Part shown: positions 1 through 64,000 of the stretch, one piece after another
Layout: the number at the start of each line of letters is the position of its first letter
Position numbering within the stretch: the first letter of the stretch is position 1
Origin: Intestinibaculum porci
GTDB taxonomy: Bacteria; Bacillota_I; Bacilli_A; Erysipelotrichales; Coprobacillaceae
Length of the DNA stretch: 64,000 bases
Reading direction: 5' to 3'
Assembly (NCBI RefSeq): GCF_003925875.1
Contig: NZ_AP019309.1
Location: 1,426,001 to 1,490,000, forward strand
Position numbers and translations under genes: made by a program
Notes under the pieces: model-generated
The model's input: the letters and a program-made list of their open reading frames with translations, nothing else
Told to the model about the DNA's origin: nothing
The model's database searches: none

Positions 1-1
1 A

Positions 2-1065
2 TGTTCAATAAATCGCTTGAAAGGGATAAATACGGAGTTTATATGCGAAAGTCACTTATTTGTTAACAACACGTTAGAATTATACTATTTAGAATAGAAG
101 CTTTATATACAGATAAGAAACCATTGGTCGATAATGCTTCAGTAGAAATAAAACGTGCATTTTGGAAAGATTTTCGATGGTTTTCATCTAATAATATGGA
201 TTGGGCAGTGGCAGAGTGCCAGCAGTATGGAACAGTTAATACGTATTTGGACTTATTGTATAGATTCCATAAAAATCGAAATCTTACACCAGAGCAATTG
301 CTTGAAAAAATGCAACGGATTGATGTGATGGAACGAGGAAGTAATAATTCGATGACGGATTATTATTTAAAAGAATTACTAAAGCCATTACATGAGCAAT
401 ACATTGAAGATCGAGATAAATGTGCAAAGATAGCGCATATTGAGATTGCATTCTTTTATCTATTGAACTGGGAAGATATGAAGTGCTTTCAAAAGGAAAT
501 AAAGCATGATCCTGAAATGTATGCAGAAATGGTCTCAGTTATATTTAGACATGATGGTGATGATCCCGAAGAAAGAAAGACAGAAGAGTTTCGTAATTAT
601 GCGAAGGTAATACATAGGTTGTTTGATATGGCAAAGTTTTGTCCATGTGAAGAAAACGGCACTGTTAGTTATGATGAGATTAAGGTGTGGGTAGATAAAC
701 TGATACGAATACTTGATTCGAATCACCAAAAAGAAATGTTTGGATATGTGTTAGGAAGGTTGTTTGCATATGCACCTAAAGCAGCTGATGGCCATTATCC
801 ATGTGAAGCAGTGTGCCAGATTATAGAGGAATATGGGGATGAATCTTTACTGAGTGAATATAGATGTGAGTTGTTCAATAAAAGAGGAATATTTAGTCCT
901 TCAGCAGGTAGGGCAGAGAAAGACATTGCAGAAGGTTACAAAGATAATGCGGATTTTTTGAGCATTAAGTACCCGAAGACTGCTGATGTGTTTTTTAAAA
1001 TGTCACAAAGATATGTATATGATTCTGATCTAGAAAGACGACGTGCCGAAAATGGATATTTTTAG
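2..1065 (+). pseudogene. C-terminal part of a helical protein, frameshifted near its left end
   Basis: A 314-codon frame is open from 124 (TTG, no ribosome site) to 1065, and the same frame is open back to 67. A second frame, open from the window edge at 2 to 94, reads like its upstream continuation (it ends VNNTLELYYLE), so one base appears gained or lost near 88-97. The protein is predicted mostly helical and has a charged C-terminal tail (ERRRAENGYF). I recognise no catalytic motif. The tail resembles the ends of large helical-repeat proteins of unknown function, some near phage-defence genes, but that is only an impression. Codon use is AT-rich compared with the genes from 2.3 kb onward. 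It could instead be an intact gene starting at TTG 124. Confidence 0.4.
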
Positions 1066-1164
1066 AATTTAGTCTTTGAAATACAATTTGTAGAGGAAAT
1101 GTAGAGATAATGTAGAGGCTATGTAGAATGTAATGCATTTTAAAGGCTGATATTATTATCATAG

Positions 1165-1215
1165 ACAAACGTGAACGAAATCACCGGAGTGGTGACGGAC
1201 TTCACGTTTGTTTTT
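1165..1215 (+). terminator. Intrinsic terminator with long stem
   Basis: An 11-bp perfect stem (acaaacgtgaa at 1165-1175, ttcacgtttgt at 1201-1211) runs into a T-rich tract. The loop contains a second small stem (tcacc/ggtga). It lies about 100 bases after the fragment ending at 1065. Confidence 0.6.
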
Positions 1216-1250
1216 CTTTTGCAGAAGAATTGAATATGGACATTGTAGAG

Positions 1251-1295
1251 AGCGTCAGCTCGTAATCAGAAGATTGCGAGTCTGGCGCTTTTTTC
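1251..1295 (+). terminator. Hairpin with T-run upstream of the DUF5688 fragment
   Basis: The arms agcgtcagctcg and cgagtctggcgct pair with one bulge and one wobble and are followed by a T6 run. The hairpin ends only about 17 bases before the GTG assigned to the next reading frame, so it may be an attenuator rather than a plain gene end. Confidence 0.5.
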
Positions 1296-1311
1296 ATGTC
1301 CGCAATTCCGG

Positions 1312-1758
1312 GTGACGATTCGGATCAACCAAATCAAAAACAAAAAGGAAAACAAAACTATAGATTATGAACAGTTCAAAGAACGAATCGAAGAGGATCT
1401 TCACCAGGCACTTGCTGATCATGGTATTGATGCAAACCTCAGTCAGCATCACGTTGAGAAGCTGAATGCTTCCTATGATGCACTTAGCGTCACTCCGGAG
1501 GGCAGTCACATCGGTGTGAATGCAAATCTCAGTGCCATGTTCGAGGCAATCGAGAATGGTCAGGATTACAACGAGGTAGTGTCCAGAGCATCTGAATCTA
1601 TCATCGCCAGTATCGAGAACACTCCTGAGATCAATGTGGAGGATCTTACCAATTATAATGAGATGAAGAGCAAGCTGGCAATGGAAGTTGTTTCTGCTGA
1701 TCGTAATGCTGAGATGCTTGAGAATGTTCCTTATGAGCAGATGGAAGCGGCAGAATAA
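1312..1758 (+). pseudogene. Truncated DUF5688-family protein
   Basis: The 148-residue product matches, by recall, the N-terminal half of the DUF5688 family: a FKERIEEDL opening, then VTPEGSHIGVN, then the block NAEMLENVPYEQME. That family occurs in large paralogous sets in Lachnospiraceae and their relatives, often on mobile DNA, and its function is unknown. Full-length members are roughly twice this long and continue after VPYEQME; here the frame ends three residues later (AAE), so the C-terminal half is missing. The GTG at 1312 has no convincing ribosome site. An ATG at 1296 opens a different frame of only 24 codons, another sign of decay. It may still be expressed as a short protein. Confidence 0.55.
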
Positions 1759-1824
1759 AAATATGGTAATCATTAGGTGTCCCTTTTGACTACCGTTTTT
1801 TTATTAAAAATTAAAGAGGAGCCG

Positions 1825-1874
1825 GATCACTCCGACTCCTCCAAGTATGTGTCCGCAAACACATACCCCAATTG
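1825..1874. repeat. Two adjacent short hairpins in a gene-free stretch
   Basis: A 9-bp GGAGCCGGA/TCCGACTCC hairpin (one wobble) is followed directly by an 8-bp perfect gtatgtgt/acacatac hairpin. No gene covers them. On the minus strand the first is followed by a T-rich tract and could act as a weak terminator. Confidence 0.4.
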
Positions 1875-1951
1875 CTTTCTATTATATACTATAAGCAGGT
1901 AAAATATGCAAGCATTATATGGAATTTTTTAAGGCCTTTCTTAAAAATAAA

Positions 1952-1990
1952 AAAGTCAGCTCACTCAAATTAAATTGAGTGAACTGGCTC
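1952..1990 (-). terminator. Hairpin with T-run on the minus strand
   Basis: Arms agtcagctcactcaa and ttgagtgaactggct pair at most positions. On the minus strand the stem is followed by TTTTTTATTTTT, so it reads as a terminator for leftward transcription. No leftward gene was recognised to its right before the hydrogenase. Otherwise 1759-2110 holds nothing else I can name. Confidence 0.4.
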
Positions 1991-2129
1991 AAATACAGCT
2001 TAACTGAATGACATTGCCTGTTTATGATATCTTTTTAAAATATTATAACATAAACAAGCTACAATAGCTGTTATAAAGCAAAAAATTATTGATAAAAAAA
2101 TATTCTATTAATCAGGATAATTTAAAAAA

Positions 2130-2250
2130 AGACTGAAATAAGTGTCGAAGCCTCGGCGGCACAGTGTCATGCCTGTATGGAAAGACGGATTGCGAAAACA
2201 GGATACCAGGTTGTGCCATCCCGAGGAGACTATCGATAGTCTCCTTTCTC
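2130..2250 (+). ncRNA. Structured small RNA candidate with its own terminator
   Basis: The stretch folds into a long closing stem: cctcgg-c-ggcac at 2151-2162 pairs with gtgcc-atc-ccgagg at 2212-2226. An inner stem (cctgt/acagg) lies inside. It is followed at once by a perfect 20-base palindrome (2225-2244) and a pyrimidine run, that is, an intrinsic terminator. The last two bases of the closing stem are also the first two of the terminator stem, so the folds compete slightly. A separate promoter for the hydrogenase lies downstream, so this is probably an independent transcript and not its leader. I compared it from memory with SRP RNA, 6S RNA and common riboswitches and found no signature motif. 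Confidence 0.45.
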
Positions 2251-2263
2251 TTTGATGAAAACC

Positions 2264-2293
2264 TTTTCAAAAAGGCGTGAAAAGGCTATAATA
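2264..2293 (+). promoter_or_regulatory. Sigma-A promoter for the hydrogenase gene
   Basis: TTTTCA (2264-2269) and a perfect TATAAT (2288-2293) are separated by 18 bases. The ATG lies about 30 bases downstream, after a GAGGAGG ribosome site. Confidence 0.6.
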
Positions 2294-2321
2294 AAAATAG
2301 TTATCGAGGAGGTTATTTATC

Positions 2322-3854
2322 ATGAAAGGTGTGGATACACAAAAATCGAGAATTCGTCATATGGTCTTTACGGAAGTTGCTCGTTTAGCCTATGAAGGGG
2401 GAGGACCAGAAAAACTTGATGAACTCCCCTATAAGATTATCCCAGGTGAAATTGCGACTTATCGTGATTCCATTTTCCTGGAAAGAGCGATTGTCGGTGA
2501 ACGTTTAAGAGCGGCCATGGGGTTATCTTTACAGTCAATGACGGAACATGAAACATTCTCTCAGGGTGTTGATGAGAGTATGATTGCGAAAAAATATTAT
2601 GAACCACCACTTATTGATATTATTAAATTTGCCTGCCATCGCTGTCCGCAAAAGCGCGTCTTTGTGACGAACGGCTGTCAGGGATGCTTGGAACATCCAT
2701 GTCAGGAAGTCTGCCCAAAAGGGGCGATCTCAATGGTCAATGGTAAATCATTTATTGATCAAAGCAAATGTATCAAATGCGGCATGTGCATGAAAGCCTG
2801 CCAGTATAATGCGATTATTAAACAGGAACGGCCATGTGAAGCGGCCTGCGGGGTAGGTGCGATCTCATGTGATGAATATGGCCGTGCTGATATCGATCAG
2901 AGCAAGTGCGTCGCTTGCGGGATGTGTTTAGCCAGCTGTCCATTTGCGGCGATCGTTGATAAAGGGCAGATTTATCAGACAATCAAAGCGACACAGGGCA
3001 AAGATCCTGTTTATGCGATTGTCGCGCCAGCAATTGCCGGTCAGTTCGGAAAAGAACTGACGAATGAAAAGATGCGTGGCGCGTTCCAGGCATTAGGTTT
3101 TACCGATGTCTTAGAAGTCGCGATGGGGGCTGACTTATGTACTGTCGAAGAAGCCAAAGACTTCTTAAAAGAAGTGCCTGCAGAATTATCATTTATGGGC
3201 ACCAGCTGTTGTCCGGCGTGGTCGATTATGGCGAAGAAACTCTTCCCAGATCATGCGAAAAATATTTCCATGGCCTTAACGCCAATGGTCTTAACTGCTC
3301 GTCTGTTAAAGAAATCAGAACCTAATGCGAAGATTTGTTTTGTCGGTCCATGCTTATCGAAAAAACAGGAAGCAGCCCGTAAATCAATTAAATCTTATGT
3401 TGATTTCACTTTAACGTTCGAAGAAGTTGCTGGCATGTTTGATGCCAAAGGTGTAGACTTCGCGAAGATTCCTGATGGTATGCCACTCGTTCAGGCTTCT
3501 TCCGATGGTCGTGGTTTTGCGGCTTCTGGCGGGGTCGCTAATGCCGTTGCCCATGCCATTCGTGAATTAGATCCTGATCGTGAAATCAAAGTCGCTTCTG
3601 CCGAAGGTTTAGCCGATTGTAAGAAATTAATGCGTGATGCCACGAGAGGTAAATATGATGGTTATCTGATTGAAGGGATGGCTTGCCCAGGCGGCTGTAT
3701 TGGCGGCGCTGGAACACTGCAGTCAGTGATGAAGTCAACAAGATCATTGAAGACTTCTCAGAAAGAAGCAAAATTCAGTGAATCCATTGAATCTAACTTC
3801 ACGAACCTGATTGAAGACCTTGAAAACTTTAATGAAGATGTCGTTGATGACTAA
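2322..3854 (+). CDS. [FeFe]-hydrogenase, monomeric, group-B-like
   Basis: This 510-residue enzyme would make or oxidise H2 in the cytoplasm, using ferredoxin as electron partner (family knowledge). An N-terminal helical region of about 100 residues precedes Cys-rich ferredoxin-like segments (CHRCPQ, CLEHPCQEVCP, CIKCGMCMKAC, CVACGMCLASC) that should hold several [4Fe-4S] clusters. The H-cluster domain follows with all three signatures: TSCCPAW (Cys296/297), GPCLSKK (Cys344) and MACPGGCIGG (Cys455, Cys459). TSCCPAW, and GPC in place of the usual MPC, fit group B better than the well-studied group A enzymes. No HydEFG maturation gene is in the window. It sits alone between its own promoter and terminator, with a GAGGAGG site before the ATG. 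Confidence 0.9.
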   Translation: MKGVDTQKSRIRHMVFTEVARLAYEGGGPEKLDELPYKIIPGEIATYRDSIFLERAIVGERLRAAMGLSLQSMTEHETFSQGVDESMIAKKYYEPPLIDIIKFACHRCPQKRVFVTNGCQGCLEHPCQEVCPKGAISMVNGKSFIDQSKCIKCGMCMKACQYNAIIKQERPCEAACGVGAISCDEYGRADIDQSKCVACGMCLASCPFAAIVDKGQIYQTIKATQGKDPVYAIVAPAIAGQFGKELTNEKMRGAFQALGFTDVLEVAMGADLCTVEEAKDFLKEVPAELSFMGTSCCPAWSIMAKKLFPDHAKNISMALTPMVLTARLLKKSEPNAKICFVGPCLSKKQEAARKSIKSYVDFTLTFEEVAGMFDAKGVDFAKIPDGMPLVQASSDGRGFAASGGVANAVAHAIRELDPDREIKVASAEGLADCKKLMRDATRGKYDGYLIEGMACPGGCIGGAGTLQSVMKSTRSLKTSQKEAKFSESIESNFTNLIEDLENFNEDVVDD

Positions 3855-3858
3855 TAGG

Positions 3859-3886
3859 CTGGATCTCCTTGGAGATCCAGTTTTTA
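3859..3886 (+). terminator. Hydrogenase terminator
   Basis: ctggatctcc/ggagatccag stem followed by TTTTT, directly after the stop codon. The next 180 bases contain no recognisable gene. Confidence 0.85.
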
Positions 3887-4032
3887 AATGGCTTGTAACT
3901 GTTTATATGATTTGAAGAAAGGTTTCTATAAAGATGTCCTTACTATCGACCATTTGGCATACTATTGTCCTTGAAAAATAGGATTGTTGGATTTATGCGC
4001 TCCTGATGCATTTTTTTTAGTTCATACTAAAT

Positions 4033-4067
4033 AAAAAGCCGTATCCCTTAAATAAGGGAATACGGCT
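4033..4067 (-). terminator. Terminator of the secreted-protein gene
   Basis: An agccgtattccctt-type stem with loop taaat, followed on the minus strand by a T5 run, immediately after the stop of the leftward gene. Confidence 0.85.
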
Positions 4068-4068
4068 A

Positions 4069-4539
4069 TTAAGCTTCATAACTTAAATACACATTTTTGA
4101 TTTTATTGCCATTGATCTGGAAACACATACTTTCCGTTAAATGCTTGTTAAGGGTTTTAAATTCACCAGCCATATCAGATTTTGAAATCTTTTCTACGCG
4201 GACATTGCCTGAATTGACATTCATAACGGTATAGTACTTTGTCGATGGGCTGACATAAAAGCTGTAAGTATGCTGTTTCATCTTTGGATAATACTTATCT
4301 GTCCATTTGAAGTAATCATTATAAATGGTTTCTTTGCCTTTTTTTGCATCCTTCGTAGACATTAATTTTGGATAGGTGACCGTTTCGGCACTTAATGACC
4401 ACTTATTGCCTTTCACTTTAGCCCATTTTGTTCTTGTACAAATGAAATAGAGATAAGTGTCCTTTCTTTTGGCCTGCGTGTTAGCAGTCATGCTCATGAA
4501 CATGGCAAGACAAGTCAGCAGTGATAATAGTTTCTTCAT
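4069..4539 (-). CDS. Small secreted protein of unknown function
   Basis: The 156-residue product starts with a clear signal peptide: MKK, a hydrophobic LLSLLTCLAMFM core, and a likely cleavage after ANTQA. The mature part is rich in Lys, Thr and Tyr and has only one cysteine, a composition typical of small exported proteins of gut Firmicutes. I recognise no domain. The ribosome-binding region is unusual: it lies in six tandem GGAA units immediately upstream of the ATG, so the number of Shine-Dalgarno-like cores can change by replication slippage. The gene is monocistronic, with its own terminator, and faces away from the ABC-F gene. Confidence 0.7.
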   Translation of the reverse strand: MKKLLSLLTCLAMFMSMTANTQAKRKDTYLYFICTRTKWAKVKGNKWSLSAETVTYPKLMSTKDAKKGKETIYNDYFKWTDKYYPKMKQHTYSFYVSPSTKYYTVMNVNSGNVRVEKISKSDMAGEFKTLNKHLTESMCFQINGNKIKNVYLSYEA

Positions 4540-4544
4540 AATCT

Positions 4545-4568
4545 TTCCTTCCTTCCTTCCTTCCTTCC
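4545..4568 (-). repeat. Tetranucleotide repeat (GGAA)6 covering a ribosome binding site
   Basis: Six perfect TTCC units on the + strand read GGAA x6 on the coding strand and end 5 bases before the start codon at 4539. Degenerate units (GAAA, AGAA) flank it. Confidence 0.8.
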
Positions 4569-4638
4569 TTCTTTCTTATAAGGTCATTATAACACTTATA
4601 AATGATCATCTTTAGGATTATTGACATGATAAAAAATA

Positions 4639-4666
4639 TTGACTTAAATTTAAAAATCAGTATAAT
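4639..4666 (+). promoter_or_regulatory. Promoter of the ABC-F leader and gene
   Basis: TTGACT (4639-4644), a 16-base spacer and a perfect TATAAT (4661-4666). The predicted transcript begins about 20 bases before the leader peptide start. Confidence 0.7.
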
Positions 4667-4692
4667 AGAGCGCACGAAAGGGTGTGATATCA

Positions 4693-4737
4693 ATGAGAAT
4701 CGTAAGATACGGACATGTCGCATCTGCACACATTTAA
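4693..4737 (+). CDS. 14-residue leader peptide upstream of ABC-F gene
   Basis: The short frame encodes MRIVRYGHVASAHI and is preceded by an AAAGGG ribosome site at good spacing. Its middle part (4711-4721) forms one arm of an 11-bp stem with one bulge. The partner arm (4745-4756) lies between the leader stop and the ABC-F ribosome site. Short translated leaders with alternative hairpins are a known control device for antibiotic-resistance ABC-F genes, including vmlR of Bacillus subtilis. That the peptide acts this way here is inferred. The frame is short enough to occur by chance, but promoter, ribosome site and stem together support it. Confidence 0.5.
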   Translation: MRIVRYGHVASAHI

Positions 4738-4781
4738 ATAAAAAGCGACATCGTCCATCACAATAACATCATAGGAGGACG
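4711..4781 (+). promoter_or_regulatory. Possible attenuator hairpins between leader peptide and ABC-F gene
   Basis: GGAC-ATGTCGC (4711-4721) can pair with GCGACAT-c-GTCC (4745-4756). The second arm contains CGTCC (4752-4756), which could instead pair with GGACG (4777-4781) right after the AGGAGG, masking the ABC-F ribosome site. The two pairings are mutually exclusive. Confidence 0.4.
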
Positions 4782-4786
4782 AAGAA

Positions 4787-6259
4787 ATGCCGCAAATACA
4801 TATTAACCATTTAACATTTGCCTATGAAGGCAGTCAAGAAACATTATTTGAAGATTTAAATTTACATTTAAATTGTCGCGAACGTTATGGTCTTATTGGC
4901 CGTAATGGAAGGGGAAAGAGTACGCTTTTAAAGCTGATGGCAGGAATACTGCCAACAACGGCGATTACCAAAGACTGTGAAACGCGTTATTTTCCTGATG
5001 AAGTTCAAGAGGATCAGGCAGAAACGATTGAGGTTTTAAGAAGGCTTTATCCTTATAGTGAAGATTATGAATTTATGATCGAAGCGGAAGAGCTCGCTTT
5101 AGCGATGGAAAAGCTGTATCAGCCTTTTGCTTTCTTATCGGAAGGAGAAAAAATGAAAGCTTTGTTGGCGGGGGCTTTTTCTCATGATCATGATTTTTTA
5201 TTGATTGATGAGCCGACCAATCATTTAGATGCTTTAGGGAGAGAGGTCATAGGGCGTTACCTGCAAAAGAAAACGGGTTTTATTTTGGTATCGCATGATC
5301 GCCATTTGCTTGATGTAAGTGTTGATCATATCATTGCCCTCAATAAAACATCCATTACTGTCACAAAAGGCAACTATTCCTCATGGCAGGATAATAAAGA
5401 CAAAGAACTCGCTGATGAGTTAGCGCGCCATAAACAATTAGAAAAAGAGATCAAGCGTTTAAAGAAGGCGAGTGAAAAGACGAAAAACTGGGCAGATGCT
5501 GTAGAAAGAAGCAAGAACGGGACGAGAAATTCTGGCTTGCGCGTTGACCGTGGCTTTATCGGGCATAAGAGTGCGAAGATGATGCAGAAATCTAAAAATA
5601 CGCAAGCCCGCGTTACAAAGAGTATCAAGGAGAAACAACATCTGCTGAAAGATCTAGAAAGTATAGAAACGTTAAAGTTAGCGCCCTTGGACTATGGAAA
5701 TCGACCGCTTGTTGAAGGTGCTCATTTATCACTAGGGTACGGGGAGCCTTTATTTAGGCAACTTGATTTCACGATCAAGAGCGGTGATCGCTGCGTTATT
5801 GAAGGAGCTAATGGCTCTGGCAAATCGACTATCATCAAAACGATTATGGGAGAAGAGCATATCTTAGCGGGCAGCTTAAAAGTGGCTGCGGGGATCACGA
5901 TTGCTTATGTACCGCAAAACACAGTTCTTACTGGCCTTTTAAAAGATTATCCACAAAGCCATCGTTTGGATTCCTCGCTCTTTTTTGCGATTTTACGCAA
6001 GATGGGGTTTCCTCGTGAGGCTTTTGAAAAAGCCTGTGATCATTTGAGTGCGGGGATGAAGAAAAAGGTTTTATTAGCCCATGCGTTTTCGCAGTCAGCG
6101 CATCTCTATATCTTTGATGAACCATTAAACTTTATTGATTTGGATTCCCGTATGCAAATTGAACAGCTAATTTTAACATATAAACCGACATTATTATTTG
6201 TCGAACATGATGTCACTTTCTGTGAGCATGTCGCCACAAAAAAGATCGTGATTTCTTAA
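4787..6259 (+). CDS. ABC-F ribosomal protection protein (Lsa/Vga-like)
   Basis: The 490-residue soluble protein has two ATP-binding cassettes and no membrane segment. The first has Walker A GRNGRGKST, signature LSEGEKMK and Walker B LLIDEPTNHLD. The second has GANGSGKST, LSAGMKKK and IFDEPLNFID. A charged linker rich in Lys and Glu joins them, as in ABC-F proteins that enter the ribosomal E site and displace antibiotics. The weak second signature and the DEPLNFID motif are typical of the resistance branch (Lsa, Vga, Msr) and not of housekeeping EttA/Uup. Substrate drugs, possibly lincosamides, pleuromutilins or streptogramin A, cannot be read from the sequence. An AGGAGG site precedes the ATG. 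The upstream leader peptide suggests inducible expression. No terminator separates it from hcp. Confidence 0.85.
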   Translation: MPQIHINHLTFAYEGSQETLFEDLNLHLNCRERYGLIGRNGRGKSTLLKLMAGILPTTAITKDCETRYFPDEVQEDQAETIEVLRRLYPYSEDYEFMIEAEELALAMEKLYQPFAFLSEGEKMKALLAGAFSHDHDFLLIDEPTNHLDALGREVIGRYLQKKTGFILVSHDRHLLDVSVDHIIALNKTSITVTKGNYSSWQDNKDKELADELARHKQLEKEIKRLKKASEKTKNWADAVERSKNGTRNSGLRVDRGFIGHKSAKMMQKSKNTQARVTKSIKEKQHLLKDLESIETLKLAPLDYGNRPLVEGAHLSLGYGEPLFRQLDFTIKSGDRCVIEGANGSGKSTIIKTIMGEEHILAGSLKVAAGITIAYVPQNTVLTGLLKDYPQSHRLDSSLFFAILRKMGFPREAFEKACDHLSAGMKKKVLLAHAFSQSAHLYIFDEPLNFIDLDSRMQIEQLILTYKPTLLFVEHDVTFCEHVATKKIVIS

Positions 6260-6337
6260 AAAAGTTTTATTTCGTTGTTAGAAGAACGTAATTCTCTTGT
6301 GAAAGCTGATACATTTAAAGACGGAGGTACAAAATAC

Positions 6338-7885
6338 ATGGAAAATTCAATGTTTTGTTTCCAATGTCAGGAAACGTTCAAAAATACGGGCTGCGTGAAA
6401 GCTGGGGTTTGTGGTAAAAATGCGGATGTTGCGCATGCTCAGGATGTGCTGGTTTATGCCACTAAAAAATTAGCTCAGGCAGCGACTCAAAAAGAAGATG
6501 CAAGAGTGAATAAGTTAGTTGTCGAAAACTTATTTGCGACGATTACGAATGCGAACTTTGATGAAGATGATATCAATAAGAGAATTGCTGATACAAAAGC
6601 TTTATATGAAGAATTATCAGGGGAAACTTTCACTGAAGATCCTGCTTTTGTTGGGGTATTAAGTGAAAAAGATGAAGATAAACGTTCATTAAAAGAATTA
6701 ATCACTTATGGTTTAAAAGGTTTAAGTGCTTATTCTTATCATGCACATGTTTTAGGTAAAGATGATGAAAGTGTTGATGCTTTCATGGTTTCTTGTTTAG
6801 CACAGTTATTAGAAGACAAGAGCGTCGATGATCTGGTTGCTTTAACATTAGAAACAGGAAAATACGGTGTTAAAGGCATGGCTTTATTAGATGCTGCTAA
6901 TACCGGCACTTATGGCGCTATGGAAGCTACGGAAGTAAATATTGGGGTTCGTAATAATCCAGGGATCTTAATTTCTGGTCATGACTTAAAAGACTTAGAA
7001 TTATTATTAGAAGCGACAAAAGGCACTGGCGTAGATGTTTATACTCATTCAGAAATGTTAGCAGGGAACTACTATCCATTCTTTAAGAAATATGATAACT
7101 TTGTTGGTAACTATGGCAATGCCTGGTGGAAACAGCGTGATGAATTTGAATCATTCAATGGTCCAATCTTAATGACAACTAACTGTATCGTGCCACCTAA
7201 AGCAACATACAAAGATCGTTTATGGACAACGGGTGTGACTGCTTATCCAGGAGCACATCATATTGATGAAAACAAAGATTTCACTGCCATTATTGAACAG
7301 GCAAAAACGTGTCAGCCACCAAAAGAAATTGAATCAGGCACAATCGTCGGCGGTTTCGCTCATGATCAGGTCTTCGCTTTAGCGGATAAGATCGTGGATG
7401 CAGTTAAGAGCGGTGCCATTAAGAAATTCTTTGTCATGGCTGGCTGTGATGGGCGTTCATTAGCACGCAGTTACTACAGTGATTTCGCAAAAGGTTTACC
7501 AGAAGATACAGTCATCTTAACAGCTGGCTGCGCAAAATATCGTTATAATAAATTAGGCTTAGGCGATATCAACGGTATCCCTAGAGTTTTAGATGCAGGA
7601 CAGTGTAATGACTCATACTCATTAGTCTTAACAGCCTTAAAATTACAGGAAATCTTTGGCTTAGAAAGCGTTAATGATTTACCACTTGTTTTCAATATTG
7701 CCTGGTATGAACAGAAAGCTGTTATTGTCTTATTAGCGTTATTATCATTAGGTGTTAAGAATATCCACTTAGGTCCAACTTTACCAGCATTCTTATCACC
7801 AAATGTCACTAAAGTATTAGTGGACAACTTTAATATCGGTTCTATTACCACTGCTGAAGATGACTTAAAGTCATTCCTTGGTTAA
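6338..7885 (+). CDS. hcp: Hybrid cluster protein (hydroxylamine/NO reductase)
   Basis: The 515-residue cytoplasmic iron-sulfur protein reduces NO to N2O in vivo and hydroxylamine to ammonia in vitro (family knowledge). The N-terminal cluster ligands are Cys7, Cys10, Cys19 and Cys25 ([16 protein letters not shown]). Hybrid-cluster ligands are visible in GHDL, the THSEM glutamate, [32 protein letters not shown] and WYEQK. ATG 6338 is chosen because of the ACGGAGG site 8 bases upstream; an in-frame start at 6275 has none. It follows the ABC-F gene by 78 bases without an intervening terminator. It fits nitrosative-stress defence in an anaerobe. Confidence 0.93.
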
Positions 7886-7895
7886 GAGCTTACAT

Positions 7896-7938
7896 AATGC
7901 ATAGATGTACTTTGTATACATTTATGCATTTATTTTTT
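7896..7938 (+). terminator. hcp terminator
   Basis: A 13-bp stem atgcatagatgta/tacatttatgcat with one wobble, followed by TTTATTTTTT. Confidence 0.8.
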
Positions 7939-7971
7939 ATGTAAACCCTTTTCTTAAGAAATAAAAATTTA

Positions 7972-7986
7972 TGTGATATAATCACA
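7972..7986 (+). promoter_or_regulatory. Extended -10 promoter centred in a TGTGA-N5-TCACA dyad
   Basis: TGaTATAAT (7974-7982) is an extended -10 element. It is framed by TGTGA and TCACA, which form a perfect inverted repeat. The Rex redox-repressor site is TTGTGA-N6-TCACAA and the CRP/FNR type is TGTGA-N6-TCACA, so the N5 spacing is one base short of both. The dyad is about 135 bases before the HPr-D-LDH gene. A second possible -10, TAAAAT, lies at 8079-8084. Confidence 0.4.
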
Positions 7987-8118
7987 AGAAATAAAATTTC
8001 TCACAAAACGTTTTTGATTGCGATAAAAAAACTTTTAGATATTACATAATTTTAAGGGATATATGAAAAGAAATGTGCTAAAATAAACGTGTAAATATTT
8101 TAGGAGGCTTAATTTAAA

Positions 8119-9423
8119 ATGAAAGAAATTACTTACGTAGTTGACAATCCAATGGGAGTGCATGCGCGTCCAGCTGCATTATTAGCTCAGTTATGTGTGG
8201 GCTTAAAAAGTGCTGTTAGACTTGAATGCAATGGAAAGACAGCTGCCGGCAACAATGTGTTAGAAATCTTAGCTTTAGGTGCTAAAAAGGGTGATACTTT
8301 ACACGTAACTGCTGAAGGTGATGATGAAGAAGCTGCAATTGCACAGGTTAATGAATTATTACATGGGGAATTCGCAGAAAAAGAAGCACCAGAAGTATTA
8401 AAGATCGCTTTCTTCGGGACAAAGGATTATGACCGTGTATTCTTTAGTGAATTAGCTAAGGAAAAAGGTCCTGGTACTTACAACTCAGAAATCAAATACT
8501 TCACAACAAGATTAACTCCAGAAACTGCTCCTTTAGCAAAAGGTTATGATGCAGTATGTATCTTCGTTAATGATGAAGCACCAAGACAGGTTGTAGAAAC
8601 ATTAGCTGAAGGCGGCGTTAAATTAATCTTATTACGTTGCGCAGGTTTCAACAATGTAGACTTACAGGCTGCTAAAGAATGCGGCATCAAAGTTGCTCGT
8701 GTACCAGCTTACTCTCCATATGCAGTTGCTGAACATGCAATGGCAATTATGCAGGAAGCTAACAGAAGATTAGGTAGAGCTTACAACAAAGTAAGAGATA
8801 ATAACTTTGCTTTATCTGGTTTATTAGGTGTTGACTTACATAACAAAGTCTGCGGTGTTATGGGTACTGGTAAAATCGGTCAGTGCTTCGCTAGAATCGC
8901 TAAAGGCTATGGTATGACAGTCATCGGCTGGGATGCTTTCCCTAACAAGAAGTTAGAAGAAGAAGGTTTATTAACTTATGTAACTGAAGATGAATTATTA
9001 GAAAAAGCTGATTTAATCTCATTACATATGCCATTAATCATGGGTGAAGGCGGAACTTATCATAAGATCGATAAAGATGCTATCGCTAAGATGAAAGATG
9101 ATGTTATGTTAGTAAACTCAGCTCGTGGACCATTAATTGATACAGAAGCTTTAATTGCGGCATTAAAAGATGGTAAATTCCATGCTGTTGCATTAGACGT
9201 ATATGAAGGTGAAGATGCAAACGTTTATACAGACCGTTCTGATGAAAGATTACATTCTTCAATCACTGCACGTTTAACTATGTTCCCTAACTTAGTATTA
9301 ACTTCACATCAGGCATTCTTCACAAGAGAAGCTTTACAGGCAATCGCTGTTGTCACTATGGAAAATGCTCGTAACTTCAACGAAGGTAACGATTTAGGTA
9401 ACGCAGAAGTAAAAGCTAAATAA
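8119..9423 (+). CDS. HPr domain fused to D-lactate dehydrogenase
   Basis: The 434-residue protein joins two complete modules. Residues 1-88 are an HPr-like phosphocarrier with the motif GVHARPA and the phosphorylatable His exactly at position 15. The regulatory Ser46 of Firmicutes HPr is Asn46 here (GNNVLEIL), so HPr kinase could not act at that place. Residues 94-434 are a full D-2-hydroxyacid dehydrogenase: NAD site GTGKIG (249-254), catalytic Arg336 (NSARGPL), Glu365 (VYEGED) and His397 (TSHQAFF). Opening IAFFGTKDYDR and length match D-LDH, which reduces pyruvate to D-lactate with NADH. The AGGAGG site fixes the ATG. It has its own terminator. Codon use is strongly biased (TTA, GAA, GCT), suggesting high expression. 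EI or another HPr may phosphorylate it, tying lactate output to sugar uptake; this is inference. Confidence 0.92.
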   Translation: MKEITYVVDNPMGVHARPAALLAQLCVGLKSAVRLECNGKTAAGNNVLEILALGAKKGDTLHVTAEGDDEEAAIAQVNELLHGEFAEKEAPEVLKIAFFGTKDYDRVFFSELAKEKGPGTYNSEIKYFTTRLTPETAPLAKGYDAVCIFVNDEAPRQVVETLAEGGVKLILLRCAGFNNVDLQAAKECGIKVARVPAYSPYAVAEHAMAIMQEANRRLGRAYNKVRDNNFALSGLLGVDLHNKVCGVMGTGKIGQCFARIAKGYGMTVIGWDAFPNKKLEEEGLLTYVTEDELLEKADLISLHMPLIMGEGGTYHKIDKDAIAKMKDDVMLVNSARGPLIDTEALIAALKDGKFHAVALDVYEGEDANVYTDRSDERLHSSITARLTMFPNLVLTSHQAFFTREALQAIAVVTMENARNFNEGNDLGNAEVKAK

Positions 9424-9431
9424 TTTATTTG

Positions 9432-9460
9432 AAGAACAGTCTTAAGGCTGTTCTTTTTTT
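9432..9460 (+). terminator. HPr-D-LDH terminator
   Basis: aagaacag/ctgttctt stem with a TTTTTTT tail. Confidence 0.9.
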
Positions 9461-9496
9461 GCGTTAAAAGAGGTCATTACTGACCTCTCTTTAGGC

Positions 9497-9720
9497 TTAT
9501 TTCTCACCACTTTTTAGTAATAGTTCCATTTCTTGAGCGGACTGTTTCATGCCGCGCTTGATCCAGGTTTCTAAAAAGCCATAGACGAATAGGTAAAGAA
9601 TGCTTTGGCATAAGCTTCTAAGTCTTCATCTTCATCAGTGGGCATACTTGAGCGATGATTTATGCTGATCGTGATGGTGCAACGGCGCTGGTTCCGGTAG
9701 TCTTCACCTTTAGCGCCGTG
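9497..9720 (-). pseudogene. C-terminal remnant of a TetR-family regulator
   Basis: On the minus strand one frame reads SSMPTDEDEDLEAYAKAFFTY. After a one-base shift near 9590 the next frame reads FVYGFLETWIKRGMKQSAQE and ends in a stop at 9497-9499. This combination (acidic helix, aromatic-rich YGF segment, WIKRGMK) is typical of the C-terminal ligand domain of TetR/AcrR proteins. No N-terminal helix-turn-helix could be found upstream, where the frame meets stops. I take it as a decayed gene; a sequencing error could account for the shift but not for the missing N-terminus. Confidence 0.45.
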
Positions 9721-10011
9721 GGACCTTCTTCATTTTATGGGCAGGATTGGGCCACTCTTGGAGCGGGAATCAAAACCCTGAAAGAAAGAAAAGTGGGGGC
9801 GGCGCTATTTAGTGCGATGAGCGGGCAGGTCATTACGGCTAAGGAAATCGCTGATGGTTCTTATGTGCAAAAGGTGAAGCCGATCTTTGCAGCGATGTGG
9901 GCAACGCAAAATCCCATTCCCACCGTTGTTTCTTATGGCGCTTATGAACAAGGTGCAGCCGTTTGCCGCATCGAAGCTTATTTACATAAATATATGCCAT
10001 TATCTTCATAA
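9655..10011 (+). other. Open frame of uncertain reality, 118 codons
   Basis: The frame starts at ATG 9655 without a ribosome site and overlaps the TetR remnant on the other strand. The C-terminal half (ATQNPIPTVVSYGAY) faintly resembles the NPIP region of dihydrodipicolinate synthase, but catalytic Lys and Tyr regions are absent. I therefore regard it as either a gene remnant or a chance frame in decaying DNA between the D-LDH and ABC transporter genes. Confidence 0.25.
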
Positions 10012-10119
10012 ATATGATGTACAATAAAATTATGCATCATTGTTCTTTTTTCGTTCATAAAATTGTGATAAGCTTTCCTTAATCATCTTTTGATGAACTT
10101 CAAAATAAAGGAGAAACTT

Positions 10120-13100
10120 ATGTTAGAAATCAAAGCGATTGAGAAAGTCTATCATACTGGCAGTCTTGATCAGGTGGCTTTAAATAAAGTCAGTATTGCT
10201 TTTCGCGATAGTGAATTCGTTGCCATTCTTGGTCCTTCCGGATCGGGGAAGACGACATTATTAAATGTCATTGGCGGCCTGGACCGCTATGATGATGGTG
10301 ATTTGGTCATTAATGGTGTCTCAACGAAAGAATATAAAGATCGTGACTGGGATACCTATCGTAACCATACGATTGGTTTTGTCTTTCAGTCTTATAATCT
10401 GATTGCCCATCAGAGTATTTTGTCTAATGTCGAATTGGCCCTGACAATCTCCGGCATGAGTCGTGATAAACGTACAGAAAAAGCCAAAGCAGCATTAGAG
10501 CGGGTCGGCTTAGGTGACCATATTCATAAAAAGCCAAGTGAATTATCTGGTGGACAGATGCAGCGCGTAGCGATTGCCCGGGCCCTTGTGAATGATCCGG
10601 ATATTGTTTTAGCTGATGAGCCAACTGGTGCGTTAGATAGTGAAACCAGTGTCCAGATTATGGATATCCTCAAAGAGATCGCGCAGGATCGTTTGGTCGT
10701 GATGGTGACCCATAACCCGGAATTAGCGCATCAGTATGCCGAAAGAATTGTGACGATTAAAGATGGCGAAATTATCAGTGATACCAATCCCTATCAGCCG
10801 CCCAAGCATGCCCAGGTGGCGGACATGCCCAAGAAGAAAGCCTCGATGTCTTTCTTAACAGCGTTATCTTTATCGTTCAATAACTTATGGACGAAAAAAG
10901 CGCGTACCTTCTTAGTCTCTTTTGCGGGATCGATCGGGATTATTGGGATTGCGTTGATCATGGCCTTATCTTCTGGCGTCAATGCTTATATTGAAGGCTT
11001 AGAAGAAAAGACCCTGGCGCAGTATCCGATGACGATTTCCAAAACATCAATGGATTTATCGGCGATGATGGGTAATAATACCCCGCAGGCAAAGAAAGGG
11101 CAGGCGGCGGAATCGCAGACGATTTCTTCCATGCTCAACGGCTCTAGTACAAATGATTTAGCGCATTTTCGCGATTATCTGGAGAGTAATCCGCAAAATA
11201 TCAAGAAGGCTGTGAATGATATTGAATACAGCTATGATTTAACGCCGACAGTCTTTCGGCAAAAGAAAGGAAAAATCATCCAGGTTCAGCCTAATAATGC
11301 TTTATCACAGCTCGGCATTGGCTCGTCGATGTCAAGCATGATGGGCTTAGGGGATACCCAGATTTTTCATGCCTTGCCGGGAAATAAAGCAATCTATCAG
11401 GATCAGTATAAAATCAAAGAAGGCAAATGGCCGACCAATAAGAATGAAGTCATAGTCGTTTTAGGACGGAAAAATACAATTAGTGATTTAACGCTCTATG
11501 GCATGGGATTACGGAATCCGGAAACCTTAGAGGCGCAGATCAAAGCCTTTCAAAAAGGGAAGACAACTAAGAAAAGCAAACCAAAAACTTACGAACTCAA
11601 ATCATTTTTGAATCGCTCGTTTACTTTCCTGCCGCCAGCTGCCTTATATACTTATAACAGCAAGCAGAAAACCTGGAATGATCATTCGACAGATCAGAAA
11701 CTGCTTGCCAAACAAATCAAGAAAGGCATCCACGTTAAGATTGTCGGCGTGGCATCGCCAAAGGATCAGACGGAAAATGGGATGTTAAGCTCCGGTATTT
11801 CCTATTTGCCAGAGATTGATACAACGCTTCGTGAACAGGCCAAGACTTATGATGTTGTCAAAACGCAGTTAAAACATCCTAAGATAAATATTTTTACCAA
11901 TGAATCTTTTGGAAAAAGCAATGTGAAAAAAGCTTTTGATCCTTCGCATATGTTTACCATTGATGCCAAGAAGGTCTCTTCAGCGTTCCAGGTCAATAAA
12001 AACGCTGCCGGTAACTTATCGAATATGAAAATTGATCCCAGAACACTGCAGTCTTCAATCAATCCACAGGCTTTTGCGTCACTGATGCCAAAACTTGATG
12101 TCACGTCACTATTATCATCGGTGAAATTCAATCTGCCAGAAAAACAGACTCAGCAGCTGCTTACCACGATTGTGCAAGGCTATGGCGATTATCTGACAAG
12201 TCATCATATCTTAGATGAAAAGAAGCTCCAGCAGACGATGACGGATTTCTTAACATCTGATGAATTTAAGAAAGCGATGGCCAATAGCACGACGTCGAAT
12301 ACGAAAAGTCTGCAGGAGACGAGAAATGTGCTTTCAAAAACGATGCAGGATATTGCGAAAGGCTATTTAGCGTATGCACAAAAGCAAGCACATCCAGAGA
12401 ACTTTGAAGAGAATTTCAATCATTATATGAATTCGCCGGAAGTCAATACGCTTGTAACAAGCAGCGTCAATCAGTTGACGCCAAACGCCTCACAAAATCA
12501 GTTAGATGACAAAACCATTCAGGCTGTCTCTCAAGCCTTCCGGCATTATTTGAAAAAAGCGAATTTGCCAACAAGTAAACAGTTAGGGGAAGCTTTTACA
12601 GCCTATGTACGGACGCCGAAGGTATCATCGGCAATCTCTAAGGTGGCTATGTCGGCTATTAACACAAAAGATTTAGAAAAAGCCATGCAAAAGCAAATGC
12701 AAGCTTCTTCATCGGGGATGCAAAAGGCGATGACGACAATGATGGCATCGTTAACAAAGGGGATTGCTGCGCAGATTCAAAAGAGTATGGGCGCCCTGAT
12801 GAGTAATCCGTCTTCGCTCATGTCTTTTGATCCCACCGCTTTTGCGAAAGCGATCAAGATGAATTTAAGTGAACAGGATTTAAAAGCGCTGATGAATTCG
12901 CTTATGAATTCGTCAGATACAACTTATGAAGACAACTTAAAGTCTTTAGGCTATGCATCGAAAGATCAGCTCAGTACGATTACTGTTTATCCGAAAGACT
13001 TTAGCCGGAAAAAGAAAGTCGAAAAGGTTTTAGCTTCTTATAACAAAGAGATGAAAGCGCAAAAATTAAAGAAACGTGTGATTACTTATAATGATACGAT

Positions 13101-13548
13101 GGGGCTGATGTTAAAGAACTTCACTTCCATGGTTAATACGATCAGTTATGTCTTAGTGGCTTTAGTATCAATTTCTTTAGTGGTTTCTTCGATCATGATT
13201 GGTGTCATTACTTATATCAGTGTCTTAGAGCGACGGAAAGAAATTGGTATTTTGCGGGCGATTGGCGCTTCAAAACGCAATGTAGCCCAGGTCTTCAATG
13301 CGGAAACGATTATTACGGGGGCCTTATCGGGGGTCATCGGGATCGCTATCGCGACGGCTTTAATGCCGGTGATGACGAAAATTGTCCAAACGGTTTCTAA
13401 GCGTCCGGATATTGTGACAACCTTGCCGATTCCTTACGCTTTCGGCTTAATTGTTATCAGTATCGTTTTAACATTAATAGGCGGAATCATTCCATCAAGA
13501 CGGGCTTCACGCTCAGATCCAGTGAGTGCTTTACGCTCATCCGACTAA
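10120..13548 (+). CDS. MacB/LolD-type ABC transporter, ATPase-permease fusion with very large extracytoplasmic domain
   Basis: The 1142-residue protein begins with a MacB/LolD-type ATPase: Walker A GPSGSGKT (38-45), signature [15 protein letters not shown], Walker [14 protein letters not shown] transmembrane helix near 265-285 ([20 protein letters not shown]) follows. Then comes about 700 residues of Lys/Gln/Ser-rich, repeat-like helical sequence predicted outside the cell. Three C-terminal helices form the FtsX permease domain, with the conserved [15 protein letters not shown] between them. Such proteins usually act in mechanotransmission, lipoprotein or peptide export, not import. ATG 10120 is preferred over 10090 because AAGGAG lies 7 bases before it. 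No partner periplasmic-type adaptor gene adjoins. The substrate is unknown. Confidence 0.85.
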
Positions 13549-13593
13549 GAAATCTTAATATTCGGTAAAGAAAATTAAAAAACTTGTTAAAAA

Positions 13594-13621
13594 TTTACAT
13601 AAAATTAACATAAACCTTACA
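13594..13621 (+). promoter_or_regulatory. PhoP box: three direct repeats upstream of Na/Pi transporter
   Basis: TTTACA (13594), TTAACA (13605) and CTTACA (13616) recur at an exact 11-base period. They match the TTNACA-N5 direct repeats bound by PhoP in Bacillus. The repeat array ends 9 bases before the -10 element and occupies the -35 region, the position expected for activation. Confidence 0.7.
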
Positions 13622-13630
13622 AATCTATAT

Positions 13631-13636
13631 TATAAT
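13631..13636 (+). promoter_or_regulatory. -10 element of the Na/Pi transporter promoter
   Basis: Perfect TATAAT with no good -35 hexamer at the usual distance (acataa), as expected for an activator-dependent promoter. The ATG at 13639 would lie within the transcription start region, so it cannot be the start codon. Confidence 0.65.
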
Positions 13637-13680
13637 AAATGTGCGTCTATATTAGTGAAAGGATTCTAAGGTTAAAAATT

Positions 13681-15324
13681 ATGAGTATTTTTAATATCGT
13701 CAACCTGCTTGGCGGGCTGGGACTTTTCCTTTTCGGGATGAACTACATGTCCGAAGGGATCAACCAGGTGGCCGGCAGTAAGATGAAGGATCTGCTTGAA
13801 AAACTGACCAGAAACAAATTCAAGGGATTCTTGCTCGGTTTATTCGTGACGTGTATTATTCAGTCATCCTCAGCGACGACAGTTATGTGTATGGGGTTCC
13901 TCAATGCGGGCATCATGGACTTGGCGCAGGCCACCGGGGTTATTCTCGGCGCTCACATTGGTACGACTATCACCGCTGTCTTAATTGCCATTGATGTTTC
14001 GGCCATCTCGACGCTGTGTATTTTCATTGGTGCCTGTTTAGTATTGTTTGCGAAAAAGCCGACAAAAGTGTATGTCGGGGAAATTATTCTCGGTTTCGGT
14101 ATTTTATTCTTCGGTTTAAAATACATGTCAGGGGATCAGGCAATGGGTGTCTTAAAAACCAATGCGGCTTTTAAACACTTTATCACCACCGCGAACAACC
14201 CAATTATCGGTTTAGTGGTAGGGACTTTGATGTGTTCTGTCTTACAGTCATCTAGTGCTTCCATTGGGGTTTTACAGGTGCTCGCGTTACAGGGCTTAAT
14301 GCCAATGGACTTTGCCATCTATTTAATTATCGGTGTCAATGTTGGTAGTGCGATGCCATTATTCTTATCTTCGATTGGTGCCAAAACCGGGGCGCGTCGC
14401 GCGGCGATTGTTTACTTCGTCTTTGACGTGGTCGGGATGCTGATCTTTACGCCAATTGCGTTATTAACGCCATATACGTCTTGGATCACATCATTGACAG
14501 CTAATGGCTCGGTTCAGGTCGCGATTGGTCATATTATTTTCAAGGTTGTCACAGCGCTTGTCTTATTACCATTCGTTAATCAGATCGTGGCCTTCGCATC
14601 ACGGGTTATTCCAGCACGTGAACACGAATCAAACTTACGTTTCATGTATATCGATACCAAATTATCTGATAATACATCGATTGCTGCGCAGGTAGAACAG
14701 GAAGTGACCCGTATGATCAATGCGGTGCGTCAGAACTTCGTCGATGCCTGTGAAGCGTTCTTAACGAAAGATGTGTCAAAAGCACCGCAGATTCGTGAAC
14801 GGGAAGAGCTGATTGACTGGCTCAACGAGAATATTACCAACTTTATGATCACCATCAATGCCCGTCCATTGCCAAATGAAAGCGCGGCTTATGTCGGACG
14901 ACTCTTCCATGTCTTAATTGACTTAGAACGTATTGGTGACCATGCGGTCAATATTCTGGAAAAAACGGAAACAACGATTAACGATCATCTCGATTTTTCA
15001 GACTACTCGTCAGAAGAATTCAGAGCGCTTTATGACAATGTCATCATTTTGTTTGATGAATCGGTCAAATCTCTTCGTAAAGATAAGATCTTCGAAGAAG
15101 AAAAGAAAGGCTTACTGAATTTACGAAACTTCATTCGTGATTTAAATGAAGATGCATTAGACAATCACATTGAACGATTAAGAGAACATAAGTGTCATAC
15201 CGAATCCGGTGTCATCTTTACTAAGTTATTACAGGACTTAGAAAGAACTGGTGACCATGCTTACAATATTTCAAAAGCTGGTCGCGATGACCGTGTCCTC
15301 ATGAACAATCGTTACATTTCCTAA
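13681..15324 (+). CDS. Na+/phosphate cotransporter II-related protein with PhoU-like C-terminus
   Basis: The 547-residue product has about eight or nine membrane segments in its first 320 residues. They carry the two duplicated QSSSA motifs (CIIQSSSATTVM and SVLQSSSASIGV) that mark the NptA/Na-Pi cotransporter family. The cytoplasmic remainder is helical and contains two repeated LERIGDHAVNI / LERTGDHAYNI blocks, the metal-binding signature of PhoU. It should import phosphate with sodium and may sense it. ATG 13681 is chosen from the promoter position and an AAGG site 10 bases upstream. The PhoP-like box upstream agrees with a phosphate role. Monocistronic. Confidence 0.88.
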   Translation: MSIFNIVNLLGGLGLFLFGMNYMSEGINQVAGSKMKDLLEKLTRNKFKGFLLGLFVTCIIQSSSATTVMCMGFLNAGIMDLAQATGVILGAHIGTTITAVLIAIDVSAISTLCIFIGACLVLFAKKPTKVYVGEIILGFGILFFGLKYMSGDQAMGVLKTNAAFKHFITTANNPIIGLVVGTLMCSVLQSSSASIGVLQVLALQGLMPMDFAIYLIIGVNVGSAMPLFLSSIGAKTGARRAAIVYFVFDVVGMLIFTPIALLTPYTSWITSLTANGSVQVAIGHIIFKVVTALVLLPFVNQIVAFASRVIPAREHESNLRFMYIDTKLSDNTSIAAQVEQEVTRMINAVRQNFVDACEAFLTKDVSKAPQIREREELIDWLNENITNFMITINARPLPNESAAYVGRLFHVLIDLERIGDHAVNILEKTETTINDHLDFSDYSSEEFRALYDNVIILFDESVKSLRKDKIFEEEKKGLLNLRNFIRDLNEDALDNHIERLREHKCHTESGVIFTKLLQDLERTGDHAYNISKAGRDDRVLMNNRYIS

Positions 15325-15348
15325 ACTTCGCTTTTCGCGGAGTTTTTC
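15324..15348 (+). terminator. Na/Pi transporter terminator
   Basis: aacttcgc/gcggagtt stem with one wobble, then TTTTTC. Confidence 0.75.
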
Positions 15349-15375
15349 TTATGTTATCCTGAAATGGAGGTTTTC

Positions 15376-16665
15376 ATGAAAGAATACTTACGTTACATTT
15401 CATCTAATATTATGGCTATGATTGGCATTTCTTTATATGTCTTAGCCGATACTTATTTTATCGCCTTAGGTGTAGGCTCGCAGGGGTTAACCGCCCTCAA
15501 TCTGGCGTTGCCGTTTTTCAATGTCATGAGTGCAACCGGCTTTATGTGCGGAGTCGGCGGCAGCACCCGCTACGCGCTCTTTCGCGAAAGTGAAACCCGC
15601 AAAGCCAATACCATTTATTCCACGACGGTCCTCTTTGGGATTATCTTAGGCATCATAATGATCGTGATCGGGCAGCTGTTTCATGATCAGCTGGCGTATT
15701 TAGTTGGGGCGAGAGGCCGCATTCTGACAATGACATCAACTTACATTCAAACCGTTACAATGTTTGCCCCAGCTTTTATTCTTAACTATACTACTGAGAA
15801 CTTTATCAAAAATGATCAGGCCCCTGGCTTAGCGATGAGCGCGAGTCTGATTGGCAACTTCGCCAATATCGTTTTAGATTATATCCTGATCTTTCCGATG
15901 CATATGGGGATGCGTGGAGCAGCGTTGGCGACGGGCATGGCACCATTAATTTCTTTAACCCTTTATGGCACTTATATGGTGAAAAAAAAGGGAACCTTAA
16001 AGATTGTCAAAGGTTATTTGTATCAGGAAATCAAACATATCTTCCTATTAGGCTTTCCTGCTTTCTTTAATGAATTAGCCAATGGCTTAATTATCTTAGT
16101 CTTTAATGCTTTACTCTTACATTACAGCGGGAGCTTAGCTGTCGCGGCCTATGGCATCGTCACCAATGTCTCAATCATTATTATCTGTATTTATAATGGT
16201 CTAGCCCATGGCTCTCAGCCCTTATGGAGTCGTTATTTTGCCCGTCAGGATGCGCATCAATATCGCGCTATAACCCGCTATGCTTATCGCTCTTTAGCGG
16301 TGATGGCCATCTTTTTATACCTGGTTATTTACGCTTTTACCGGCGTCATTGTGGCCGCTTTTAACAGCCAGCAGGTCGCCAGTTTGACGACTTTAAGTAT
16401 AACAGGCATGCATCTGTATTTTATTGGCATTTTCTTTATGGGTTTCAATATCCTCACGATCATGTATCTTATTACTCAGCAGAAAAGCTCTCCAGCTCAT
16501 ATCATTTCTTTAGGAAAGGGGTTATTCCTCGTTTTACCGGTTGCTTTTGTCATGGCATTTCTTTTCAAAGTGCCGGGAATCTTTTTAGCGATGCCCATCA
16601 CAGAAGGTATAATGAGTCTCTATAGTTTGTATCAAATCAGGAAAAAAACAAAAATAAGAACCTAA
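15376..16665 (+). CDS. MATE-family efflux transporter
   Basis: The 429-residue membrane protein has about twelve hydrophobic helices and the MATE pattern of two homologous six-helix halves. The segments NIMAMIGISLYVLADTYFIALGVGSQGLTALNLALPFFNV and the later AAYGIVTNVSIII block align with NorM-type sodium/proton drug antiporters. ATG 15376 is chosen over 15364 because the TGGAGG site lies just 5 bases before it. A second MATE gene is at 33531, so the strain has at least two. Substrate unknown. It ends with little space before the acetyltransferase promoter. Confidence 0.85.
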   Translation: MKEYLRYISSNIMAMIGISLYVLADTYFIALGVGSQGLTALNLALPFFNVMSATGFMCGVGGSTRYALFRESETRKANTIYSTTVLFGIILGIIMIVIGQLFHDQLAYLVGARGRILTMTSTYIQTVTMFAPAFILNYTTENFIKNDQAPGLAMSASLIGNFANIVLDYILIFPMHMGMRGAALATGMAPLISLTLYGTYMVKKKGTLKIVKGYLYQEIKHIFLLGFPAFFNELANGLIILVFNALLLHYSGSLAVAAYGIVTNVSIIIICIYNGLAHGSQPLWSRYFARQDAHQYRAITRYAYRSLAVMAIFLYLVIYAFTGVIVAAFNSQQVASLTTLSITGMHLYFIGIFFMGFNILTIMYLITQQKSSPAHIISLGKGLFLVLPVAFVMAFLFKVPGIFLAMPITEGIMSLYSLYQIRKKTKIRT

Positions 16666-16726
16666 ATTTCCTATTTAAAGAGATATCTCTTTGTGATATG
16701 ATAGGACAAATGAAGGAGGCATCCTG

Positions 16727-17557
16727 ATGGATTTAAGTCAAAAAGCCTATATCAATATGATTGAAGAGATTTCTCTTAATGCCTGGCCGTCTCATAAGAT
16801 TGAACTCTATGATGGCTGGCTCTTACGTTTTTCACATAACTATACCCATCGTACCAATTCCGTTTCTCAGGTTGGTGTTTCCCATATTGATGTGGAAGAT
16901 AAAATTACCTACTGTGAACAGGTGTATGAGATGTGGCATACGCCGGTGATCTTTAAGATCAGTCCGCTCATTGATCCGTCTTTTGATGAACTCTTAGCGA
17001 AAAAAGGCTATGAAATTGAACATATCACCGAAAACCTCGTCATGGATTTACAGGATTTCCGTCCTTTTCCCGTGGAACATGTAGAATATGAATTTTATGG
17101 CCGTAATTCCAATTTGCCATCGATTGTCTCTTATCCGGGTAATATTATTGTCCAGCTGCGCGATCGGATCACTGATGACTGGATGCATGGACTCTTTAAC
17201 TTAAACGGTACCACCAATCCGACATTACGTCGTATTGTCCCTTCGATGTACCATGCGATTCCGAAAGAAACGATCGTTGCCAGCATCGAAATTGATGGCC
17301 GGATGGTCGCGAGCGGTCTAGGTATTTTGGATCGTGATCATGTCGGTGTTTATGCGATCTATGTTGATCCCTCATGTCGTAAAAAGCATTTTGCCCGCGC
17401 GATCGTATCTACGATTATTGCGGAAGCGCAAAAGAAGGGCTATCATCATGCCTATCTTCAATGCGTTCAAGGCAATGCCATCGCTCGTCATCTCTATGAA
17501 TCCTTAGGCTTTCATCATTTATATAATTACTGGTTCCGAGTCAAAAAAATGTATTAA
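16727..17557 (+). CDS. GNAT-family N-acetyltransferase
   Basis: The 276-residue protein has a divergent N-terminal half and a C-terminal GNAT core. In the core, GVYAIYVDPSCRKKHFARAIVSTIIAEAQKKGY contains the acetyl-CoA binding motif A (R/Q-x-x-G/A pattern, here RKKHFA), followed by LQCVQGNAIARHLYESLGF typical of motif B. Two-lobed GNATs of this length often acetylate amino acids or small amines, but the acceptor cannot be named. An AAGGAGG site lies 7 bases before the ATG. A TGATATGAT-like -10 is 25 bases upstream. A terminator follows directly. Confidence 0.8.
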   Translation: MDLSQKAYINMIEEISLNAWPSHKIELYDGWLLRFSHNYTHRTNSVSQVGVSHIDVEDKITYCEQVYEMWHTPVIFKISPLIDPSFDELLAKKGYEIEHITENLVMDLQDFRPFPVEHVEYEFYGRNSNLPSIVSYPGNIIVQLRDRITDDWMHGLFNLNGTTNPTLRRIVPSMYHAIPKETIVASIEIDGRMVASGLGILDRDHVGVYAIYVDPSCRKKHFARAIVSTIIAEAQKKGYHHAYLQCVQGNAIARHLYESLGFHHLYNYWFRVKKMY

Positions 17558-17580
17558 CGTTGTTTAAACAACGTTTTTTA
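17557..17580 (+). terminator. Terminator after GNAT gene
   Basis: aacgttgttt/aaacaacgtt stem with TTTTTT. Confidence 0.85.
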
Positions 17581-17627
17581 TTTTCCTCATCCGTATAATA
17601 GTCTTTGTTTTACAAAGGAGATATACA

Positions 17628-18185
17628 ATGGAAGCTATTTCAATTATGATGGAAGACCATCGCAATATACGTCGTATGACGAGCGTGATGAATAGAATCA
17701 TCACTTCAATTCGCAATACTAAAGAAGTTAATGAACAGGATTTAAGAGATGTCGTTGATTTCTGTCGCGGTTATGCTGATGAACATCACCATGCAAAAGA
17801 AGAAAAGATCTTATTCCCAGAATTATTAAAAATTGATTTCGATAACTTTGATGGCATGATCAATCATGTCATGCTTGTCGAACATGATGAAGGCCGTAAA
17901 CATGCCACCGGGATTGAAACGAACCTTAATAAGTATTTAGAAACCCAGGATGAAAAATACTTAAGCGGGATTATCATTGAACTTTCTTACTATATTCAGA
18001 CATTAAACGAACATACCGAAAAAGAAGATGAATGTTTATATGTTTTTGCGGAAAATGCTTTACCAGCATCCAGCAAAGAATACGTTGATGCCTTAACGAA
18101 AGAAAAACAGCAGGCGGATATCGATGCGAAAATCGTTGAACATTATTTAACAATATTAGAAAGATTAGAGAAAACTTACGCTTAA
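17628..18185 (+). CDS. Hemerythrin-like domain protein
   Basis: The 185-residue helical protein has the metal-ligand spacing of non-haem di-iron hemerythrins: His11 in MEDHRNIRR, His53-55 with Glu58/59 in EHHHAKEE, then His residues in NHVMLVEHDEGRKH and the C-terminal LNEHTEKEDE. Such stand-alone proteins bind O2 or sense and repair iron centres damaged by oxygen or NO (family knowledge). In an anaerobe with hydrogenase and Hcp an oxygen-protective role is likely but inferred. AAAGGAG site before the ATG. Confidence 0.85.
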   Translation: MEAISIMMEDHRNIRRMTSVMNRIITSIRNTKEVNEQDLRDVVDFCRGYADEHHHAKEEKILFPELLKIDFDNFDGMINHVMLVEHDEGRKHATGIETNLNKYLETQDEKYLSGIIIELSYYIQTLNEHTEKEDECLYVFAENALPASSKEYVDALTKEKQQADIDAKIVEHYLTILERLEKTYA

Positions 18186-18186
18186 T

Positions 18187-18215
18187 TTGTACAAAAGTTA
18201 GGAATCAAGTATAAT
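18187..18215 (+). promoter_or_regulatory. Promoter of the larC-like gene
   Basis: TTGTAC (18187-18192), 17-base spacer, perfect TATAAT (18210-18215), 20 bases before the ATG. Confidence 0.7.
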
Positions 18216-18234
18216 GATTTAGAGGTGAGTGAAA

Positions 18235-19260
18235 ATGAAATCATTATATTTTGATTGTGCGATGGGTGCAACCGGAGAACTGCTTGATGCCTCATTACTA
18301 GAACTTTTTGATGATCGCACACAGATTCTTGCCACGATCAATGAAAAGATTGCGCCTTTTGCAGTGATCCAGGCCAATAATATTGTCACCGCTGGGATCA
18401 ATGGCACAACCATCGCTGTGGATGTCAATCCAGAAGAGCGGAATCACCACGTTCATTTAAGTGAGATCTATGATCTGGTGCAGTCACTTGATTTTGAAGA
18501 ACATATCTTAGAACAAACCTGTGAAGTGATCAGTCTGATCACGGATGCCCAGGCGCGTCTGAGTCAAAGTGATGCTCATGAGTTAGCTTTTAATAAAGCT
18601 GCCATCCTTTATACCATCGCCGAAAGCGTCAGTGCTTTTTATATGATCGCACAGTTAGCGCCGTCCCATATCTTTTCCTCAGCGATTGCGACTGGCTATG
18701 GCGTGCAGGGGCATTTCCCCGTACCGGCGCCCGTTACGGCCTATATTCTGACCGATGTACCGATTCAAAGCGGCCGCATTGAAGGGGAACTGACCAGCTT
18801 TACCGGCGCGGCTATTTTGAAAGCCTGCGTGGAAGACTATGGCCCAATGCCGTTAACGATTGTCAAACGCATCGGCTACGGCATTCGTGATAAAGATGGG
18901 GAGATCTATACCTGCTTACGTTCGCTCTTTGGCGAGATAGTCAATCAGGAAGATTCGATTATGATTTCTGCTCATATTGAGAATATGACCGATGATTCTA
19001 TTGGCGTAATGATGAAATCACTCTATGACCATGGCGCCAAAGCGATCTCTACGTATACGACGCAAGAGACGCAGCCTTATTTCACAATTCGTGTGGTCGG
19101 TAAAGAAAAAATCAAAGATCATTTGATTGAAGATCTCTTCTCACATTCTTTAACCAATACGGTTTATGAAAATAAAGCGTATATCCGGATTGCCCATCAC
19201 CGAGCGGATCTTTTACTCGACCATACAGCGCCTTTGCACAATCGCAAAAAAACCATTTAA
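18235..19260 (+). CDS. larC: LarC-like nickel insertion protein (DUF111)
   Basis: LarC is a CTP-dependent cyclometallase that inserts nickel into the pincer cofactor of lactate racemase (family knowledge). The 341-residue product shows the family landmarks: YFDCAMGATGELLDASL at the N-terminus (usually CxSGxxGDM), NHHVHLSEI, ATGYGVQGHFPVPAPVTAYIL and GELTSFTGAAILKA. It is shorter than the roughly 400 residues of many LarC proteins and several usual residues are altered (CAMGATGE instead of GISGDM). No larA, larB or larE is in the window. ATG 18235 is chosen from the AGAGGTG site. It lies 50 bases after the hemerythrin gene but has its own promoter. Confidence 0.75.
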   Translation: MKSLYFDCAMGATGELLDASLLELFDDRTQILATINEKIAPFAVIQANNIVTAGINGTTIAVDVNPEERNHHVHLSEIYDLVQSLDFEEHILEQTCEVISLITDAQARLSQSDAHELAFNKAAILYTIAESVSAFYMIAQLAPSHIFSSAIATGYGVQGHFPVPAPVTAYILTDVPIQSGRIEGELTSFTGAAILKACVEDYGPMPLTIVKRIGYGIRDKDGEIYTCLRSLFGEIVNQEDSIMISAHIENMTDDSIGVMMKSLYDHGAKAISTYTTQETQPYFTIRVVGKEKIKDHLIEDLFSHSLTNTVYENKAYIRIAHHRADLLLDHTAPLHNRKKTI

Positions 19261-19289
19261 TCCAGCTTAACGGCTGGATTTTTATTTTT
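19259..19289 (+). terminator. larC terminator
   Basis: aatccagc/gctggatt stem followed by TTTATTTTT. Confidence 0.8.
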
Positions 19290-19297
19290 CCCGGACT

Positions 19298-19303
19298 ATA
19301 ATA
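19298..19303 (+). promoter_or_regulatory. -10 element before the EamA gene
   Basis: Perfect TATAAT 25 bases before the ATG at 19328. The -35 region overlaps the preceding terminator tract and is poorly conserved. Confidence 0.5.
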
Positions 19304-19327
19304 GATAGGGCAAGTGAGGTAATATTA

Positions 19328-20203
19328 ATGGAAAGAAAAGGAATGTTTTACAGTATCGCTTCAGCGGTTATCTTTGGCTTTATGCCATTACTGACAAAAG
19401 TGGCTTATCAGGGCGGGGCTAATGCCGTCACGGCGGCGAGCAGTCGCTACTTGATGGGGTCACTTATTTTGTTAATCATTTTAAAAATCACGAAAACCCG
19501 TCTTAAGATTACCAAAGAAGAGGGGAAGGCGCTCTTACGATTATCAATTTTCATGGCTTTAACACCATTGCTGCTATATAGTTCTTATCAATATATTGAT
19601 TCCGGGTTATCAACAACTTTACACTTTACCTATCCGGTCTTTGTGATTTTACTTTCCTTGATTCTTTATAAAAACAAAATGCGTCATAAACAATCTTTAG
19701 CCACATTATTATGTATGAGCGGGATCCTTTGTTTGTATAATCCATCAGGACAGATCAGTCTTTTTGGAATGGCTATCGCTTTAGCTTCCGGCTTAGCTTA
19801 TGCCTTTTATATCTTATTTTTAGGACGCTCCCATTTAGATCGTTTACCAACCTTAACAACAGCCTTTTATATTACCTTATTATCAGGCCTAGAATTACTT
19901 ATCTTCGCCTTATTAACCGGCACTTTTGTCTATCGCTTAACGCCAACAGCTTACGTTGCGGAAGCGGCTTTAGGCCTTTTAATGAGCGTGATTGCCTTAA
20001 CTTTCTTTCAAAAAGGAGTTTTCTTATGCGGTGATGTCAAAGCCTCCCTCTTAAGTACTTTTGAACCTATTACCTCAACCTTTGTCGGGATGCTTTTCTT
20101 AGGGGAAAGATTAACACCGCTCGCTTATGTGGGCATGGTCTGTATCCTTATTTCCACCATTATTCTGGTATTACCAGATCGCCTGCGTGTGCGAGAGGCT
20201 TAA
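19328..20203 (+). CDS. EamA/DMT-superfamily transporter
   Basis: The 291-residue protein has ten hydrophobic segments arranged as two EamA repeats. Typical signatures are GFMPLLTKVAYQGGANAVTAASSRYLMG near the start and STFEPITSTFVGMLFLGERLTPLAYVGM near the end. Family members export amino acids or other metabolites; the substrate is not predictable. It forms a single-gene unit with a GAGGT ribosome site and a strong terminator. Confidence 0.85.
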   Translation: MERKGMFYSIASAVIFGFMPLLTKVAYQGGANAVTAASSRYLMGSLILLIILKITKTRLKITKEEGKALLRLSIFMALTPLLLYSSYQYIDSGLSTTLHFTYPVFVILLSLILYKNKMRHKQSLATLLCMSGILCLYNPSGQISLFGMAIALASGLAYAFYILFLGRSHLDRLPTLTTAFYITLLSGLELLIFALLTGTFVYRLTPTAYVAEAALGLLMSVIALTFFQKGVFLCGDVKASLLSTFEPITSTFVGMLFLGERLTPLAYVGMVCILISTIILVLPDRLRVREA

Positions 20204-20230
20204 GACTTTGTATCCGGCAAAGTCTTTTTT
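20202..20230 (+). terminator. EamA gene terminator
   Basis: aagactttg/caaagtctt perfect stem with T7. Confidence 0.9.
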
Positions 20231-20342
20231 TATACAAGAAATAAAGTTGAGAATGGTAATATAAAATATTATTATCGGAAAAATAAAATATAATATGTCG
20301 TAAAAAATAAATATCTGATTTTATTGAATTTAGCGGATGTCA

Positions 20343-20447
20343 TGCATCCTTTCACATATTCTGGTGAGAGTCTTTTGAAAAATGTCCCATTTCTGATGGT
20401 GATCTATTTTATCCTCCTGCTTGGTGGCAGTCTGATTGTCTATTAAA
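20343..20447 (+). CDS. 34-residue membrane peptide or gene remnant
   Basis: A short frame starts at ATG 20343 with a hydrophilic head (MHPFTYSGESLLKN) and one hydrophobic helix (FLMVIYFILLLGGSLIVY) ending at the stop. The frame is open about 50 bases further upstream without a better start, so it may be the tail of a decayed membrane protein. There is no good ribosome site. The rest of 20231-20480 is AT-rich with nothing else I recognise. Confidence 0.25.
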
Positions 20448-20479
20448 AAAGCTATCACAGCATAACACCTTAACCTTCT

Positions 20480-20502
20480 ACGTGGGATCTTCCCACGTTT
20501 TT
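20480..20502 (+). terminator. Terminator upstream of the GGDEF-EAL gene
   Basis: acgtggga/tcccacgt stem plus TTTTTA. Its presence suggests that something upstream, perhaps the short frame at 20343, is or was transcribed. Confidence 0.75.
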
Positions 20503-20544
20503 ACATTTTCATTAAAATATGTTATAAATGCATTTAAGAGATTG

Positions 20545-20550
20545 TATAAT
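20545..20550 (+). promoter_or_regulatory. -10 element of the GGDEF-EAL/PPK2 unit
   Basis: Perfect TATAAT placed 17 bases before ATG 20567. It excludes the in-frame ATG at 20528, which would lie upstream of the transcription start. Confidence 0.55.
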
Positions 20551-20566
20551 ATCAATAGGTGGTTTT

Positions 20567-22930
20567 ATGGGAAGTAAAATAAGTCAAAAATTACATCAGC
20601 TGAATAATCAGGAAATCATAGAGATCGTTAATAAGCGCAATCGCTATTATCTGAATTTAATTGTGAAAATAGGATTGGCTTATGCAGTATTATTACTGCT
20701 TATACAGATTATTATTATGGGGAATCATGTAGCCTGGTATTATTATGGCAATATCGTTTTATTTGTTATTTTTAATATTATTGATCATTTTATTGATCAT
20801 GATTCATCCCATGCCCTCAAATGGCTTTATCTGTTTATTACCATCGCTTTTATTTATGCTATTCTGATGGGGAGTTTTTGGGATTCTTCACATATTGCAT
20901 CAACTTTTTTCGTGTATATAGTTTTTTTACCAACCTTTATGATTGATGAACCGTCTATGCATATTGCCGGTACGCTGCTTTGGACCATTATTTTTGTGTT
21001 TTTCAGCTATTTCGCGAAAATGCCTGACCATCCACAACTCTTTAAAATGGATCTGCAAGGGGCAATTATGTTTGGCTTTACTTCATTAATGGTTAATCAG
21101 TTTATTTTAATTGACCGTTTAAAAGCCATTAAACAGGATTTAGTTGTCAAAACAGCGAGTGAGCGTGATCCGCTCACCCTGGTTGCCAATCGCCATGGCT
21201 TGAAACATTATGAGAAACAATATTTCTATGAAGATCTGATTGTTAGTTTCTTTGATATTGATGATTATAAATTGCTATGTGATTACTATGGTCATGGTTT
21301 AGGGGACCATATGCTTGTCACTTTTGTCGAAAGCATTGAAACGGAATTTCCCAAAAAAGATATTTATCGTTATGGTGATGATGAATTCATCGTCATTGTG
21401 AAAGAGAAAGATCCAGAAGTTTTTGAAAAACGCATTCAAGTGGTAAGAGATCAGCTCAAAGCATTATTATTAGCACGTAAAAGTAAAATCATGCCCTCTT
21501 TCTGCGTTGGCTATGTTTATGGGCGGGCTAACGATTCTCGCACTTTTAAGCAAATGGTGCGTCATGCGCATGTCCGTTTAACCGAAGCGAAACTTAATGG
21601 TCGCGGGGAAGTGGCTGGTTCACCGTTAGACATTTCCAGCAGCCGTGAAGAAAAGATCATTCGTGAACTGCGTAATCAGTATAATGAGTCCACTCATGAT
21701 GCCATGACGGGGGTCTATAACTTAAGCGCCTTCCGTGTTGAAGCTAATCTTTTACCTGATCATATCAAAGATCATAACAGTGTCCTGTATTTCAATATTG
21801 ATGGTCTGAAAACATATAATGAATCGTATGGCTATCATGTTGGTGATCAGCTCATTAAAAGCTTAGCTGATAGTATTGACCAACATTTTTCGAAAAAACT
21901 AATCTGCCGTTTAGGCGAAGACCACTTTGTGGCTTTAGTAGAAAATGAAGAAATAGAAAAAGGGATCAAACAGGTCCATGAGGATCTGTTACATGTCAAT
22001 CCGGAATGTCGGGTGTATATTTCGGTTGGTATTTATCCTTTCCATGCTCAGGATAATATTATTTCAGCCTGCGATCGTGCCAAGATGGCCTGTGATCTGA
22101 TTCGCAATAACTATGATCGCTATTATCAGTACTATGAAGATGCGTTATCTGATCAGTCACAGTTTAGAAACTATATCTTAACCCACATCGAACGGGCAGC
22201 GTATAATCAGGACTTACAGGTTTATTACCAAGGTGTTGTGGATACCAATACCAAGCTGCCATGCGGAGCTGAAGCGCTCATTCGCTGGCAGGATCCGCAG
22301 TATGGGATGATTTATCCTAATAAGTTTATTCCTGTTTTAGAAAAAGCCAATCTGATTCATATCGTTGACTTATTTGTCATTAAACAGGTATGCAAGGATT
22401 ATGCCCAGGCGCAAAACGAACACAAACCGTTTTATCCAGTTTCCGTAAACTTATCGCGCCAGGATTTCTTTATTCCACATTTTTATGATGATATAATCGC
22501 GCTGGTGAAAACCTATCATGTGCCTTTAAAAATGTTAAATCTGGAAGTGACGGAACGGATGATGTCTTCTCATAATAAGGTCATCTTCGATACTTTACAT
22601 AAGCTGCAGGATTACGGCTTTGAAATTTGGATGGATGATTTTGGCAGTGAATACTCTTCTTTGAACATGATGTCACAGTTCCACTTTGATGTCATTAAGT
22701 TAGATATGAACTTTATGCGTAATTTCAAAAGCGGTAATCATTCTCGGAATATTATTTCTTCGATTGTGGCCTTAACGAAAACGATGGGCGGCAAGACCTT
22801 ATCGGAAGGCGTTGAAGAAGAGGGCCAGTACGCCTTTCTCAAAAGTATCGGCTGTGATATGATTCAGGGCTATTATTTCTTTAAACCACAACCTAAAAAT
22901 GTCTTTTTTAAAGGAGGCAACACAATATGA
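20567..22930 (+). CDS. Membrane GGDEF-GGDEF-EAL protein, probable c-di-GMP phosphodiesterase
   Basis: The 787-residue protein begins with about six membrane helices (residues ~25-180). A first GGDEF-like domain follows, with the signature changed to GDDEF (270-274). A second, more degenerate one has GEDHF (450-454). The EAL domain keeps all catalytic positions I can check: EALIRW (Glu569), NLSRQD, EVTER, DDFGSEYSS, VIKLD, SEGVEEEGQ and QGYYFFKP. The enzyme should therefore hydrolyse c-di-GMP, with the GGDEF modules acting as regulatory or GTP-sensing parts. ATG 20567 has a TAGGTGG site. Its stop overlaps the PPK2 start by four bases (ATGA), so the two proteins are translationally coupled. Confidence 0.88.
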   Translation: MGSKISQKLHQLNNQEIIEIVNKRNRYYLNLIVKIGLAYAVLLLLIQIIIMGNHVAWYYYGNIVLFVIFNIIDHFIDHDSSHALKWLYLFITIAFIYAILMGSFWDSSHIASTFFVYIVFLPTFMIDEPSMHIAGTLLWTIIFVFFSYFAKMPDHPQLFKMDLQGAIMFGFTSLMVNQFILIDRLKAIKQDLVVKTASERDPLTLVANRHGLKHYEKQYFYEDLIVSFFDIDDYKLLCDYYGHGLGDHMLVTFVESIETEFPKKDIYRYGDDEFIVIVKEKDPEVFEKRIQVVRDQLKALLLARKSKIMPSFCVGYVYGRANDSRTFKQMVRHAHVRLTEAKLNGRGEVAGSPLDISSSREEKIIRELRNQYNESTHDAMTGVYNLSAFRVEANLLPDHIKDHNSVLYFNIDGLKTYNESYGYHVGDQLIKSLADSIDQHFSKKLICRLGEDHFVALVENEEIEKGIKQVHEDLLHVNPECRVYISVGIYPFHAQDNIISACDRAKMACDLIRNNYDRYYQYYEDALSDQSQFRNYILTHIERAAYNQDLQVYYQGVVDTNTKLPCGAEALIRWQDPQYGMIYPNKFIPVLEKANLIHIVDLFVIKQVCKDYAQAQNEHKPFYPVSVNLSRQDFFIPHFYDDIIALVKTYHVPLKMLNLEVTERMMSSHNKVIFDTLHKLQDYGFEIWMDDFGSEYSSLNMMSQFHFDVIKLDMNFMRNFKSGNHSRNIISSIVALTKTMGGKTLSEGVEEEGQYAFLKSIGCDMIQGYYFFKPQPKNVFFKGGNTI

Positions 22931-23844
22931 AAGTGAAAGAACTCTTGCGAAGTGAAGAAGTCGTCAAGATTGAATGTAATTATCGGCCTTATAAGTTTTA
23001 TGGTATCTTACAGGCGCATTTTGATGAACTGCCAACTGATGCTCGTAAAGAACATTTAGACAAAGAGATCGTGATTGCACGTTCTCCTGATAAACTTAAA
23101 GAAATGGCGAAACTGCAGGAAAAACTCTACGCTGATGGGCGGGAGGGACTGATTATTATTTTTCAGTCAATCGATGCTGGCGGAAAAGATTCCACGATCA
23201 AACATGTGATTGGCGGAATGAATCCTGCGGGGGTTTATGTTTATAGCTTTAAACAGCCAAGTTTAGAAGAGTTATCGCATGATTATTTATGGCGTTTTCA
23301 TAAAGTGTTACCAAAACGCGGGGAGATTGCGATCTTCAATCGCTCTTATTATGAAGATGTCTTAACGGTGCAGCTGCATCACTTAGAAAAAGGCTATCGT
23401 CTGCCGAAACGCATCAGCGAACTCAATGAAGAAGACTTCTTTACCAAACGTTATCAGCAGATCAATAGTTATGAGAAATATCTTTACCAAAACGGTTATC
23501 GCGTCATTAAAATCTTCCTTCATGTCTCCAAAGAGGAACAGAAGAAACGCTTTATGGATCGTCTCACTCATGAAGAGAAACACTGGAAGTTCTCTCCTGA
23601 TGATCTCAAAGAACGGGCGCATTTTGAGGAATACATGGCCTTATGTGAAGAGGTGATCAATCAGACCGCTACCAAGCATGCACCATGGTATGTCATTCCC
23701 GCTGATGATAAGTGGTATACCCGCTATTTAGTGAGTGAAATTATCGTTGATACCTTAAAAGCCTGTCATCCCCGTTTCCCGGAAGCCAGTGATGAGATCA
23801 CGGTACATTTAGATGAATACAAACGTGAATTAAACGAAGAATAG
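22927..23844 (+). CDS. Polyphosphate kinase 2 family protein
   Basis: The 305-residue P-loop kinase transfers phosphate between polyphosphate and nucleotides (family knowledge). Visible motifs are Walker A AGGKDSTIKHV, the following GMNPAGVYVYSFKQPS, Walker B NRSYYEDVL, and the lid-helix region KKRFMDRLTHEEKHWKFSPDDL, all characteristic of PPK2. One-domain length fits class I or III; nucleotide preference (ADP, GDP or AMP) is not clear. The start codon lies inside the end of the c-di-GMP phosphodiesterase gene, with AAAGGAGG just upstream. A terminator follows. Coupling to c-di-GMP turnover may link pppGpp/GTP or polyphosphate supply with signalling; this is speculative. Confidence 0.87.
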   Translation: MKVKELLRSEEVVKIECNYRPYKFYGILQAHFDELPTDARKEHLDKEIVIARSPDKLKEMAKLQEKLYADGREGLIIIFQSIDAGGKDSTIKHVIGGMNPAGVYVYSFKQPSLEELSHDYLWRFHKVLPKRGEIAIFNRSYYEDVLTVQLHHLEKGYRLPKRISELNEEDFFTKRYQQINSYEKYLYQNGYRVIKIFLHVSKEEQKKRFMDRLTHEEKHWKFSPDDLKERAHFEEYMALCEEVINQTATKHAPWYVIPADDKWYTRYLVSEIIVDTLKACHPRFPEASDEITVHLDEYKRELNEE

Positions 23845-23868
23845 GTCCATCATTGCATGGACTTTTTA
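23845..23868 (+). terminator. PPK2 terminator
   Basis: gtccat/atggac stem with TTTTT. Confidence 0.75.
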
Positions 23869-23908
23869 AGTGAGGTTGTAAACTTGAATAATTGTATACA
23901 AAATACCT

Positions 23909-23936
23909 AGACTTTCATTTTCTAAAAGTATATAAT
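23909..23936 (+). promoter_or_regulatory. Promoter of icd
   Basis: TAGACT (23909-23914), a 16-base spacer and perfect TATAAT (23931-23936), 27 bases before ATG 23963. The in-frame ATG at 23939 lies too close to serve as start. Confidence 0.55.
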
Positions 23937-23962
23937 AAATGCATCTGAAGAGGAGTGAGATT

Positions 23963-25177
23963 ATGGCAAAGATTCAAATGACTACACCAATCGTCGAAAT
24001 GGACGGCGATGAAATGACAAGAGTATTATGGAAGATGATTAAAGATGAACTCATCTTACCATTTGTGGATTTAAAATCCGAATATTATGATTTAGGCTTA
24101 CCGCATCGTGATGAAATCAATGATCAGGTTACTATTGATGCTGCGATGGCTAATAAGAAATATGGCGTATCAGTAAAATGTGCAACGATTACGCCTAATG
24201 CTCAGCGTGTTGAAGAATATCACTTAAAGCAGATGTGGAAGTCTCCTAATGGGACCATCCGTGCCATCTTAGATGGAACGGTCTTCAGAGCCCCAATTAT
24301 GATTGATCCTATTTCTCCGGTTGTGAAAAACTGGAAAGCACCGATTACCATTGCCCGTCATGCTTATGGCGATGTTTATAAATCAACGGAAATTAAAGTA
24401 CCAGGTCCGGGCAAAGCCACTTTAAAATTCGTTGGTGAAGATGGACAGGAAATCGAAAATGAAATCTTTACCTTTGAAGGACCAGGGGTCTTACAGGGAC
24501 AATACAACAAAGATGATTCGATTGCATCCTTTGCCCGCAGCTGTTTTAATTATGCTTTAGATAAAAAGCAGGATTTATGGTTTGGCGCGAAGGATACTAT
24601 TTCTAAAACTTATGATCATCGTTTCAAAGATATCTTTGCCCAGATCTACGAAAAGGAATATAAAGACAAATTCGAAGCAGCGGGGATCACGTATTTCTAT
24701 TCCTTAATTGATGATATCGTTGCTCGTGTTATTCGTAGTGAAGGGGGCTTTATTTGGGCCTGCAAGAACTATGATGGCGATGTCATGAGCGATATGGTCT
24801 CAACGGCTTTTGGCTCATTAGCGATGATGACATCGGTTTTAGTATCACCAGAAGGTAACTATGAATATGAAGCCGCGCATGGCACAGTAACCCGTCATTA
24901 CTATCGTTATCTGAAAGGTGAAAAGACTTCGACCAACCCGATGGCTACGATCTTTGCCTGGGCGGGCGCTTTAAGCAAACGTGGGGAAAAAGATGGATTA
25001 CCTGATTTAGTAGACTTTGGCAAGAAACTTGAACAGGCATCATTAGATACCTTAAATAGCGGTATTATGACTAAAGACTTAGTCCGCTTAGCGACCGGCG
25101 TAGAAGTCAAAGAAGTGGATTCGGAAGGCTTTATCAAAGCGATTCGTGAACACTTAGAAGCATTACTTGCAAAATAA
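23963..25177 (+). CDS. icd: NADP-dependent isocitrate dehydrogenase, eukaryotic-type
   Basis: The 404-residue enzyme oxidatively decarboxylates isocitrate to 2-oxoglutarate. The opening VEMDGDEMTRVLWKMIKDELI, KCATITPNAQRVEEYHLKQMWKSPNGTIRAILDGTVFRAPI, and YEAAHGTVTRHYYRYLKGEKTSTNPMATIFAW are hallmarks of the homodimeric, eukaryotic-like (type II) NADP-IDH subfamily, not of the E. coli-type enzyme. AGGAGTGAG precedes ATG 23963. No aconitase or citrate synthase adjoins it, so it probably supplies glutamate precursor through an incomplete TCA branch located elsewhere. The mobile element is inserted immediately after its stop codon. Confidence 0.92.
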   Translation: MAKIQMTTPIVEMDGDEMTRVLWKMIKDELILPFVDLKSEYYDLGLPHRDEINDQVTIDAAMANKKYGVSVKCATITPNAQRVEEYHLKQMWKSPNGTIRAILDGTVFRAPIMIDPISPVVKNWKAPITIARHAYGDVYKSTEIKVPGPGKATLKFVGEDGQEIENEIFTFEGPGVLQGQYNKDDSIASFARSCFNYALDKKQDLWFGAKDTISKTYDHRFKDIFAQIYEKEYKDKFEAAGITYFYSLIDDIVARVIRSEGGFIWACKNYDGDVMSDMVSTAFGSLAMMTSVLVSPEGNYEYEAAHGTVTRHYYRYLKGEKTSTNPMATIFAWAGALSKRGEKDGLPDLVDFGKKLEQASLDTLNSGIMTKDLVRLATGVEVKEVDSEGFIKAIREHLEALLAK

Positions 25178-25183
25178 ATACAT

Positions 25184-25220
25184 AGTAAAAAGGACAAGAC
25201 GCGCTGTAAAATGGTACCAT
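25184..25220 (+). repeat. Left inverted repeat of the mobile element
   Basis: AGTAAAAAGGACAAGA followed by a variable 5-7 bases and TGTAAAATGGTACCAT. It matches the reverse complement of the right end over most positions. Confidence 0.7.
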
Positions 25221-25274
25221 AGAAAGGAACATTACATTGACAGTAATGTCACCTAACCTATGGTGCCATTTTTT
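25208..25274 (+). terminator. Nested hairpin terminator at left end of the element
   Basis: A 15-bp outer stem (25208-25222 with 25258-25272, one wobble) encloses a perfect 7-bp inner stem (acattac/gtaatgt, 25229-25235 with 25243-25249). It is followed by T6. It should stop transcription entering from icd and also serves as the only terminator after icd. Confidence 0.7.
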
Positions 25275-25295
25275 GTAATGAAGGTAATAATTGTT

Positions 25296-27179
25296 ATGTC
25301 TAAAGGAACTGTAATATCTGATGAAGCCATTAAAATACTTTCAGCCAATAAATTCGTCAAACTGGTGAGATCAAATCGTATTTCATTTACCTATGAATTC
25401 AGGATCATGATGTGGGAGAGATGGATTAAATATAAAAGCATTTCATCAATTAGAGAGGTCATGAAGGAAAATGGCATTGACTACTCTCTCTTTAACGCAC
25501 AAATTATTAGTCGTATTCAAAGAAATTTTAAACGCGATGGGAAACCTACTAACGGACGTATGGGTAACTCTGCCAAACGTAATAAAACAGATAAAAACTA
25601 TGATCAGTTCCTCGTCTCGACCGGAAAATTCATTCGCGCACGTCGTGGCATTTCATTTTCAAAAGACTATACTGAAAAGCTCTATAGCTTATATCCTGAT
25701 CAGGCAATCGAGGATGTCCTTAAATCAGATGGCTTTGATCCAGAACGAATTGGCTATCAGCGTATTCATGCGCTAAAAAGAGTATTTGACGGGGATATTG
25801 AGCCGCATGAAAAGCAAACGTTTGATCAGAATATAATCGAAGAATATACAGACCACCCAATGGTTGAAAGGATAACTGCACATAGAATCAAACTGACGGA
25901 TGTATTCTACAGCGAGGCATCAATTTTCTCTGATATGCACATTAATGATATTCTCAAAATCTTTGATATTGATTCTGCAATTCTTACTATCTCCACGAAA
26001 CAGCGCATAAAAAAGCAAATTACTCAATCTGATCATACATGTTCCATTCATTTAGAGGCAGGCTCATCTGATCGACTCAAAGCCATTGCCCTAAATCTTT
26101 ATGAGGCACTATACAATAAAATGGCTTGTTTTCTGAAGTCTATATCCCAATGCATATGGGATCTTAGCGCCAGCCTAAGAAGAGAAGCCTTCATAATGCT
26201 TGACTCGTTAGCGGACAGTCACATTATGCCTTTAAGCCAAATCATTAGTGAAGCAGGCCTGTCAAGATCCACCTTCTACTCTATTTTAAGAAACGATGCC
26301 TACGGCAGATATGAAGAGCTAAGGAATCAGAATGAAGAAGAAGAGGTCAGGGCCATTATTGATACAATGAATTACAAAGGCTATCCCAAAGGCAAGAGAA
26401 CTATCCACATGATGATGCCTGAGATTACAGGCAAAAGCTTTTCAATTAAGAAAATAGCACGTCTGATGAGAAAGCATGGACTTAATTCAGGAGTTCGAGC
26501 TCCCCGTCAGTCCCTTAAGGCTGCTCGTGAGCATCTTGAAAAATACAAGTGCCCTAATCTTCTTAAACGAAAATTCAGACTGGCCATGCCTTTTACGCAC
26601 ATTCTCACTGATGTTTCCTATCTGTTTTTTGGAGCAAATGGCAGAGGCTATCTTTCAGCAGTCAAAGATGCGGTAACAGGGCGCATATTAGCTGCCGTGG
26701 TGAGCGAAAACAATGATTCGGCAATGACTATGGAGACGCTGAAGCAGCTTGAACGCTACACCTTTCGCGATAATGCCATCTTCCATAGCGACCAGGGGGC
26801 ACTGTATCTCAATGAAGCATTTCAGAAAAAGGTAAAGGAGCTGGGATTCAGAGAATCAATGTCCAGAAGAGGCATCTGTGAAGACAACAGTTCACAGGAA
26901 AGCTTTTTTGGCCATTTCAAGGATGAATGTGACTATACCAGCTGCAGTTCCATTGAGGAGCTGAGGGAAATGGTGCTTTCCTATGTGGAATACTACAACA
27001 ACGAGAGACCACAGTGGACAAGAAATAAAATGACACCCGTGAAATACGAATCGTATCTTGAAGCCATGCCGCCTGAGCAGTTTGATTTATACATGTCCAA
27101 GGAAACTGATAAGTATGAAAAAACGAAGGCTCTTGCAACAAAAAGAGCTAAAGCGCGTGCCAACCTGATACTGTCATGA
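25296..27179 (+). CDS. IS3-like DDE transposase with long N-terminal extension (first of two)
   Basis: The 627-residue protein has a C-terminal integrase core with the acidic triad in LTDVSYLFF, FHSDQGALY and NSSQESFFGHFKDE, and the IS3-type ending YVEYYNNERPQWTRNKMTPVKY. The N-terminal ~330 residues are DNA-binding-like. A first helical region (RISFTYEFRIMMWERWIKYKSIS) resembles the start of the small OrfA downstream, and a second (LSQIISEAGLSRSTFYSILRN) resembles a helix-turn-helix. All is in one frame, unlike usual IS3 elements. ATG 25296 is chosen since it follows the left-end terminator and has GAAGG upstream; an ATG at 25260 lies inside that hairpin. OrfA begins 47 bases after its stop. 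Confidence 0.8.
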   Translation: MSKGTVISDEAIKILSANKFVKLVRSNRISFTYEFRIMMWERWIKYKSISSIREVMKENGIDYSLFNAQIISRIQRNFKRDGKPTNGRMGNSAKRNKTDKNYDQFLVSTGKFIRARRGISFSKDYTEKLYSLYPDQAIEDVLKSDGFDPERIGYQRIHALKRVFDGDIEPHEKQTFDQNIIEEYTDHPMVERITAHRIKLTDVFYSEASIFSDMHINDILKIFDIDSAILTISTKQRIKKQITQSDHTCSIHLEAGSSDRLKAIALNLYEALYNKMACFLKSISQCIWDLSASLRREAFIMLDSLADSHIMPLSQIISEAGLSRSTFYSILRNDAYGRYEELRNQNEEEEVRAIIDTMNYKGYPKGKRTIHMMMPEITGKSFSIKKIARLMRKHGLNSGVRAPRQSLKAAREHLEKYKCPNLLKRKFRLAMPFTHILTDVSYLFFGANGRGYLSAVKDAVTGRILAAVVSENNDSAMTMETLKQLERYTFRDNAIFHSDQGALYLNEAFQKKVKELGFRESMSRRGICEDNSSQESFFGHFKDECDYTSCSSIEELREMVLSYVEYYNNERPQWTRNKMTPVKYESYLEAMPPEQFDLYMSKETDKYEKTKALATKRAKARANLILS

Positions 27180-27225
27180 TATACTACAGACACCAATAAA
27201 TACATATCAGGCGGAGGAAAGCATT

Positions 27226-27651
27226 ATGGCAAAAAGAAATAAGCAGATTAACCTGGAAAAAGCTTTAGAAGAGGCTTCTAAAAACCAATACACTGAGAAG
27301 GTAACAGATGGCAGAATCTATTACACAAGGGAATTCTATGCCCGCATGAAACAGCTGATGGATGGCGGCATGTCACCAATTAAGGCATACAAGACACTCG
27401 GATACGATGTAAACACGTTAGGAGAAGATCGCGCCTACGCAGCTGCCGGTCGCGCTGCCAGCGGACAGGCACGCAAGCCCAAGAAGGTCAGCGGCATGGT
27501 TCCGCGTGATCAGGTTGGCAATCTTTCCGATCAGGAAATGGTTGACTATCTTAATTCACGCATTGACTATCTGGAAACAGTTGTTGGAGTCGTAAAAAAA
27601 AAGGGCTCAAAACTGCTGGTGAAGGTATCATCATCGAAGAACGAGAAATAG
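27226..27651 (+). CDS. OrfA of the second transposase, helix-turn-helix protein
   Basis: The 141-residue basic protein has a helical N-terminal half (RIYYTREFYARMKQLMDGGMSPIKAYKTLGYD) like IS3-family OrfA DNA-binding domains, followed by a segment (DQEMVDYLNSRIDYLETVVGVVKKK) that can form the usual OrfA leucine-zipper-like helix. Near its 3' end an A9G3 run contains the slippery heptamer A-AAA-AAG (27597-27603) in the right frame for -1 slippage into OrfB. GGCGGAGG lies before the ATG. The start of its sequence resembles the N-terminus of the preceding transposase, suggesting common ancestry. Confidence 0.8.
   Translation: MAKRNKQINLEKALEEASKNQYTEKVTDGRIYYTREFYARMKQLMDGGMSPIKAYKTLGYDVNTLGEDRAYAAAGRAASGQARKPKKVSGMVPRDQVGNLSDQEMVDYLNSRIDYLETVVGVVKKKGSKLLVKVSSSKNEK
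27597..27603 (+). promoter_or_regulatory. -1 ribosomal frameshift site A-AAA-AAG
   Basis: The zero-frame codons are AAA (27598) and AAG (27601). A one-base slip back gives GGG as the next codon at 27603 and enters the OrfB frame, open to 29015. This heptamer is the standard IS3-family signal. Confidence 0.75.
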
Positions 27652-29015
27652 CGGTAGATAAATGTCTTCTCGCAGATACGTATATAAGAGATCATCCTGA
27701 TGTCAAAATCAGTGAGGCCTGCAAGATATTTGAAATCACTTCAAGAAAATACAGGTGCTGGAAGAAAAAACGTGAAAATCCATCTGCCAGCCAGATTCAA
27801 AAGGCTACCGAAGATGAGATGATAAAGGATAAGATGATTGATATCGTCAAAACCTTTGGCTTCGTGCCTGGGCGAAGAACATTCTGTGCTCTTTTTACTC
27901 GCATGCATTTTAATATCAATGGTCAGCCGGTTGGTGAAAAAAAAGTAACGCGTCTGATGCAGGAATTGAATTTGTTCCCCAACCTACGCCATAAGGATGC
28001 CTACAAGGGACAGGCAACATACAACCATCCTTATTATAACGTTAACGATTACGTAAAAAGATACTTCAGACAAGACCCGCGCAAGGTTATTCTCACTGAT
28101 ATCACTTATATTTCCTATAACGGCAATAAAAACATCTCTTATCTATGCGTATTTAAGGACGCATTTACCAATGAAATTCTTGGATGGCATATTTCTAAAA
28201 GAATGGACGTTACCCTCGTTGAAAGAGCTTATTGCATGATGATGGATCTTCATGAAAAGGAAATTGAGAAGGCATGCAAATACATGAAGGAAAATGGAAA
28301 AAAGCCTTATGTCTATATTCATTCAGACAACGGCTCTCAATACCTTTCCACCGAATTCAGAGAAATTCTAGAAGATGACGGCTTCATTCAGTCAGTATCC
28401 AGACGCGGAAACAGCCTCGATAATGCGCCAATGGAAAGCTTTTTTGGAAGAATGAAATCTATTCTAAATGAATTAGTTGAAAAATGTCCTAACTTTGATA
28501 CGGTTGAAACCATGATCAAAAACTTTATGGAACAGTATAATACAGTAATACCTCAGTATGATCTGGCAGGACAGACTCCTGAAGAATACTATCGCTATAT
28601 TACTGAAGGCATTTATCAGACTGATGTTTATTTCGGCGTCTCAGCCAAAGAACTCATCACCCAGGAAGAACTGGAATCCAGACGCGAACAAGCGCGTGCT
28701 GAAAGAGCTCGACGCAGAAGCAAGCAAAACGAGTCTGGTGAATCATCTTATGAGTATAAGAGCGAACAGCATCCTTTCAAAGTGGTACAGAAGGATCAGA
28801 AGGTTATTCTAGCTCGAATCAATAAGCTACAGAGACTGATTGACGAAAATACGAAAGAAGTAGAAAAACTGGATACGCTATTGGCTGATACGAATACAGC
28901 ACTCAAGTTCCTAACCAAGGCATCCGATTCAGTGATCAAGTCACTGTACTATCCTAGAAACTGGCAGAATTATCCAGAGCTATCGTATGTGAACAGAACA
29001 GGAGCAATCTATTAA
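27600..29015 (+). CDS. OrfB of the second IS3-like transposase, made by frameshift
   Basis: Fused through the slippery site, OrfA-OrfB would be about 596 residues. The frame has no good start of its own before 27819. The DDE core is complete: LTDITYISY, IHSDNGSQY and NAPMESFFGRMKS, with QYNTVIPQYDLAGQTPEEYY near its end. About 120 further residues follow, including an Arg-rich stretch (RREQARAERARRRSK) and a coiled-coil-like heptad region (INKLQRLIDENTKEVEKLDTLL). Such a tail is unusual for IS3 OrfB and might mediate interaction with the first transposase. Confidence 0.78.
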   Translation, partial: KGLKTAGEGIIIEEREIAVDKCLLADTYIRDHPDVKISEACKIFEITSRKYRCWKKKRENPSASQIQKATEDEMIKDKMIDIVKTFGFVPGRRTFCALFTRMHFNINGQPVGEKKVTRLMQELNLFPNLRHKDAYKGQATYNHPYYNVNDYVKRYFRQDPRKVILTDITYISYNGNKNISYLCVFKDAFTNEILGWHISKRMDVTLVERAYCMMMDLHEKEIEKACKYMKENGKKPYVYIHSDNGSQYLSTEFREILEDDGFIQSVSRRGNSLDNAPMESFFGRMKSILNELVEKCPNFDTVETMIKNFMEQYNTVIPQYDLAGQTPEEYYRYITEGIYQTDVYFGVSAKELITQEELESRREQARAERARRRSKQNESGESSYEYKSEQHPFKVVQKDQKVILARINKLQRLIDENTKEVEKLDTLLADTNTALKFLTKASDSVIKSLYYPRNWQNYPELSYVNRTGAIY

Positions 29016-29047
29016 TAATACATCAAGTCATCCACTTCTTGTTTAAA

Positions 29048-29073
29048 AAATCACGTAAAGTGGTTCTTTTTGT
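29048..29073 (+). terminator. Possible terminator of the transposase operon
   Basis: aatcac/gtggtt stem followed by CTTTTTG, about 35 bases after the OrfB stop. Confidence 0.5.
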
Positions 29074-29115
29074 CGTACAATAAAACTCCTGATATGGATG
29101 AATAGAAGCGAAAAA

Positions 29116-29149
29116 ATGAGGGCAAGATTCAATTGAATCTTGCCCTCAT
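29116..29149 (-). terminator. 34-base perfect palindrome, leftward terminator inside the element
   Basis: atgagggcaagattcaa and its exact reverse complement are adjacent. On the minus strand the stem is followed by T6. It is the first terminator met by leftward transcripts of nadA and would keep them from running antisense through the transposases. Confidence 0.7.
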
Positions 29150-29198
29150 CCTTTGTGAGCTGAAAACAAGTCGTCACTGTCAATAAATAGTCCTTGAC

Positions 29199-29234
29199 AA
29201 TGGTACCAGTTTACTGAATCTTGTCCTTTTCACT
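29199..29234 (-). repeat. Right inverted repeat of the mobile element
   Basis: Its reverse complement begins AGTGAAAAGGACAAGA and includes CTGGTACCAT, matching the left end. Confidence 0.7.
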
Positions 29235-29270
29235 TAAATAAATAATTATACACTTAATGGGTTACAAGCA

Positions 29271-30188
29271 TTATCCGCCTAGGGCAATCATGCGATCAAT
29301 GGCGCGGCGAGCCCCTTTAATGAGATCATCATCTAAAGTAATCTGCAGACCGCCATCACCTTTGACCGTATGATAAACATCCATTAACGTTGTCGCCTTC
29401 ATGTTGTGACAGACACATTCCTTTGATAACATATAGAACTTCTTATCCGGGCAGGCAAACTGTAAATGCTGGACAATACTATTCTCAGTACCGATAATAA
29501 ATTCTTTCGCATCAGACTCTTTCGCATAGTTCATAATACCTGTTGTCGAACCTGCATAATCCGCTAACTTTGTTACTTCTTCTAAACATTCTGGATGCAC
29601 TAAGACTTTGGCATCAGGATGCGCCTGTTTCATCCGTTTGACATCGTTGGCGCGCACGCGCATATGGGTTGGACAGCCGCCGCGATACAGTTCGATGTTT
29701 TTATCTGGTAACTGTTTCTTCAGATAACCGCCTAAGTTCATATCAGGGACAAAAAGAATATTCTTTTCTTCCATGTTTTCTAAAATCCGTTTGGCACTAG
29801 AAGAGGTCACAACGCAGTCAACTTCCGTCTTTAAAGCGGTTGTGGTATTAATATAAGCCACAACTGCATAACCCGGGTACTGCTTTTTTAACTGCCGTAA
29901 ACGTGGGACATCTAACTGCTGAGCCATTGGGCAAAGTGCTTCTTCATTGGCAATATAAACATCTTTATCAGGTGATAAAACTTTGACTGTCTCAGCCATA
30001 AAACGGACGCCGCACATAATAATGGTTTTCTGTGGCGCTTTGGCTGCTTTTAAAGATAAGCCATAGGAATCACCAGTATAATCAGCCACTTCTAAAATAT
30101 CCTGAGACTGATAGGCATGGGCAAGAATGCAGATGTCTTTTTCTTTTTTTAGTCGAATAATTTCATCTTGTAATTCACGTGTATTCAT
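29271..30188 (-). CDS. nadA: Quinolinate synthase
   Basis: NadA condenses iminoaspartate with dihydroxyacetone phosphate to quinolinate, using a [4Fe-4S] cluster (family knowledge). The 305-residue product has the expected cysteines in EALCPMAQ, GGCPTHM and KECVCHNMK. Family blocks ILAHAYQSQDILEVADYTGDSYGL, VPDMNLGGYL and HPECLEEV are present. The length is normal for the shorter Firmicutes form. AAGGAG lies upstream of the ATG. It is transcribed divergently from nadB, with an operator overlapping its promoter. Its own 3' side is interrupted closely by the mobile element. Confidence 0.95.
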   Translation of the reverse strand: MNTRELQDEIIRLKKEKDICILAHAYQSQDILEVADYTGDSYGLSLKAAKAPQKTIIMCGVRFMAETVKVLSPDKDVYIANEEALCPMAQQLDVPRLRQLKKQYPGYAVVAYINTTTALKTEVDCVVTSSSAKRILENMEEKNILFVPDMNLGGYLKKQLPDKNIELYRGGCPTHMRVRANDVKRMKQAHPDAKVLVHPECLEEVTKLADYAGSTTGIMNYAKESDAKEFIIGTENSIVQHLQFACPDKKFYMLSKECVCHNMKATTLMDVYHTVKGDGGLQITLDDDLIKGARRAIDRMIALGG

Positions 30189-30220
30189 TTCTTAACGTTC
30201 TCCTTAATAAGTTCTTGTTC

Positions 30221-30249
30221 ATTATAGAGAGTGATTGTCTAGGTGTCAA
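30221..30249 (-). promoter_or_regulatory. nadA promoter
   Basis: On the minus strand TTGACA (30249-30244), a 17-base spacer and TATAAT (30226-30221): consensus hexamers in both positions. The -35 lies inside the operator half at 30242-30253. Confidence 0.8.
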
Positions 30250-30290
30250 GACACATGTCATAACTTCATACTTGTCATTGTCATGACACC
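30242..30290. promoter_or_regulatory. Two inverted NiaR-like operators in the nadA-nadB gap
   Basis: GGTGTCAAGACA (30242-30253) and TGTCATGACACC (30279-30290) are inverted copies matching at 11 of 12 bases. One covers the nadA -35 element, the other sits between the nadB -35 and -10. Sites of TGTCA/TGACA type are bound by the niacin-responsive repressor NiaR (YrxA/NadR) in Firmicutes, whose gene ends the operon. Confidence 0.7.
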
Positions 30291-30300
30291 GTGCTAGAAT
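30272..30300 (+). promoter_or_regulatory. nadBC-niaR promoter
   Basis: TTGTCA (30272-30277), 17-base spacer, TAGAAT (30295-30300). Confidence 0.75.
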
Positions 30301-30332
30301 GTTGTCAATCTCATAAAGGAAGGTTATAAAAA

Positions 30333-31634
30333 ATGAAAACTGATATATTGATTGTTGGCAGCGGCTGCGCTGGTCTCTATTGTGCACTCAATCTGCCGCG
30401 CGATCGTCAGATCACGATAATTACGAAGAAAGATGTGGAATCTAGTGATTCTTACTTAGCCCAAGGCGGTATCTGCATGTTAAAAAATGAAGCGGATTAT
30501 GATTCTTATTTTGAAGATACGATGAAAGCTGGTCACTATGAAAATGACAAGACGTCCGTTGATATCATGATTCGTTCTTCACAGGATGTTATTAAAGATT
30601 TAATTGGTTATGGTGTGCGTTTCCATCGCGATGAAAACGGCAATCTGGATTTTACAAGAGAAGGGGCGCATTCGGATAAACGCATCCTTTTCCACGAAGA
30701 TATTACGGGTAAAGAAATTACCTCACATTTGTATGAACAAGTGAAAAAACTGGATAACGTTACGTTATATGAATATACAACGTTGTTGGATCTGATCACT
30801 AAAGATAACACCTGTTATGGTGCGGTGATTGCGAAAAGTGATGGCAGCGTTGAAAAGGTGGAAGCCAATGTCGTATTTTTAGCGACCGGCGGAATTGGCG
30901 GCCTTTATCGTCATAGTACCAACTTCAGACATTTAACCGGCGATGCTTTAGCCATTGGTTTAAAACATGGGGTAAAAATGAAGAATATCAATTATGTTCA
31001 GATTCATCCGACGACATTTTATTCGGATAAAAAGGAAGATCGCTCTTTCTTAATTAGTGAATCCGTGCGCGGGGAAGGGGCGATCTTGCTCAATAAGCAT
31101 CGTGAACGTTTCACTAATGAATTACTGCCAAGAGATTTATTGACCATTGAAATCAAAAAACAGATGGCCAAAGATCATTCGCCATTTGTCTGGGAAGATT
31201 TACGAACGATTCCGCATGATGAATTAAAAGCGCATTTCCCTAATATTATCGAGCATTGCAAGGAAATGGGCTATGACGTTTTCCAAGAACCGATTCCGGT
31301 AACCCCAGCCCAGCATTACTTTATGGGAGGTATTTGGGTAGATCATCATTCCAAAACGTCAATGGATCAGCTTTATGCAATTGGCGAAACGGCCTGCAAT
31401 GGCGTTCATGGCAGAAACCGTTTAGCTTCTAATTCCTTGCTGGAATCATTAGTCTTCGCGAAAAGAGCGGCTTTAGATAGCTTAAAGCAGGAGACAAAAC
31501 ATGATGAAGCTTTGATTGAAAACTTTGATTTAAGCCCTTATGCAAATCGCGAGACTTTAAGTGAAGATTATATGACAATCGTGAAAAAGGAAATTGATCG
31601 TGTCAATAAAGAAGGAGAGTGTGCCCATGTTTGA
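30333..31634 (+). CDS. nadB: L-aspartate oxidase
   Basis: The flavoprotein oxidises L-aspartate to iminoaspartate, using fumarate or O2, as the first step of de novo NAD synthesis. The 433-residue product has the FAD motif LIVGSGCAGLYCALNL, the substrate-site blocks HPTTFY and SVRGEGAILLN, PAQHYFMGGIWVD and GRNRLASNSLLESLVFAKRAA. It is about 80-100 residues shorter than E. coli NadB because the C-terminal helical domain is reduced, a state I recall in other Firmicutes. AAAGGAAGG before the ATG. The stop overlaps the nadC start by 8 bases. Confidence 0.93.
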   Translation: MKTDILIVGSGCAGLYCALNLPRDRQITIITKKDVESSDSYLAQGGICMLKNEADYDSYFEDTMKAGHYENDKTSVDIMIRSSQDVIKDLIGYGVRFHRDENGNLDFTREGAHSDKRILFHEDITGKEITSHLYEQVKKLDNVTLYEYTTLLDLITKDNTCYGAVIAKSDGSVEKVEANVVFLATGGIGGLYRHSTNFRHLTGDALAIGLKHGVKMKNINYVQIHPTTFYSDKKEDRSFLISESVRGEGAILLNKHRERFTNELLPRDLLTIEIKKQMAKDHSPFVWEDLRTIPHDELKAHFPNIIEHCKEMGYDVFQEPIPVTPAQHYFMGGIWVDHHSKTSMDQLYAIGETACNGVHGRNRLASNSLLESLVFAKRAALDSLKQETKHDEALIENFDLSPYANRETLSEDYMTIVKKEIDRVNKEGECAHV

Positions 31635-32481
31635 TCAGAATACTTTACGACTTAATGTCGATCATTATTTATTATCAGCCTTGAGAGAAGATATCACCCA
31701 GGAAGATGTATCGACCAATGCGGTGATGCCAGAAGCCTGTAATGGCGTTGTCGACTTGATTGCGAAAGAAGATGGCATCATCTGCGGCCTGCAGATATTT
31801 GAACGGGTATTCACTTTATTAGATCCCGCCACCAAAGCTGAAATGTATGTCAAAGATGGAGATGAAGTGCAAACAGGGGCGTTATTAGCCAAAGTGTATG
31901 GGGATATTCGCACCTTGTTATCAGGGGAAAGAGTCGCTTTAAACTATCTCCAGCGGATGTCTGGTGTCGCCACTTATACCCATCAGGTTGCGGCTCTATT
32001 AGAAGGCACAAAGATTCAGCTGCTTGATACGCGTAAAACCACACCGAATAACCGGATCTTTGAAAAATACGCGGTCAAAGTCGGGGGCGGACATAATCAT
32101 CGTTATAACCTTTCTGATGGCGTGATGTTAAAGGATAATCACATTGGGGCGGCTGGCAGTATTACCAAAGCGGTCGCAATGGCAAGAGCTTATGCACCAT
32201 TTGTCCGCAAGATTGAAGTCGAAGTGGAAAATATCGCGATGGTCAAAGAAGCTTTAGAAGCGAAGGCGGATATTATCATGTTGGATAATATGGATCATGA
32301 TACGATGAAAGAAGCGATCAGCCTCATCAACCATCAGGCGGAAATTGAAATTTCCGGCAATGTCACGAAAGCTAATATTGAAAAGATCAAAGATCTGGAT
32401 GTGGATTATATTTCAAGCGGGGCATTAACACATTCAGCGCCAATTCTTGATCTTTCCTTAAAACATCTCCATTCGCTATAA
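31627..32481 (+). CDS. nadC: Nicotinate-nucleotide pyrophosphorylase (quinolinate phosphoribosyltransferase)
   Basis: NadC converts quinolinate and PRPP to nicotinate mononucleotide and CO2. The 284-residue sequence shows EDITQEDVSTN, ALNYLQRMSGVATYTH, LLDTRKTTPNNRIFEKYAVKVGGGHNHRYNLSDGVMLKDNHI and IMLDNMD, all active-site blocks of the family. ATG 31627 is preferred over an upstream start at 31594 since GGAGAG lies just before it. It overlaps nadB by 8 bases and is followed after one base by niaR, so the three genes are an operon. Confidence 0.95.
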   Translation: MFDQNTLRLNVDHYLLSALREDITQEDVSTNAVMPEACNGVVDLIAKEDGIICGLQIFERVFTLLDPATKAEMYVKDGDEVQTGALLAKVYGDIRTLLSGERVALNYLQRMSGVATYTHQVAALLEGTKIQLLDTRKTTPNNRIFEKYAVKVGGGHNHRYNLSDGVMLKDNHIGAAGSITKAVAMARAYAPFVRKIEVEVENIAMVKEALEAKADIIMLDNMDHDTMKEAISLINHQAEIEISGNVTKANIEKIKDLDVDYISSGALTHSAPILDLSLKHLHSL

Positions 32482-32482
32482 G

Positions 32483-33016
32483 ATGAAAAGTGCAGATCGT
32501 CGCGCCTTATTATTAAAACAGTTAAGCGATTGTCAAATGCCCCTTTCAGGCAGTGAATTGGCGCATCAGTTTCAGGTCTCACGGCAGGTCATTGTCAATG
32601 ATATTGCCCTTTTAAGAGCGCAAGGTCAGCCGATTATTTCAACGAATAAAGGCTATCTGATGATGCAAAAACATACCTGCAGCCGGATCTTTAAAGAGCG
32701 TCATGATAACGCGCACACCCGCGCGGAATACGAACTGATTGTCGATCATGGCGGAACAATCAAAAATATCTTTGTCTATCATCGCACTTATGGCATCGTT
32801 AAAGCTGATCTGAATCTCAGCAATCGCTTTGAAATCGATCAGTATCTAAAATCCTATGAAGGTTCTGTTTCTTCACCGCTTGAAAATATTACCAATGGCT
32901 ATCATTACCATGAAGTCGAAGCGAGCAGTGAAGAGGTTTTAGAGACGATAGGCAAAGCTTTAGATGAAGCGGGTTTCTTAGCACCGCTCTCAGCTTATGA
33001 ACCGGTAGATTTCTGA
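32483..33016 (+). CDS. niaR: NiaR (YrxA/NadR-type) niacin-responsive repressor of NAD genes
   Basis: The 177-residue regulator has an N-terminal winged helix (residues 1-60, LSGSELAHQFQVSRQVIVNDIALLRAQG, then the wing INKGYLM-like segment) and a C-terminal 3H domain named for conserved histidines (ERHDNAHTRAE, VDHGGTIKNIFVYHRTYG, GYHYHEVEA). In Bacillus and Thermotoga this protein binds nicotinic acid and represses de novo synthesis and niacin uptake genes. Its start lies one base after the nadC stop, and its likely operators lie upstream of nadA and nadB, giving autoregulation. Confidence 0.9.
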   Translation: MKSADRRALLLKQLSDCQMPLSGSELAHQFQVSRQVIVNDIALLRAQGQPIISTNKGYLMMQKHTCSRIFKERHDNAHTRAEYELIVDHGGTIKNIFVYHRTYGIVKADLNLSNRFEIDQYLKSYEGSVSSPLENITNGYHYHEVEASSEEVLETIGKALDEAGFLAPLSAYEPVDF

Positions 33017-33023
33017 TAACCTC

Positions 33024-33052
33024 TTGTCGAATATCATATTCTTCTCTATAAT
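33024..33052 (+). promoter_or_regulatory. Promoter of the cupin gene
   Basis: TTGTCG (33024-33029), 17-base spacer, TATAAT (33047-33052). Confidence 0.7.
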
Positions 33053-33078
33053 AGGACTATACGAGGAGGAAAAGGATT

Positions 33079-33429
33079 ATGCCATTTGTAAGACATCAGC
33101 AGCAACCGATTGTACTGGAACATTTCCAGGGCGGTGAAGGTGAAATGTTAAGAGAAAATATCTTAAATACCAATGAAGAAATGTATGATAAGGGGCGTGT
33201 ATTTGCGAAAATGACCCTCAAGAAAGGCTGTGAAGTCGGCCGTCATACGCATCATGGTGACAGTGAAACGATGTATATCTTAAAAGGTCATGGAAAATAT
33301 CTGATCGATGGTCAGTTTGTCGACGTGGGCCCTGGTGATACCCTTTACTGCGGCGCTGAAGAAGAACATATGCTGAGAAACGAAAATGATGAACCATTAG
33401 AATTCATCGCTTTAGTTTTATTTAAATAA
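33079..33429 (+). CDS. Small cupin-domain protein
   Basis: The 116-residue protein is a single cupin barrel. The metal-site motif 1 is visible as GCEVGRHTHHGDSETMYILKGHGKYLIDG (His, His, Glu ligands) and motif 2 as GDTLYCGAEEEHMLRNENDEP (His). Proteins of this size may be isomerases, oxygenases or sensors; nothing in the sequence or context decides. GAGGAGG ribosome site, own promoter and terminator. Confidence 0.8.
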   Translation: MPFVRHQQQPIVLEHFQGGEGEMLRENILNTNEEMYDKGRVFAKMTLKKGCEVGRHTHHGDSETMYILKGHGKYLIDGQFVDVGPGDTLYCGAEEEHMLRNENDEPLEFIALVLFK

Positions 33430-33438
33430 TGACTGTCA

Positions 33439-33468
33439 GGAAATGCTGGAAGGCATTTCCTTTTTTTT
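33439..33468 (+). terminator. Cupin gene terminator
   Basis: ggaaatgc/gcatttcc stem with T8. Confidence 0.9.
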
Positions 33469-33486
33469 AGAATTAATGTGTAAAAC

Positions 33487-33515
33487 CTGACAGGTCGGCA
33501 TGAGAGTGCTATACT
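33487..33515 (+). promoter_or_regulatory. Promoter of the second MATE gene
   Basis: CTGACA (33487-33492), 17-base spacer, TATACT (33510-33515), 15 bases before the ATG, leaving a very short untranslated leader. Confidence 0.55.
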
Positions 33516-33530
33516 TGCCTTGGTGATTTT

Positions 33531-34910
33531 ATGAATGAAAAGGAAAAGAAACAATATGAACAATTGGTTTTAAAACCAATTCCGCCACTGATTGTGTCGT
33601 TAGCCGTGCCAACGACCATTTCAATGATGGTTTCCATGATTTATAACTTAGTTGATGCTTATTTCGTGGGGAAATTAGGAACCTCCGCCGCGGCCGCTAT
33701 CGGCATTCTGGTTTCCGTATCAGCTGTTTTTCAGGCTATCGGCTTTATGTGCGGTCATGGCTCGGGCGGGCGCATCAGTATGGAATTAGGTCATGGTCAT
33801 AAAGCACATGCCGATGCTTATGCATCTACCGGCTTTTTTGCATCCTTGAGTTTAGGAATTATTTTAGCTGCCCTTGGGTTGCTGCTTATTACACCGCTCA
33901 TGTATATGCTTGGCTCTACCGATACCATTTTACCTTATGCCCGCACCTACGGCTTCTATATTTTATTAAGTGCGCCAGCTTTATCAGCCAGCTGTACCCT
34001 CAACAATATCATGCGTTATGAAGGAAAGGCTTCTTTAGCGATGATCGGTTTGGTTTCTGGCGGTGTCATCAATATGATCGGTGACCCGATTCTGATGTTC
34101 GGCTTTCATATGGGTATTGCCGGAGCCGGGCTATCAACAGCGTTATCACAGTGGATCAGTTTTGGGATTCTCTTATACATGTTTTTAGCGCATAAGACGA
34201 TTACTGAATTATCGCTTAAAAACTTCCATCCGTTCTCATTAGATATGGCCAAGATCATGGGCAATGGGGCACCTTCCTTAGTGCGTCAGACGCTCAATAG
34301 CGTCGCCGCCATGGCTTTAAATATTGCGGCGAATCCTTATGGCGATGCGGCTATTGCGGCGATGGCGATCGTCGGTCGTATTGCCTTATTTTTTGGTTCG
34401 ATTATGACCGGAATTGGACAGGGTTTACAGCCGGTATCTGCTTATAACTATGGGGCTCATAAATTCAAACGTGTCCATCAGGGGGTCATCTTTACCTTCT
34501 TACTTGGCGAAGCAGTGTTAGGCTGCTTTGCAGTGTTAGGCTTTATCTTTGATAAGCAATTAATCATGCTTTTTAGAGATGATCCGAAGGTTGTTGAAAT
34601 CGGCACTTTAGCGCTGCGGCTGCAGTGTGTGGCACTGCTTTTCCAGTCTTTAACGATTATTGGCAATATGACCTTCCAGGCCATTGGTCAGTCCTTAAAA
34701 GCAACCTTTTTAGCGAGTCTGCGTACTGGTGTTTATTATTTGCCGGCAATTATTATTTTACCGCATTTCTTTGGTTTATTAGGGATTCAGATGAGTCAGA
34801 CTGTCGCCGATATCTGCGCCGCTTTAACTAACTTACCATTTTTACTCGTCTTTCTCAAAGGTTTGCCAGATGCCAATGAACATGTAGCTATAGATGATGA
34901 ATATGCTTAA
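33531..34910 (+). CDS. MATE-family efflux transporter (NorM/MepA-like)
   Basis: The 459-residue protein has twelve predicted helices. The opening LKPIPPLIVSLAVPTTISMMVSMIYNLVDAYFVGKLGTSAAAAIGI and the mid-protein block GIGQGLQPVSAYNYGA are typical of MepA-like MATE transporters that export cationic drugs with sodium or protons. It differs clearly from the MATE gene at 15376 and is not a tandem copy. A bidirectional terminator separates it from the convergent sucrose hydrolase gene. Confidence 0.87.
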   Translation: MNEKEKKQYEQLVLKPIPPLIVSLAVPTTISMMVSMIYNLVDAYFVGKLGTSAAAAIGILVSVSAVFQAIGFMCGHGSGGRISMELGHGHKAHADAYASTGFFASLSLGIILAALGLLLITPLMYMLGSTDTILPYARTYGFYILLSAPALSASCTLNNIMRYEGKASLAMIGLVSGGVINMIGDPILMFGFHMGIAGAGLSTALSQWISFGILLYMFLAHKTITELSLKNFHPFSLDMAKIMGNGAPSLVRQTLNSVAAMALNIAANPYGDAAIAAMAIVGRIALFFGSIMTGIGQGLQPVSAYNYGAHKFKRVHQGVIFTFLLGEAVLGCFAVLGFIFDKQLIMLFRDDPKVVEIGTLALRLQCVALLFQSLTIIGNMTFQAIGQSLKATFLASLRTGVYYLPAIIILPHFFGLLGIQMSQTVADICAALTNLPFLLVFLKGLPDANEHVAIDDEYA

Positions 34911-34934
34911 AAAGTCAGCGTGAGCTGACTTTTA
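34909..34934. terminator. Bidirectional terminator between MATE and sucrose hydrolase genes
   Basis: aaaagtcagc/gctgactttt stem with A-run before and T-run after, serving both converging genes. Confidence 0.85.
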
Positions 34935-36386
34935 AAATTGGAAATTGTCTTTAACGGCACGATCTAAGGCATAAATCTGGCCTTCCACTTGACCTTTGAT
35001 CACTAAGCCATGTTCATCTTTTGTTGGGAAAATGCGACTGGTGAAGAGGGCTTCACCGTCATTGACATAAATTTCAATCGATGAAGCATCGATAAAGATG
35101 CGTAAATGATTTAAATCCTGATGCAACTGACGCATGCGGCTTTCCCCTTGCTCGATGTTAAAACGTTTATGCATATGGCTGCGATCAATCGTAATCGTGC
35201 GGTGAACAGGTTCATAGCGAATCGTTAAGCCATCATGATCGTCACTTTTGCATAGCTGCATATCTAAAGCCCCGGTAATATGTAAATCTAATTCGCAGGC
35301 TGTTGGCAGGGTTTTCGTCGCTAATGGCAGCGCTTCTTGACGTAAGTCTTCAAAGCCTTTAAGCGGCTTTTGAATCAGACGGCGATTTTGAATCGTGAGT
35401 TCGCGCGGCATCGTCAGGCAGCCGGACCAGTCTTCATCATCAGTTGGATAAGAGGAATCTGGTAAGCCCATCCAGGCAATGAGGACGGCTTTATTGTCAT
35501 CACCGATATTTGCGCAGCATTCGGCAGCGTAGGAATCAAAACCGAAGTCTAAGACATGGAATGAGCCATCATGATGGAAGGTGAGGGTTTCATAATCCAT
35601 ATGACCAATCAGATAGCCGTTATGATGAATACTATTCCCGCGATCTTTCAGCTTAAGGTGCTGCGGACAGAAAATGAGGACATCGACATCACCGATATGT
35701 TCAATCGATGGACATTCCCACATGTCGCCAAAATCTTCATAACCTTCAACTTTGAGTTCGCCGGCAAATTCATAATCTTTATTAAAGGTCTTGGATTTAT
35801 AAAAAATAATCCGGCCATGATGATCGCGGCTTTGTGCGCCTAACATAATATAATAGGTTTCATTTTCTTTATGATAGATGATTTTCGGATCACGCTGATG
35901 TTCGGTATAGTTTGGCGATGGGCCAAATAATGGTTTTGAATACTTATGCAGACTGCCGTCATCACGCATGTTAACAAGGCAGGTATAAGGGGTTCTTTGC
36001 CAGTTTTCATCACGGTGATTGCCGGTATAGTAAAGATAGATCGATTGCTCAGTGACTAAGGCCGAGCCGGAATAAGCACCTTTATTATCAAAATCATGAT
36101 CAGGTTTGATGCCGACCCCCATATTGATCCAGTGGATCAAATCTTCGGATTGGACTTCATACCAGTACTTGAGTCCATGTACAGCACCCCAGGGACACCA
36201 TTGATAAAAGAGATGCCAATAGCCGTTATGATAGACAAAGCCATTGGGATCATTGAGCAAGCCGGTAATCGGCTGAATATGATAGTGCTGGCGATAAGGC
36301 GATTTGACAATCTGCCGATGAAGATCAATGATTTCATCGGGGGCGTGCAAAACGCGATAACGCTCTTCTTTTGTCCATTGTTTCAT
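34932..36386 (-). CDS. GH32 sucrose-6-phosphate hydrolase / beta-fructofuranosidase
   Basis: The 484-residue enzyme has the GH32 nucleophile motif LLNDPNGF (Asp46), the transition-state stabiliser region QRDPKI and the acid/base GDMWECPS. The C-terminal beta-sandwich follows. There is no signal peptide, so it acts inside the cell, usually on sucrose 6-phosphate delivered by a PTS (scrB/sacA role). No sucrose PTS or ScrR gene adjoins it; the only PTS gene nearby is the divergent lone IIB. An operator-like GTAA-GCGA-TTAC repeat lies in its promoter. Confidence 0.88.
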   Translation of the reverse strand: MKQWTKEERYRVLHAPDEIIDLHRQIVKSPYRQHYHIQPITGLLNDPNGFVYHNGYWHLFYQWCPWGAVHGLKYWYEVQSEDLIHWINMGVGIKPDHDFDNKGAYSGSALVTEQSIYLYYTGNHRDENWQRTPYTCLVNMRDDGSLHKYSKPLFGPSPNYTEHQRDPKIIYHKENETYYIMLGAQSRDHHGRIIFYKSKTFNKDYEFAGELKVEGYEDFGDMWECPSIEHIGDVDVLIFCPQHLKLKDRGNSIHHNGYLIGHMDYETLTFHHDGSFHVLDFGFDSYAAECCANIGDDNKAVLIAWMGLPDSSYPTDDEDWSGCLTMPRELTIQNRRLIQKPLKGFEDLRQEALPLATKTLPTACELDLHITGALDMQLCKSDDHDGLTIRYEPVHRTITIDRSHMHKRFNIEQGESRMRQLHQDLNHLRIFIDASSIEIYVNDGEALFTSRIFPTKDEHGLVIKGQVEGQIYALDRAVKDNFQF

Positions 36387-36411
36387 AGATTCCTTCCTTT
36401 CTTATACTCTT

Positions 36412-36440
36412 ATTATCGCTAAGCGAGTAAGCGATTACAA
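36412..36440 (-). promoter_or_regulatory. Promoter of the GH32 gene with LacI-type operator
   Basis: On the minus strand TTGTAA (36440-36435), 17-base spacer, GATAAT (36417-36412). Between them, GTAAGCGATTAC (36427-36438) is an inverted repeat around a central CG step, as in LacI/GalR-family (ScrR) operators. A further CGCTAAGCG palindrome lies at 36417-36425. Confidence 0.55.
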
Positions 36441-36509
36441 GAAATTACGAGCCTTCAAAAATAATAAATGAAAAAGTATGGGCTTTTTAATAAATAACAC
36501 TGATTTATA

Positions 36510-36538
36510 TTTCCAAAACAAAATGTAAGTGCTATAAT
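36510..36538 (+). promoter_or_regulatory. Promoter of the PTS IIB gene
   Basis: TTTCCA (36510-36515), 17-base spacer, TATAAT (36533-36538). The leader to the ATG is about 60 bases and contains a tiny tttgc/gcaaa hairpin (36560-36574). Confidence 0.5.
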
Positions 36539-36602
36539 AAAGCTATAGAGAAGAAGGAATTTGCGAAAAGCAAACGTCGAAAATAGAGGAGGATGTTTAT
36601 TT

Positions 36603-36902
36603 ATGAAAATCGTATTAATTTGTTCAGCAGGGATGTCTACCAGCTTACTCGTCAATAAAATGCAGAAAGCAGCGACTGAACAGGGGATCGAAGCGGATAT
36701 CGCAGCTTACCCAGAAGCTGAAGTGACAAAAGTTGGCGGCGATGCAGATATTATCTTATTAGGCCCACAGGTTCGTTTTGAATTAAAGAAAATCAGAGGC
36801 TTATTCCCTGATAAACCAGTAGAAGTCATCGATATGAAAGACTATGGGATGATGAATGGTAAGAAAGTATTAGCGGATACGCTTAAACGTTTAAATGGTT
36901 AA
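36603..36902 (+). CDS. PTS lactose/cellobiose-family IIB component, not next to IIA or IIC
   Basis: The 99-residue protein begins IVLICSAGMSTSLLVNKM, the phosphocysteine loop of Lac-family IIB proteins, with Cys7 as phosphorylation site. The rest (DADIILLGPQVRFELKKI) matches the family. It would pass phosphate from IIA to a beta-glucoside or chitobiose carried by IIC. No IIA or IIC gene is next to it, and it has its own promoter and terminator, so it must serve a permease encoded elsewhere or act in regulation. ATG 36603 follows a GAGGAGG site; the longer in-frame start at 36561 has none. Confidence 0.87.
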   Translation: MKIVLICSAGMSTSLLVNKMQKAATEQGIEADIAAYPEAEVTKVGGDADIILLGPQVRFELKKIRGLFPDKPVEVIDMKDYGMMNGKKVLADTLKRLNG

Positions 36903-36907
36903 TGATG

Positions 36908-36939
36908 AAGATCATAGCAGTTGCTATGGTCTTTTTTTT
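36908..36939 (+). terminator. PTS IIB terminator
   Basis: aagatcatagca/tgctatggtctt stem with one wobble, loop of two, T8. Confidence 0.85.
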
Positions 36940-36997
36940 AGTTGAGAAATGAAAATAATAGAAGTAGAATAAGACACAACAGGGAAAGGGTGATTTG

Positions 36998-37942
36998 ATG
37001 TCAAATCTGATATTTAGTTTAAATGCGACGGTGCCCGTCTTCTTACTGATGGTCTTAGGGTATTTTTTACATGCCATTGGCTGGATTGATGATGATTTTG
37101 CGAAGAAAATGAATACTTTTGTTTTCCGTATTCCATTACCAGTCCTGCTTTATGAGCAGCTTGGCACCACAAACTTTGTGAAAGCTTGGGATACTAAGTT
37201 TGTTTTATTCTGCTCTTTTGCGACCTTATGTTCTATTTTGCTTGTCTCCTTATTATCTCTATTCATAAAAGAAAGAGCGCTGCGCGGGGAGTTTATTCAG
37301 GCTTCTTACCGCTCTTCGGCGGCTATTTTAGGAATGGCTTATATTGCGAATATTTATGGCTCTTCCGCGATGGGGCCATTAATGATTATCGGTGCGGTCC
37401 CGCTTTATAACATTATGGCGGTCGTTGTCTTATCCTTAACGGATCCTGAAAATGCCCGTTTGGATCAGGAAACACTTAAGAAAACTTTAAAAGGGATTTG
37501 TACAAATCCGATTATTATTGGCATTATCGCTGGTTTACTTTGGAGCTTACTGCATTTACCAATGCCGCAGTTTTATGATAACTTCTTAAGCCGCGTCGGC
37601 CAGACGGCGACGCCGCTTGGCTTACTGGCGATGGGGGCAAGCATTGACTTTAAGAAAGTCGGCGGGCAGTTAAAGAATGCTATCATCGCAGCCTTTTTCA
37701 AGCTTATTGGCTTAGAATGTCTGTTTTTGCCTTTAGCGATCGCCTTAGGCTTTAGAGATGCAAAGCTTGTGGCGATATTGATTATGCTTGGTTCAGCGAC
37801 GACCGTTTCCTGCTTTGTCATGGCCAAATCGATGCATCATGAAGGCGTCTTAACGAGTAATACGGTTGTTTTAACGACAGTCTTAAGCTCCTTTACATTA
37901 ACCTTCTGGATTTATCTGATGCGCTCTCTGCATTTGATTTAA
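36998..37942 (+). CDS. AEC-family (auxin efflux carrier) transporter
   Basis: The 314-residue membrane protein has ten predicted helices in two groups of five. The N-terminal LNATVPVFLLMVLGYFLHAIGWIDDDFAKKMNTFVFRIPLPVLL and the block TATPLGLLAMGASIDFKK are characteristic of AEC transporters, which in bacteria move malate, malonate or other organic acids. Export of a fermentation acid is possible but not shown. AAAGGG precedes ATG 36998. There is no clear terminator in the 140 bases after it. Confidence 0.83.
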   Translation: MSNLIFSLNATVPVFLLMVLGYFLHAIGWIDDDFAKKMNTFVFRIPLPVLLYEQLGTTNFVKAWDTKFVLFCSFATLCSILLVSLLSLFIKERALRGEFIQASYRSSAAILGMAYIANIYGSSAMGPLMIIGAVPLYNIMAVVVLSLTDPENARLDQETLKKTLKGICTNPIIIGIIAGLLWSLLHLPMPQFYDNFLSRVGQTATPLGLLAMGASIDFKKVGGQLKNAIIAAFFKLIGLECLFLPLAIALGFRDAKLVAILIMLGSATTVSCFVMAKSMHHEGVLTSNTVVLTTVLSSFTLTFWIYLMRSLHLI

Positions 37943-38085
37943 CGATATTTATTTTAGGAATTTAAAGAACCTTAAATCAACCTTAAGTGAGTGAGACTCT
38001 TTACGAATATAACAAATTTAAAATTGACGAAAACAAAAGAATTTATTATCATAGAAGTATAATTTTAATAGAAAGAGGGCTCACT

Positions 38086-38925
38086 ATGAAGAAAAAACAG
38101 ATGAAATTTATCGTATCTTTACTGACAATGGTCTTATGTATCACAGCATTGTCATTGAAACCATGGCACGTCAAAGCATTAAGCGTTAGTGAAGATGAGG
38201 TGTACAATCTGTTGACCGGGACTTATGGCTTTTCTAGTGCGCAGGCAAGCGGTATTATGGCGAGTATTCGCGCCGAATCAGACTTTATTGTCAATGCAGA
38301 AGATCGCGGCGGCAGTTTTGGCCTCATGCAGTGGACCGGTAATCGTAAAGCAGCCCTTTATAGTTATGCGAGTGAACATGGCATGGATGTCAATACCACA
38401 TCGACTCAGCTTGCTTATATGTACTACGAGCTGCAAAGCAGTGAGAAAACGGCTTATAATCAGCTGATTGGCTGTGACAATACGAGCGATGGGGCTTATA
38501 ATGCCGGCTATCGTTTCTGTTATTACTATGAGCGGCCAAAAAATAAGGAAAGCCGTTCAACTAAGCGGGCTGCCATGGCGCGTGATACCTATTTTGCGTC
38601 CTATGCGAATGGGCAAAATGCAGCTGGAACTATTGAGGCCCCAGCCGCAACTGATCCAACGACAAGTGAGCAGACACAAAGCAGTGCGCCGGTGACAAAT
38701 ACCAAGGTGACAAGTAAGAAGAAAGCGAAGTTTAAACGCGGCGCTTATAAATTAAAAATGACGATGAGCGTGCGCGCCAAAGCCAGCAATAAAGGACGGG
38801 TCGTGGGTTACTTATCAAAAGGCAAACGCATCTATGTTAAGTCAGTGAAAAACGTCAAATGGGGTAAAATTACTTATCGCGGCAAGAGCTCATATGTTTC
38901 TCTTAACTATGCTAAGAAATTATAG
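38086..38925 (+). CDS. Secreted lysozyme-like protein with phage-tail lysozyme and SH3-like domains
   Basis: The 279-residue product has a signal peptide (MKKKQMKFIVSLLTMVLCITALSL, cleavage near VKA). Next comes a lysozyme-like domain of the phage tail lysozyme type (VYNLLTGTYGFSSAQASGIMASIRAESDF, then GGSFGLMQWTGNRKAAL) with Glu in AESDF as likely catalyst. A Thr/Ser/Pro linker leads to a basic SH3b-like domain (MTMSVRAKASNKGRVVGYLSKGKRIYVKSVKNVKWGKI). It should cleave peptidoglycan outside the cell, in growth or competition. A TATAAT at 38058-38063 precedes the AGAGGG ribosome site. No phage genes surround it. Confidence 0.82.
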   Translation: MKKKQMKFIVSLLTMVLCITALSLKPWHVKALSVSEDEVYNLLTGTYGFSSAQASGIMASIRAESDFIVNAEDRGGSFGLMQWTGNRKAALYSYASEHGMDVNTTSTQLAYMYYELQSSEKTAYNQLIGCDNTSDGAYNAGYRFCYYYERPKNKESRSTKRAAMARDTYFASYANGQNAAGTIEAPAATDPTTSEQTQSSAPVTNTKVTSKKKAKFKRGAYKLKMTMSVRAKASNKGRVVGYLSKGKRIYVKSVKNVKWGKITYRGKSSYVSLNYAKKL

Positions 38926-38947
38926 TGGATGTAAGTCCACTTTTTTA
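38924..38947 (+). terminator. Terminator of the secreted lysozyme gene
   Basis: gtgga/tccac stem and T6; the stem begins at the stop codon itself. Confidence 0.7.
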
Positions 38948-39080
38948 TTTTGTCTAAAGAGAAATGGGGGATATATAATATCGCTTTAACCGACATAAAT
39001 TATCAAAATAATGAGAGATGATTTCCTTTTAGCGGGGAATATGGTAAGATAGCACTATGTTTACAAAGGGGGAATCGGAT

Positions 39081-40526
39081 GTGAAACGATTTATGAAATT
39101 AAGCCTCTGTTTGATCGTGGCTTTATCCTGTATTGGGCTGATTCCTAGCAGTCATGCCCAAGGGAAAAAGACGTTAACGGTAGGCTTTGATCAAAACTTC
39201 CCGCCATTTGGCTATGTCAATAAGGGAAAATATGTTGGTTTTGATATTGACTTAGCCCGTGAGGCGGCGAAGCGTATGGGTTATAAGCTTAAACTGCAGC
39301 CGATCGACTGGGATTCGAAAGATATGGAATTGGATTCGGGAACCATTGACTGTATCTGGAATGGTTTTACCATGACTGGTCGTGAAAAGCAGTATACCTG
39401 GTCGAAACCATATTTGAATAATCGCCAGGTGGTGGTTGTGAAGAAAGCTTCAGACATTAAGTCATTAAAGGATTTAAAAGGCAAAATTGTCTCTTGCCAG
39501 AAGGAATCTTCTACCGAAAGTGCTTTAAACAGTGCCAAACATAAGGCCCTCACAAGCAGTTTTAAACAGTTATTAAAAGTTTCTGACTATAACACTGGGT
39601 TAATGGATTTAACCAGCGGCGGGGTCGATGCTTTATGTATGGATGAATTCGTCGCCAAATTCCAGATCAAGGATAAGACGGATACGTATCGTATTTTAAA
39701 ACAGACCTTATCTTCGGAAAAATACGCCATCGGTTTCAAAAAAGGCAACACTGCTTTACGCGACAAAGTTCAGAAACAGATGGATGCGATGATCAAAGAT
39801 GGCACGTTTGCCTCTTTAGAAAAGAAATGGTTTGGTGATAGCGGGGAAGGCGAAGCCGAGAAAACGGCTGCGACATCTTCTTTATTATCAGATTTAAAAG
39901 ATTTAGGCAGCGGGATGTTAACAACCCTCCAGATCTTTATTTTAACATTGTTATTCTCTTTACCATTAGGTTTAGTGATCGCTTTAGGTCGTATGTCGAA
40001 AAATGGTCTTTTACGTAATATTGTGAAAGTTTATATTTCAATCATGCGTGGAACACCACTGATGTTACAGTTATTAGTCGTTTACTTTGGCCCTTACTAT
40101 ATGTTTGGCGTTGATGTGACGAGTGCTTATCGCGGGATTGCCGTGATCATTGCCTTCGTCTTAAACTACGCAGCTTATTTTGCGGAAATCTATCGTTCCG
40201 GCATTGCGTCAATGCCTAAAGGACAGTATGAAGCTGCTCGCGTGCTTGGCTATAACAGTGTTCAGACTTTCTTTATTATCATTATGCCGCAGGTATGGAA
40301 ACGCATCTTGCCATCAATTACAAACGAAGTCATTACCTTAGTCAAAGATACGTCATTAGCATTCTCCATCGCTTATGCAGAAATGTTTACGCAGGCTAAA
40401 GCTTTAGCTGCCAATGAACGTTCGATGATGCCATTTGTGGCGGCGGCGATCTTCTACTATGTCTTCAACTTTATCGTGGCGGCATTAATGGATTACTGCG
40501 AAAAACGCATGAGTTATTATGATTAG
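39081..40526 (+). CDS. Amino-acid ABC transporter, substrate-binding protein fused to permease
   Basis: The 481-residue protein starts with a signal sequence ([26 protein letters not shown]). A family-3 solute-binding domain follows (residues ~30-255: [38 protein letters not shown]), then a GlnP-type permease domain with five helices and the EAA loop ([38 protein letters not shown]). Such fusions import glutamine or other polar amino acids. GTG 39081 is chosen because AAAGGGGG lies 8 bases upstream and the resulting N-terminus is an ideal signal peptide; ATG 39057 is at the transcription start. The ATPase follows 11 bases after its stop. Confidence 0.9.
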
Positions 40527-40537
40527 GAGGGACGTTT

Positions 40538-41296
40538 ATGAATATTTTAGATTTATCACATATTAAAAAGAGTTTTGGTCAAAATGACGTCCTCAAAGAT
40601 ATTAGCTTTAAAGTCGATGAAGGGGAAGTTGTCTCTATCATTGGGCCTTCAGGATCTGGAAAATCAACGTTATTACGTATTGCGACGTTCTTAGAAACAA
40701 TGGATGATGGTTCTTTATCGTATTTAGGTCATCCCTATGTCACATCGCAAAACGGTCAGGCCGTTTACGCTGATAAAAAAGCACTGCATCAGGCAATGTC
40801 AAACTTTGGCTTAGTCTTCCAGAACTTCAATTTATTCCCGCATTTCAATGTTTTAGAAAATATTACTGATGCGCCGATTCGCATCCAGAAACGAAATAAA
40901 GAAGAAGTATATGCGCAGGCGCGTGAACTGTTATCTAAGATGGGGTTAAGTGATAAGGAAAAAGCTTATCCTTCCCAGTTATCCGGCGGCCAGCAGCAGC
41001 GGGTGTCGATTGCCCGCGCCTTAGCCCTTAAGCCAAAGATTTTATTCTTTGATGAACCAACCAGTGCTTTAGATCCTGAGTTAACTTTAGAAATTCTGAA
41101 GGTTATTAAGGAATTAGCAGCGGAAAAGATGACCATGGTGATCGTCACCCATGAAATGACTTTTGCCCGTGATGTATCAACCCGCATTGTCTTTATGGAT
41201 CAGGGCGTGATTGTGGAAGAAACCAGCCCGGAAAAGATGTTTAGCTCGACCAATGAACGTACCAAAGCCTTCCTTGGTAAATATCATGTCAAGTAA
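40538..41296 (+). CDS. Amino-acid ABC transporter ATP-binding protein (GlnQ-like)
   Basis: The 252-residue ATPase has Walker [11 protein letters not shown]-loop [17 protein letters not shown], signature [15 protein letters not shown] and Walker [16 protein letters not shown]. The H-loop VTHEM follows. These are typical of the polar amino-acid (PAAT) family. It forms a complete importer with the preceding binding-protein/permease fusion. AGGAGG site; strong terminator after it. Confidence 0.93.
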
Positions 41297-41329
41297 TAGG
41301 AATTCCCCTAGTGGAATTCCTATTTTTTT
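41297..41329 (+). terminator. Amino-acid ABC operon terminator
   Basis: taggaattcc/ggaattccta perfect 10-bp stem, then T7. Confidence 0.92.
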
Positions 41330-41356
41330 GGTATCATGAAGGCGAGGTGAAAAAAC

Positions 41357-42637
41357 ATGTTACTCATTAAAAAAGGACGCGTCATCGATCCCGCTAACAA
41401 GCGCGATGAAATCGCCGATGTGTTAATCGATGACGGGAAGATTACCGCTATTGAAAAAGAGATTCCAGCAACGAAGGACATGCAGGTGATTGAGGCCAAG
41501 GATTACATTGTGGCACCTGGTCTCATTGATAACCATGTTCATTTCCGTGATCCTGGCTTAACTTATAAGGAAGATTTAGAAACCGGCGCGAACGCGGCCA
41601 AAGCTGGCGGCTTTACCAGCGTGGTCTGCATGGCTAATACCAGCCCGGTTGTCGACAATGTGGCGACGCTCAAAGATATTTTAAAGCGTAGCCAAGCATT
41701 ACCGATTCATGTCTATCAGTGTGCCACGGTCACAAAAGGCATGCAGGGGAAAGAATTAGCTGATTTAGCGGCTTTAAAGGAAGCTGGGGCGATCGGCTTT
41801 ACTGATGATGGCGTTGCTATTCAAAATGAACGGGTGATGTTAGAAGCAATGAAAGTAGCGCAGGCTTTAGATATGCCCATCTCATTACATGAAGAAGATC
41901 GTGAACTGATGGATTTTGCGGGTGTGAACGCTGGCAAAGTTGCCGATGCTTTAGGCCTTAAAGGAGCGACGCATTTAGCGGAGGAAACCTTAACGGCGCG
42001 CGATAGTCTTTTTGCGAAAGAAACGCACTGCCGTATTGATATCCAGCATTTATCATCTGGCACAGCGGTCGATATTATTCGCTTTATGAAAAGTTTAGGC
42101 GCTGATGTCTGGGGCGAAGTCACCCCGCAGCATCTCTTCTTAACCGAAGAAGCGGTCTTAAAGAAGGGGGCTTTAGCGAAAGTCAATCCGCCGCTGCGCA
42201 CGGAGGAAGATCGCCAGAAGCTGATTGCCGGCTTATGTGATGGCACAATTGATATGATCGTCACCGATCATGCGCCGCATGCTGAATATGAAAAAGATAA
42301 AGGTATTAAAAACGGGGCACCTTCCGGGATGATTGGTTTGGAAACATCCTTAGCGATTGCCATGACCGCATTGGTTAAAACAGGCTATATGACGATTTCG
42401 GCGTTATTAGAGAAGATGACCATTAACCCAGCACGCTATTATAAGATGGATGCCGGCACTTTAACACTTGGCAAGGCGGCTGATCTGGTCATCTTTGATC
42501 CCAAAGAAGAATGGACCATTACTTTAGATGATTTTTATGGCAAGTCAAAGAATTCACCATTTGTCGGGACAAAAGTTTTAGGACGGGTGAAATATACGAT
42601 TTGTGATGGTCAAATTGTCTTTACACAGAAAAAATAG
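41357..42637 (+). CDS. pyrC: Dihydroorotase
   Basis: PyrC cyclises carbamoyl-aspartate to dihydroorotate in pyrimidine synthesis. The 426-residue enzyme is the class I (PyrC of Bacillus) type: zinc motif IDNHVHFRDPGLTYKEDLETG, then HEED, DIQHLSSGTAVDIIR, VTPQHL and the aspartate in IVTDHAPHAEYEK. Length and C-terminal barrel end (ADLVIFDPKEEWTI) are normal. No other pyr gene is adjacent and no PyrR-type leader is visible. GAGGTGA site before the ATG. Confidence 0.94.
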   Translation: MLLIKKGRVIDPANKRDEIADVLIDDGKITAIEKEIPATKDMQVIEAKDYIVAPGLIDNHVHFRDPGLTYKEDLETGANAAKAGGFTSVVCMANTSPVVDNVATLKDILKRSQALPIHVYQCATVTKGMQGKELADLAALKEAGAIGFTDDGVAIQNERVMLEAMKVAQALDMPISLHEEDRELMDFAGVNAGKVADALGLKGATHLAEETLTARDSLFAKETHCRIDIQHLSSGTAVDIIRFMKSLGADVWGEVTPQHLFLTEEAVLKKGALAKVNPPLRTEEDRQKLIAGLCDGTIDMIVTDHAPHAEYEKDKGIKNGAPSGMIGLETSLAIAMTALVKTGYMTISALLEKMTINPARYYKMDAGTLTLGKAADLVIFDPKEEWTITLDDFYGKSKNSPFVGTKVLGRVKYTICDGQIVFTQKK

Positions 42638-42656
42638 GTGAAAGCCTATTTTTTTG
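42629..42656 (+). terminator. pyrC terminator
   Basis: aaaatagg/cctatttt stem that overlaps the stop codon, T7 tail. Confidence 0.8.
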
Positions 42657-42666
42657 CTTTTAGGGG

Positions 42667-42695
42667 TTGATTTTTTAAGTGCAAACGGTTACAAT
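42667..42695 (+). promoter_or_regulatory. Promoter of the small RNA between pyrC and mreB
   Basis: TTGATT (42667-42672), 17-base spacer, TACAAT (42690-42695). Predicted start about 42702, just before the closing stem of the RNA. Confidence 0.6.
42680..42693 (+). promoter_or_regulatory. cre-like CcpA site in the small RNA promoter
   Basis: TGCAAACGGTTACA fits the catabolite-responsive element consensus TGNAARCGNWWWCA at every position and covers the spacer and -10 element, where binding would repress. Confidence 0.5.
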
Positions 42696-42701
42696 GTAAT
42701 C

Positions 42702-42850
42702 AGTAAAAGACATGTGGGATACGTCGCACTAACCGTCATTTGAAGTGGAGGGCTGACCTGAGAGATTTCAAAAAGTAAGGGCGGTTAAAGTTAATGCTCA
42801 TAGTTCATGCGATCATGTCAGAAGAAAATCCCCACATGTCTTTTTATGTT
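42702..42850 (+). ncRNA. Structured small RNA candidate of about 145 bases, 6S-like architecture
   Basis: An 11-bp perfect stem (AGACATGTGGG at 42708-42718 with CCCACATGTCT at 42831-42841) joins both ends and runs into a T-rich tail. So the transcript begins and ends in one long closing helix. Inside, actAACCG(T)C pairs with GGCGGTTaaagt and encloses a smaller TTTGAA/TTCAAA stem. A free-standing RNA with 5' and 3' ends paired and its own promoter resembles 6S RNA, but the 6S central-bubble sequence could not be confirmed and it is shorter than usual. mreB has a separate promoter downstream, so this is not simply its leader. Confidence 0.5.
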
Positions 42851-42866
42851 TTTTTGCATTTTGATA

Positions 42867-42895
42867 TTGATTTCGTCGATTGTTTTGGTTATATT
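42867..42895 (+). promoter_or_regulatory. mreB promoter
   Basis: TTGATT (42867-42872), 17-base spacer, TATATT (42890-42895). Confidence 0.65.
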
Positions 42896-42937
42896 AGTCA
42901 TTGAATTTAATGAGAGAAAATACTGAGGTGAAAATAC

Positions 42938-43927
42938 ATGCCATTATCGAAAGAAATCGGTATCGACTTAGGAACTGCGAATATCCTGATTTACGAAAAA
43001 GGAAAAGGGATTGTCGTAAACGAACCATCAGTCGTTACTATTAATACTGATACAAACAGACCTGTGGCTGTCGGCGAAGAAGCAAGAGAAATGCTTGGGA
43101 AAACGCCAGGAAACCTGAAGACGATCCGTCCGTTAAAGGATGGTGTCATCGCAGACTTCCAGGTTACAGAAGTTCTGATTACCCATTTCATTAATAAATT
43201 AAACTTAAAAGGTTTATTTGCTCGTCCAGTTATCTTAATCTGCTGTCCAAGTAATATTACTTCGATTGAACGAAGCGCGATCCAGGACGTCGCCTTAAGA
43301 TGCGGAGCGAAACGTGTGTACATTGAAGAAGAACCAAAGGTGGCAGCTGTAGGAGCTGGCTTAGATATTTCTAAACCTTCTGGCAACATGGTTGTCGATA
43401 TCGGTGGGGGGACCACTGACGTGGCGGTGCTTTCTTTAGGTGATATCGTAACATCACAGTCGTTAAAAACGGCTGGCGATAAGATGGATGCGGAAATCGT
43501 AAAATACGTTAAGGATAAATACAAGTTATTAATTGGGGACTCTACGGCTGAGCATGTCAAGATGGAAATCGGCTGTGCTTATGATGGTGATCCTGATAAG
43601 AAAGTTGATGTCCGCGGGCGTGACTTAGTGACTGGGTTACCAAAGACGATCCAGGTTTCTGAAGCGGAAGTTGAAGAAGCTTTACACGAAATCTGTGAAA
43701 CCATCTTAGCGAGTGCTAAGCAGGTGTTAGAGCAGACACCACCAGAATTATCTGCCGACATCGTTAATAAAGGTGTCTTCTTAACTGGCGGGGGCGCACT
43801 GCTTCATAACTTAGATAAGTTCATGGAACAGGGCTTAAAAGTACCAGTCTTCGTAGCGGATAAACCACTTGACTGTGTCGCTGAAGGCTGTGGCGTCATG
43901 TTAGAGAATACAGTATTTTTAGACTAA
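42938..43927 (+). CDS. mreB: Rod-shape actin homologue MreB/Mbl
   Basis: The 329-residue actin-fold ATPase has IGIDLGTANILIYEKGKGIVVNEPSVV (phosphate 1), DIGGGTTDVAVLSLG (phosphate 2) and FLTGGGALLHNLDKF (adenosine). It polymerises under the membrane and guides the elongation wall machinery. It is monocistronic, without the usual mreCD partners behind it, which is common for mbl or mreBH paralogues of Firmicutes, so which paralogue it is remains open. Ribosome site GAGGTGA. A terminator follows directly. Confidence 0.93.
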   Translation: MPLSKEIGIDLGTANILIYEKGKGIVVNEPSVVTINTDTNRPVAVGEEAREMLGKTPGNLKTIRPLKDGVIADFQVTEVLITHFINKLNLKGLFARPVILICCPSNITSIERSAIQDVALRCGAKRVYIEEEPKVAAVGAGLDISKPSGNMVVDIGGGTTDVAVLSLGDIVTSQSLKTAGDKMDAEIVKYVKDKYKLLIGDSTAEHVKMEIGCAYDGDPDKKVDVRGRDLVTGLPKTIQVSEAEVEEALHEICETILASAKQVLEQTPPELSADIVNKGVFLTGGGALLHNLDKFMEQGLKVPVFVADKPLDCVAEGCGVMLENTVFLD

Positions 43928-43957
43928 GGTGTGATTTTTGATCACATCTTTTCTTTT
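43928..43957 (+). terminator. mreB terminator
   Basis: aggtgtgat/atcacatct stem with a T-rich tail. Confidence 0.8.
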
Positions 43958-43989
43958 TGCCTTATACTTAAGATAAAGAAGGTGAAAAT

Positions 43990-44448
43990 ATGGGAAGACT
44001 CAAAACATTAAAAGGCATTATTGAGGAAGAACTTAAAGAGATGGATCCCACTAAAAAGACCGCGGCGATGGCCCATTTATATGGCGTCAGTCTGCAGGCG
44101 ACAATTATCGCGCGTCATCGCGGGGAAAACAGCGAACTATTAGCGATGGCGGGCATGTTACATGATATCGCAGCTTATAAAACCGGCAGCTATGAGGATC
44201 ATGCCCATAAAGGGGCGAATATAGCGAAGGAGATTTTAAAGCAGCATCAGCTCACAAATAGCGAAGAGACCAAACTGATTGTCGAGGCGATTGCTCATCA
44301 TGATGACAAAGATCGCAAAGATTCCGCTTTTGATGAAGTTTTAAAAGATGCCGATGTGATGGATCATGTTTTTAAAGATTTAGATAAACCCGTGAAAGCC
44401 AAAGAGCAGGCGCGTTATGAGGCGCTTTGTGAAGAGTTTCAGCTTTGA
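43990..44448 (+). CDS. HD-domain phosphohydrolase
   Basis: The 152-residue protein is a compact HD domain: metal residues appear in HLYGVSLQATIIARHRGEN, MAGMLHDIAAY (the HD pair), DHAHKGANIAKEIL, AIAHHDDKD and VLKDADVMDHV. Such small HD proteins hydrolyse nucleotides or phosphate esters; a specific substrate cannot be inferred. GAAGGTGA site before the ATG; a TATACT-like -10 lies in the 30 bases upstream. Confidence 0.82.
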   Translation: MGRLKTLKGIIEEELKEMDPTKKTAAMAHLYGVSLQATIIARHRGENSELLAMAGMLHDIAAYKTGSYEDHAHKGANIAKEILKQHQLTNSEETKLIVEAIAHHDDKDRKDSAFDEVLKDADVMDHVFKDLDKPVKAKEQARYEALCEEFQL

Positions 44449-44482
44449 TAATCAAATGAATAGAATTTAGAAAAGATTATGT

Positions 44483-44488
44483 TATAAT
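44483..44488 (+). promoter_or_regulatory. -10 element before the FakA-like gene
   Basis: Perfect TATAAT, 22 bases before the ATG at 44510, between the HD gene and the FakA-like gene. Confidence 0.5.
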
Positions 44489-44509
44489 ACAAAGCGGGAG
44501 GTGTAATGC

Positions 44510-44773
44510 ATGCCAGAACAGACAATTGAATACAGATATGATACACAGTTATTAATTGATGGTGAAGATCTTGATGAAGATGAAATCAATGATTACTTCG
44601 TTGAACATTTTAAAGGAGACTGCTTATTGGCAGTTGGTGATGAAGATCTGATTAAGATTCATTATCATACGAATGAACCTTGGGATGTCTTAAAATACTG
44701 CCGTACGCTTGGAGAAATTTACGATATCGTTATTGAAGATATGGATCGCCAGGCCCGCGGCTTAAAAGGATAG
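44510..44773 (+). CDS. Stand-alone FakA/YloV middle-domain protein
   Basis: The 87-residue protein matches the part of the fatty-acid kinase FakA (YloV, DAK-phosphatase-like) between the ATP-binding and C-terminal domains: TQLLIDGEDLDEDEINDYFVEHFKGDCLLAVGDEDLIKIHYHTNEPWDVLKYCRTLGEIYDIVIEDM. In FakA this block follows YCTEF and carries HTNDP-type residues. Here it is encoded alone, with a GGGAGGTG ribosome site and its own promoter and terminator, so it is not a fragment of a larger frame. It may bind FakB or a phospho-acyl substrate, or it may regulate a full FakA elsewhere; both are guesses. Confidence 0.7.
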   Translation: MPEQTIEYRYDTQLLIDGEDLDEDEINDYFVEHFKGDCLLAVGDEDLIKIHYHTNEPWDVLKYCRTLGEIYDIVIEDMDRQARGLKG

Positions 44774-44798
44774 AGAGAAAAAACTCTCTATTTTTTTA
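44770..44798 (+). terminator. Terminator after FakA-like gene
   Basis: atagagag/ctctctat stem overlapping the stop codon, T7. Confidence 0.9.
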
Positions 44799-44873
44799 TC
44801 TTCAATTATAACGATCAACAGGGAATAATTTGTATTATGCAAAGAAAACTTTCTAAAAAAGTGAAAAAACCTC

Positions 44874-44902
44874 TTGCATTTGTTTGACTGGTGCGGTAAG
44901 AT
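44874..44902 (+). promoter_or_regulatory. Possible rRNA operon promoter
   Basis: TTGCAT (44874-44879), 17-base spacer, TAAGAT (44897-44902), about 150 bases before the 16S gene. Both hexamers are imperfect; a TTGACT at 44884 lacks a well-spaced -10. The leader 44903-45049 has hairpins but no gene. Confidence 0.35.
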
Positions 44903-45049
44903 AAGCGAGCACTCCGGAAAGGAGCGCAATGCAGAACATTGAAAACTGAAAAGAAACACGTCAAAGAACTCATTTTTGAGCGGTGAACAAAACACCGAAA
45001 ACAAATAGTCAGAAGTAATTTCAAGAGCTTATTCAAAGCTCCATTCATA

Positions 45050-46578
<1,529 letters not shown>

Positions 46579-46840
46579 AGGGAGAAATGAGTGTTTCTTT
46601 TCGGTTTTCTCTGCTTTGCAGAGAAGGAAGACCCTTGAAAACCGCATACAATCAAAAGCAAAGAGAAGACTTATTAATTCAAATTAGTAAGACTTCCTGC
46701 AAACACTATATAAGGATAAGATCAGAGAAACATCAAAGGTCTAGAATCTGGTATAGTGGGCAAAAGCTAAGATAAACAAGAGAAACAGTTAGATCAAGAA
46801 TAACAGTCAGTAAACTCAAGCTTATTCATATCAACTTTCA
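46579..46840 (+). other. 16S-23S spacer without tRNA genes
   Basis: The 262-base spacer is AT-rich and contains a ttctctgc/gcagagaa hairpin just after 16S (processing stem candidate). No tRNA cloverleaf (no GTTCRANNC arm) was found, so tRNA-Ile and tRNA-Ala are absent from this operon. Confidence 0.7.
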
Positions 46841-49727
<2,887 letters not shown>

Positions 49728-49766
49728 AGAAGAGATTGTGTGCGGTTTTCAGGGGAGATCCTGAGA

Positions 49767-49874
49767 TCCGGTAGCGATGGCGTGATGGAGACACCCGTAC
49801 CCATGCCGAACACGGAAGTTAAGCATCACAGCGTCGACGATAGTCAGCAATGGCGACAATAGAACGCTGCCGGT
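49767..49874 (+). rRNA. rrf: 5S ribosomal RNA
   Basis: The terminal helix ccggtagc/gctgccgg encloses the conserved CCCATGCCGAACACGGAAGTTAAG. It lies about 40 bases after 23S. Ends approximate. Confidence 0.93.
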
Positions 49875-49877
49875 CAG

Positions 49878-49901
49878 CAGCACCTCAGATGAGGTGCTTT
49901 T
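49878..49901 (+). terminator. rRNA operon terminator
   Basis: agcacctc/gaggtgct stem followed by TTTGTTTT. The next gene starts only 24 bases later without a visible promoter. Confidence 0.75.
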
Positions 49902-49924
49902 GTTTTGGGAAATTGGAGGCGTTT

Positions 49925-50779
49925 ATGGATAAATATTATCGCTTAGAGCAGGCGCATGAACAAAAATGTGAGACAGATTTTTTAGATCTGTTAGACGAGC
50001 TTGAAGTTAAGGATCTTTTGGCGATTTTAGCGGCTGCTGATATTCATTTAACTGTAGAAAAACTCCAGGTGATGTATGAAAAAAAGTATGACAGCAATCT
50101 TCTGATTAAATATCTTCAGAATATATATGAAGATAAAAAAGAGCTGCTGTGTCAGATCAATACGGTGCTTGAAGACGAAATTTTTTCTTTTCTCATCAAT
50201 CGGATGATTCAGACTTATTATGATCCTGTAGAATTACCCGATCCGCTGCAGCTGCTTATCTTTATGGATGATGTGTCTTCCTACGATCAGGACTGCTTGC
50301 TAGCAGATATCATCCAATGGTTAAAAAGCGTTGATGGCATCAAAGTCTATAATGACTGCTCAGATCTGGATGATATTTTCTGGGAAGTGGATGATCTTGA
50401 GCCGATGGATCTGCTGCTGGAGTGGCTGGATCCTTATGATTTAGCGGATCATGAATTACCTCTGGTCTGGGATTTTTTTACTGCCGTGGTACAGTTATGT
50501 CATGATTTTAATTTTTCAAAACAAGACGAACTGATGGATCTGGCGGCGCTGATGATTTTTTTATACGATCCTGATTATCAGAAAAAAGTATTAGATCAGC
50601 TCGCTCATGAAAGCTTCCAAAGTCTCAAACCTTATATTCATCTCGTCAATATGATGTATCGGCACGGGAAAATGGCAGAAAGCAAAAAACTGGCCTTAGC
50701 CATTAAGCAACTTAAGGCAGATGATCTGGTAGCGCAATTTGATATTCCAGAACTGCTTGCAATCTTTAAAAGTGCTTAG
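49925..50779 (+). CDS. Acidic helical protein of unknown function, behind the rRNA operon
   Basis: The 284-residue product is strongly acidic and predicted almost wholly helical, rich in Leu, Asp and aromatic residues (for example DLDDIFWEVDDLEPMDLLLEWLDPYDL). It has no signal peptide or membrane helix and I recognise no domain; repeated DLL/LLDE patterns suggest a helical-repeat or coiled scaffold. ATG 49925 has TTGGAGG 5 bases upstream. No promoter is evident between the rRNA terminator and the gene, so it may depend on readthrough from the rRNA operon, giving growth-rate-linked expression (inferred). It ends in its own terminator. Confidence 0.7.
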   Translation: MDKYYRLEQAHEQKCETDFLDLLDELEVKDLLAILAAADIHLTVEKLQVMYEKKYDSNLLIKYLQNIYEDKKELLCQINTVLEDEIFSFLINRMIQTYYDPVELPDPLQLLIFMDDVSSYDQDCLLADIIQWLKSVDGIKVYNDCSDLDDIFWEVDDLEPMDLLLEWLDPYDLADHELPLVWDFFTAVVQLCHDFNFSKQDELMDLAALMIFLYDPDYQKKVLDQLAHESFQSLKPYIHLVNMMYRHGKMAESKKLALAIKQLKADDLVAQFDIPELLAIFKSA

Positions 50780-50802
50780 ACAGTCGTTTGTTTTTGTTTT
50801 TT

Positions 50803-50826
50803 GGGCTTTATCAAAAGCCCTTTTTG
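50803..50826 (+). terminator. Terminator before the glycosyltransferase-RecX gene
   Basis: gggcttt/aaagccc stem with T5; a TAGAAT -10-like element (50830-50835) begins immediately after. Confidence 0.85.
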
Positions 50827-50864
50827 CGTTAGAATAAAACGTAGTTTTGCAAAGGAGGCTGCTT

Positions 50865-52847
50865 ATGAAAATCGCGATCTTTACCGATACCTTTTTACCG
50901 GATATTAATGGCGTGGCTACCTCGGTTAGTATCTTACGTGAAGAACTGATTGCCCATGGCCATGATGTGATGATTGTAACGACAGTCCTGCCGAAGGATA
51001 GTGATTATGTAGACCGGATTCCGGTGATCCGGATTAACGGCTTAGATCTTAAACATTTGTATGGCTACCGCATGGCGCCGATTTACAGCTCTCATGCGAT
51101 GAAAGACATTACCGCTTTTGCACCGGATGTTATTCATGTTCAGACGGAATTTGGCATTGGCGTCTTTGCCCGGATTGTCGGCCGGCATTTACATGTCCCC
51201 GTTGTTTATACGTATCATACGATGTGGGAAGACTATTCGCATTATCTAAGCGGCGGCGTCAAGCCGTTAGATTTTGTGGCGCGACGCTTTATCAAACGCT
51301 TATCGCATATGTATGGCGGTCATTGTCAGGAGCTGATTGTTCCTTCTGATAAAGCGGCGGCGCGCCTGTATTCTTATGGTATTGATAAACATATTAACGT
51401 GGTTGAGACTGGCTTACGCCTAGGACGTTTCCAAAAGACGTCGGCCCTTGAAAAGAGTGTTCAAGCGATTAAGACGCAGTATCATTTACAAGGAAAATTT
51501 GTCATTCTCTTTTTAGGGCGGATCGCTCAGGAAAAAAGTATTGATTTTCTGATTCGGGCGATGAAGAAGATTATGCCGATTCGCCGTAATGCTGTTTTAA
51601 TGATTGTTGGCGGCGGCCCTGATGAAAGAGCCTTGCAGGATTTAACGCACGAATTAGGTTTAGAAGCGGATGTTATTTTTACCGGAGCGAAAGAAAGCGC
51701 CGATGTGCCGGCTTATTATCAGGCGGCGGATGTTTTTGTCAGCGCTAGTATGACGGAAACCCAGGGTCTCACTTATATTGAAGCGATGGCTTCTGGCTTA
51801 CCGGTTTTTGCCCGCTATGATGATAATTTGAAAGATGTCATTAAAGATGGTGTGAATGGCTTTTTCTTTCACGATGAAAATGAATATGTGGCCAAATTGA
51901 TGAAGTTAGACAACATTCAAAAAGAGCGGATTGCCAAGCAGGCGATGGCTGATGCGAAGGCGCATTCCAGCACGATCTTTTATGAAAAAATTATTGAGGT
52001 GTATAAGAAAGCTTTGAATGATATGCAGGAACATTATAAAATACAAAATATTGAGAAACAGAAAGATCAGAGTTATCTGCTCACGATCGTGGCCCAAAAG
52101 CATAAAGAAAAGCTGCGCGTTTCGCCCCGTCTGATTGGCGCTTATGGGCTGTTAAGCGGGATGTTCATTGATGAGGAAACGTATCAGGCTTTAAAGGCTG
52201 ACAGTCAGCTGCATGAGGTTTATCAGGCGGCGTTAAAACTGCTGATGTATCGTGATTATGCCCAAGGGGCGCTGCTTAAGCGTTTGATTGACAAAGGCTA
52301 TGAGGAAGAGACAGCCAGCAAAGTGGTGCACTTATTAGCGGAAAAGGGTCTCATTGATGACTATAATTACGCGCACGAGGTGATTGCGAAAACGCTCCGT
52401 CATCAAGGTGGCTTTGAAAAAGCGCGGAGGACCTTAAAAAAAGAAGGCGTAGAGGCGCAGACAATTGAGGATGCACTGAGTGAATTTGATCAACAAGAGG
52501 CTTTAAACGGGGCGAAAGCCTATGCGATGAAGTTAGTGCATCAAAATCGTCATCGCTCGCAGAAGGCCTTAGAGATGAATATCAGGCAAAAACTGCACAG
52601 TCACGGTTACAGCAATGATATTATTGAAGAAGTGATGGCAACATCCGATTTTTCGATGGATGAAGCGCGTTCTGATGCCTTACTTGATCAGGCTTTTGAC
52701 AAAGCGTATCAAAGGTTAAGCCGGAAATATAACGGTCAGGAATTAACGTATAAATTAAAGCATGTTTTGATTCAAAAAGGTTTCACTTATGAAGCCATTA
52801 ACAATAAATTAGAAGAAAGAGGAAGTGAGCTGGATGGAGAAGATTAA
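50865..52847 (+). CDS. GT4 glycosyltransferase fused to a RecX-like domain
   Basis: The 660-residue protein has two unrelated parts. Residues 1-385 are a GT-B fold, family GT4 enzyme: DTFLPDINGVATSV, HVQTEFGIGVFARIVGR, YHTMWEDY, FLGRIAQEKSIDFLIRAM, GGGPDERALQ and SASMTETQGLTYIEAMASGLPV. This resembles glucosyl-diacylglycerol synthases that make membrane glycolipids. Residues ~455-650 are RecX-like three-helix repeats: LLMYRDYAQGALLKRLIDKGYEEETASKVVHLLAEKGLIDDYNYA, then RTLKKEGVEAQTIEDAL and a further set. RecX normally inhibits RecA. AAAGGAGG precedes ATG 50865; the longer start at 50847 lacks a site. Its end overlaps the yhaM gene by 14 bases, so both are co-translated. Confidence 0.87.
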   Translation: MKIAIFTDTFLPDINGVATSVSILREELIAHGHDVMIVTTVLPKDSDYVDRIPVIRINGLDLKHLYGYRMAPIYSSHAMKDITAFAPDVIHVQTEFGIGVFARIVGRHLHVPVVYTYHTMWEDYSHYLSGGVKPLDFVARRFIKRLSHMYGGHCQELIVPSDKAAARLYSYGIDKHINVVETGLRLGRFQKTSALEKSVQAIKTQYHLQGKFVILFLGRIAQEKSIDFLIRAMKKIMPIRRNAVLMIVGGGPDERALQDLTHELGLEADVIFTGAKESADVPAYYQAADVFVSASMTETQGLTYIEAMASGLPVFARYDDNLKDVIKDGVNGFFFHDENEYVAKLMKLDNIQKERIAKQAMADAKAHSSTIFYEKIIEVYKKALNDMQEHYKIQNIEKQKDQSYLLTIVAQKHKEKLRVSPRLIGAYGLLSGMFIDEETYQALKADSQLHEVYQAALKLLMYRDYAQGALLKRLIDKGYEEETASKVVHLLAEKGLIDDYNYAHEVIAKTLRHQGGFEKARRTLKKEGVEAQTIEDALSEFDQQEALNGAKAYAMKLVHQNRHRSQKALEMNIRQKLHSHGYSNDIIEEVMATSDFSMDEARSDALLDQAFDKAYQRLSRKYNGQELTYKLKHVLIQKGFTYEAINNKLEERGSELDGED

Positions 52848-53775
52848 AGAAATGAAGCCCGATATGAGCGTGACATTTGAAGCGATCATATCGCAGGTAT
52901 CAATTGGCAAGACCAACGGTAAAAATAAACGGAACTATCTTAATTTGATTTTAGAAGATCAGAGCGGAGAGATCGATGCCAAATGGTGGAGCCCGACTGA
53001 TCATGACTGTCAGGTCTGCGTGCAGGGAGCCGTTGTCAAAGGTAGCGGGGATGTCATTAGTTATAATGACAGCATTCAGATGAAAGTAGCGAAATTAGAA
53101 GTATTAGAGGTGACTGACGAAGAGAGAATGAAGTTTTTGCCTTCCGCACCGCTTGATGTTGAAGTGATGATGAAGGAAATCAATGATACGATTTCCAATA
53201 TGCAAAGTAAAGCCTTACGGGATATTACCCGGTCACTCATTCATGATCACCGCGCCTCTTTTATGAGTTATCCCGCGGCGACGCGCAATCATCATGATTT
53301 TATCAATGGATTGCTTTATCATACGTACTGCATGTTAAAAATTGCGAAGGGGATTGCTGATGTCTATGGCAATCTCAATAATGATTTGCTTTTTGCAGGT
53401 GTGATTTTACATGACTTAGGCAAGGTAAAAGAATTATCTGGGGCGATTACGCCGCATTACACGGCGGAAGGCAATCTGCTGGGACATATTTCAATTGGTC
53501 ATACGATGATCAAAGAAAAAGCGGATCAGTTAGGCTATCATGGTGAAGAGGTGGTCTTATTAGAACATTTAGTATTAGCCCATCATGGGAAAAATGAGTT
53601 TGGCTCACCGGTGCTGCCGCAGGTGAAAGAAGCGGAAATTTTGTACTTGGTGGACAATATCGATGCCCGCATGGCGATGTTTGATAAGGCTTATGAAGGC
53701 TTAGCGCCAGGTGAAACGAGCAAGCGTATTTTTGCGTTAGAGAACCGGACCTTGTACCGTCCAGAATCTCAATAA
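52834..53775 (+). CDS. yhaM: YhaM-type 3'-5' exoribonuclease
   Basis: The 313-residue protein has an N-terminal OB fold (residues 10-95, YLNLILEDQSGEIDAKWW) and an HD domain: NHHDFINGLLYHTYCMLKIAKG, GVILHDLGKVKEL, GHISIGHTMI and HHGKNEFGSPVLPQVKEAEILYLVDNIDARM. This order defines YhaM/CbF1, a Mn-dependent exonuclease acting in RNA turnover and, in some species, DNA replication. ATG 52834 is used, with GAGGAAG upstream inside the preceding gene. It overlaps the glycosyltransferase-RecX gene. Confidence 0.92.
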   Translation: MEKIKEMKPDMSVTFEAIISQVSIGKTNGKNKRNYLNLILEDQSGEIDAKWWSPTDHDCQVCVQGAVVKGSGDVISYNDSIQMKVAKLEVLEVTDEERMKFLPSAPLDVEVMMKEINDTISNMQSKALRDITRSLIHDHRASFMSYPAATRNHHDFINGLLYHTYCMLKIAKGIADVYGNLNNDLLFAGVILHDLGKVKELSGAITPHYTAEGNLLGHISIGHTMIKEKADQLGYHGEEVVLLEHLVLAHHGKNEFGSPVLPQVKEAEILYLVDNIDARMAMFDKAYEGLAPGETSKRIFALENRTLYRPESQ

Positions 53776-53804
53776 GGTATATTTCGAAAATTCCTACAAA
53801 GGAT

Positions 53805-53833
53805 TTGAATAACCAAAAGAACAATGTTATAAT
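53805..53833 (+). promoter_or_regulatory. sepF promoter
   Basis: TTGAAT (53805-53810), 17-base spacer, TATAAT (53828-53833), followed by AAGGAGG before the ATG. Confidence 0.75.
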
Positions 53834-53861
53834 GTGAAAGTGATAAGGAGGATGCACTTCA

Positions 53862-54320
53862 ATGGATAAAGTTAAAAAATGGTTCTTCGAAGAAGAAGAT
53901 GACGATGAAGAATTCGATGGTTTAGAGGAAGATACTCAGGAAGAAGCACCGGAAGAAGAGGCGCCGGCAGCTCCTGAAGCCCCTAAAGCTAATATTTTTG
54001 AAAAAGCAAAATCAAATCGTACAACGGAAGTTGTCAATAAATTAAATGCGAATAAGAATAATGAACTGGTTTTATTTGAACCAAGAAGCTATTCTGAAAC
54101 TCAGGACATTGCGGCTTATTTAAAAGCAGGCAAAGCAGCGGTAGTCAATTTACATCGCTTACAGAAAGAACAGTCAAAACGTGTTATTGACTTCTTAAGC
54201 GGGGTTATTTATGCCATTGATGGTGATATCCAGCAGATTGGTCCGAAAATTTTCTTATGCACACCTAAGGGGATTGGGGTCAGTGGTAATATCTCTTTAG
54301 ATGATGAAGAAAGTAAATAA
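53862..54320 (+). CDS. sepF: Cell division protein SepF
   Basis: SepF binds FtsZ and the membrane and shapes the septal ring in Gram-positives. The 152-residue product has the membrane-targeting start MDKVKKWFF, an acidic Glu/Ala/Pro-rich linker (residues 10-45), and the SepF core (LVLFEPRSYSETQDIAAYLKAGKAAVVNLHRLQKEQSKRVIDFLSGVIYAIDGDIQQIGPKIFLCTP). It precedes ylmH and divIVA as in the dcw-distal cluster of Bacillus; ylmG is missing. Confidence 0.95.
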   Translation: MDKVKKWFFEEEDDDEEFDGLEEDTQEEAPEEEAPAAPEAPKANIFEKAKSNRTTEVVNKLNANKNNELVLFEPRSYSETQDIAAYLKAGKAAVVNLHRLQKEQSKRVIDFLSGVIYAIDGDIQQIGPKIFLCTPKGIGVSGNISLDDEESK

Positions 54321-54349
54321 GTATGAGCATCTTTGTTCATACTTTTTTA
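54319..54349 (+). terminator. Hairpin between sepF and ylmH
   Basis: aagtatga/tcatactt stem followed by T6. It lies only about 10 bases before the ylmH start, so it likely gives partial termination that lowers ylmH-divIVA expression. Confidence 0.65.
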
Positions 54350-54357
54350 GGTGATTT

Positions 54358-55101
54358 ATGCTAGAACATTTTAAAGGTGAAGAGGCGTTCGTAAGAAAAA
54401 TACTCGATTATCAAAACCAAGCAGAAAATGGCAAGATGGTTTTAACGAAGTTTTTAGATCCTCATAAACGGGAAATTATTCATGATGTCATCGGACAGCG
54501 GGCGGCGATTTATGAAGAGGGCGGTTTTGTCGGCGCGGAGAATAAGCGCGTCATCATCTGCCCGGATTATTATGAGATTGTCCCAGAAGATTTTAAGATT
54601 CATGTTTATGAAGTGGGATATAGTGAAAAGTTTGATCATTTAGCCCATAAAGATGTTTTAGGGGCGCTGATGCATTTAGGAATTGAGCGGGCATGCATCG
54701 GCGATATCTGCAAGCAGCCATTGGCTTTTGCAATCACTGCCGAGAATAGCGATTATGTCGTAATGGCACTCAAAAAGATCAAACGTTCGAGTATTCGTTT
54801 AATTCCTCATGATTTCTCATTAACAATCGTCAATGATTTTAAGAAAAAGGAATTTGTGGCCACGAGTCTGCGTTTAGATAAACTCATTAGCGTGATGTTT
54901 GGCTTATCGCGCGCGAAAGCGATGGACGCTATTCACATGGGCAGTGTGAAAGTCAATCATAAAGTTATTGAACAAACGGACTATTTGTGCAATAATAATG
55001 ACATAATCTCGTTTAGACGACATGGACGAGTGAAATTACAGGTGACCGCGCGAACGACAAAAGCCGGTAACTATATAGTGGAAGGATTATTTTACTTGTG
55101 A
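54358..55101 (+). CDS. ylmH: YlmH-type S4-domain RNA-binding protein
   Basis: The 247-residue protein matches YlmH, linked with cell division and more recently with ribosome rescue. An N-terminal alpha/beta region has FLDPHKREIIHDVIGQ and GAENKRVIICPDYY. The DVLGALMHLGIERACIGDI block follows, and the C-terminal S4 domain (residues ~178-240) is LRLDKLISVMFGLSRAKAMDAIHMGSVKVNHKVIEQTDYLCNNNDIISFRRHGR. TAGGTGA is the ribosome site. It is followed within about 10 bases by divIVA. Confidence 0.92.
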   Translation: MLEHFKGEEAFVRKILDYQNQAENGKMVLTKFLDPHKREIIHDVIGQRAAIYEEGGFVGAENKRVIICPDYYEIVPEDFKIHVYEVGYSEKFDHLAHKDVLGALMHLGIERACIGDICKQPLAFAITAENSDYVVMALKKIKRSSIRLIPHDFSLTIVNDFKKKEFVATSLRLDKLISVMFGLSRAKAMDAIHMGSVKVNHKVIEQTDYLCNNNDIISFRRHGRVKLQVTARTTKAGNYIVEGLFYL

Positions 55102-55111
55102 GGTGAGAAGA

Positions 55112-55573
55112 GTGGCGGAAAATTTTACAAAAACGTTTCGTGGCTACAGTATTGAAGAAGTCGATGAGACGATTGAAGATTTAGAGTCGCAGATTGACCA
55201 GCAGAAAGCGGAAATTGAGTCTTTGAAAGAAGAGCTCCATAACGTCAAAGAAGAAAATGCGATCATGGCGAATCGTTCGACAATCACGGAGAAAGCCAAT
55301 GAAGAGATTGCCCGTTTGGCCTTGAAAGAAGCAAGTGATTTAATTACGAAAGCGAAACGCAACGCGAATCTGATTCTGAAAGAATCGATGGAATATGTTC
55401 GCGGCTTAGATAAAGAAGTGAACGGCTTCAAAGATGATGCGAAAACTTTCCGAGCGGAAGTTGTTTCTTTAAGCAAAGAATTAATAGAAACTATTGACAA
55501 ATCTGAAATTTTCGCTTTAATTAATGAAGATGAAAATACGAAGAAAGAGACCGGTCATTCCGATCACTTATAG
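55112..55573 (+). CDS. divIVA: DivIVA-family septum/pole protein
   Basis: The 153-residue protein begins with the DivIVA N-terminal domain (NFTKTFRGYSIEEVDETIEDLESQI). A long coiled coil follows (QQKAEIESLKEELHNVKEENAIM, later KEASDLITKAKRNANLILKESMEYVRGLDKEV). It would recognise curved membrane at septa and poles and recruit partners. GTG 55112 is preferred over GTG 55103 because AGGTGA lies before it and the product then begins at the conserved region. Its 3' end abuts the ileS T-box leader. Confidence 0.88.
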   Translation: MAENFTKTFRGYSIEEVDETIEDLESQIDQQKAEIESLKEELHNVKEENAIMANRSTITEKANEEIARLALKEASDLITKAKRNANLILKESMEYVRGLDKEVNGFKDDAKTFRAEVVSLSKELIETIDKSEIFALINEDENTKKETGHSDHL

Positions 55574-55750
55574 AGAAACTGTGGTTGGTGGAAACAGTGA
55601 AGTGAGGAGTCTGACGAATCAGCTCTGGAGTAGCCTCCTGAATAGTTAGGGAGCGCCGTTAGCTGCGTTAAAGCTTGAGCGCACATCGAAAGATGTGAAT
55701 AAAGGTGGTACCGCGTGCTAGACGTCCTTTAATGGATGTCTTTTTTTATT
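55561..55750 (+). promoter_or_regulatory. T-box riboswitch for ileS, specifier ATC
   Basis: Stem I features TGGTTGGTGGAAACAG are followed by GAATCAGCTCTGGAGTAG, in which ATC (55618-55620) is the isoleucine specifier codon. The T-box AAAGGTGGTACCGCG (55700-55714) offers TGGT to pair with the ACCA end of uncharged tRNA-Ile. The terminator agacgtcc/ggatgtct with T7 (55720-55748) follows. The base of stem I must reach back to or into the divIVA stop region. No separate promoter is visible between divIVA and the leader. Confidence 0.9.
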
Positions 55751-55768
55751 TGAGAAAGGGAGAGAACA

Positions 55769-58510
55769 ATGGACTATAAAAGCACATTATTAATGCCAAA
55801 AACTGATTTTGAAATGCGTGGCAAACTTCCTACGAAGGAACCAAAGTATGTTCAAAGATGGCAGGATGACAACATGTATGAACGTGTTGTAAAACAAAAT
55901 GAAGGCAAGAAAGAATTTGTCTTCCATGATGGCCCTCCATATGCCAATGGACATATGCATATGGGGCATATGATGAATAAAATCATCAAAGATATCATTT
56001 GTCGTTATAAAAATATGGAAGGTTTCCATACACCATATATTCCAGGATGGGATACGCATGGTTTACCAATTGAAAATGCGATTCAGAAACTTGGGGTGGA
56101 TCGTAAATCGATGTCTACCGCTGCCTTTAGAGAAAAATGTTACGAATATGCGTTAAAACAGGTCGCTGGGCAGATGGAACAGTGTATCCGGGTAGGGACA
56201 TTCGCTGATTATAAGCATCCTTATTTAACTTTACATAAAGAATTTGAAGCGCGTCAGATCGAAGTTTTCGGTAAGATGGCTTTAGATGGTTTAATCTTCA
56301 AGGGATTAAAACCAGTTTACTGGTCACCTTCATCAGAATCAGCTTTAGCGGAAGCGGAAGTAGAATATCATGATGTCAAGGCGCCAACAATTTATGTACG
56401 TTTTAAAGTGAAAGATGGGAAAGGCCTTTTAAATGAAGACAATACATACTTTGTCATCTGGACAACTACCCCTTGGACCATTCCAGCTGATCAGGCGATC
56501 TGTTTAAATCCAAATTATACCTATGCTGTTGTCAAGAGTGAAAAAGGCAACTTAATTGTCTTAGAAGAATTAGTGGATCAGTTATGGGAAATCTTCGGCT
56601 TAAAAGAAAAAGAAATTATCCAGCGTTTCACTGGTAAAGAAGCTGAATACATCACATGTACGCATCCGCTTTATCCAGATCGTGAATCATTAGTCATCTG
56701 CGGTGATCATGTCACGACTGAATCAGGGACTGGCTGTGTCCATACGGCCAGCGGCTTTGGTGAAGACGACTTTAATATCTGTAAAGCTTATAACATTCCT
56801 GTTTATGTCAATGTCGATGAACATGGGCGTATGATGGATGACTGCGGCGAATGGTTAGCCGGTCAGTATGTTGATGATGCCAATAAGACTGTTACCAACC
56901 GACTTGATGAACAGGGTGACTTATTAAACTTAACATGGATCACCCATAGCTATCCTCATGACTGGCGTACAAAGAAACCAATTATCTTCCGTGCGACCGA
57001 TCAGTGGTTCTGTTCAATCGATAAGATTAGAGATAAATTATTAGATGAAATTGATCATAAAGTACACTGGATCAATGAATGGGGTCAGATCCGTATTCAT
57101 AACATGATCCGTGACCGTGGCGACTGGTGTATTTCCCGTCAGAGAACATGGGGTGTCCCAATCCCAATCTTCTATTGTGAAGATGGTACACCAATCATGG
57201 AAAAAGAAGTCTTCGATCATATTTCTGAATTATTTAGACAGTATGGTTCAAACGTGTGGTTTGAAAGAGATGAAAAAGACTTATTACCAGAAGGGTATAC
57301 GAATGAACATTCACCAAATGGTATCTTCAAGAAAGAAAAAGATATCATGGATGTCTGGTTCGACTCCGGTTCTTCACATACTGGTGTCTTAATCGAACGT
57401 GGTTTAGGTTATCCAGCTGATTTATATTTTGAAGGTTCCGATCAGTATCGTGGCTGGTTCAACTCTTCATTAATCGTCGGCACAGCTGTTCATGGTCAGG
57501 CCCCTTATAAATCAGTCTTATCCCATGGCTTCGTCTTAGATGGTAAAGGCAATAAGATGTCTAAATCATTAGGCAATACCGTTGATCCAATTAAAGTCAT
57601 TAACCAGTATGGGGCTGATATCGTGCGTTTATGGGCCGCTTCTGTGGATTATCAGTCCGATGTCCGTATCTCTAAAGAAATCTTAAAAGGCATTTCTGAT
57701 AACTATCGTAAGATCCGTAATACAATGCGTTTCTTACTTGGTAACTTAAATGATTTCAAAGATACTGATATCATGGATCTTAAAGACTTAGAAGAAGTGG
57801 ATTTATTTGTCTTAGCTAAATTAAATGATGTCATGGCAGAATATCATCAGGCGATGGAAACTTATAACTTCGCTGATGCTGTCAAGGCGATCTTAAACTA
57901 TATCACGAACTTATTAAGTGCCTTCTATATGGACTTCACAAAAGATGTTTTATATTGTGATAAGTTCAATACGACAAGAAGACGTCAGATTCAGACAACT
58001 CTTTATTACAATGCGAAAGTCTTAATGAAGGCCATTTCACCAATCTTAGTCTTCACCAGTGAAGAATTACATGATCATTGGTATTGTGATACAAACAAAG
58101 AAGATTCCATCTTCTTAGAAAAAGAATTACCAGCTTTTGATATTGAAAATGCGGATGCGATCAAAGCAAAATTTGATAACTTCATGGCTTTAAGAAATGA
58201 TGTCATGAGAGCCTTAGAAGCGTTAAGAAATGATAAAGTGATCGGTTCAAATATGGAAGCGGCTGTCACGATTTCATTAAAAGATGACTACAAAGACTTA
58301 TCGGCTTTAAAAGCTATGATGAAAACATTCTTCATCGTCGCAAAAGTTGACTTAAGTGTTGATCATGAAGGTTTTGATGAATATGATACAGCTTATGTCA
58401 AAGCCGAAAAATTCGGTGGTGTTCAGTGTCCACGTTGTCGTAACTACTTCAGCGAAGAAGAATTAAACGCTGATGGTTTATGCCCACGCTGCGCTGATGC
58501 AGTCAAATAA
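55769..58510 (+). CDS. ileS: Isoleucyl-tRNA synthetase
   Basis: The 913-residue class I synthetase has PYANGHMHMGH (HIGH motif), the editing domain region with TTTPWTIPADQAI, and KMSKS (596-600 in GNKMSKSLGN). A zinc-binding C-terminus CPRCRNYF...CPRCAD completes the bacterial (mupirocin-sensitive-like) form. It charges tRNA-Ile and removes misactivated valine. The T-box immediately upstream responds to uncharged tRNA-Ile. Strong AAAGGGAGAG ribosome site. Confidence 0.97.
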   Translation: MDYKSTLLMPKTDFEMRGKLPTKEPKYVQRWQDDNMYERVVKQNEGKKEFVFHDGPPYANGHMHMGHMMNKIIKDIICRYKNMEGFHTPYIPGWDTHGLPIENAIQKLGVDRKSMSTAAFREKCYEYALKQVAGQMEQCIRVGTFADYKHPYLTLHKEFEARQIEVFGKMALDGLIFKGLKPVYWSPSSESALAEAEVEYHDVKAPTIYVRFKVKDGKGLLNEDNTYFVIWTTTPWTIPADQAICLNPNYTYAVVKSEKGNLIVLEELVDQLWEIFGLKEKEIIQRFTGKEAEYITCTHPLYPDRESLVICGDHVTTESGTGCVHTASGFGEDDFNICKAYNIPVYVNVDEHGRMMDDCGEWLAGQYVDDANKTVTNRLDEQGDLLNLTWITHSYPHDWRTKKPIIFRATDQWFCSIDKIRDKLLDEIDHKVHWINEWGQIRIHNMIRDRGDWCISRQRTWGVPIPIFYCEDGTPIMEKEVFDHISELFRQYGSNVWFERDEKDLLPEGYTNEHSPNGIFKKEKDIMDVWFDSGSSHTGVLIERGLGYPADLYFEGSDQYRGWFNSSLIVGTAVHGQAPYKSVLSHGFVLDGKGNKMSKSLGNTVDPIKVINQYGADIVRLWAASVDYQSDVRISKEILKGISDNYRKIRNTMRFLLGNLNDFKDTDIMDLKDLEEVDLFVLAKLNDVMAEYHQAMETYNFADAVKAILNYITNLLSAFYMDFTKDVLYCDKFNTTRRRQIQTTLYYNAKVLMKAISPILVFTSEELHDHWYCDTNKEDSIFLEKELPAFDIENADAIKAKFDNFMALRNDVMRALEALRNDKVIGSNMEAAVTISLKDDYKDLSALKAMMKTFFIVAKVDLSVDHEGFDEYDTAYVKAEKFGGVQCPRCRNYFSEEELNADGLCPRCADAVK

Positions 58511-58516
58511 CAATCA

Positions 58517-58548
58517 GGAAGGGGATCCTTGTATCCCTTTTCTCTTTT
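58517..58548 (+). terminator. ileS terminator
   Basis: aaggggat/atcccttt hairpin with a short T tail; dacA starts about 12 bases later, so termination may be partial. Confidence 0.6.
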
Positions 58549-58559
58549 AGGAGATAGAA

Positions 58560-59858
58560 ATGAAAAAAACTATATGTGCATTTGTTTTCTCTTTCTTCTT
58601 ATGCCTCTCCTTACTTTCACCAGTGCAGGCGTCGGTAGATTCGGCCAAGCTTTATTCGAAGTATGCCTATGTGTATGATATTACCAGTGGTCAGACGTTA
58701 ATGAATAAAAAGGCCAATGCTCGTATTTATCCGGCTTCAATGACCAAGATGATGACGGTTTACACCGCCATCCGCTTGATCACTAATCTTAATGCGAAAG
58801 TAAAAATTACCAATGCGGATATCAAGGATCAGTATGCCTTAGATGCTTCCAGTGCCTTTTTGAAAAATAAACAGGTGGTTACTTATAAAGATCTGCTTTA
58901 TGGGGCGATGTATCCTTCTGGCGCGGATGCCTGCTGGGCCTTAGCCCGCAGCCTTTGCGGCAGCGAAGCAGCCTTCGTCAAAGAAATGAACAAAGATGCG
59001 AAACGGATCGGTATGAAAAATACCCATTTCAATACTTCGACCGGGTTACCTGATAAAACGCATTATACAACCTGCGTGGATATTGCGAAACTGATGGCTA
59101 AGGCTTATACGAATGCGACTTGGCGCTCAGTCTTTACGAGTAAAAATGCGTCCAATGCGTATTATCGTCCCAAAGGCGGGAACCAGTTATGGATGAGTAC
59201 CTTAACGCGGATGCGCATTCATCAGCATATCGTGGCCAATCCGGCGATTATGGGTGCAAAAAGCGGTTATACCAAAGATGCAATGTACTGTTTAGGCTCT
59301 TTAGCCATGGTTCATGGTCACTTGATTGCGACCGTGACCGGAAAGGGTATTCCAACTGCCTTTGGCCCTAAAAAAGTCACCTTAGCCTGCGCGCTTGTCG
59401 ATCACAATACGTTAATTAAGGATCTCGTGGATCACTATAAAAGCTTAACGCTTTATTCACGAGGACAAAAAGTGAAAACTTTTAAAATCCATTTTGGGGT
59501 CGTTGATACTTATACATATAAAATGTCAGAAAGCTATAAGATCTTAGTTGATTCCTCTTTTGATGAAAGCAGCTTAAAAACGACATTTACCGGTAAGTCA
59601 ACCATTGAAGCGCCCTTAAAAAAAGGACAGAAACTAGGGATCTTAAGAGTCTCTGCCAAGGGCCAGACGTTAGCGAAAGCGACGATTTATTCTGGCAGTG
59701 AGGTGGCATTTTCGAAGCAGAAATACGCCATCTACATTGGCATTTATGTGATCTGTGGCTTAGCTGTTTTCTGGGTGGTTTTCAGAAATATCAGACGGCA
59801 TATCTTAAAAAAGAAATATGCGAAGAGAAAAGCTCAGAGAAATCGTAAGAAAGCGTAA
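58560..59858 (+). CDS. dacA: D-alanyl-D-alanine carboxypeptidase (PBP5-like)
   Basis: The 432-residue penicillin-binding protein trims the terminal D-Ala of peptidoglycan stem peptides. A signal sequence (residues 1-25, ending VQA) leads to the S-x-x-K nucleophile motif PASMTK (Ser60, Lys63), then PSGADACWA at the place of S-x-N, and AKSGYT as the K-S/T-G motif. The S-x-N motif reads S-G-A here, which is unusual but found in some Firmicutes PBP5 proteins. A C-terminal transmembrane helix (YIGIYVICGLAVFWVVF) and a basic tail replace the usual amphipathic anchor. AGGAGAT site. Confidence 0.9.
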   Translation: MKKTICAFVFSFFLCLSLLSPVQASVDSAKLYSKYAYVYDITSGQTLMNKKANARIYPASMTKMMTVYTAIRLITNLNAKVKITNADIKDQYALDASSAFLKNKQVVTYKDLLYGAMYPSGADACWALARSLCGSEAAFVKEMNKDAKRIGMKNTHFNTSTGLPDKTHYTTCVDIAKLMAKAYTNATWRSVFTSKNASNAYYRPKGGNQLWMSTLTRMRIHQHIVANPAIMGAKSGYTKDAMYCLGSLAMVHGHLIATVTGKGIPTAFGPKKVTLACALVDHNTLIKDLVDHYKSLTLYSRGQKVKTFKIHFGVVDTYTYKMSESYKILVDSSFDESSLKTTFTGKSTIEAPLKKGQKLGILRVSAKGQTLAKATIYSGSEVAFSKQKYAIYIGIYVICGLAVFWVVFRNIRRHILKKKYAKRKAQRNRKKA

Positions 59859-59861
59859 AAG

Positions 59862-59889
59862 ACAAGGTGTTTTGATACCTTGTTTTTCT
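59862..59889 (+). terminator. dacA terminator
   Basis: acaaggt/accttgt stem with TTTTTC. Confidence 0.85.
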
Positions 59890-59924
59890 TTTGATCTATA
59901 TTATAATGAAAACGGTGAAAAATA

Positions 59925-60236
59925 ATGAATAAAATATTAGAAAAGAAAATCAAACAGTCCATTAACAACCAATTAACTTTTGATGGCGAAGCTGCTTTTG
60001 AGATCTTACTTTATGATTTAGATTTACTTTCCCGTCAGGATTTGCAACGCTGGCAAAAAGGGGAGATTCCTTATCTGGCGAAAAAATGTCGCTGCAGTGA
60101 GCGCCATTTAGCCGAGCTGTTAAAGTATTTCCGTAACTACTGTAATCAAAGCGGCCTGATTCCAGGTCCTTTTGTAGAGCTTGCTTATACGAAAAGCGGG
60201 GATCAAAAATATGGTCAGCGCTATTTAAGGAGATGA
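59925..60236 (+). CDS. Small basic protein of unknown function
   Basis: The 103-residue protein is basic and helical; a CRCSERHLAELLKYFRNY segment could be DNA- or RNA-binding, but I recognise no family. A TATAAT (59902-59907) lies close upstream, and ACGGTGA is a moderate ribosome site. It is followed at once by a small membrane protein gene, with an AAGGAG inside its last codons, so the two are probably co-expressed. Confidence 0.6.
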   Translation: MNKILEKKIKQSINNQLTFDGEAAFEILLYDLDLLSRQDLQRWQKGEIPYLAKKCRCSERHLAELLKYFRNYCNQSGLIPGPFVELAYTKSGDQKYGQRYLRR

Positions 60237-60241
60237 GTTGC

Positions 60242-60787
60242 TTGAAAGATTTATTACATGGCAATATCTTATTAATCATCTGCGTTGCTTTTTATTTACT
60301 GTGGTGGATATTAGCCTTTATGCCTCATCACAAATTGCCTCCATTATTAACCGCGCCGATTATTTGTTTTGCGGGGGCCATTGGCCTAGTTGGGGGCTAT
60401 ATTGAGCTCAAGGCGATGTCTTCACTGACTTTATCAAGATCACTGATTGGCGGATTACCATTAATAGGCATTGGCGTGATCGTTTATTTAACGCTCATGT
60501 TAGTGAGTGGTTTTGTCTTGAAAAGACCGATTACAACCGAACTCATTCTCATTGTCGGCTGGTGTGTTTTACAAATCAATTATCTCAATGTCCTTTATGG
60601 CCTTAATCATATTTCTTATACCTTAACCCTCTTGATGATGCTTTTGATCATTGTGATCGGCATTCTTTCTTTAGCGGCTTATTTGTATTACTATCAGTTA
60701 TCGGATCTGAAGAGTTATATTGATGGGATGATCCCATTAATCTTGATCGGCATAACAATGATTGCCACAAGTTTCATAACTATTTAA
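60242..60787 (+). CDS. Membrane protein of unknown function, six to seven helices
   Basis: The 181-residue product has six or seven hydrophobic segments from ILLIICVAFYLLWWILAF to MIPLILIGITMIATSFI, joined by short loops, and no motif I can identify. ATG 60233 overlaps the AAGGAG sequence and cannot be served by it; TTG 60242 lies 9 bases after it and is therefore the likelier start. The gene is coupled to the preceding small protein and has its own terminator. Confidence 0.6.
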   Translation: MKDLLHGNILLIICVAFYLLWWILAFMPHHKLPPLLTAPIICFAGAIGLVGGYIELKAMSSLTLSRSLIGGLPLIGIGVIVYLTLMLVSGFVLKRPITTELILIVGWCVLQINYLNVLYGLNHISYTLTLLMMLLIIVIGILSLAAYLYYYQLSDLKSYIDGMIPLILIGITMIATSFITI

Positions 60788-60811
60788 AAGGGAAATTAAA
60801 ATCCCTTTTTA
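60787..60811 (+). terminator. Terminator of the small membrane protein unit
   Basis: aaaaggga/tccctttt stem with T5. Confidence 0.75.
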
Positions 60812-60877
60812 AATTACTAAAAACACAAAAATATCTTTCAATAGTAAAAATAAAGCTAAATAATTAATGTTTTTAAC

Positions 60878-60905
60878 TTGTGAAAATAAGAAGATTTGAT
60901 ATAAT
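60878..60905 (+). promoter_or_regulatory. Promoter of the GH13 gene
   Basis: TTGTGA (60878-60883), 16-base spacer and TATAAT (60900-60905) with an extended -10 TG one base before it. Confidence 0.65.
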
Positions 60906-60930
60906 GAGGGTAACTGAAGGAGGTTATCTT

Positions 60931-62241
60931 ATGTGGTATAACGATACAGTATTTTATCAGATGTACACATTAAATATGGTAGGGGCGAATACCAAAGAAA
61001 ATGATGGTATTGTCCATGAACACCGGATTTTAAAAGTGCTTGACTGGATTGATTATTTAAAACAATTAGGGATTGGCGGGATTTACTTCAATCCGCTGTT
61101 TTCAAGTGATACCCATGGCTATGATACCCGAGATTATCAGCGCTTAGATGAACGTTTAGGGACTAATGAAGATTTCATTAAAGTGGTTAAAACGCTTCAT
61201 CATCATCACATTCGCGTGGTTGTCGATGGGGTTTTCAATCATGTCGGCCGAGGCTTCTTTGCTTTTCAGGATGTCATCTTAAATCGTGAAAGAAGCCGTT
61301 ATAAAGATTGGTTCCGCATTGATTTCAATGGCAACTCTGATTATGATGATGGCTTCTGGTATGAAGGCTGGGAAGGCCATTATGAACTTGTAAAATTGAA
61401 TCTGGATAACGAAGAAGTGCAGAAATACATTATGGATAGTATTCGTTTCTGGATTGAACATTTTAATATCGATGGCATTCGTCTTGATGTTTCCTACTTA
61501 CTGCCAAGATGGTTTATGGCGAAAATCTCTGACTTTGCCCGCTCCTTAAAGCCTGATTTTTTTATGTTAGGAGAAGTCTTAGGGGATAATGCCGGCTTTA
61601 TGTTCACCGAAGGACATTTAAATGCGATCACTGATTATCCCGGCTATAAAGGGATCTGGTCCTCACTCAACTCCCTGAATCTGTTTGAAATAGCCCATAC
61701 TTTAAAACGTAATGTTCAGGAAATGTATAAGGATAAAACATTATGGACCTTTGTCGATAACCATGATGTTTCACGTATTGCCTCAACTTTAACTGATTCA
61801 AAAAAGATTAAGATTGCCTACGGATTAATGCTGGCCCTGCCAGGGATTCCATGTCTCTACTATGGCTCAGAGTGGGGCCTTGAAGGCAAGAAAGTACCTG
61901 GTCAAAGCGATGATGTCCTGCGTCCGGCGTTAGATGCCCCAAGTCCTAATGATTTAACCAGACTCATCAAACATATGATTGCAGCCCGTAATGAGCATCC
62001 AGTCTTGCGTAAAGGCGCTTTTAAAACCTTGATCTTAACCAATCGTCAGTGGGTTTTTGAACGAGAAAATGAAGACGAACGGATTATTGTGGCAATCAAT
62101 ATTGATGATCAGCCTTATACCGCACACTTTAATGCCCGCTGCGGCCTCGCTGATGATTTAATTACCGGTAAAGTCCATGACTTTGGCGGCGGCTCAGAAT
62201 TATTACCTTGCTCAATTGCTTACTGGCTTTGTGAACGCTAA
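60931..62241 (+). CDS. GH13 alpha-glycosidase (maltogenic/neopullulanase-like)
   Basis: The 436-residue intracellular enzyme has the four GH13 regions: VVVDGVFNHVG, DGIRLDVSYLL (nucleophile Asp), LGEVLGD (acid/base Glu) and FVDNHDVSR. The start IYFNPLFSSDTHGYDTRDY resembles cyclomaltodextrinase/neopullulanase subfamilies, but the extra N-terminal domain of those enzymes is absent. There is no signal peptide, so it acts on imported maltodextrins. ATG 60931 follows GAAGGAGG; the longer in-frame start is upstream of the promoter. It converges on the AarF gene. Confidence 0.87.
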   Translation: MWYNDTVFYQMYTLNMVGANTKENDGIVHEHRILKVLDWIDYLKQLGIGGIYFNPLFSSDTHGYDTRDYQRLDERLGTNEDFIKVVKTLHHHHIRVVVDGVFNHVGRGFFAFQDVILNRERSRYKDWFRIDFNGNSDYDDGFWYEGWEGHYELVKLNLDNEEVQKYIMDSIRFWIEHFNIDGIRLDVSYLLPRWFMAKISDFARSLKPDFFMLGEVLGDNAGFMFTEGHLNAITDYPGYKGIWSSLNSLNLFEIAHTLKRNVQEMYKDKTLWTFVDNHDVSRIASTLTDSKKIKIAYGLMLALPGIPCLYYGSEWGLEGKKVPGQSDDVLRPALDAPSPNDLTRLIKHMIAARNEHPVLRKGAFKTLILTNRQWVFERENEDERIIVAINIDDQPYTAHFNARCGLADDLITGKVHDFGGGSELLPCSIAYWLCER

Positions 62242-62243
62242 TG

Positions 62244-62271
62244 AAAAAGTCTCGCATTTGCGAGACTTTTA
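62244..62271. terminator. Bidirectional terminator between GH13 and AarF genes
   Basis: aaaagtctcgca/tgcgagactttt, 12-bp perfect stem with A/T runs on both sides; it overlaps the stop of the leftward gene. Confidence 0.9.
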
Positions 62272-63855
62272 TACATGTTTGGTTAAATCTAAGAGTAAGC
62301 GGACTAATAACACCGTACCTACCAAATACTCCACCCAGGAAATAAAGGGCATGCCATAAAGCATTTTCGGTATTTCGCTGATTGTCATCAGCGAGCCGCT
62401 TAAATATAAGACACCAATAATAATCGCTAAAGTTAAGTTGTGATTATTACGTCTTTGTTCACGTAAGGTCTTCATGTCCGGATCCTGTGAAACATGCAGG
62501 GTCAGATGGCCATTTTTCAATTGCTTGAGCACATCAGCGCTCATTGAAGGAATGGCAGCTCCTTTGCGGACGTTGGTATAGAGGACCTGGGCCCATTGCA
62601 TCATTTGCGTTTTAAGATCTAATTCGCTTTGGATCTTATGTCGCATATGATTAGCGAGGATTTCTAACAGGTTCACGTGATCACTGACTTTCCCTAAAGT
62701 CCCTTCCATGGTAATCATCGAACGGGCCAATAAGGTGAGATCCGCAGGGACCTGAATTTTATTCGTCTTAATAATCGTCAGACAGCCTTCAATCAGGGGT
62801 CCTAAATTGAAATCAGAGAAGTTGGTTTCCTTATATTTTTCGACAATCATATCAAGCTGATGAATCAGCTGGGTCTGATTGATTTCCTGTTCTGGCTTGA
62901 CCAGTAAAAGGAAAGCTTCCTCCAAATCATAAATATCATCATCCACGACCGCATACACCGCTTTGGAAATAATGCGCTGCGTATCAGCGGTTAAGGTGCC
63001 CATCATGCCAAAATCAATCCAGGCAATCTTACCTTGAAAAACATGGATATTGCCAGGGTGAGGATCCGCATGAAAGAAGCCATCATCAAGGATCTGCTTG
63101 ACATAGTTTTCCGCGGCTTTGGTCGCAATTTCATCCATATCGTAGCCTTCTTCAGTTAAAAACTGCTTCTGATCAATCTGATAACCGCCTAAATTGGTCA
63201 TCACTAACATTTTTCTGGTTGTAAACTGATGGAAGACGATCGGACACATGATATATTTGATGTCTTTGTTGAAGGATGTAAACTTATCAATATTTTCCGC
63301 TTCTTTAATGAAGTCCATTTCTAGCTGTGAAGTGCGCCAAAGTTCATCGACGACTCCCTTGAAATCCAAGAGGTTACCGGTCTGCCCGGCGATTTTTAAC
63401 ATGCCGCAGGCCCGTCTTAATAATTTAATATCCGCCTCCATAATCTCATAGATATGAGGACGCTGGATTTTAATGACCACTTCTTCGCCGGTGACTAAGG
63501 TTGCTTCATGGACCTGGGCAATCGAAGCGCTGCCGAGCGGTTTCTCGTTGATGGATGCGAAGACATCTTTGAGCGGCATCCCGAGCTCTTCTTCAATGGA
63601 CGCTTTGACCGTCGTAAAATCCATTGGGCTGACATCCGTCCGAAGCTTTTCTAATTCCTTCGTGTAGCTGCTTGGCAGCATGTCGCTGCGCATGGACATA
63701 ATTTGTCCAAACTTCACATACGTAGGACCGAGATCCTCTAAGATCTCGCGGAGTTTGACGGGGGTCAGCCCACGGATGATATGATGTTTTTGTAAGATTG
63801 ATAAAATCTCGCTCAGACGTCTTGAAGAATGGGTTTCTTTTGCGTCTTTTGCCAT
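62269..63855 (-). CDS. AarF/UbiB (ABC1) family atypical kinase
   Basis: The 528-residue protein has the family marker LGPTYVKFGQIMSMR (KxGQ), the Ala-rich nucleotide loop PLGSASIAQVHEA, the lysine in VVIKIQRP, and the catalytic and metal residues in HADPHPGNI and WIDFGMMGTL. Two C-terminal membrane helices (LTLAIIIGVLYLSGSLMTI, WVEYLVGTVLLVRLLL) anchor it. Members support ubiquinone synthesis in Proteobacteria, but anaerobic Firmicutes lack ubiquinone, so its role here is probably lipid- or isoprenoid-related and unknown. It starts one base after the stop of the partial gene upstream. Confidence 0.88.
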   Translation of the reverse strand: MAKDAKETHSSRRLSEILSILQKHHIIRGLTPVKLREILEDLGPTYVKFGQIMSMRSDMLPSSYTKELEKLRTDVSPMDFTTVKASIEEELGMPLKDVFASINEKPLGSASIAQVHEATLVTGEEVVIKIQRPHIYEIMEADIKLLRRACGMLKIAGQTGNLLDFKGVVDELWRTSQLEMDFIKEAENIDKFTSFNKDIKYIMCPIVFHQFTTRKMLVMTNLGGYQIDQKQFLTEEGYDMDEIATKAAENYVKQILDDGFFHADPHPGNIHVFQGKIAWIDFGMMGTLTADTQRIISKAVYAVVDDDIYDLEEAFLLLVKPEQEINQTQLIHQLDMIVEKYKETNFSDFNLGPLIEGCLTIIKTNKIQVPADLTLLARSMITMEGTLGKVSDHVNLLEILANHMRHKIQSELDLKTQMMQWAQVLYTNVRKGAAIPSMSADVLKQLKNGHLTLHVSQDPDMKTLREQRRNNHNLTLAIIIGVLYLSGSLMTISEIPKMLYGMPFISWVEYLVGTVLLVRLLLDLTKHV

Positions 63856-63856
63856 A

Positions 63857-64000
63857 CTACTGATCGACGTCAGCCTTGTCAGCTTCTTCGTCCTGATCCA
63901 TTTCTTTCAGTTTTGCACGTAAAGCATCACGCTGTTCTTTTGACATTTTGTCAACGCGTTTAAGCATGCTTTCGCTGACCTTGTCAGTGGCTTTACTCTT
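63857..64000 (-). CDS. Partial gene running off the window, phasin-like helical protein
   Basis: The C-terminal 47 residues (ending KEMDQDEEADKADVDQ) are charged, helical and Lys/Glu/Asp-rich. Small phasin-like proteins often precede AarF-type genes in Firmicutes, and the one-base gap to the kinase start implies co-translation. The rest lies beyond 64000. Confidence 0.5.
   Translation of the reverse strand, partial: KSKATDKVSESMLKRVDKMSKEQRDALRAKLKEMDQDEEADKADVDQ

What the first reader, a model, noticed from the sequence alone, without database searches (positions are those of the whole stretch)
8119..9423. HPr phosphocarrier fused to D-lactate dehydrogenase
One uninterrupted frame carries a full HPr-like domain with His15 in GVHARPA and a full D-LDH with NAD motif and catalytic Arg/Glu/His. 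The HPr domain sits at the N-terminus of a metabolic enzyme that consumes pyruvate, the product of PEP-dependent sugar uptake. If EI phosphorylates His15, the PEP/pyruvate ratio could directly gate lactate formation. I know of no characterised enzyme of this kind.
Basis: partly seen in the sequence, partly recalled or inferred. Interest (0 to 1): 0.85.

Follow-up and report, generated by a model that had tools for sequence, protein, structure and literature searches.

The report
HPr domain fused to D-lactate dehydrogenase
Some gut and rumen bacteria carry a lactate-making enzyme welded to the phosphate-carrying protein of their sugar-uptake system, probably so that sugar uptake can directly switch lactate production on and off; the join is real, old and conserved, and I found no paper that describes it.

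Summary
Window 8119-9423 is one 434-aa frame: a complete HPr domain (residues 1-86) and a complete D-LDH (94-434). It is not an artefact. The window lies in a 3.2-Mb one-contig genome, and 87 distinct orthologous fusions were recovered from Coprobacillaceae/Erysipelotrichaceae and Lachnospiraceae.

(1) His15, Ala16 and Arg17 are invariant in 87/87 fusions. The HprK target Ser46 is absent from all of them (Asn 70, Asp 16, Glu 1), although the genomes carry HprK. Free HPr paralogues in such genomes keep His15 in only 19/27 and Ser46 in 19/27. (2) In a sister Lachnospiraceae genus the same HPr and D-LDH are two adjacent genes. LDH trees put this split pair next to a single fused clade, with 36 HPr-less D-LDHs outside; HPr trees agree weakly. 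(3) Enzyme I was found in 44/50 fusion-bearing genomes.

Best explanation: Enzyme I phosphorylates His15, and the phosphorylation state tunes the LDH, so lactate formation follows PTS flux while bypassing HprK. Phosphorylation is well supported by sequence; the effect on LDH and its direction are inferred. No biochemistry was found and the interdomain geometry is unresolved. It is a new variant of PTS-protein control of enzymes.

The parts
8079..8107 (+). Extended -10-like box TGcTAAAAT (hexamer 8079-8084) and ribosome-binding site AGGAGG (8102-8107)
   Evidence: Read in the sequence; conserved upstream of close orthologues (AGGAGG in L005, L006, L007; the box is TGcTAAAAT in L005 and TGcTATTAT in L006/L007). 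The generic sigma-70 scan did not list this site.
8119..8376 (+). HPr domain, residues 1-86
   Evidence: PF00381 80.7 bits; AlphaFold2 model of residues 1-88, pLDDT 89.5; Z 14-17 to most solved HPr structures
8161..8163 (+). His15 codon (CAT), the PTS phosphorylation site
   Evidence: H15 in 87/87 distinct fusions and in both split HPrs; 19/27 free paralogues
8254..8256 (+). Asn46 codon, where Gram-positive HPr has the HprK target Ser46
   Evidence: Ser in 0/87 fusions (N70, D16, E1), 0/2 split HPrs (both Gln), 19/27 free paralogues
8365..8397 (+). Linker, residues 83-93, variable
   Evidence: Variable columns; pLDDT dips to 65 for residues 81-90
8398..9423 (+). NAD-dependent D-lactate dehydrogenase, residues 94-434
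   Evidence: PF00389 and PF02826; phmmer 1.8e-94 to F. nucleatum D-LDH 5z21; Z 35.5 to 6abi
8467..8481 (+). Short insertion (residues 117-121, G-P-G-T-Y) in the LDH substrate domain, shared by fused and split forms
   Evidence: Column of Tyr121 is filled in 86/86 fused and 2/2 split LDHs and is a gap in 36/36 HPr-less LDHs; gap nearby in the alignment to 5z21
8863..8880 (+). GTGKIG dinucleotide-binding motif (residues 249-254)
   Evidence: G249, G251, G254 and the NAD-type Asp272 are invariant
9124..9126 (+). Catalytic Arg336
   Evidence: Invariant
9211..9213 (+). Catalytic Glu365
   Evidence: Invariant
9307..9309 (+). Catalytic His397
   Evidence: Invariant
9431..9456 (+). Rho-independent terminator-like hairpin just after the stop codon; the gene appears to be a single-gene unit

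Best explanation
A PTS-coupled fermentative D-lactate dehydrogenase. SHOWN: the in-frame fusion; complete HPr and D-LDH domains and active sites; one fused clade; a sister two-gene form; invariant His15/Arg17; no Ser46; EI present in the own genome and most others. INFERRED: Enzyme I passes phosphate from PEP to His15 of the HPr domain. The domain then exists as P-His when PEP is high and sugar influx is low, and unphosphorylated when PTS sugars drain phosphate. This state is passed to the attached LDH, most likely by docking or undocking of the HPr domain on the LDH substrate domain. My guess for the direction is that the unphosphorylated form (sugar flowing in, pyruvate made by EI and pyruvate kinase) favours lactate formation and P-His15 restrains it. 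Loss of Ser46 would insulate this HPr from HprK, so the enzyme would read PEP/PTS flux only. My step-wise odds: EI phosphorylates His15, 0.8; this changes LDH kinetics, about 0.6; the stated direction, 0.4.
For: His15-Ala16-Arg17 invariant in 87/87 distinct fusions, while free HPr paralogues in the sampled genomes lose His15 in 8/27 (Fisher p 3e-6, not corrected for relatedness). The hydrophobic helix-B residues that lie in the EI/partner-binding face of HPr (own knowledge) are strict here: Val47 87/87, Leu48 86/87. Ser46 0/89 fused+split against 19/27, with HprK in 11/12 genomes tested. EI in the own genome and in 44/50 fusion genomes; the six misses are draft assemblies from metagenomes. Two separate adjacent genes HPr + D-LDH in G471/L130 and G641/L154, sister to the fused clade in the LDH tree (98/92) and in the HPr tree (94/60): the partnership is kept in two arrangements. 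Precedent: unphosphorylated HPr binds Vibrio vulnificus pyruvate kinase A and stimulates it by lowering its Km for PEP (PMC5987630); an E. coli HPr-glycogen phosphorylase structure is solved (9s8b). The nearest solved D-LDHs are tetrameric and allosteric (PMC4230899), so there is a mechanism for a bound domain to act on.
Against: No experiment on any member was found. Asp46 occurs in 16/87; S46D is called 'impaired' in B. subtilis HPr (title of 1sph), so EI transfer may be slow in some members. The predicted model does not fix how HPr sits on LDH (pTM 0.58). Six of 50 fusion genomes show no EI, probably incompleteness. Residues shared by fused and split LDH may be plain shared descent. The fusion is present in only 7 of 20 genera of its own family, so it is not a general need of PTS bacteria.
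Confidence: 0.55

Rival explanations
1. Tether, not switch: the HPr domain docks the LDH on Enzyme I (or a PTS cluster), so that pyruvate released by EI is reduced on the spot. Phosphorylation is only the docking reaction and does not change catalysis.
For: EI makes one pyruvate per phosphoryl transfer (own knowledge); the EI-facing residues and His15 are conserved.
Against: The EI-HPr contact is short-lived and EI might be hindered by a bulky LDH oligomer (own knowledge); the separate-gene form would lose the tether unless HPr also binds LDH. No structure supports it.
Confidence: 0.15
2. Carrier: the fused HPr domain is simply another phosphate carrier for EIIA proteins, and the LDH attachment gives co-expression or stoichiometry only.
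For: Active site intact. EI-adjacent free HPrs of Lachnospiraceae also lack Ser46, so lack of Ser46 fits a transport HPr.
Against: The genomes have one or more other free HPrs. The fused HPr is a lineage of its own. Co-expression alone would not call for fusion in all 87 sequences or for a shared LDH insertion.
Confidence: 0.15
3. Structural domain: HPr serves only LDH folding or oligomerisation and phosphorylation is irrelevant.
For: Domain re-use is common (own knowledge); many HPr-less D-LDHs exist, so the LDH can also do without.
Against: Then His15/Arg17 should drift, as His15 does in Crh-like paralogues (lost in 8/27); 87/87 invariance argues against it. The split form keeps HPr as a free protein.
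Confidence: 0.1

Closest known systems
Fermentative NAD-dependent D-LDH of F. nucleatum / P. aeruginosa / E. coli (LdhA clade; 5z21, 5z20, 5z1z)
   Same: Fold, NAD motif, Arg/Glu/His; 46% identity and Z 35.5 to 6abi
   Different: No HPr domain; lack the insertion around residues 117-121
Free HPr (PtsH)
   Same: Fold, His15, Arg17, conserved helix B
   Different: Here fused to LDH; no Ser46, so no HprK site
Known HPr-containing fusions: EIIA-HPr (FruB/FPr, NF008319) and DhaM (NF008478)
   Same: HPr as a module of a larger protein; NCBIfam matches to the HPr part
   Different: There the partners are PTS phosphotransfer domains; here the partner is a catabolic dehydrogenase
HPr control of enzymes in trans (V. 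vulnificus PykA; E. coli glycogen phosphorylase)
   Same: HPr phosphorylation state sets activity, for PykA at the PEP/pyruvate node (PMC5987630; 9s8b)
   Different: There HPr is free and binds in trans; here it is covalently attached and dedicated
Crh
   Same: HPr paralogue with a regulatory role
   Different: Crh lost His15 and kept Ser46; this domain does the reverse

Membership tests
HPr (PF00381) | Sequence profile and open-faced beta-sandwich fold | tested here: met
   80.7 bits vs cut-off 23; TIGR01003 71.2 vs 47.9; Z up to 17.3
HPr (PF00381) | Active-site His15 and Arg17 | tested here: met
   87/87
HPr (PF00381) | Phosphorylated by Enzyme I | not testable with these tools
   EI gene present in the own genome and in 44/50
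HprK-regulated Gram-positive HPr | Ser46 | tested here: not met
   0/87
Crh | His15 replaced, Ser46 kept | tested here: not met
   His15 kept, Ser46 lost
D-2-hydroxyacid dehydrogenase / fermentative D-LDH | Both family domains, NAD motif with Asp, Arg/Glu/His | tested here: met
D-LDH | Reduces pyruvate to D-lactate | not testable with these tools
   Inferred from the nearest characterised homologues
VanH (vancomycin-resistance D-LDH) | NCBIfam curated score | tested here: not met
   201 bits vs cut-off 540

The most novel reading that the evidence does not exclude
A fermentation enzyme with a built-in PTS sensor: EI-dependent phosphorylation of its own HPr domain switches D-lactate formation, coupling the PEP/pyruvate state to the fate of pyruvate without free HPr, HprK, CcpA or transcription.
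Probability: 0.5. Interest if true: 0.85.

Novelty: new variant of a known kind. Interest (0 to 1): 0.72.

Why it matters
HPr is known to regulate metabolic enzymes in trans. A dedicated, covalently attached HPr on a lactate dehydrogenase would be a direct wire from sugar transport to fermentation output, testable with one purified protein. The family occurs in rumen and gut bacteria, including Sharpea azabuensis (L006). In that species the D-LDH gene was reported as highly expressed together with PTS genes in low-methane sheep (PMC5069950). The fusion is the only D-LDH of this clade found in that genome (G317, same contig position as L006), so it is probably the gene reported; I could not check the gene identifier.

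Tried and rejected
Assembly artefact: rejected (87 distinct orthologues, and a one-contig genome). VanH: rejected by score. Rex or cre sites upstream: none shared with orthologues; a 15-bp palindrome at position -147 occurs in the window only. A conserved operon partner: the upstream DNA of relatives differs and a terminator-like hairpin follows the gene; I did not map neighbours systematically. Plasmid copies: no plasmid record covers 80% of the query. Wider spread in Clostridia: of 391 genomes sampled across the class of the Lachnospiraceae strain NK4A144, only that strain itself passed the cut-off. A paper on the fusion: nine searches, none found; the library holds open-licence papers only. 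Interdomain geometry from AlphaFold2: not resolved. The '12-fold' rise of the D-LDH transcript in PMC5069950 equals the rise of all S. azabuensis reads (937 to 11372 RPM), so it reflects abundance and not specific induction.

Full report
WHAT IS THERE. The frame 8119-9423 (+) encodes 434 residues without interruption. Residues 1-86 are a complete HPr and residues 94-434 a complete D-2-hydroxyacid dehydrogenase. The HPr part, modelled alone (pLDDT 89.5), superposes on B. subtilis HPr at Z 16.9, rmsd 1.0 over 86 residues. The LDH part superposes on F. nucleatum D-LDH at Z 35.5, and its nearest solved sequences are the fermentative D-LDHs of F. nucleatum, P. aeruginosa and E. coli. Catalytic R336, E365, H397 and the NAD motif are intact and invariant. 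The gene has an AGGAGG site and an extended -10-like box conserved in close relatives and is followed by a terminator-like hairpin, so it appears to be a single-gene unit.

NOT AN ARTEFACT, AND NOT ALONE. One scan of genome contigs gave 80 loci, all with the full fusion at 69-91% identity. With further whole-genome searches there are 87 distinct fused sequences. Fusions were found in 16 of 43 genomes (7 of 20 genera) of the window's own family, in one member of another family of the same order, and in 6 of 200 Lachnospiraceae genomes. Among 391 genomes sampled across the class of the Lachnospiraceae, only the strain used as the centre passed the cut-off. The fused LDHs form one clade with 100/100 support in which Coprobacillaceae and Lachnospiraceae sequences intermingle. 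I read this as one fusion event followed by horizontal transfer (inference).

A TWO-GENE RELATIVE. In G471 (locus L130) and G641 (L154), genomes of one genus in the sampled Lachnospiraceae, the HPr and the D-LDH are separate genes lying next to each other on one strand. In L130 the gap is 102 nt. In the LDH tree this pair is sister to the fused clade with 98/92 support and all 36 HPr-less LDHs lie outside. The HPr tree gives the same sister relation with weaker support, 94/60 (only 87 columns). Trees are drawn with a midpoint root, so a later split of a fused ancestor is not excluded. Either way the partnership of this HPr with this LDH survives in two arrangements. A short insertion around residues 117-121 of the LDH is present in all fused and split forms and absent from all 36 HPr-less LDHs. 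It is a candidate contact site, but shared descent explains it equally well.

WHAT THE HPr DOMAIN KEEPS AND LOSES. G13, H15, A16 and R17 are invariant in 87/87, P18 in 86/87, V47 in 87/87 and L48 in 86/87. Position 46, Ser in HprK-regulated HPr, is Asn (70), Asp (16) or Glu (1), and Gln in the two split HPrs. Among 27 free HPr paralogues from the window's own genome and ten others, 19 keep His15 and 19 have Ser46. Fisher tests give p = 3e-6 and 8e-16, without correction for relatedness. The own genome holds four HPr-type domains: a standard one (His15, Ser46), a Crh-like one (Tyr15, Ser46), one with His15/Lys46, and the fusion (His15/Asn46). EI is present in the own genome and in 44/50 fusion genomes, the six misses being metagenome-derived drafts. 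HprK is in 11/12 genomes tested. Loss of Ser46 is therefore not due to absence of the kinase. No L-LDH was found in 6 of the same 12 genomes, so in some hosts this may be the main lactate dehydrogenase.

MECHANISM. The simplest reading is a PTS-gated LDH: EI phosphorylates His15 when PEP is high, PTS sugar uptake drains the phosphate, and the state alters the LDH. Precedents are in trans: unphosphorylated HPr lowers the Km of V. vulnificus PykA for PEP (PMC5987630), and E. coli HPr binds glycogen phosphorylase (9s8b, 9s8k). The nearest D-LDHs are tetrameric, with cooperativity and activation by FBP and Mg2+, and their physiological effectors are called uncertain (PMC4230899). By analogy I favour 'unphosphorylated = active', but nothing here fixes the sign. 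AlphaFold2 does not resolve the domain arrangement (pTM 0.58). Asp46 in 16 sequences is a caution, since S46D is described as impaired in B. subtilis HPr (title of 1sph).

KNOWN OR NEW. No paper on this fusion was found in nine full-text searches, within an open-licence library. Sequence databases surely hold these proteins, so the novelty is in recognition and mechanism, not in first sight of the sequence. HPr in fusions and HPr as an enzyme regulator are both known; an HPr dedicated to, and fused with, a fermentation dehydrogenase is to my knowledge not. I class it as a new variant of a known kind.

Noticed in passing
window 9498-10070, - strand: Remnant of a regulator-like gene (I guess TetR type, from its make-up only) broken across several frames; the listed + strand ORF 9655-10011 lies antisense to it and is probably spurious.
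   Followed up: partly
L157, L163, L166, L167: In Lachnospiraceae the HPr genes next to EI have Lys or Arg rather than Ser at position 46, while other paralogues keep Ser46: a possible division of labour between transport and HprK-regulated HPrs.
   Followed up: partly
L003, L156, L164, L168, L180-L182, L185: Crh-like HPr paralogues with Tyr, Glu or Asp in place of His15 in Coprobacillaceae and Lachnospiraceae.
   Followed up: no
window 6275-7885: A hydroxylamine reductase (hybrid-cluster protein)-like gene, named from its sequence by eye, lies directly upstream, with its own terminator-like hairpin at 7896-7930.
   Followed up: no
window 7972-7986: Palindrome TGTGATATAATCACA overlapping a -10-like TATAAT, found in the window but not upstream of the 12 orthologues examined.
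   Followed up: partly

Follow-up and report, generated by a model that had tools for sequence, protein, structure and literature searches.

Introduction

RecX controls RecA, a protein of DNA repair. It has to reach RecA filaments on DNA; enzymes of the alpha-monoglucosyldiacylglycerol synthase (MGS) type sit on the membrane. In Bacillus subtilis, RecX gathers in foci on the nucleoid and is found together with RecA threads (PMC3527212). The enzyme alMGS binds the membrane as a monotopic protein (PMC6506492), and in Escherichia coli the anionic phospholipids of the inner membrane associate with RecA bundles and storage structures (PMC6363387).

Here we describe a gene of Intestinibaculum porci whose product carries an MGS-like glycosyltransferase (GT) and a RecX-family protein on one chain. 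The window analyzed is a 64,000-nucleotide stretch of contig NZ_AP019309.1, and the coordinates of Table 1 refer to it. No paper describing a GT-RecX fusion was found in the literature; the architecture may already be visible, undiscussed, in the domain-architecture lists of InterPro or NCBI. Both domain families are well known, and as far as the literature searched shows, it is their combination that is new.

Results

An MGS-like glycosyltransferase and a RecX-family protein share one reading frame

Translation of the window reveals a single uninterrupted open reading frame (ORF) of 660 amino acids on the plus strand, at 50865-52847. An earlier note, made from the sequence of this DNA, had proposed that a GT4 glycosyltransferase and RecX are joined here in one frame. 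This proposal holds: 660 codons run without a stop, and both Pfam and NCBIfam models match both parts. The in-frame TTG at 50847 is the mechanical choice of the ORF finder and is made unneeded by the ATG at 50865, which follows the AAGGAGG at a spacing of 6 bases.

Table 1. Positions of the features of the fusion locus within the window.
Feature	Coordinates	Strand	Basis or location
Complete rRNA operon (16S, 23S, 5S)	45051-49875		Directly upstream
285-aa protein	49922-50779		Flanked by the rRNA operon and the fusion
Ribosome-binding region	50847..50864	+	AAGGAGG ahead of ATG 50865 (sequence read)
GT4 glycosyltransferase half, MGS-like (residues 1-388)	50865..52028	+	Pfam, NCBIfam, EX7E motif, GT-B model
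Two-residue junction (389-390)	52029..52034	+	AlphaFold2 secondary structure; length conservation in relatives
RecX half (residues 391-660), the genome's only RecX	52035..52844	+	NCBIfam, fold search, genome search
yhaM, 3'-5' exoribonuclease (HD + OB domains)	52834..53775	+	NCBIfam YhaM; Pfam HD, OB
T-box leader	55532-55732		Within region 53862-58510

The Pfam GT4 domains Glycos_transf_1 (8.4e-35) and Glyco_transf_4 (1.8e-24) both score above their cut-offs in the fusion protein and span residues 14-355. The catalytic EX7E motif lies at residues 298-306 and is present in all 78 fused rows of the alignment (74 by pattern and 4 variants by eye). AlphaFold2 models the GT half as a GT-B fold, for which a fold search returned MshA/BshA as the top PDB matches. 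Fold, Pfam domains, and motif, the features by which GT4 membership was judged, are thus all present. The best NCBIfam model by far was MGS (NF049988), which matches residues 1-391 with an E value of 5e-76 and a score of 256.6 bits, below the 400 bits required by its equivalog threshold. The glucolipid-type GT4 identity suggested earlier is therefore borne out by both the Pfam domains and the MGS match; we describe the half as MGS-like only, nearest to alpha-monoglucosyldiacylglycerol synthase, and judging by its sequence, it probably makes the first membrane glycolipid. The N-domain of the GT, where an MGS would be expected to have a basic amphipathic helix for membrane binding, is weakly basic (pI 7.9 and net charge +1).

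The C-terminal half has the layout of N-terminal beta strands followed by tandem three-helix repeats. NCBIfam RecX (NF010733) matches residues 391-653 at 3.3e-47, covering model positions 5-264 of 267, with 161.4 bits against an equivalog threshold of 240. RecX_HTH1 (3.7e-13, 49.6 bits) and RecX_HTH3 (2e-06, 28.3 bits) pass the Pfam cut-off of 26. RecX_HTH2 (PF02631), the model named in the earlier note, stays under its cut-off in the fusion protein (6.7e-4, 20.3 bits); RecX identity is carried by HTH1, HTH3, the NCBIfam match, and the fold. The span given for RecX, residues 440-660, also has to be revised, since NCBIfam puts the start near residue 391, ~50 residues earlier. Solved RecX structures were matched by sequence (3d5l at 1.4e-12 and 3e3v at 1.6e-10). 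When modeled alone, the half reached a pLDDT of 91 (AlphaFold2), and its six significant PDB fold matches were all RecX (3d5l, 3e3v, 3dfg, and 3c1d), with TM scores by target of 0.76-0.84. A C-terminal part lacking the RecX fold would have spoken against the earlier identification; the predicted fold matches RecX crystal structures. By sequence and model, the half is a complete RecX-family protein of the long Bacillus type. Because both halves score below the equivalog thresholds, the two parts are named MGS-like GT4 and RecX-family and not certified orthologues.

The fusion is order-wide and contains the only RecX

In the source genome (3.21 Mb, one contig), which carries one RecA, searches with PF02631, PF21982, and an alignment of 17 RecX rows found no second recX. 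The survey was extended to 137 genomes from this order that are at least 95% complete. Exactly one RecX match was found in 132 of them, 121 of which have it in an ORF of 620 amino acids or more. PF02631, used as a second, independent model, gave at most one recX per genome across the order, always in frames already known. The fused full-length ORF spans two families and dozens of genera; named examples whose ORFs were read include Thomasclavelia saccharogumia and Erysipelotrichaceae MTC7 (L002 and L004), which is consistent with the surveyed order being Erysipelotrichales. Two of the checks that had been proposed, a search for a separate recX and a survey of GT4 + RecX architectures among relatives, thus returned no separate gene in the source genome and a fusion that is order-wide.

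These data bear directly on the possibility that a frameshift, a sequencing error, or strain-specific readthrough joins two genes. Such an error would be easy to make where, as in outgroups (see below), the two genes are adjacent and overlapping. However, the same full-length ORF is shared by more than 120 independent genomes, across the two families and dozens of genera, which leaves an artifact with a negligible chance of being correct and leads us to reject a frameshift confined to this strain.

In the wider class outside the order, 63 genomes gave a strong GT match, and none of them has one match covering both halves. Their GT frames are ~380-480 amino acids long, with the exception of three of 650-707 amino acids. 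The latter (L190, L191, and L192, from another family of the class) were considered as a second origin of the fusion and discarded: these long ORFs begin with a hydrolase-like part and lack RecX. By eye, an alpha/beta-hydrolase-like N terminus of ~265 amino acids is joined there to an MGS-like GT. One otherwise fused relative (L127, 1946-3825, plus strand, genome G059) has its GT half in two frames and its RecX half intact, which reflects either gene disruption or an error of sequencing.

The fusion probably arose from adjacent genes of one operon

The usual gene order in relatives is a second GT, a flippase-like membrane protein (PF03706/TIGR00374), GT-RecX, and yhaM, with mostly small overlaps or gaps between the genes. 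The second, upstream GT has its relatives in the glycolipid families IagA/BgsA and Dgs. At the 3' end, the fusion overlaps yhaM, as the earlier note had observed, by 14 bases with the better-placed ATG at 52834 or by 23 bases with the GTG at 52825. The YhaM NCBIfam match (1.1e-105) scores 353 bits, below the strict cut-off of 460, and the HD and OB domains are above their Pfam cut-offs. The overlap had been taken to keep the fusion in a nucleic-acid context. This applies to the downstream side; the upstream partners in most relatives are glycolipid genes. With the flippase and the glycolipid GT upstream, the operon of the relatives combines genes for the synthesis of envelope lipids with nucleic-acid genes.

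In the source genome, the flippase-like gene lies away from the fusion, at 2772455-2773384, and the fusion-yhaM pair is placed between the rRNA operon and a sepF-ylmH-divIVA-ileS cluster. Minus-strand ORFs listed within the rRNA operon are spurious, and the 285-amino acid protein has no significant match to a Pfam family. The genes in 53862-58510, which by sequence recognition we take to be sepF-, ylmH-, and divIVA-like genes and ileS, form a cell-division cluster that the fusion-yhaM pair abuts. A yhaM-sepF adjacency was also seen in L001, L088, L089, L102, and L110.

In outgroup families f8, f10, and f19 and in loci L005, L008, and L009, flippase, GT, recX, and yhaM follow one another as separate overlapping genes. 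The GT and recX frames overlap by 23-92 bases in L193-L200, as counted with unrefined start codons, and similarly in L005, L008, and L009. In neighboring families, GT and recX are thus distinct, though overlapping, members of one operon, so the fusion probably goes back to the joining of two neighboring genes at the root of the order.

To follow its fate, we used a tree of RecX + YhaM obtained by a quick search and rooted on L005/L008/L009. The order falls into two branches. One is fused in all 33 rows; in the other, split loci (L126, L130, and L150) and GT-less loci (L120-L125, L128, and L152) are scattered among fused rows. There are nine changes over three states on this tree, a count that does not by itself prove direction. 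We estimate ~4 GT losses and ~3 splits. In GT-less loci, recX and yhaM stay together. The simplest reading is a fused ancestor of the order: the genes fused once, and several lineages later split them or lost the GT. L154, labeled GT-less on the tree, was not retained as such: a contig end cuts the locus, which is more likely split.

In L128 (1961-3118, minus strand), the RecX ORF has a 114-amino acid N-terminal extension resembling a decayed GT remnant, the alignment to GT being weak (best E about 0.02-0.1). In L151 (1277-3115, minus strand, genome G133), an MGS-like GT carries at its C terminus a membrane domain that by eye looks like DedA/VTT proteins, and recX-yhaM of G133 is located at another site, next to the flippase gene (L152).

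Strong purifying selection acts on both halves

In nine close pairs, the GT half has Ka/Ks values of 0.05-0.15 and the RecX half values of 0.01-0.12; single values are rough because several pairs have high Ks. Purifying selection is thus strong on both halves. Over longer distances, mean identity in 31 relatives is 46% for the RecX half and 60% for the GT half. The lower long-range conservation and the subthreshold PF02631 score in the window protein would fit a RecX half that no longer modulates RecA and now serves the GT solely in a structural or regulatory role. Such a loss of function is improbable: Ka/Ks is equally low in the two halves, RecX is kept alone beside yhaM after GT loss, and it is the sole RecX of a genome that has RecA.

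The junction is short and nearly fixed in length

In the AlphaFold2 model, the junction is flanked by the last GT helix (residues 369-388) and the first RecX strand (391-398). The length of residues 380-396 is constant in 74 of 75 fused relatives and changes in one, while several loops elsewhere in the fusion vary in more than 40 of the 75 rows. This suggests a turn within the fold rather than a loose linker; with a helix and a strand flanking the junction, the evidence is suggestive and no more. The near-fixed length may point to a need for a defined arrangement of the two domains, contrary to pure independence. The full-length model, built from an alignment of the window protein and related proteins, has a mean pLDDT of 89.3 and a moderate pTM of 0.62, so how the halves are oriented to each other is not confidently predicted.

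Separate translation of RecX from an internal start was also considered. A Met lies near the junction in 32 of 78 fused rows. At the junction, 58 of the 78 have no internal start with a Shine-Dalgarno sequence; a Shine-Dalgarno-like site of at least 4 bases together with a start codon occurs in the other 20, and internal initiation is therefore not a conserved feature. The fusion might be cleaved proteolytically into two proteins.

The main rival reading is a functional coupling of the halves, above all by membrane tethering. A monotopic GT could tether RecX to the membrane, or DNA and RecA binding by RecX could regulate glycolipid synthesis, so that RecA activity and lipid state would be linked. 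Order-wide retention of the fusion, the near-invariant junction, the membrane-bound, monotopic nature of the alMGS-type enzyme, and the association of RecA structures with inner-membrane phospholipids in E. coli speak for such coupling. However, the GT losses that kept recX-yhaM, together with the splits, indicate that the link is dispensable in some lineages; in addition, the N-domain of the GT is just weakly basic, the domain orientation is uncertain, and B. subtilis RecX acts on the nucleoid. Coupling is thus possible but unlikely. Its most explicit form, in which the glycolipid synthase would hold the sole RecX at the inner membrane with a fixed geometry between the two, and RecA filament dynamics (or SOS and recombination) would be coupled mechanically or allosterically to lipid synthesis across the order, appears doubtful.

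Discussion

We favor, with a probability of roughly 0.7, a genuine, ancient, and vertically inherited fusion that encodes a bifunctional protein with two largely independent domains. Considering the tree and the unfused outgroups, the stop codon between the overlapping operon genes gt and recX would have been lost at the base of the order. By analogy with its family, the GT half would catalyze the first glycolipid step, glucosylation of diacylglycerol with UDP-glucose, on the inner face of the membrane, and the RecX half would be the cell's sole modulator of RecA filaments. We infer both activities and their independence. The fusion may persist mainly because each domain works by itself even when joined to the other; common expression and a 1:1 ratio of the two may add some benefit. 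Repeated natural splits and GT losses with recX kept indicate that RecX does not need the GT. Of the unexpected pairing of envelope synthesis with DNA repair control to which the earlier note drew attention, the physical fusion therefore stands, but a functional link does not follow, since GT-less lineages keep recX-yhaM.

In this order of gut-dwelling bacteria, a probable first-glycolipid enzyme and the only RecX are on one polypeptide. A sole RecX chained to a membrane-type enzyme poses a sharp question of where RecX acts, and because fused, split, and GT-less relatives exist in nature, a link between RecA control and the membrane is directly testable. The architecture is also a warning for annotation: recX is present in these bacteria but concealed within a gene that would probably be called a glycosyltransferase.

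Three known systems are closest to the fusion. With the GT4 enzyme MGS of A. laidlawii (NF049988), it shares a match across the whole GT half, the GT-B fold, and EX7E, and its relatives have glycolipid-type operon partners; it differs in the additional C-terminal RecX, in its score of 256.6 of 400 bits, and perhaps in the basic membrane-binding surface, which is not evident here (net +1). With B. subtilis YfhG/RecX (264 amino acids, long Firmicute type; NF010733), it shares a full-length sequence match, the fold, and the tandem three-helix repeats. In contrast to YfhG, the fusion carries RecX as the C-terminal half of a glycosyltransferase, scores 161 of 240 bits, and has RecX_HTH2 under the cut-off. 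The third is the flippase-like - GT - recX - yhaM operon of neighboring Bacilli families (L193-L200, L005, L008, and L009), which has the same gene order and protein families, but in which GT and RecX are encoded by separate overlapping genes.
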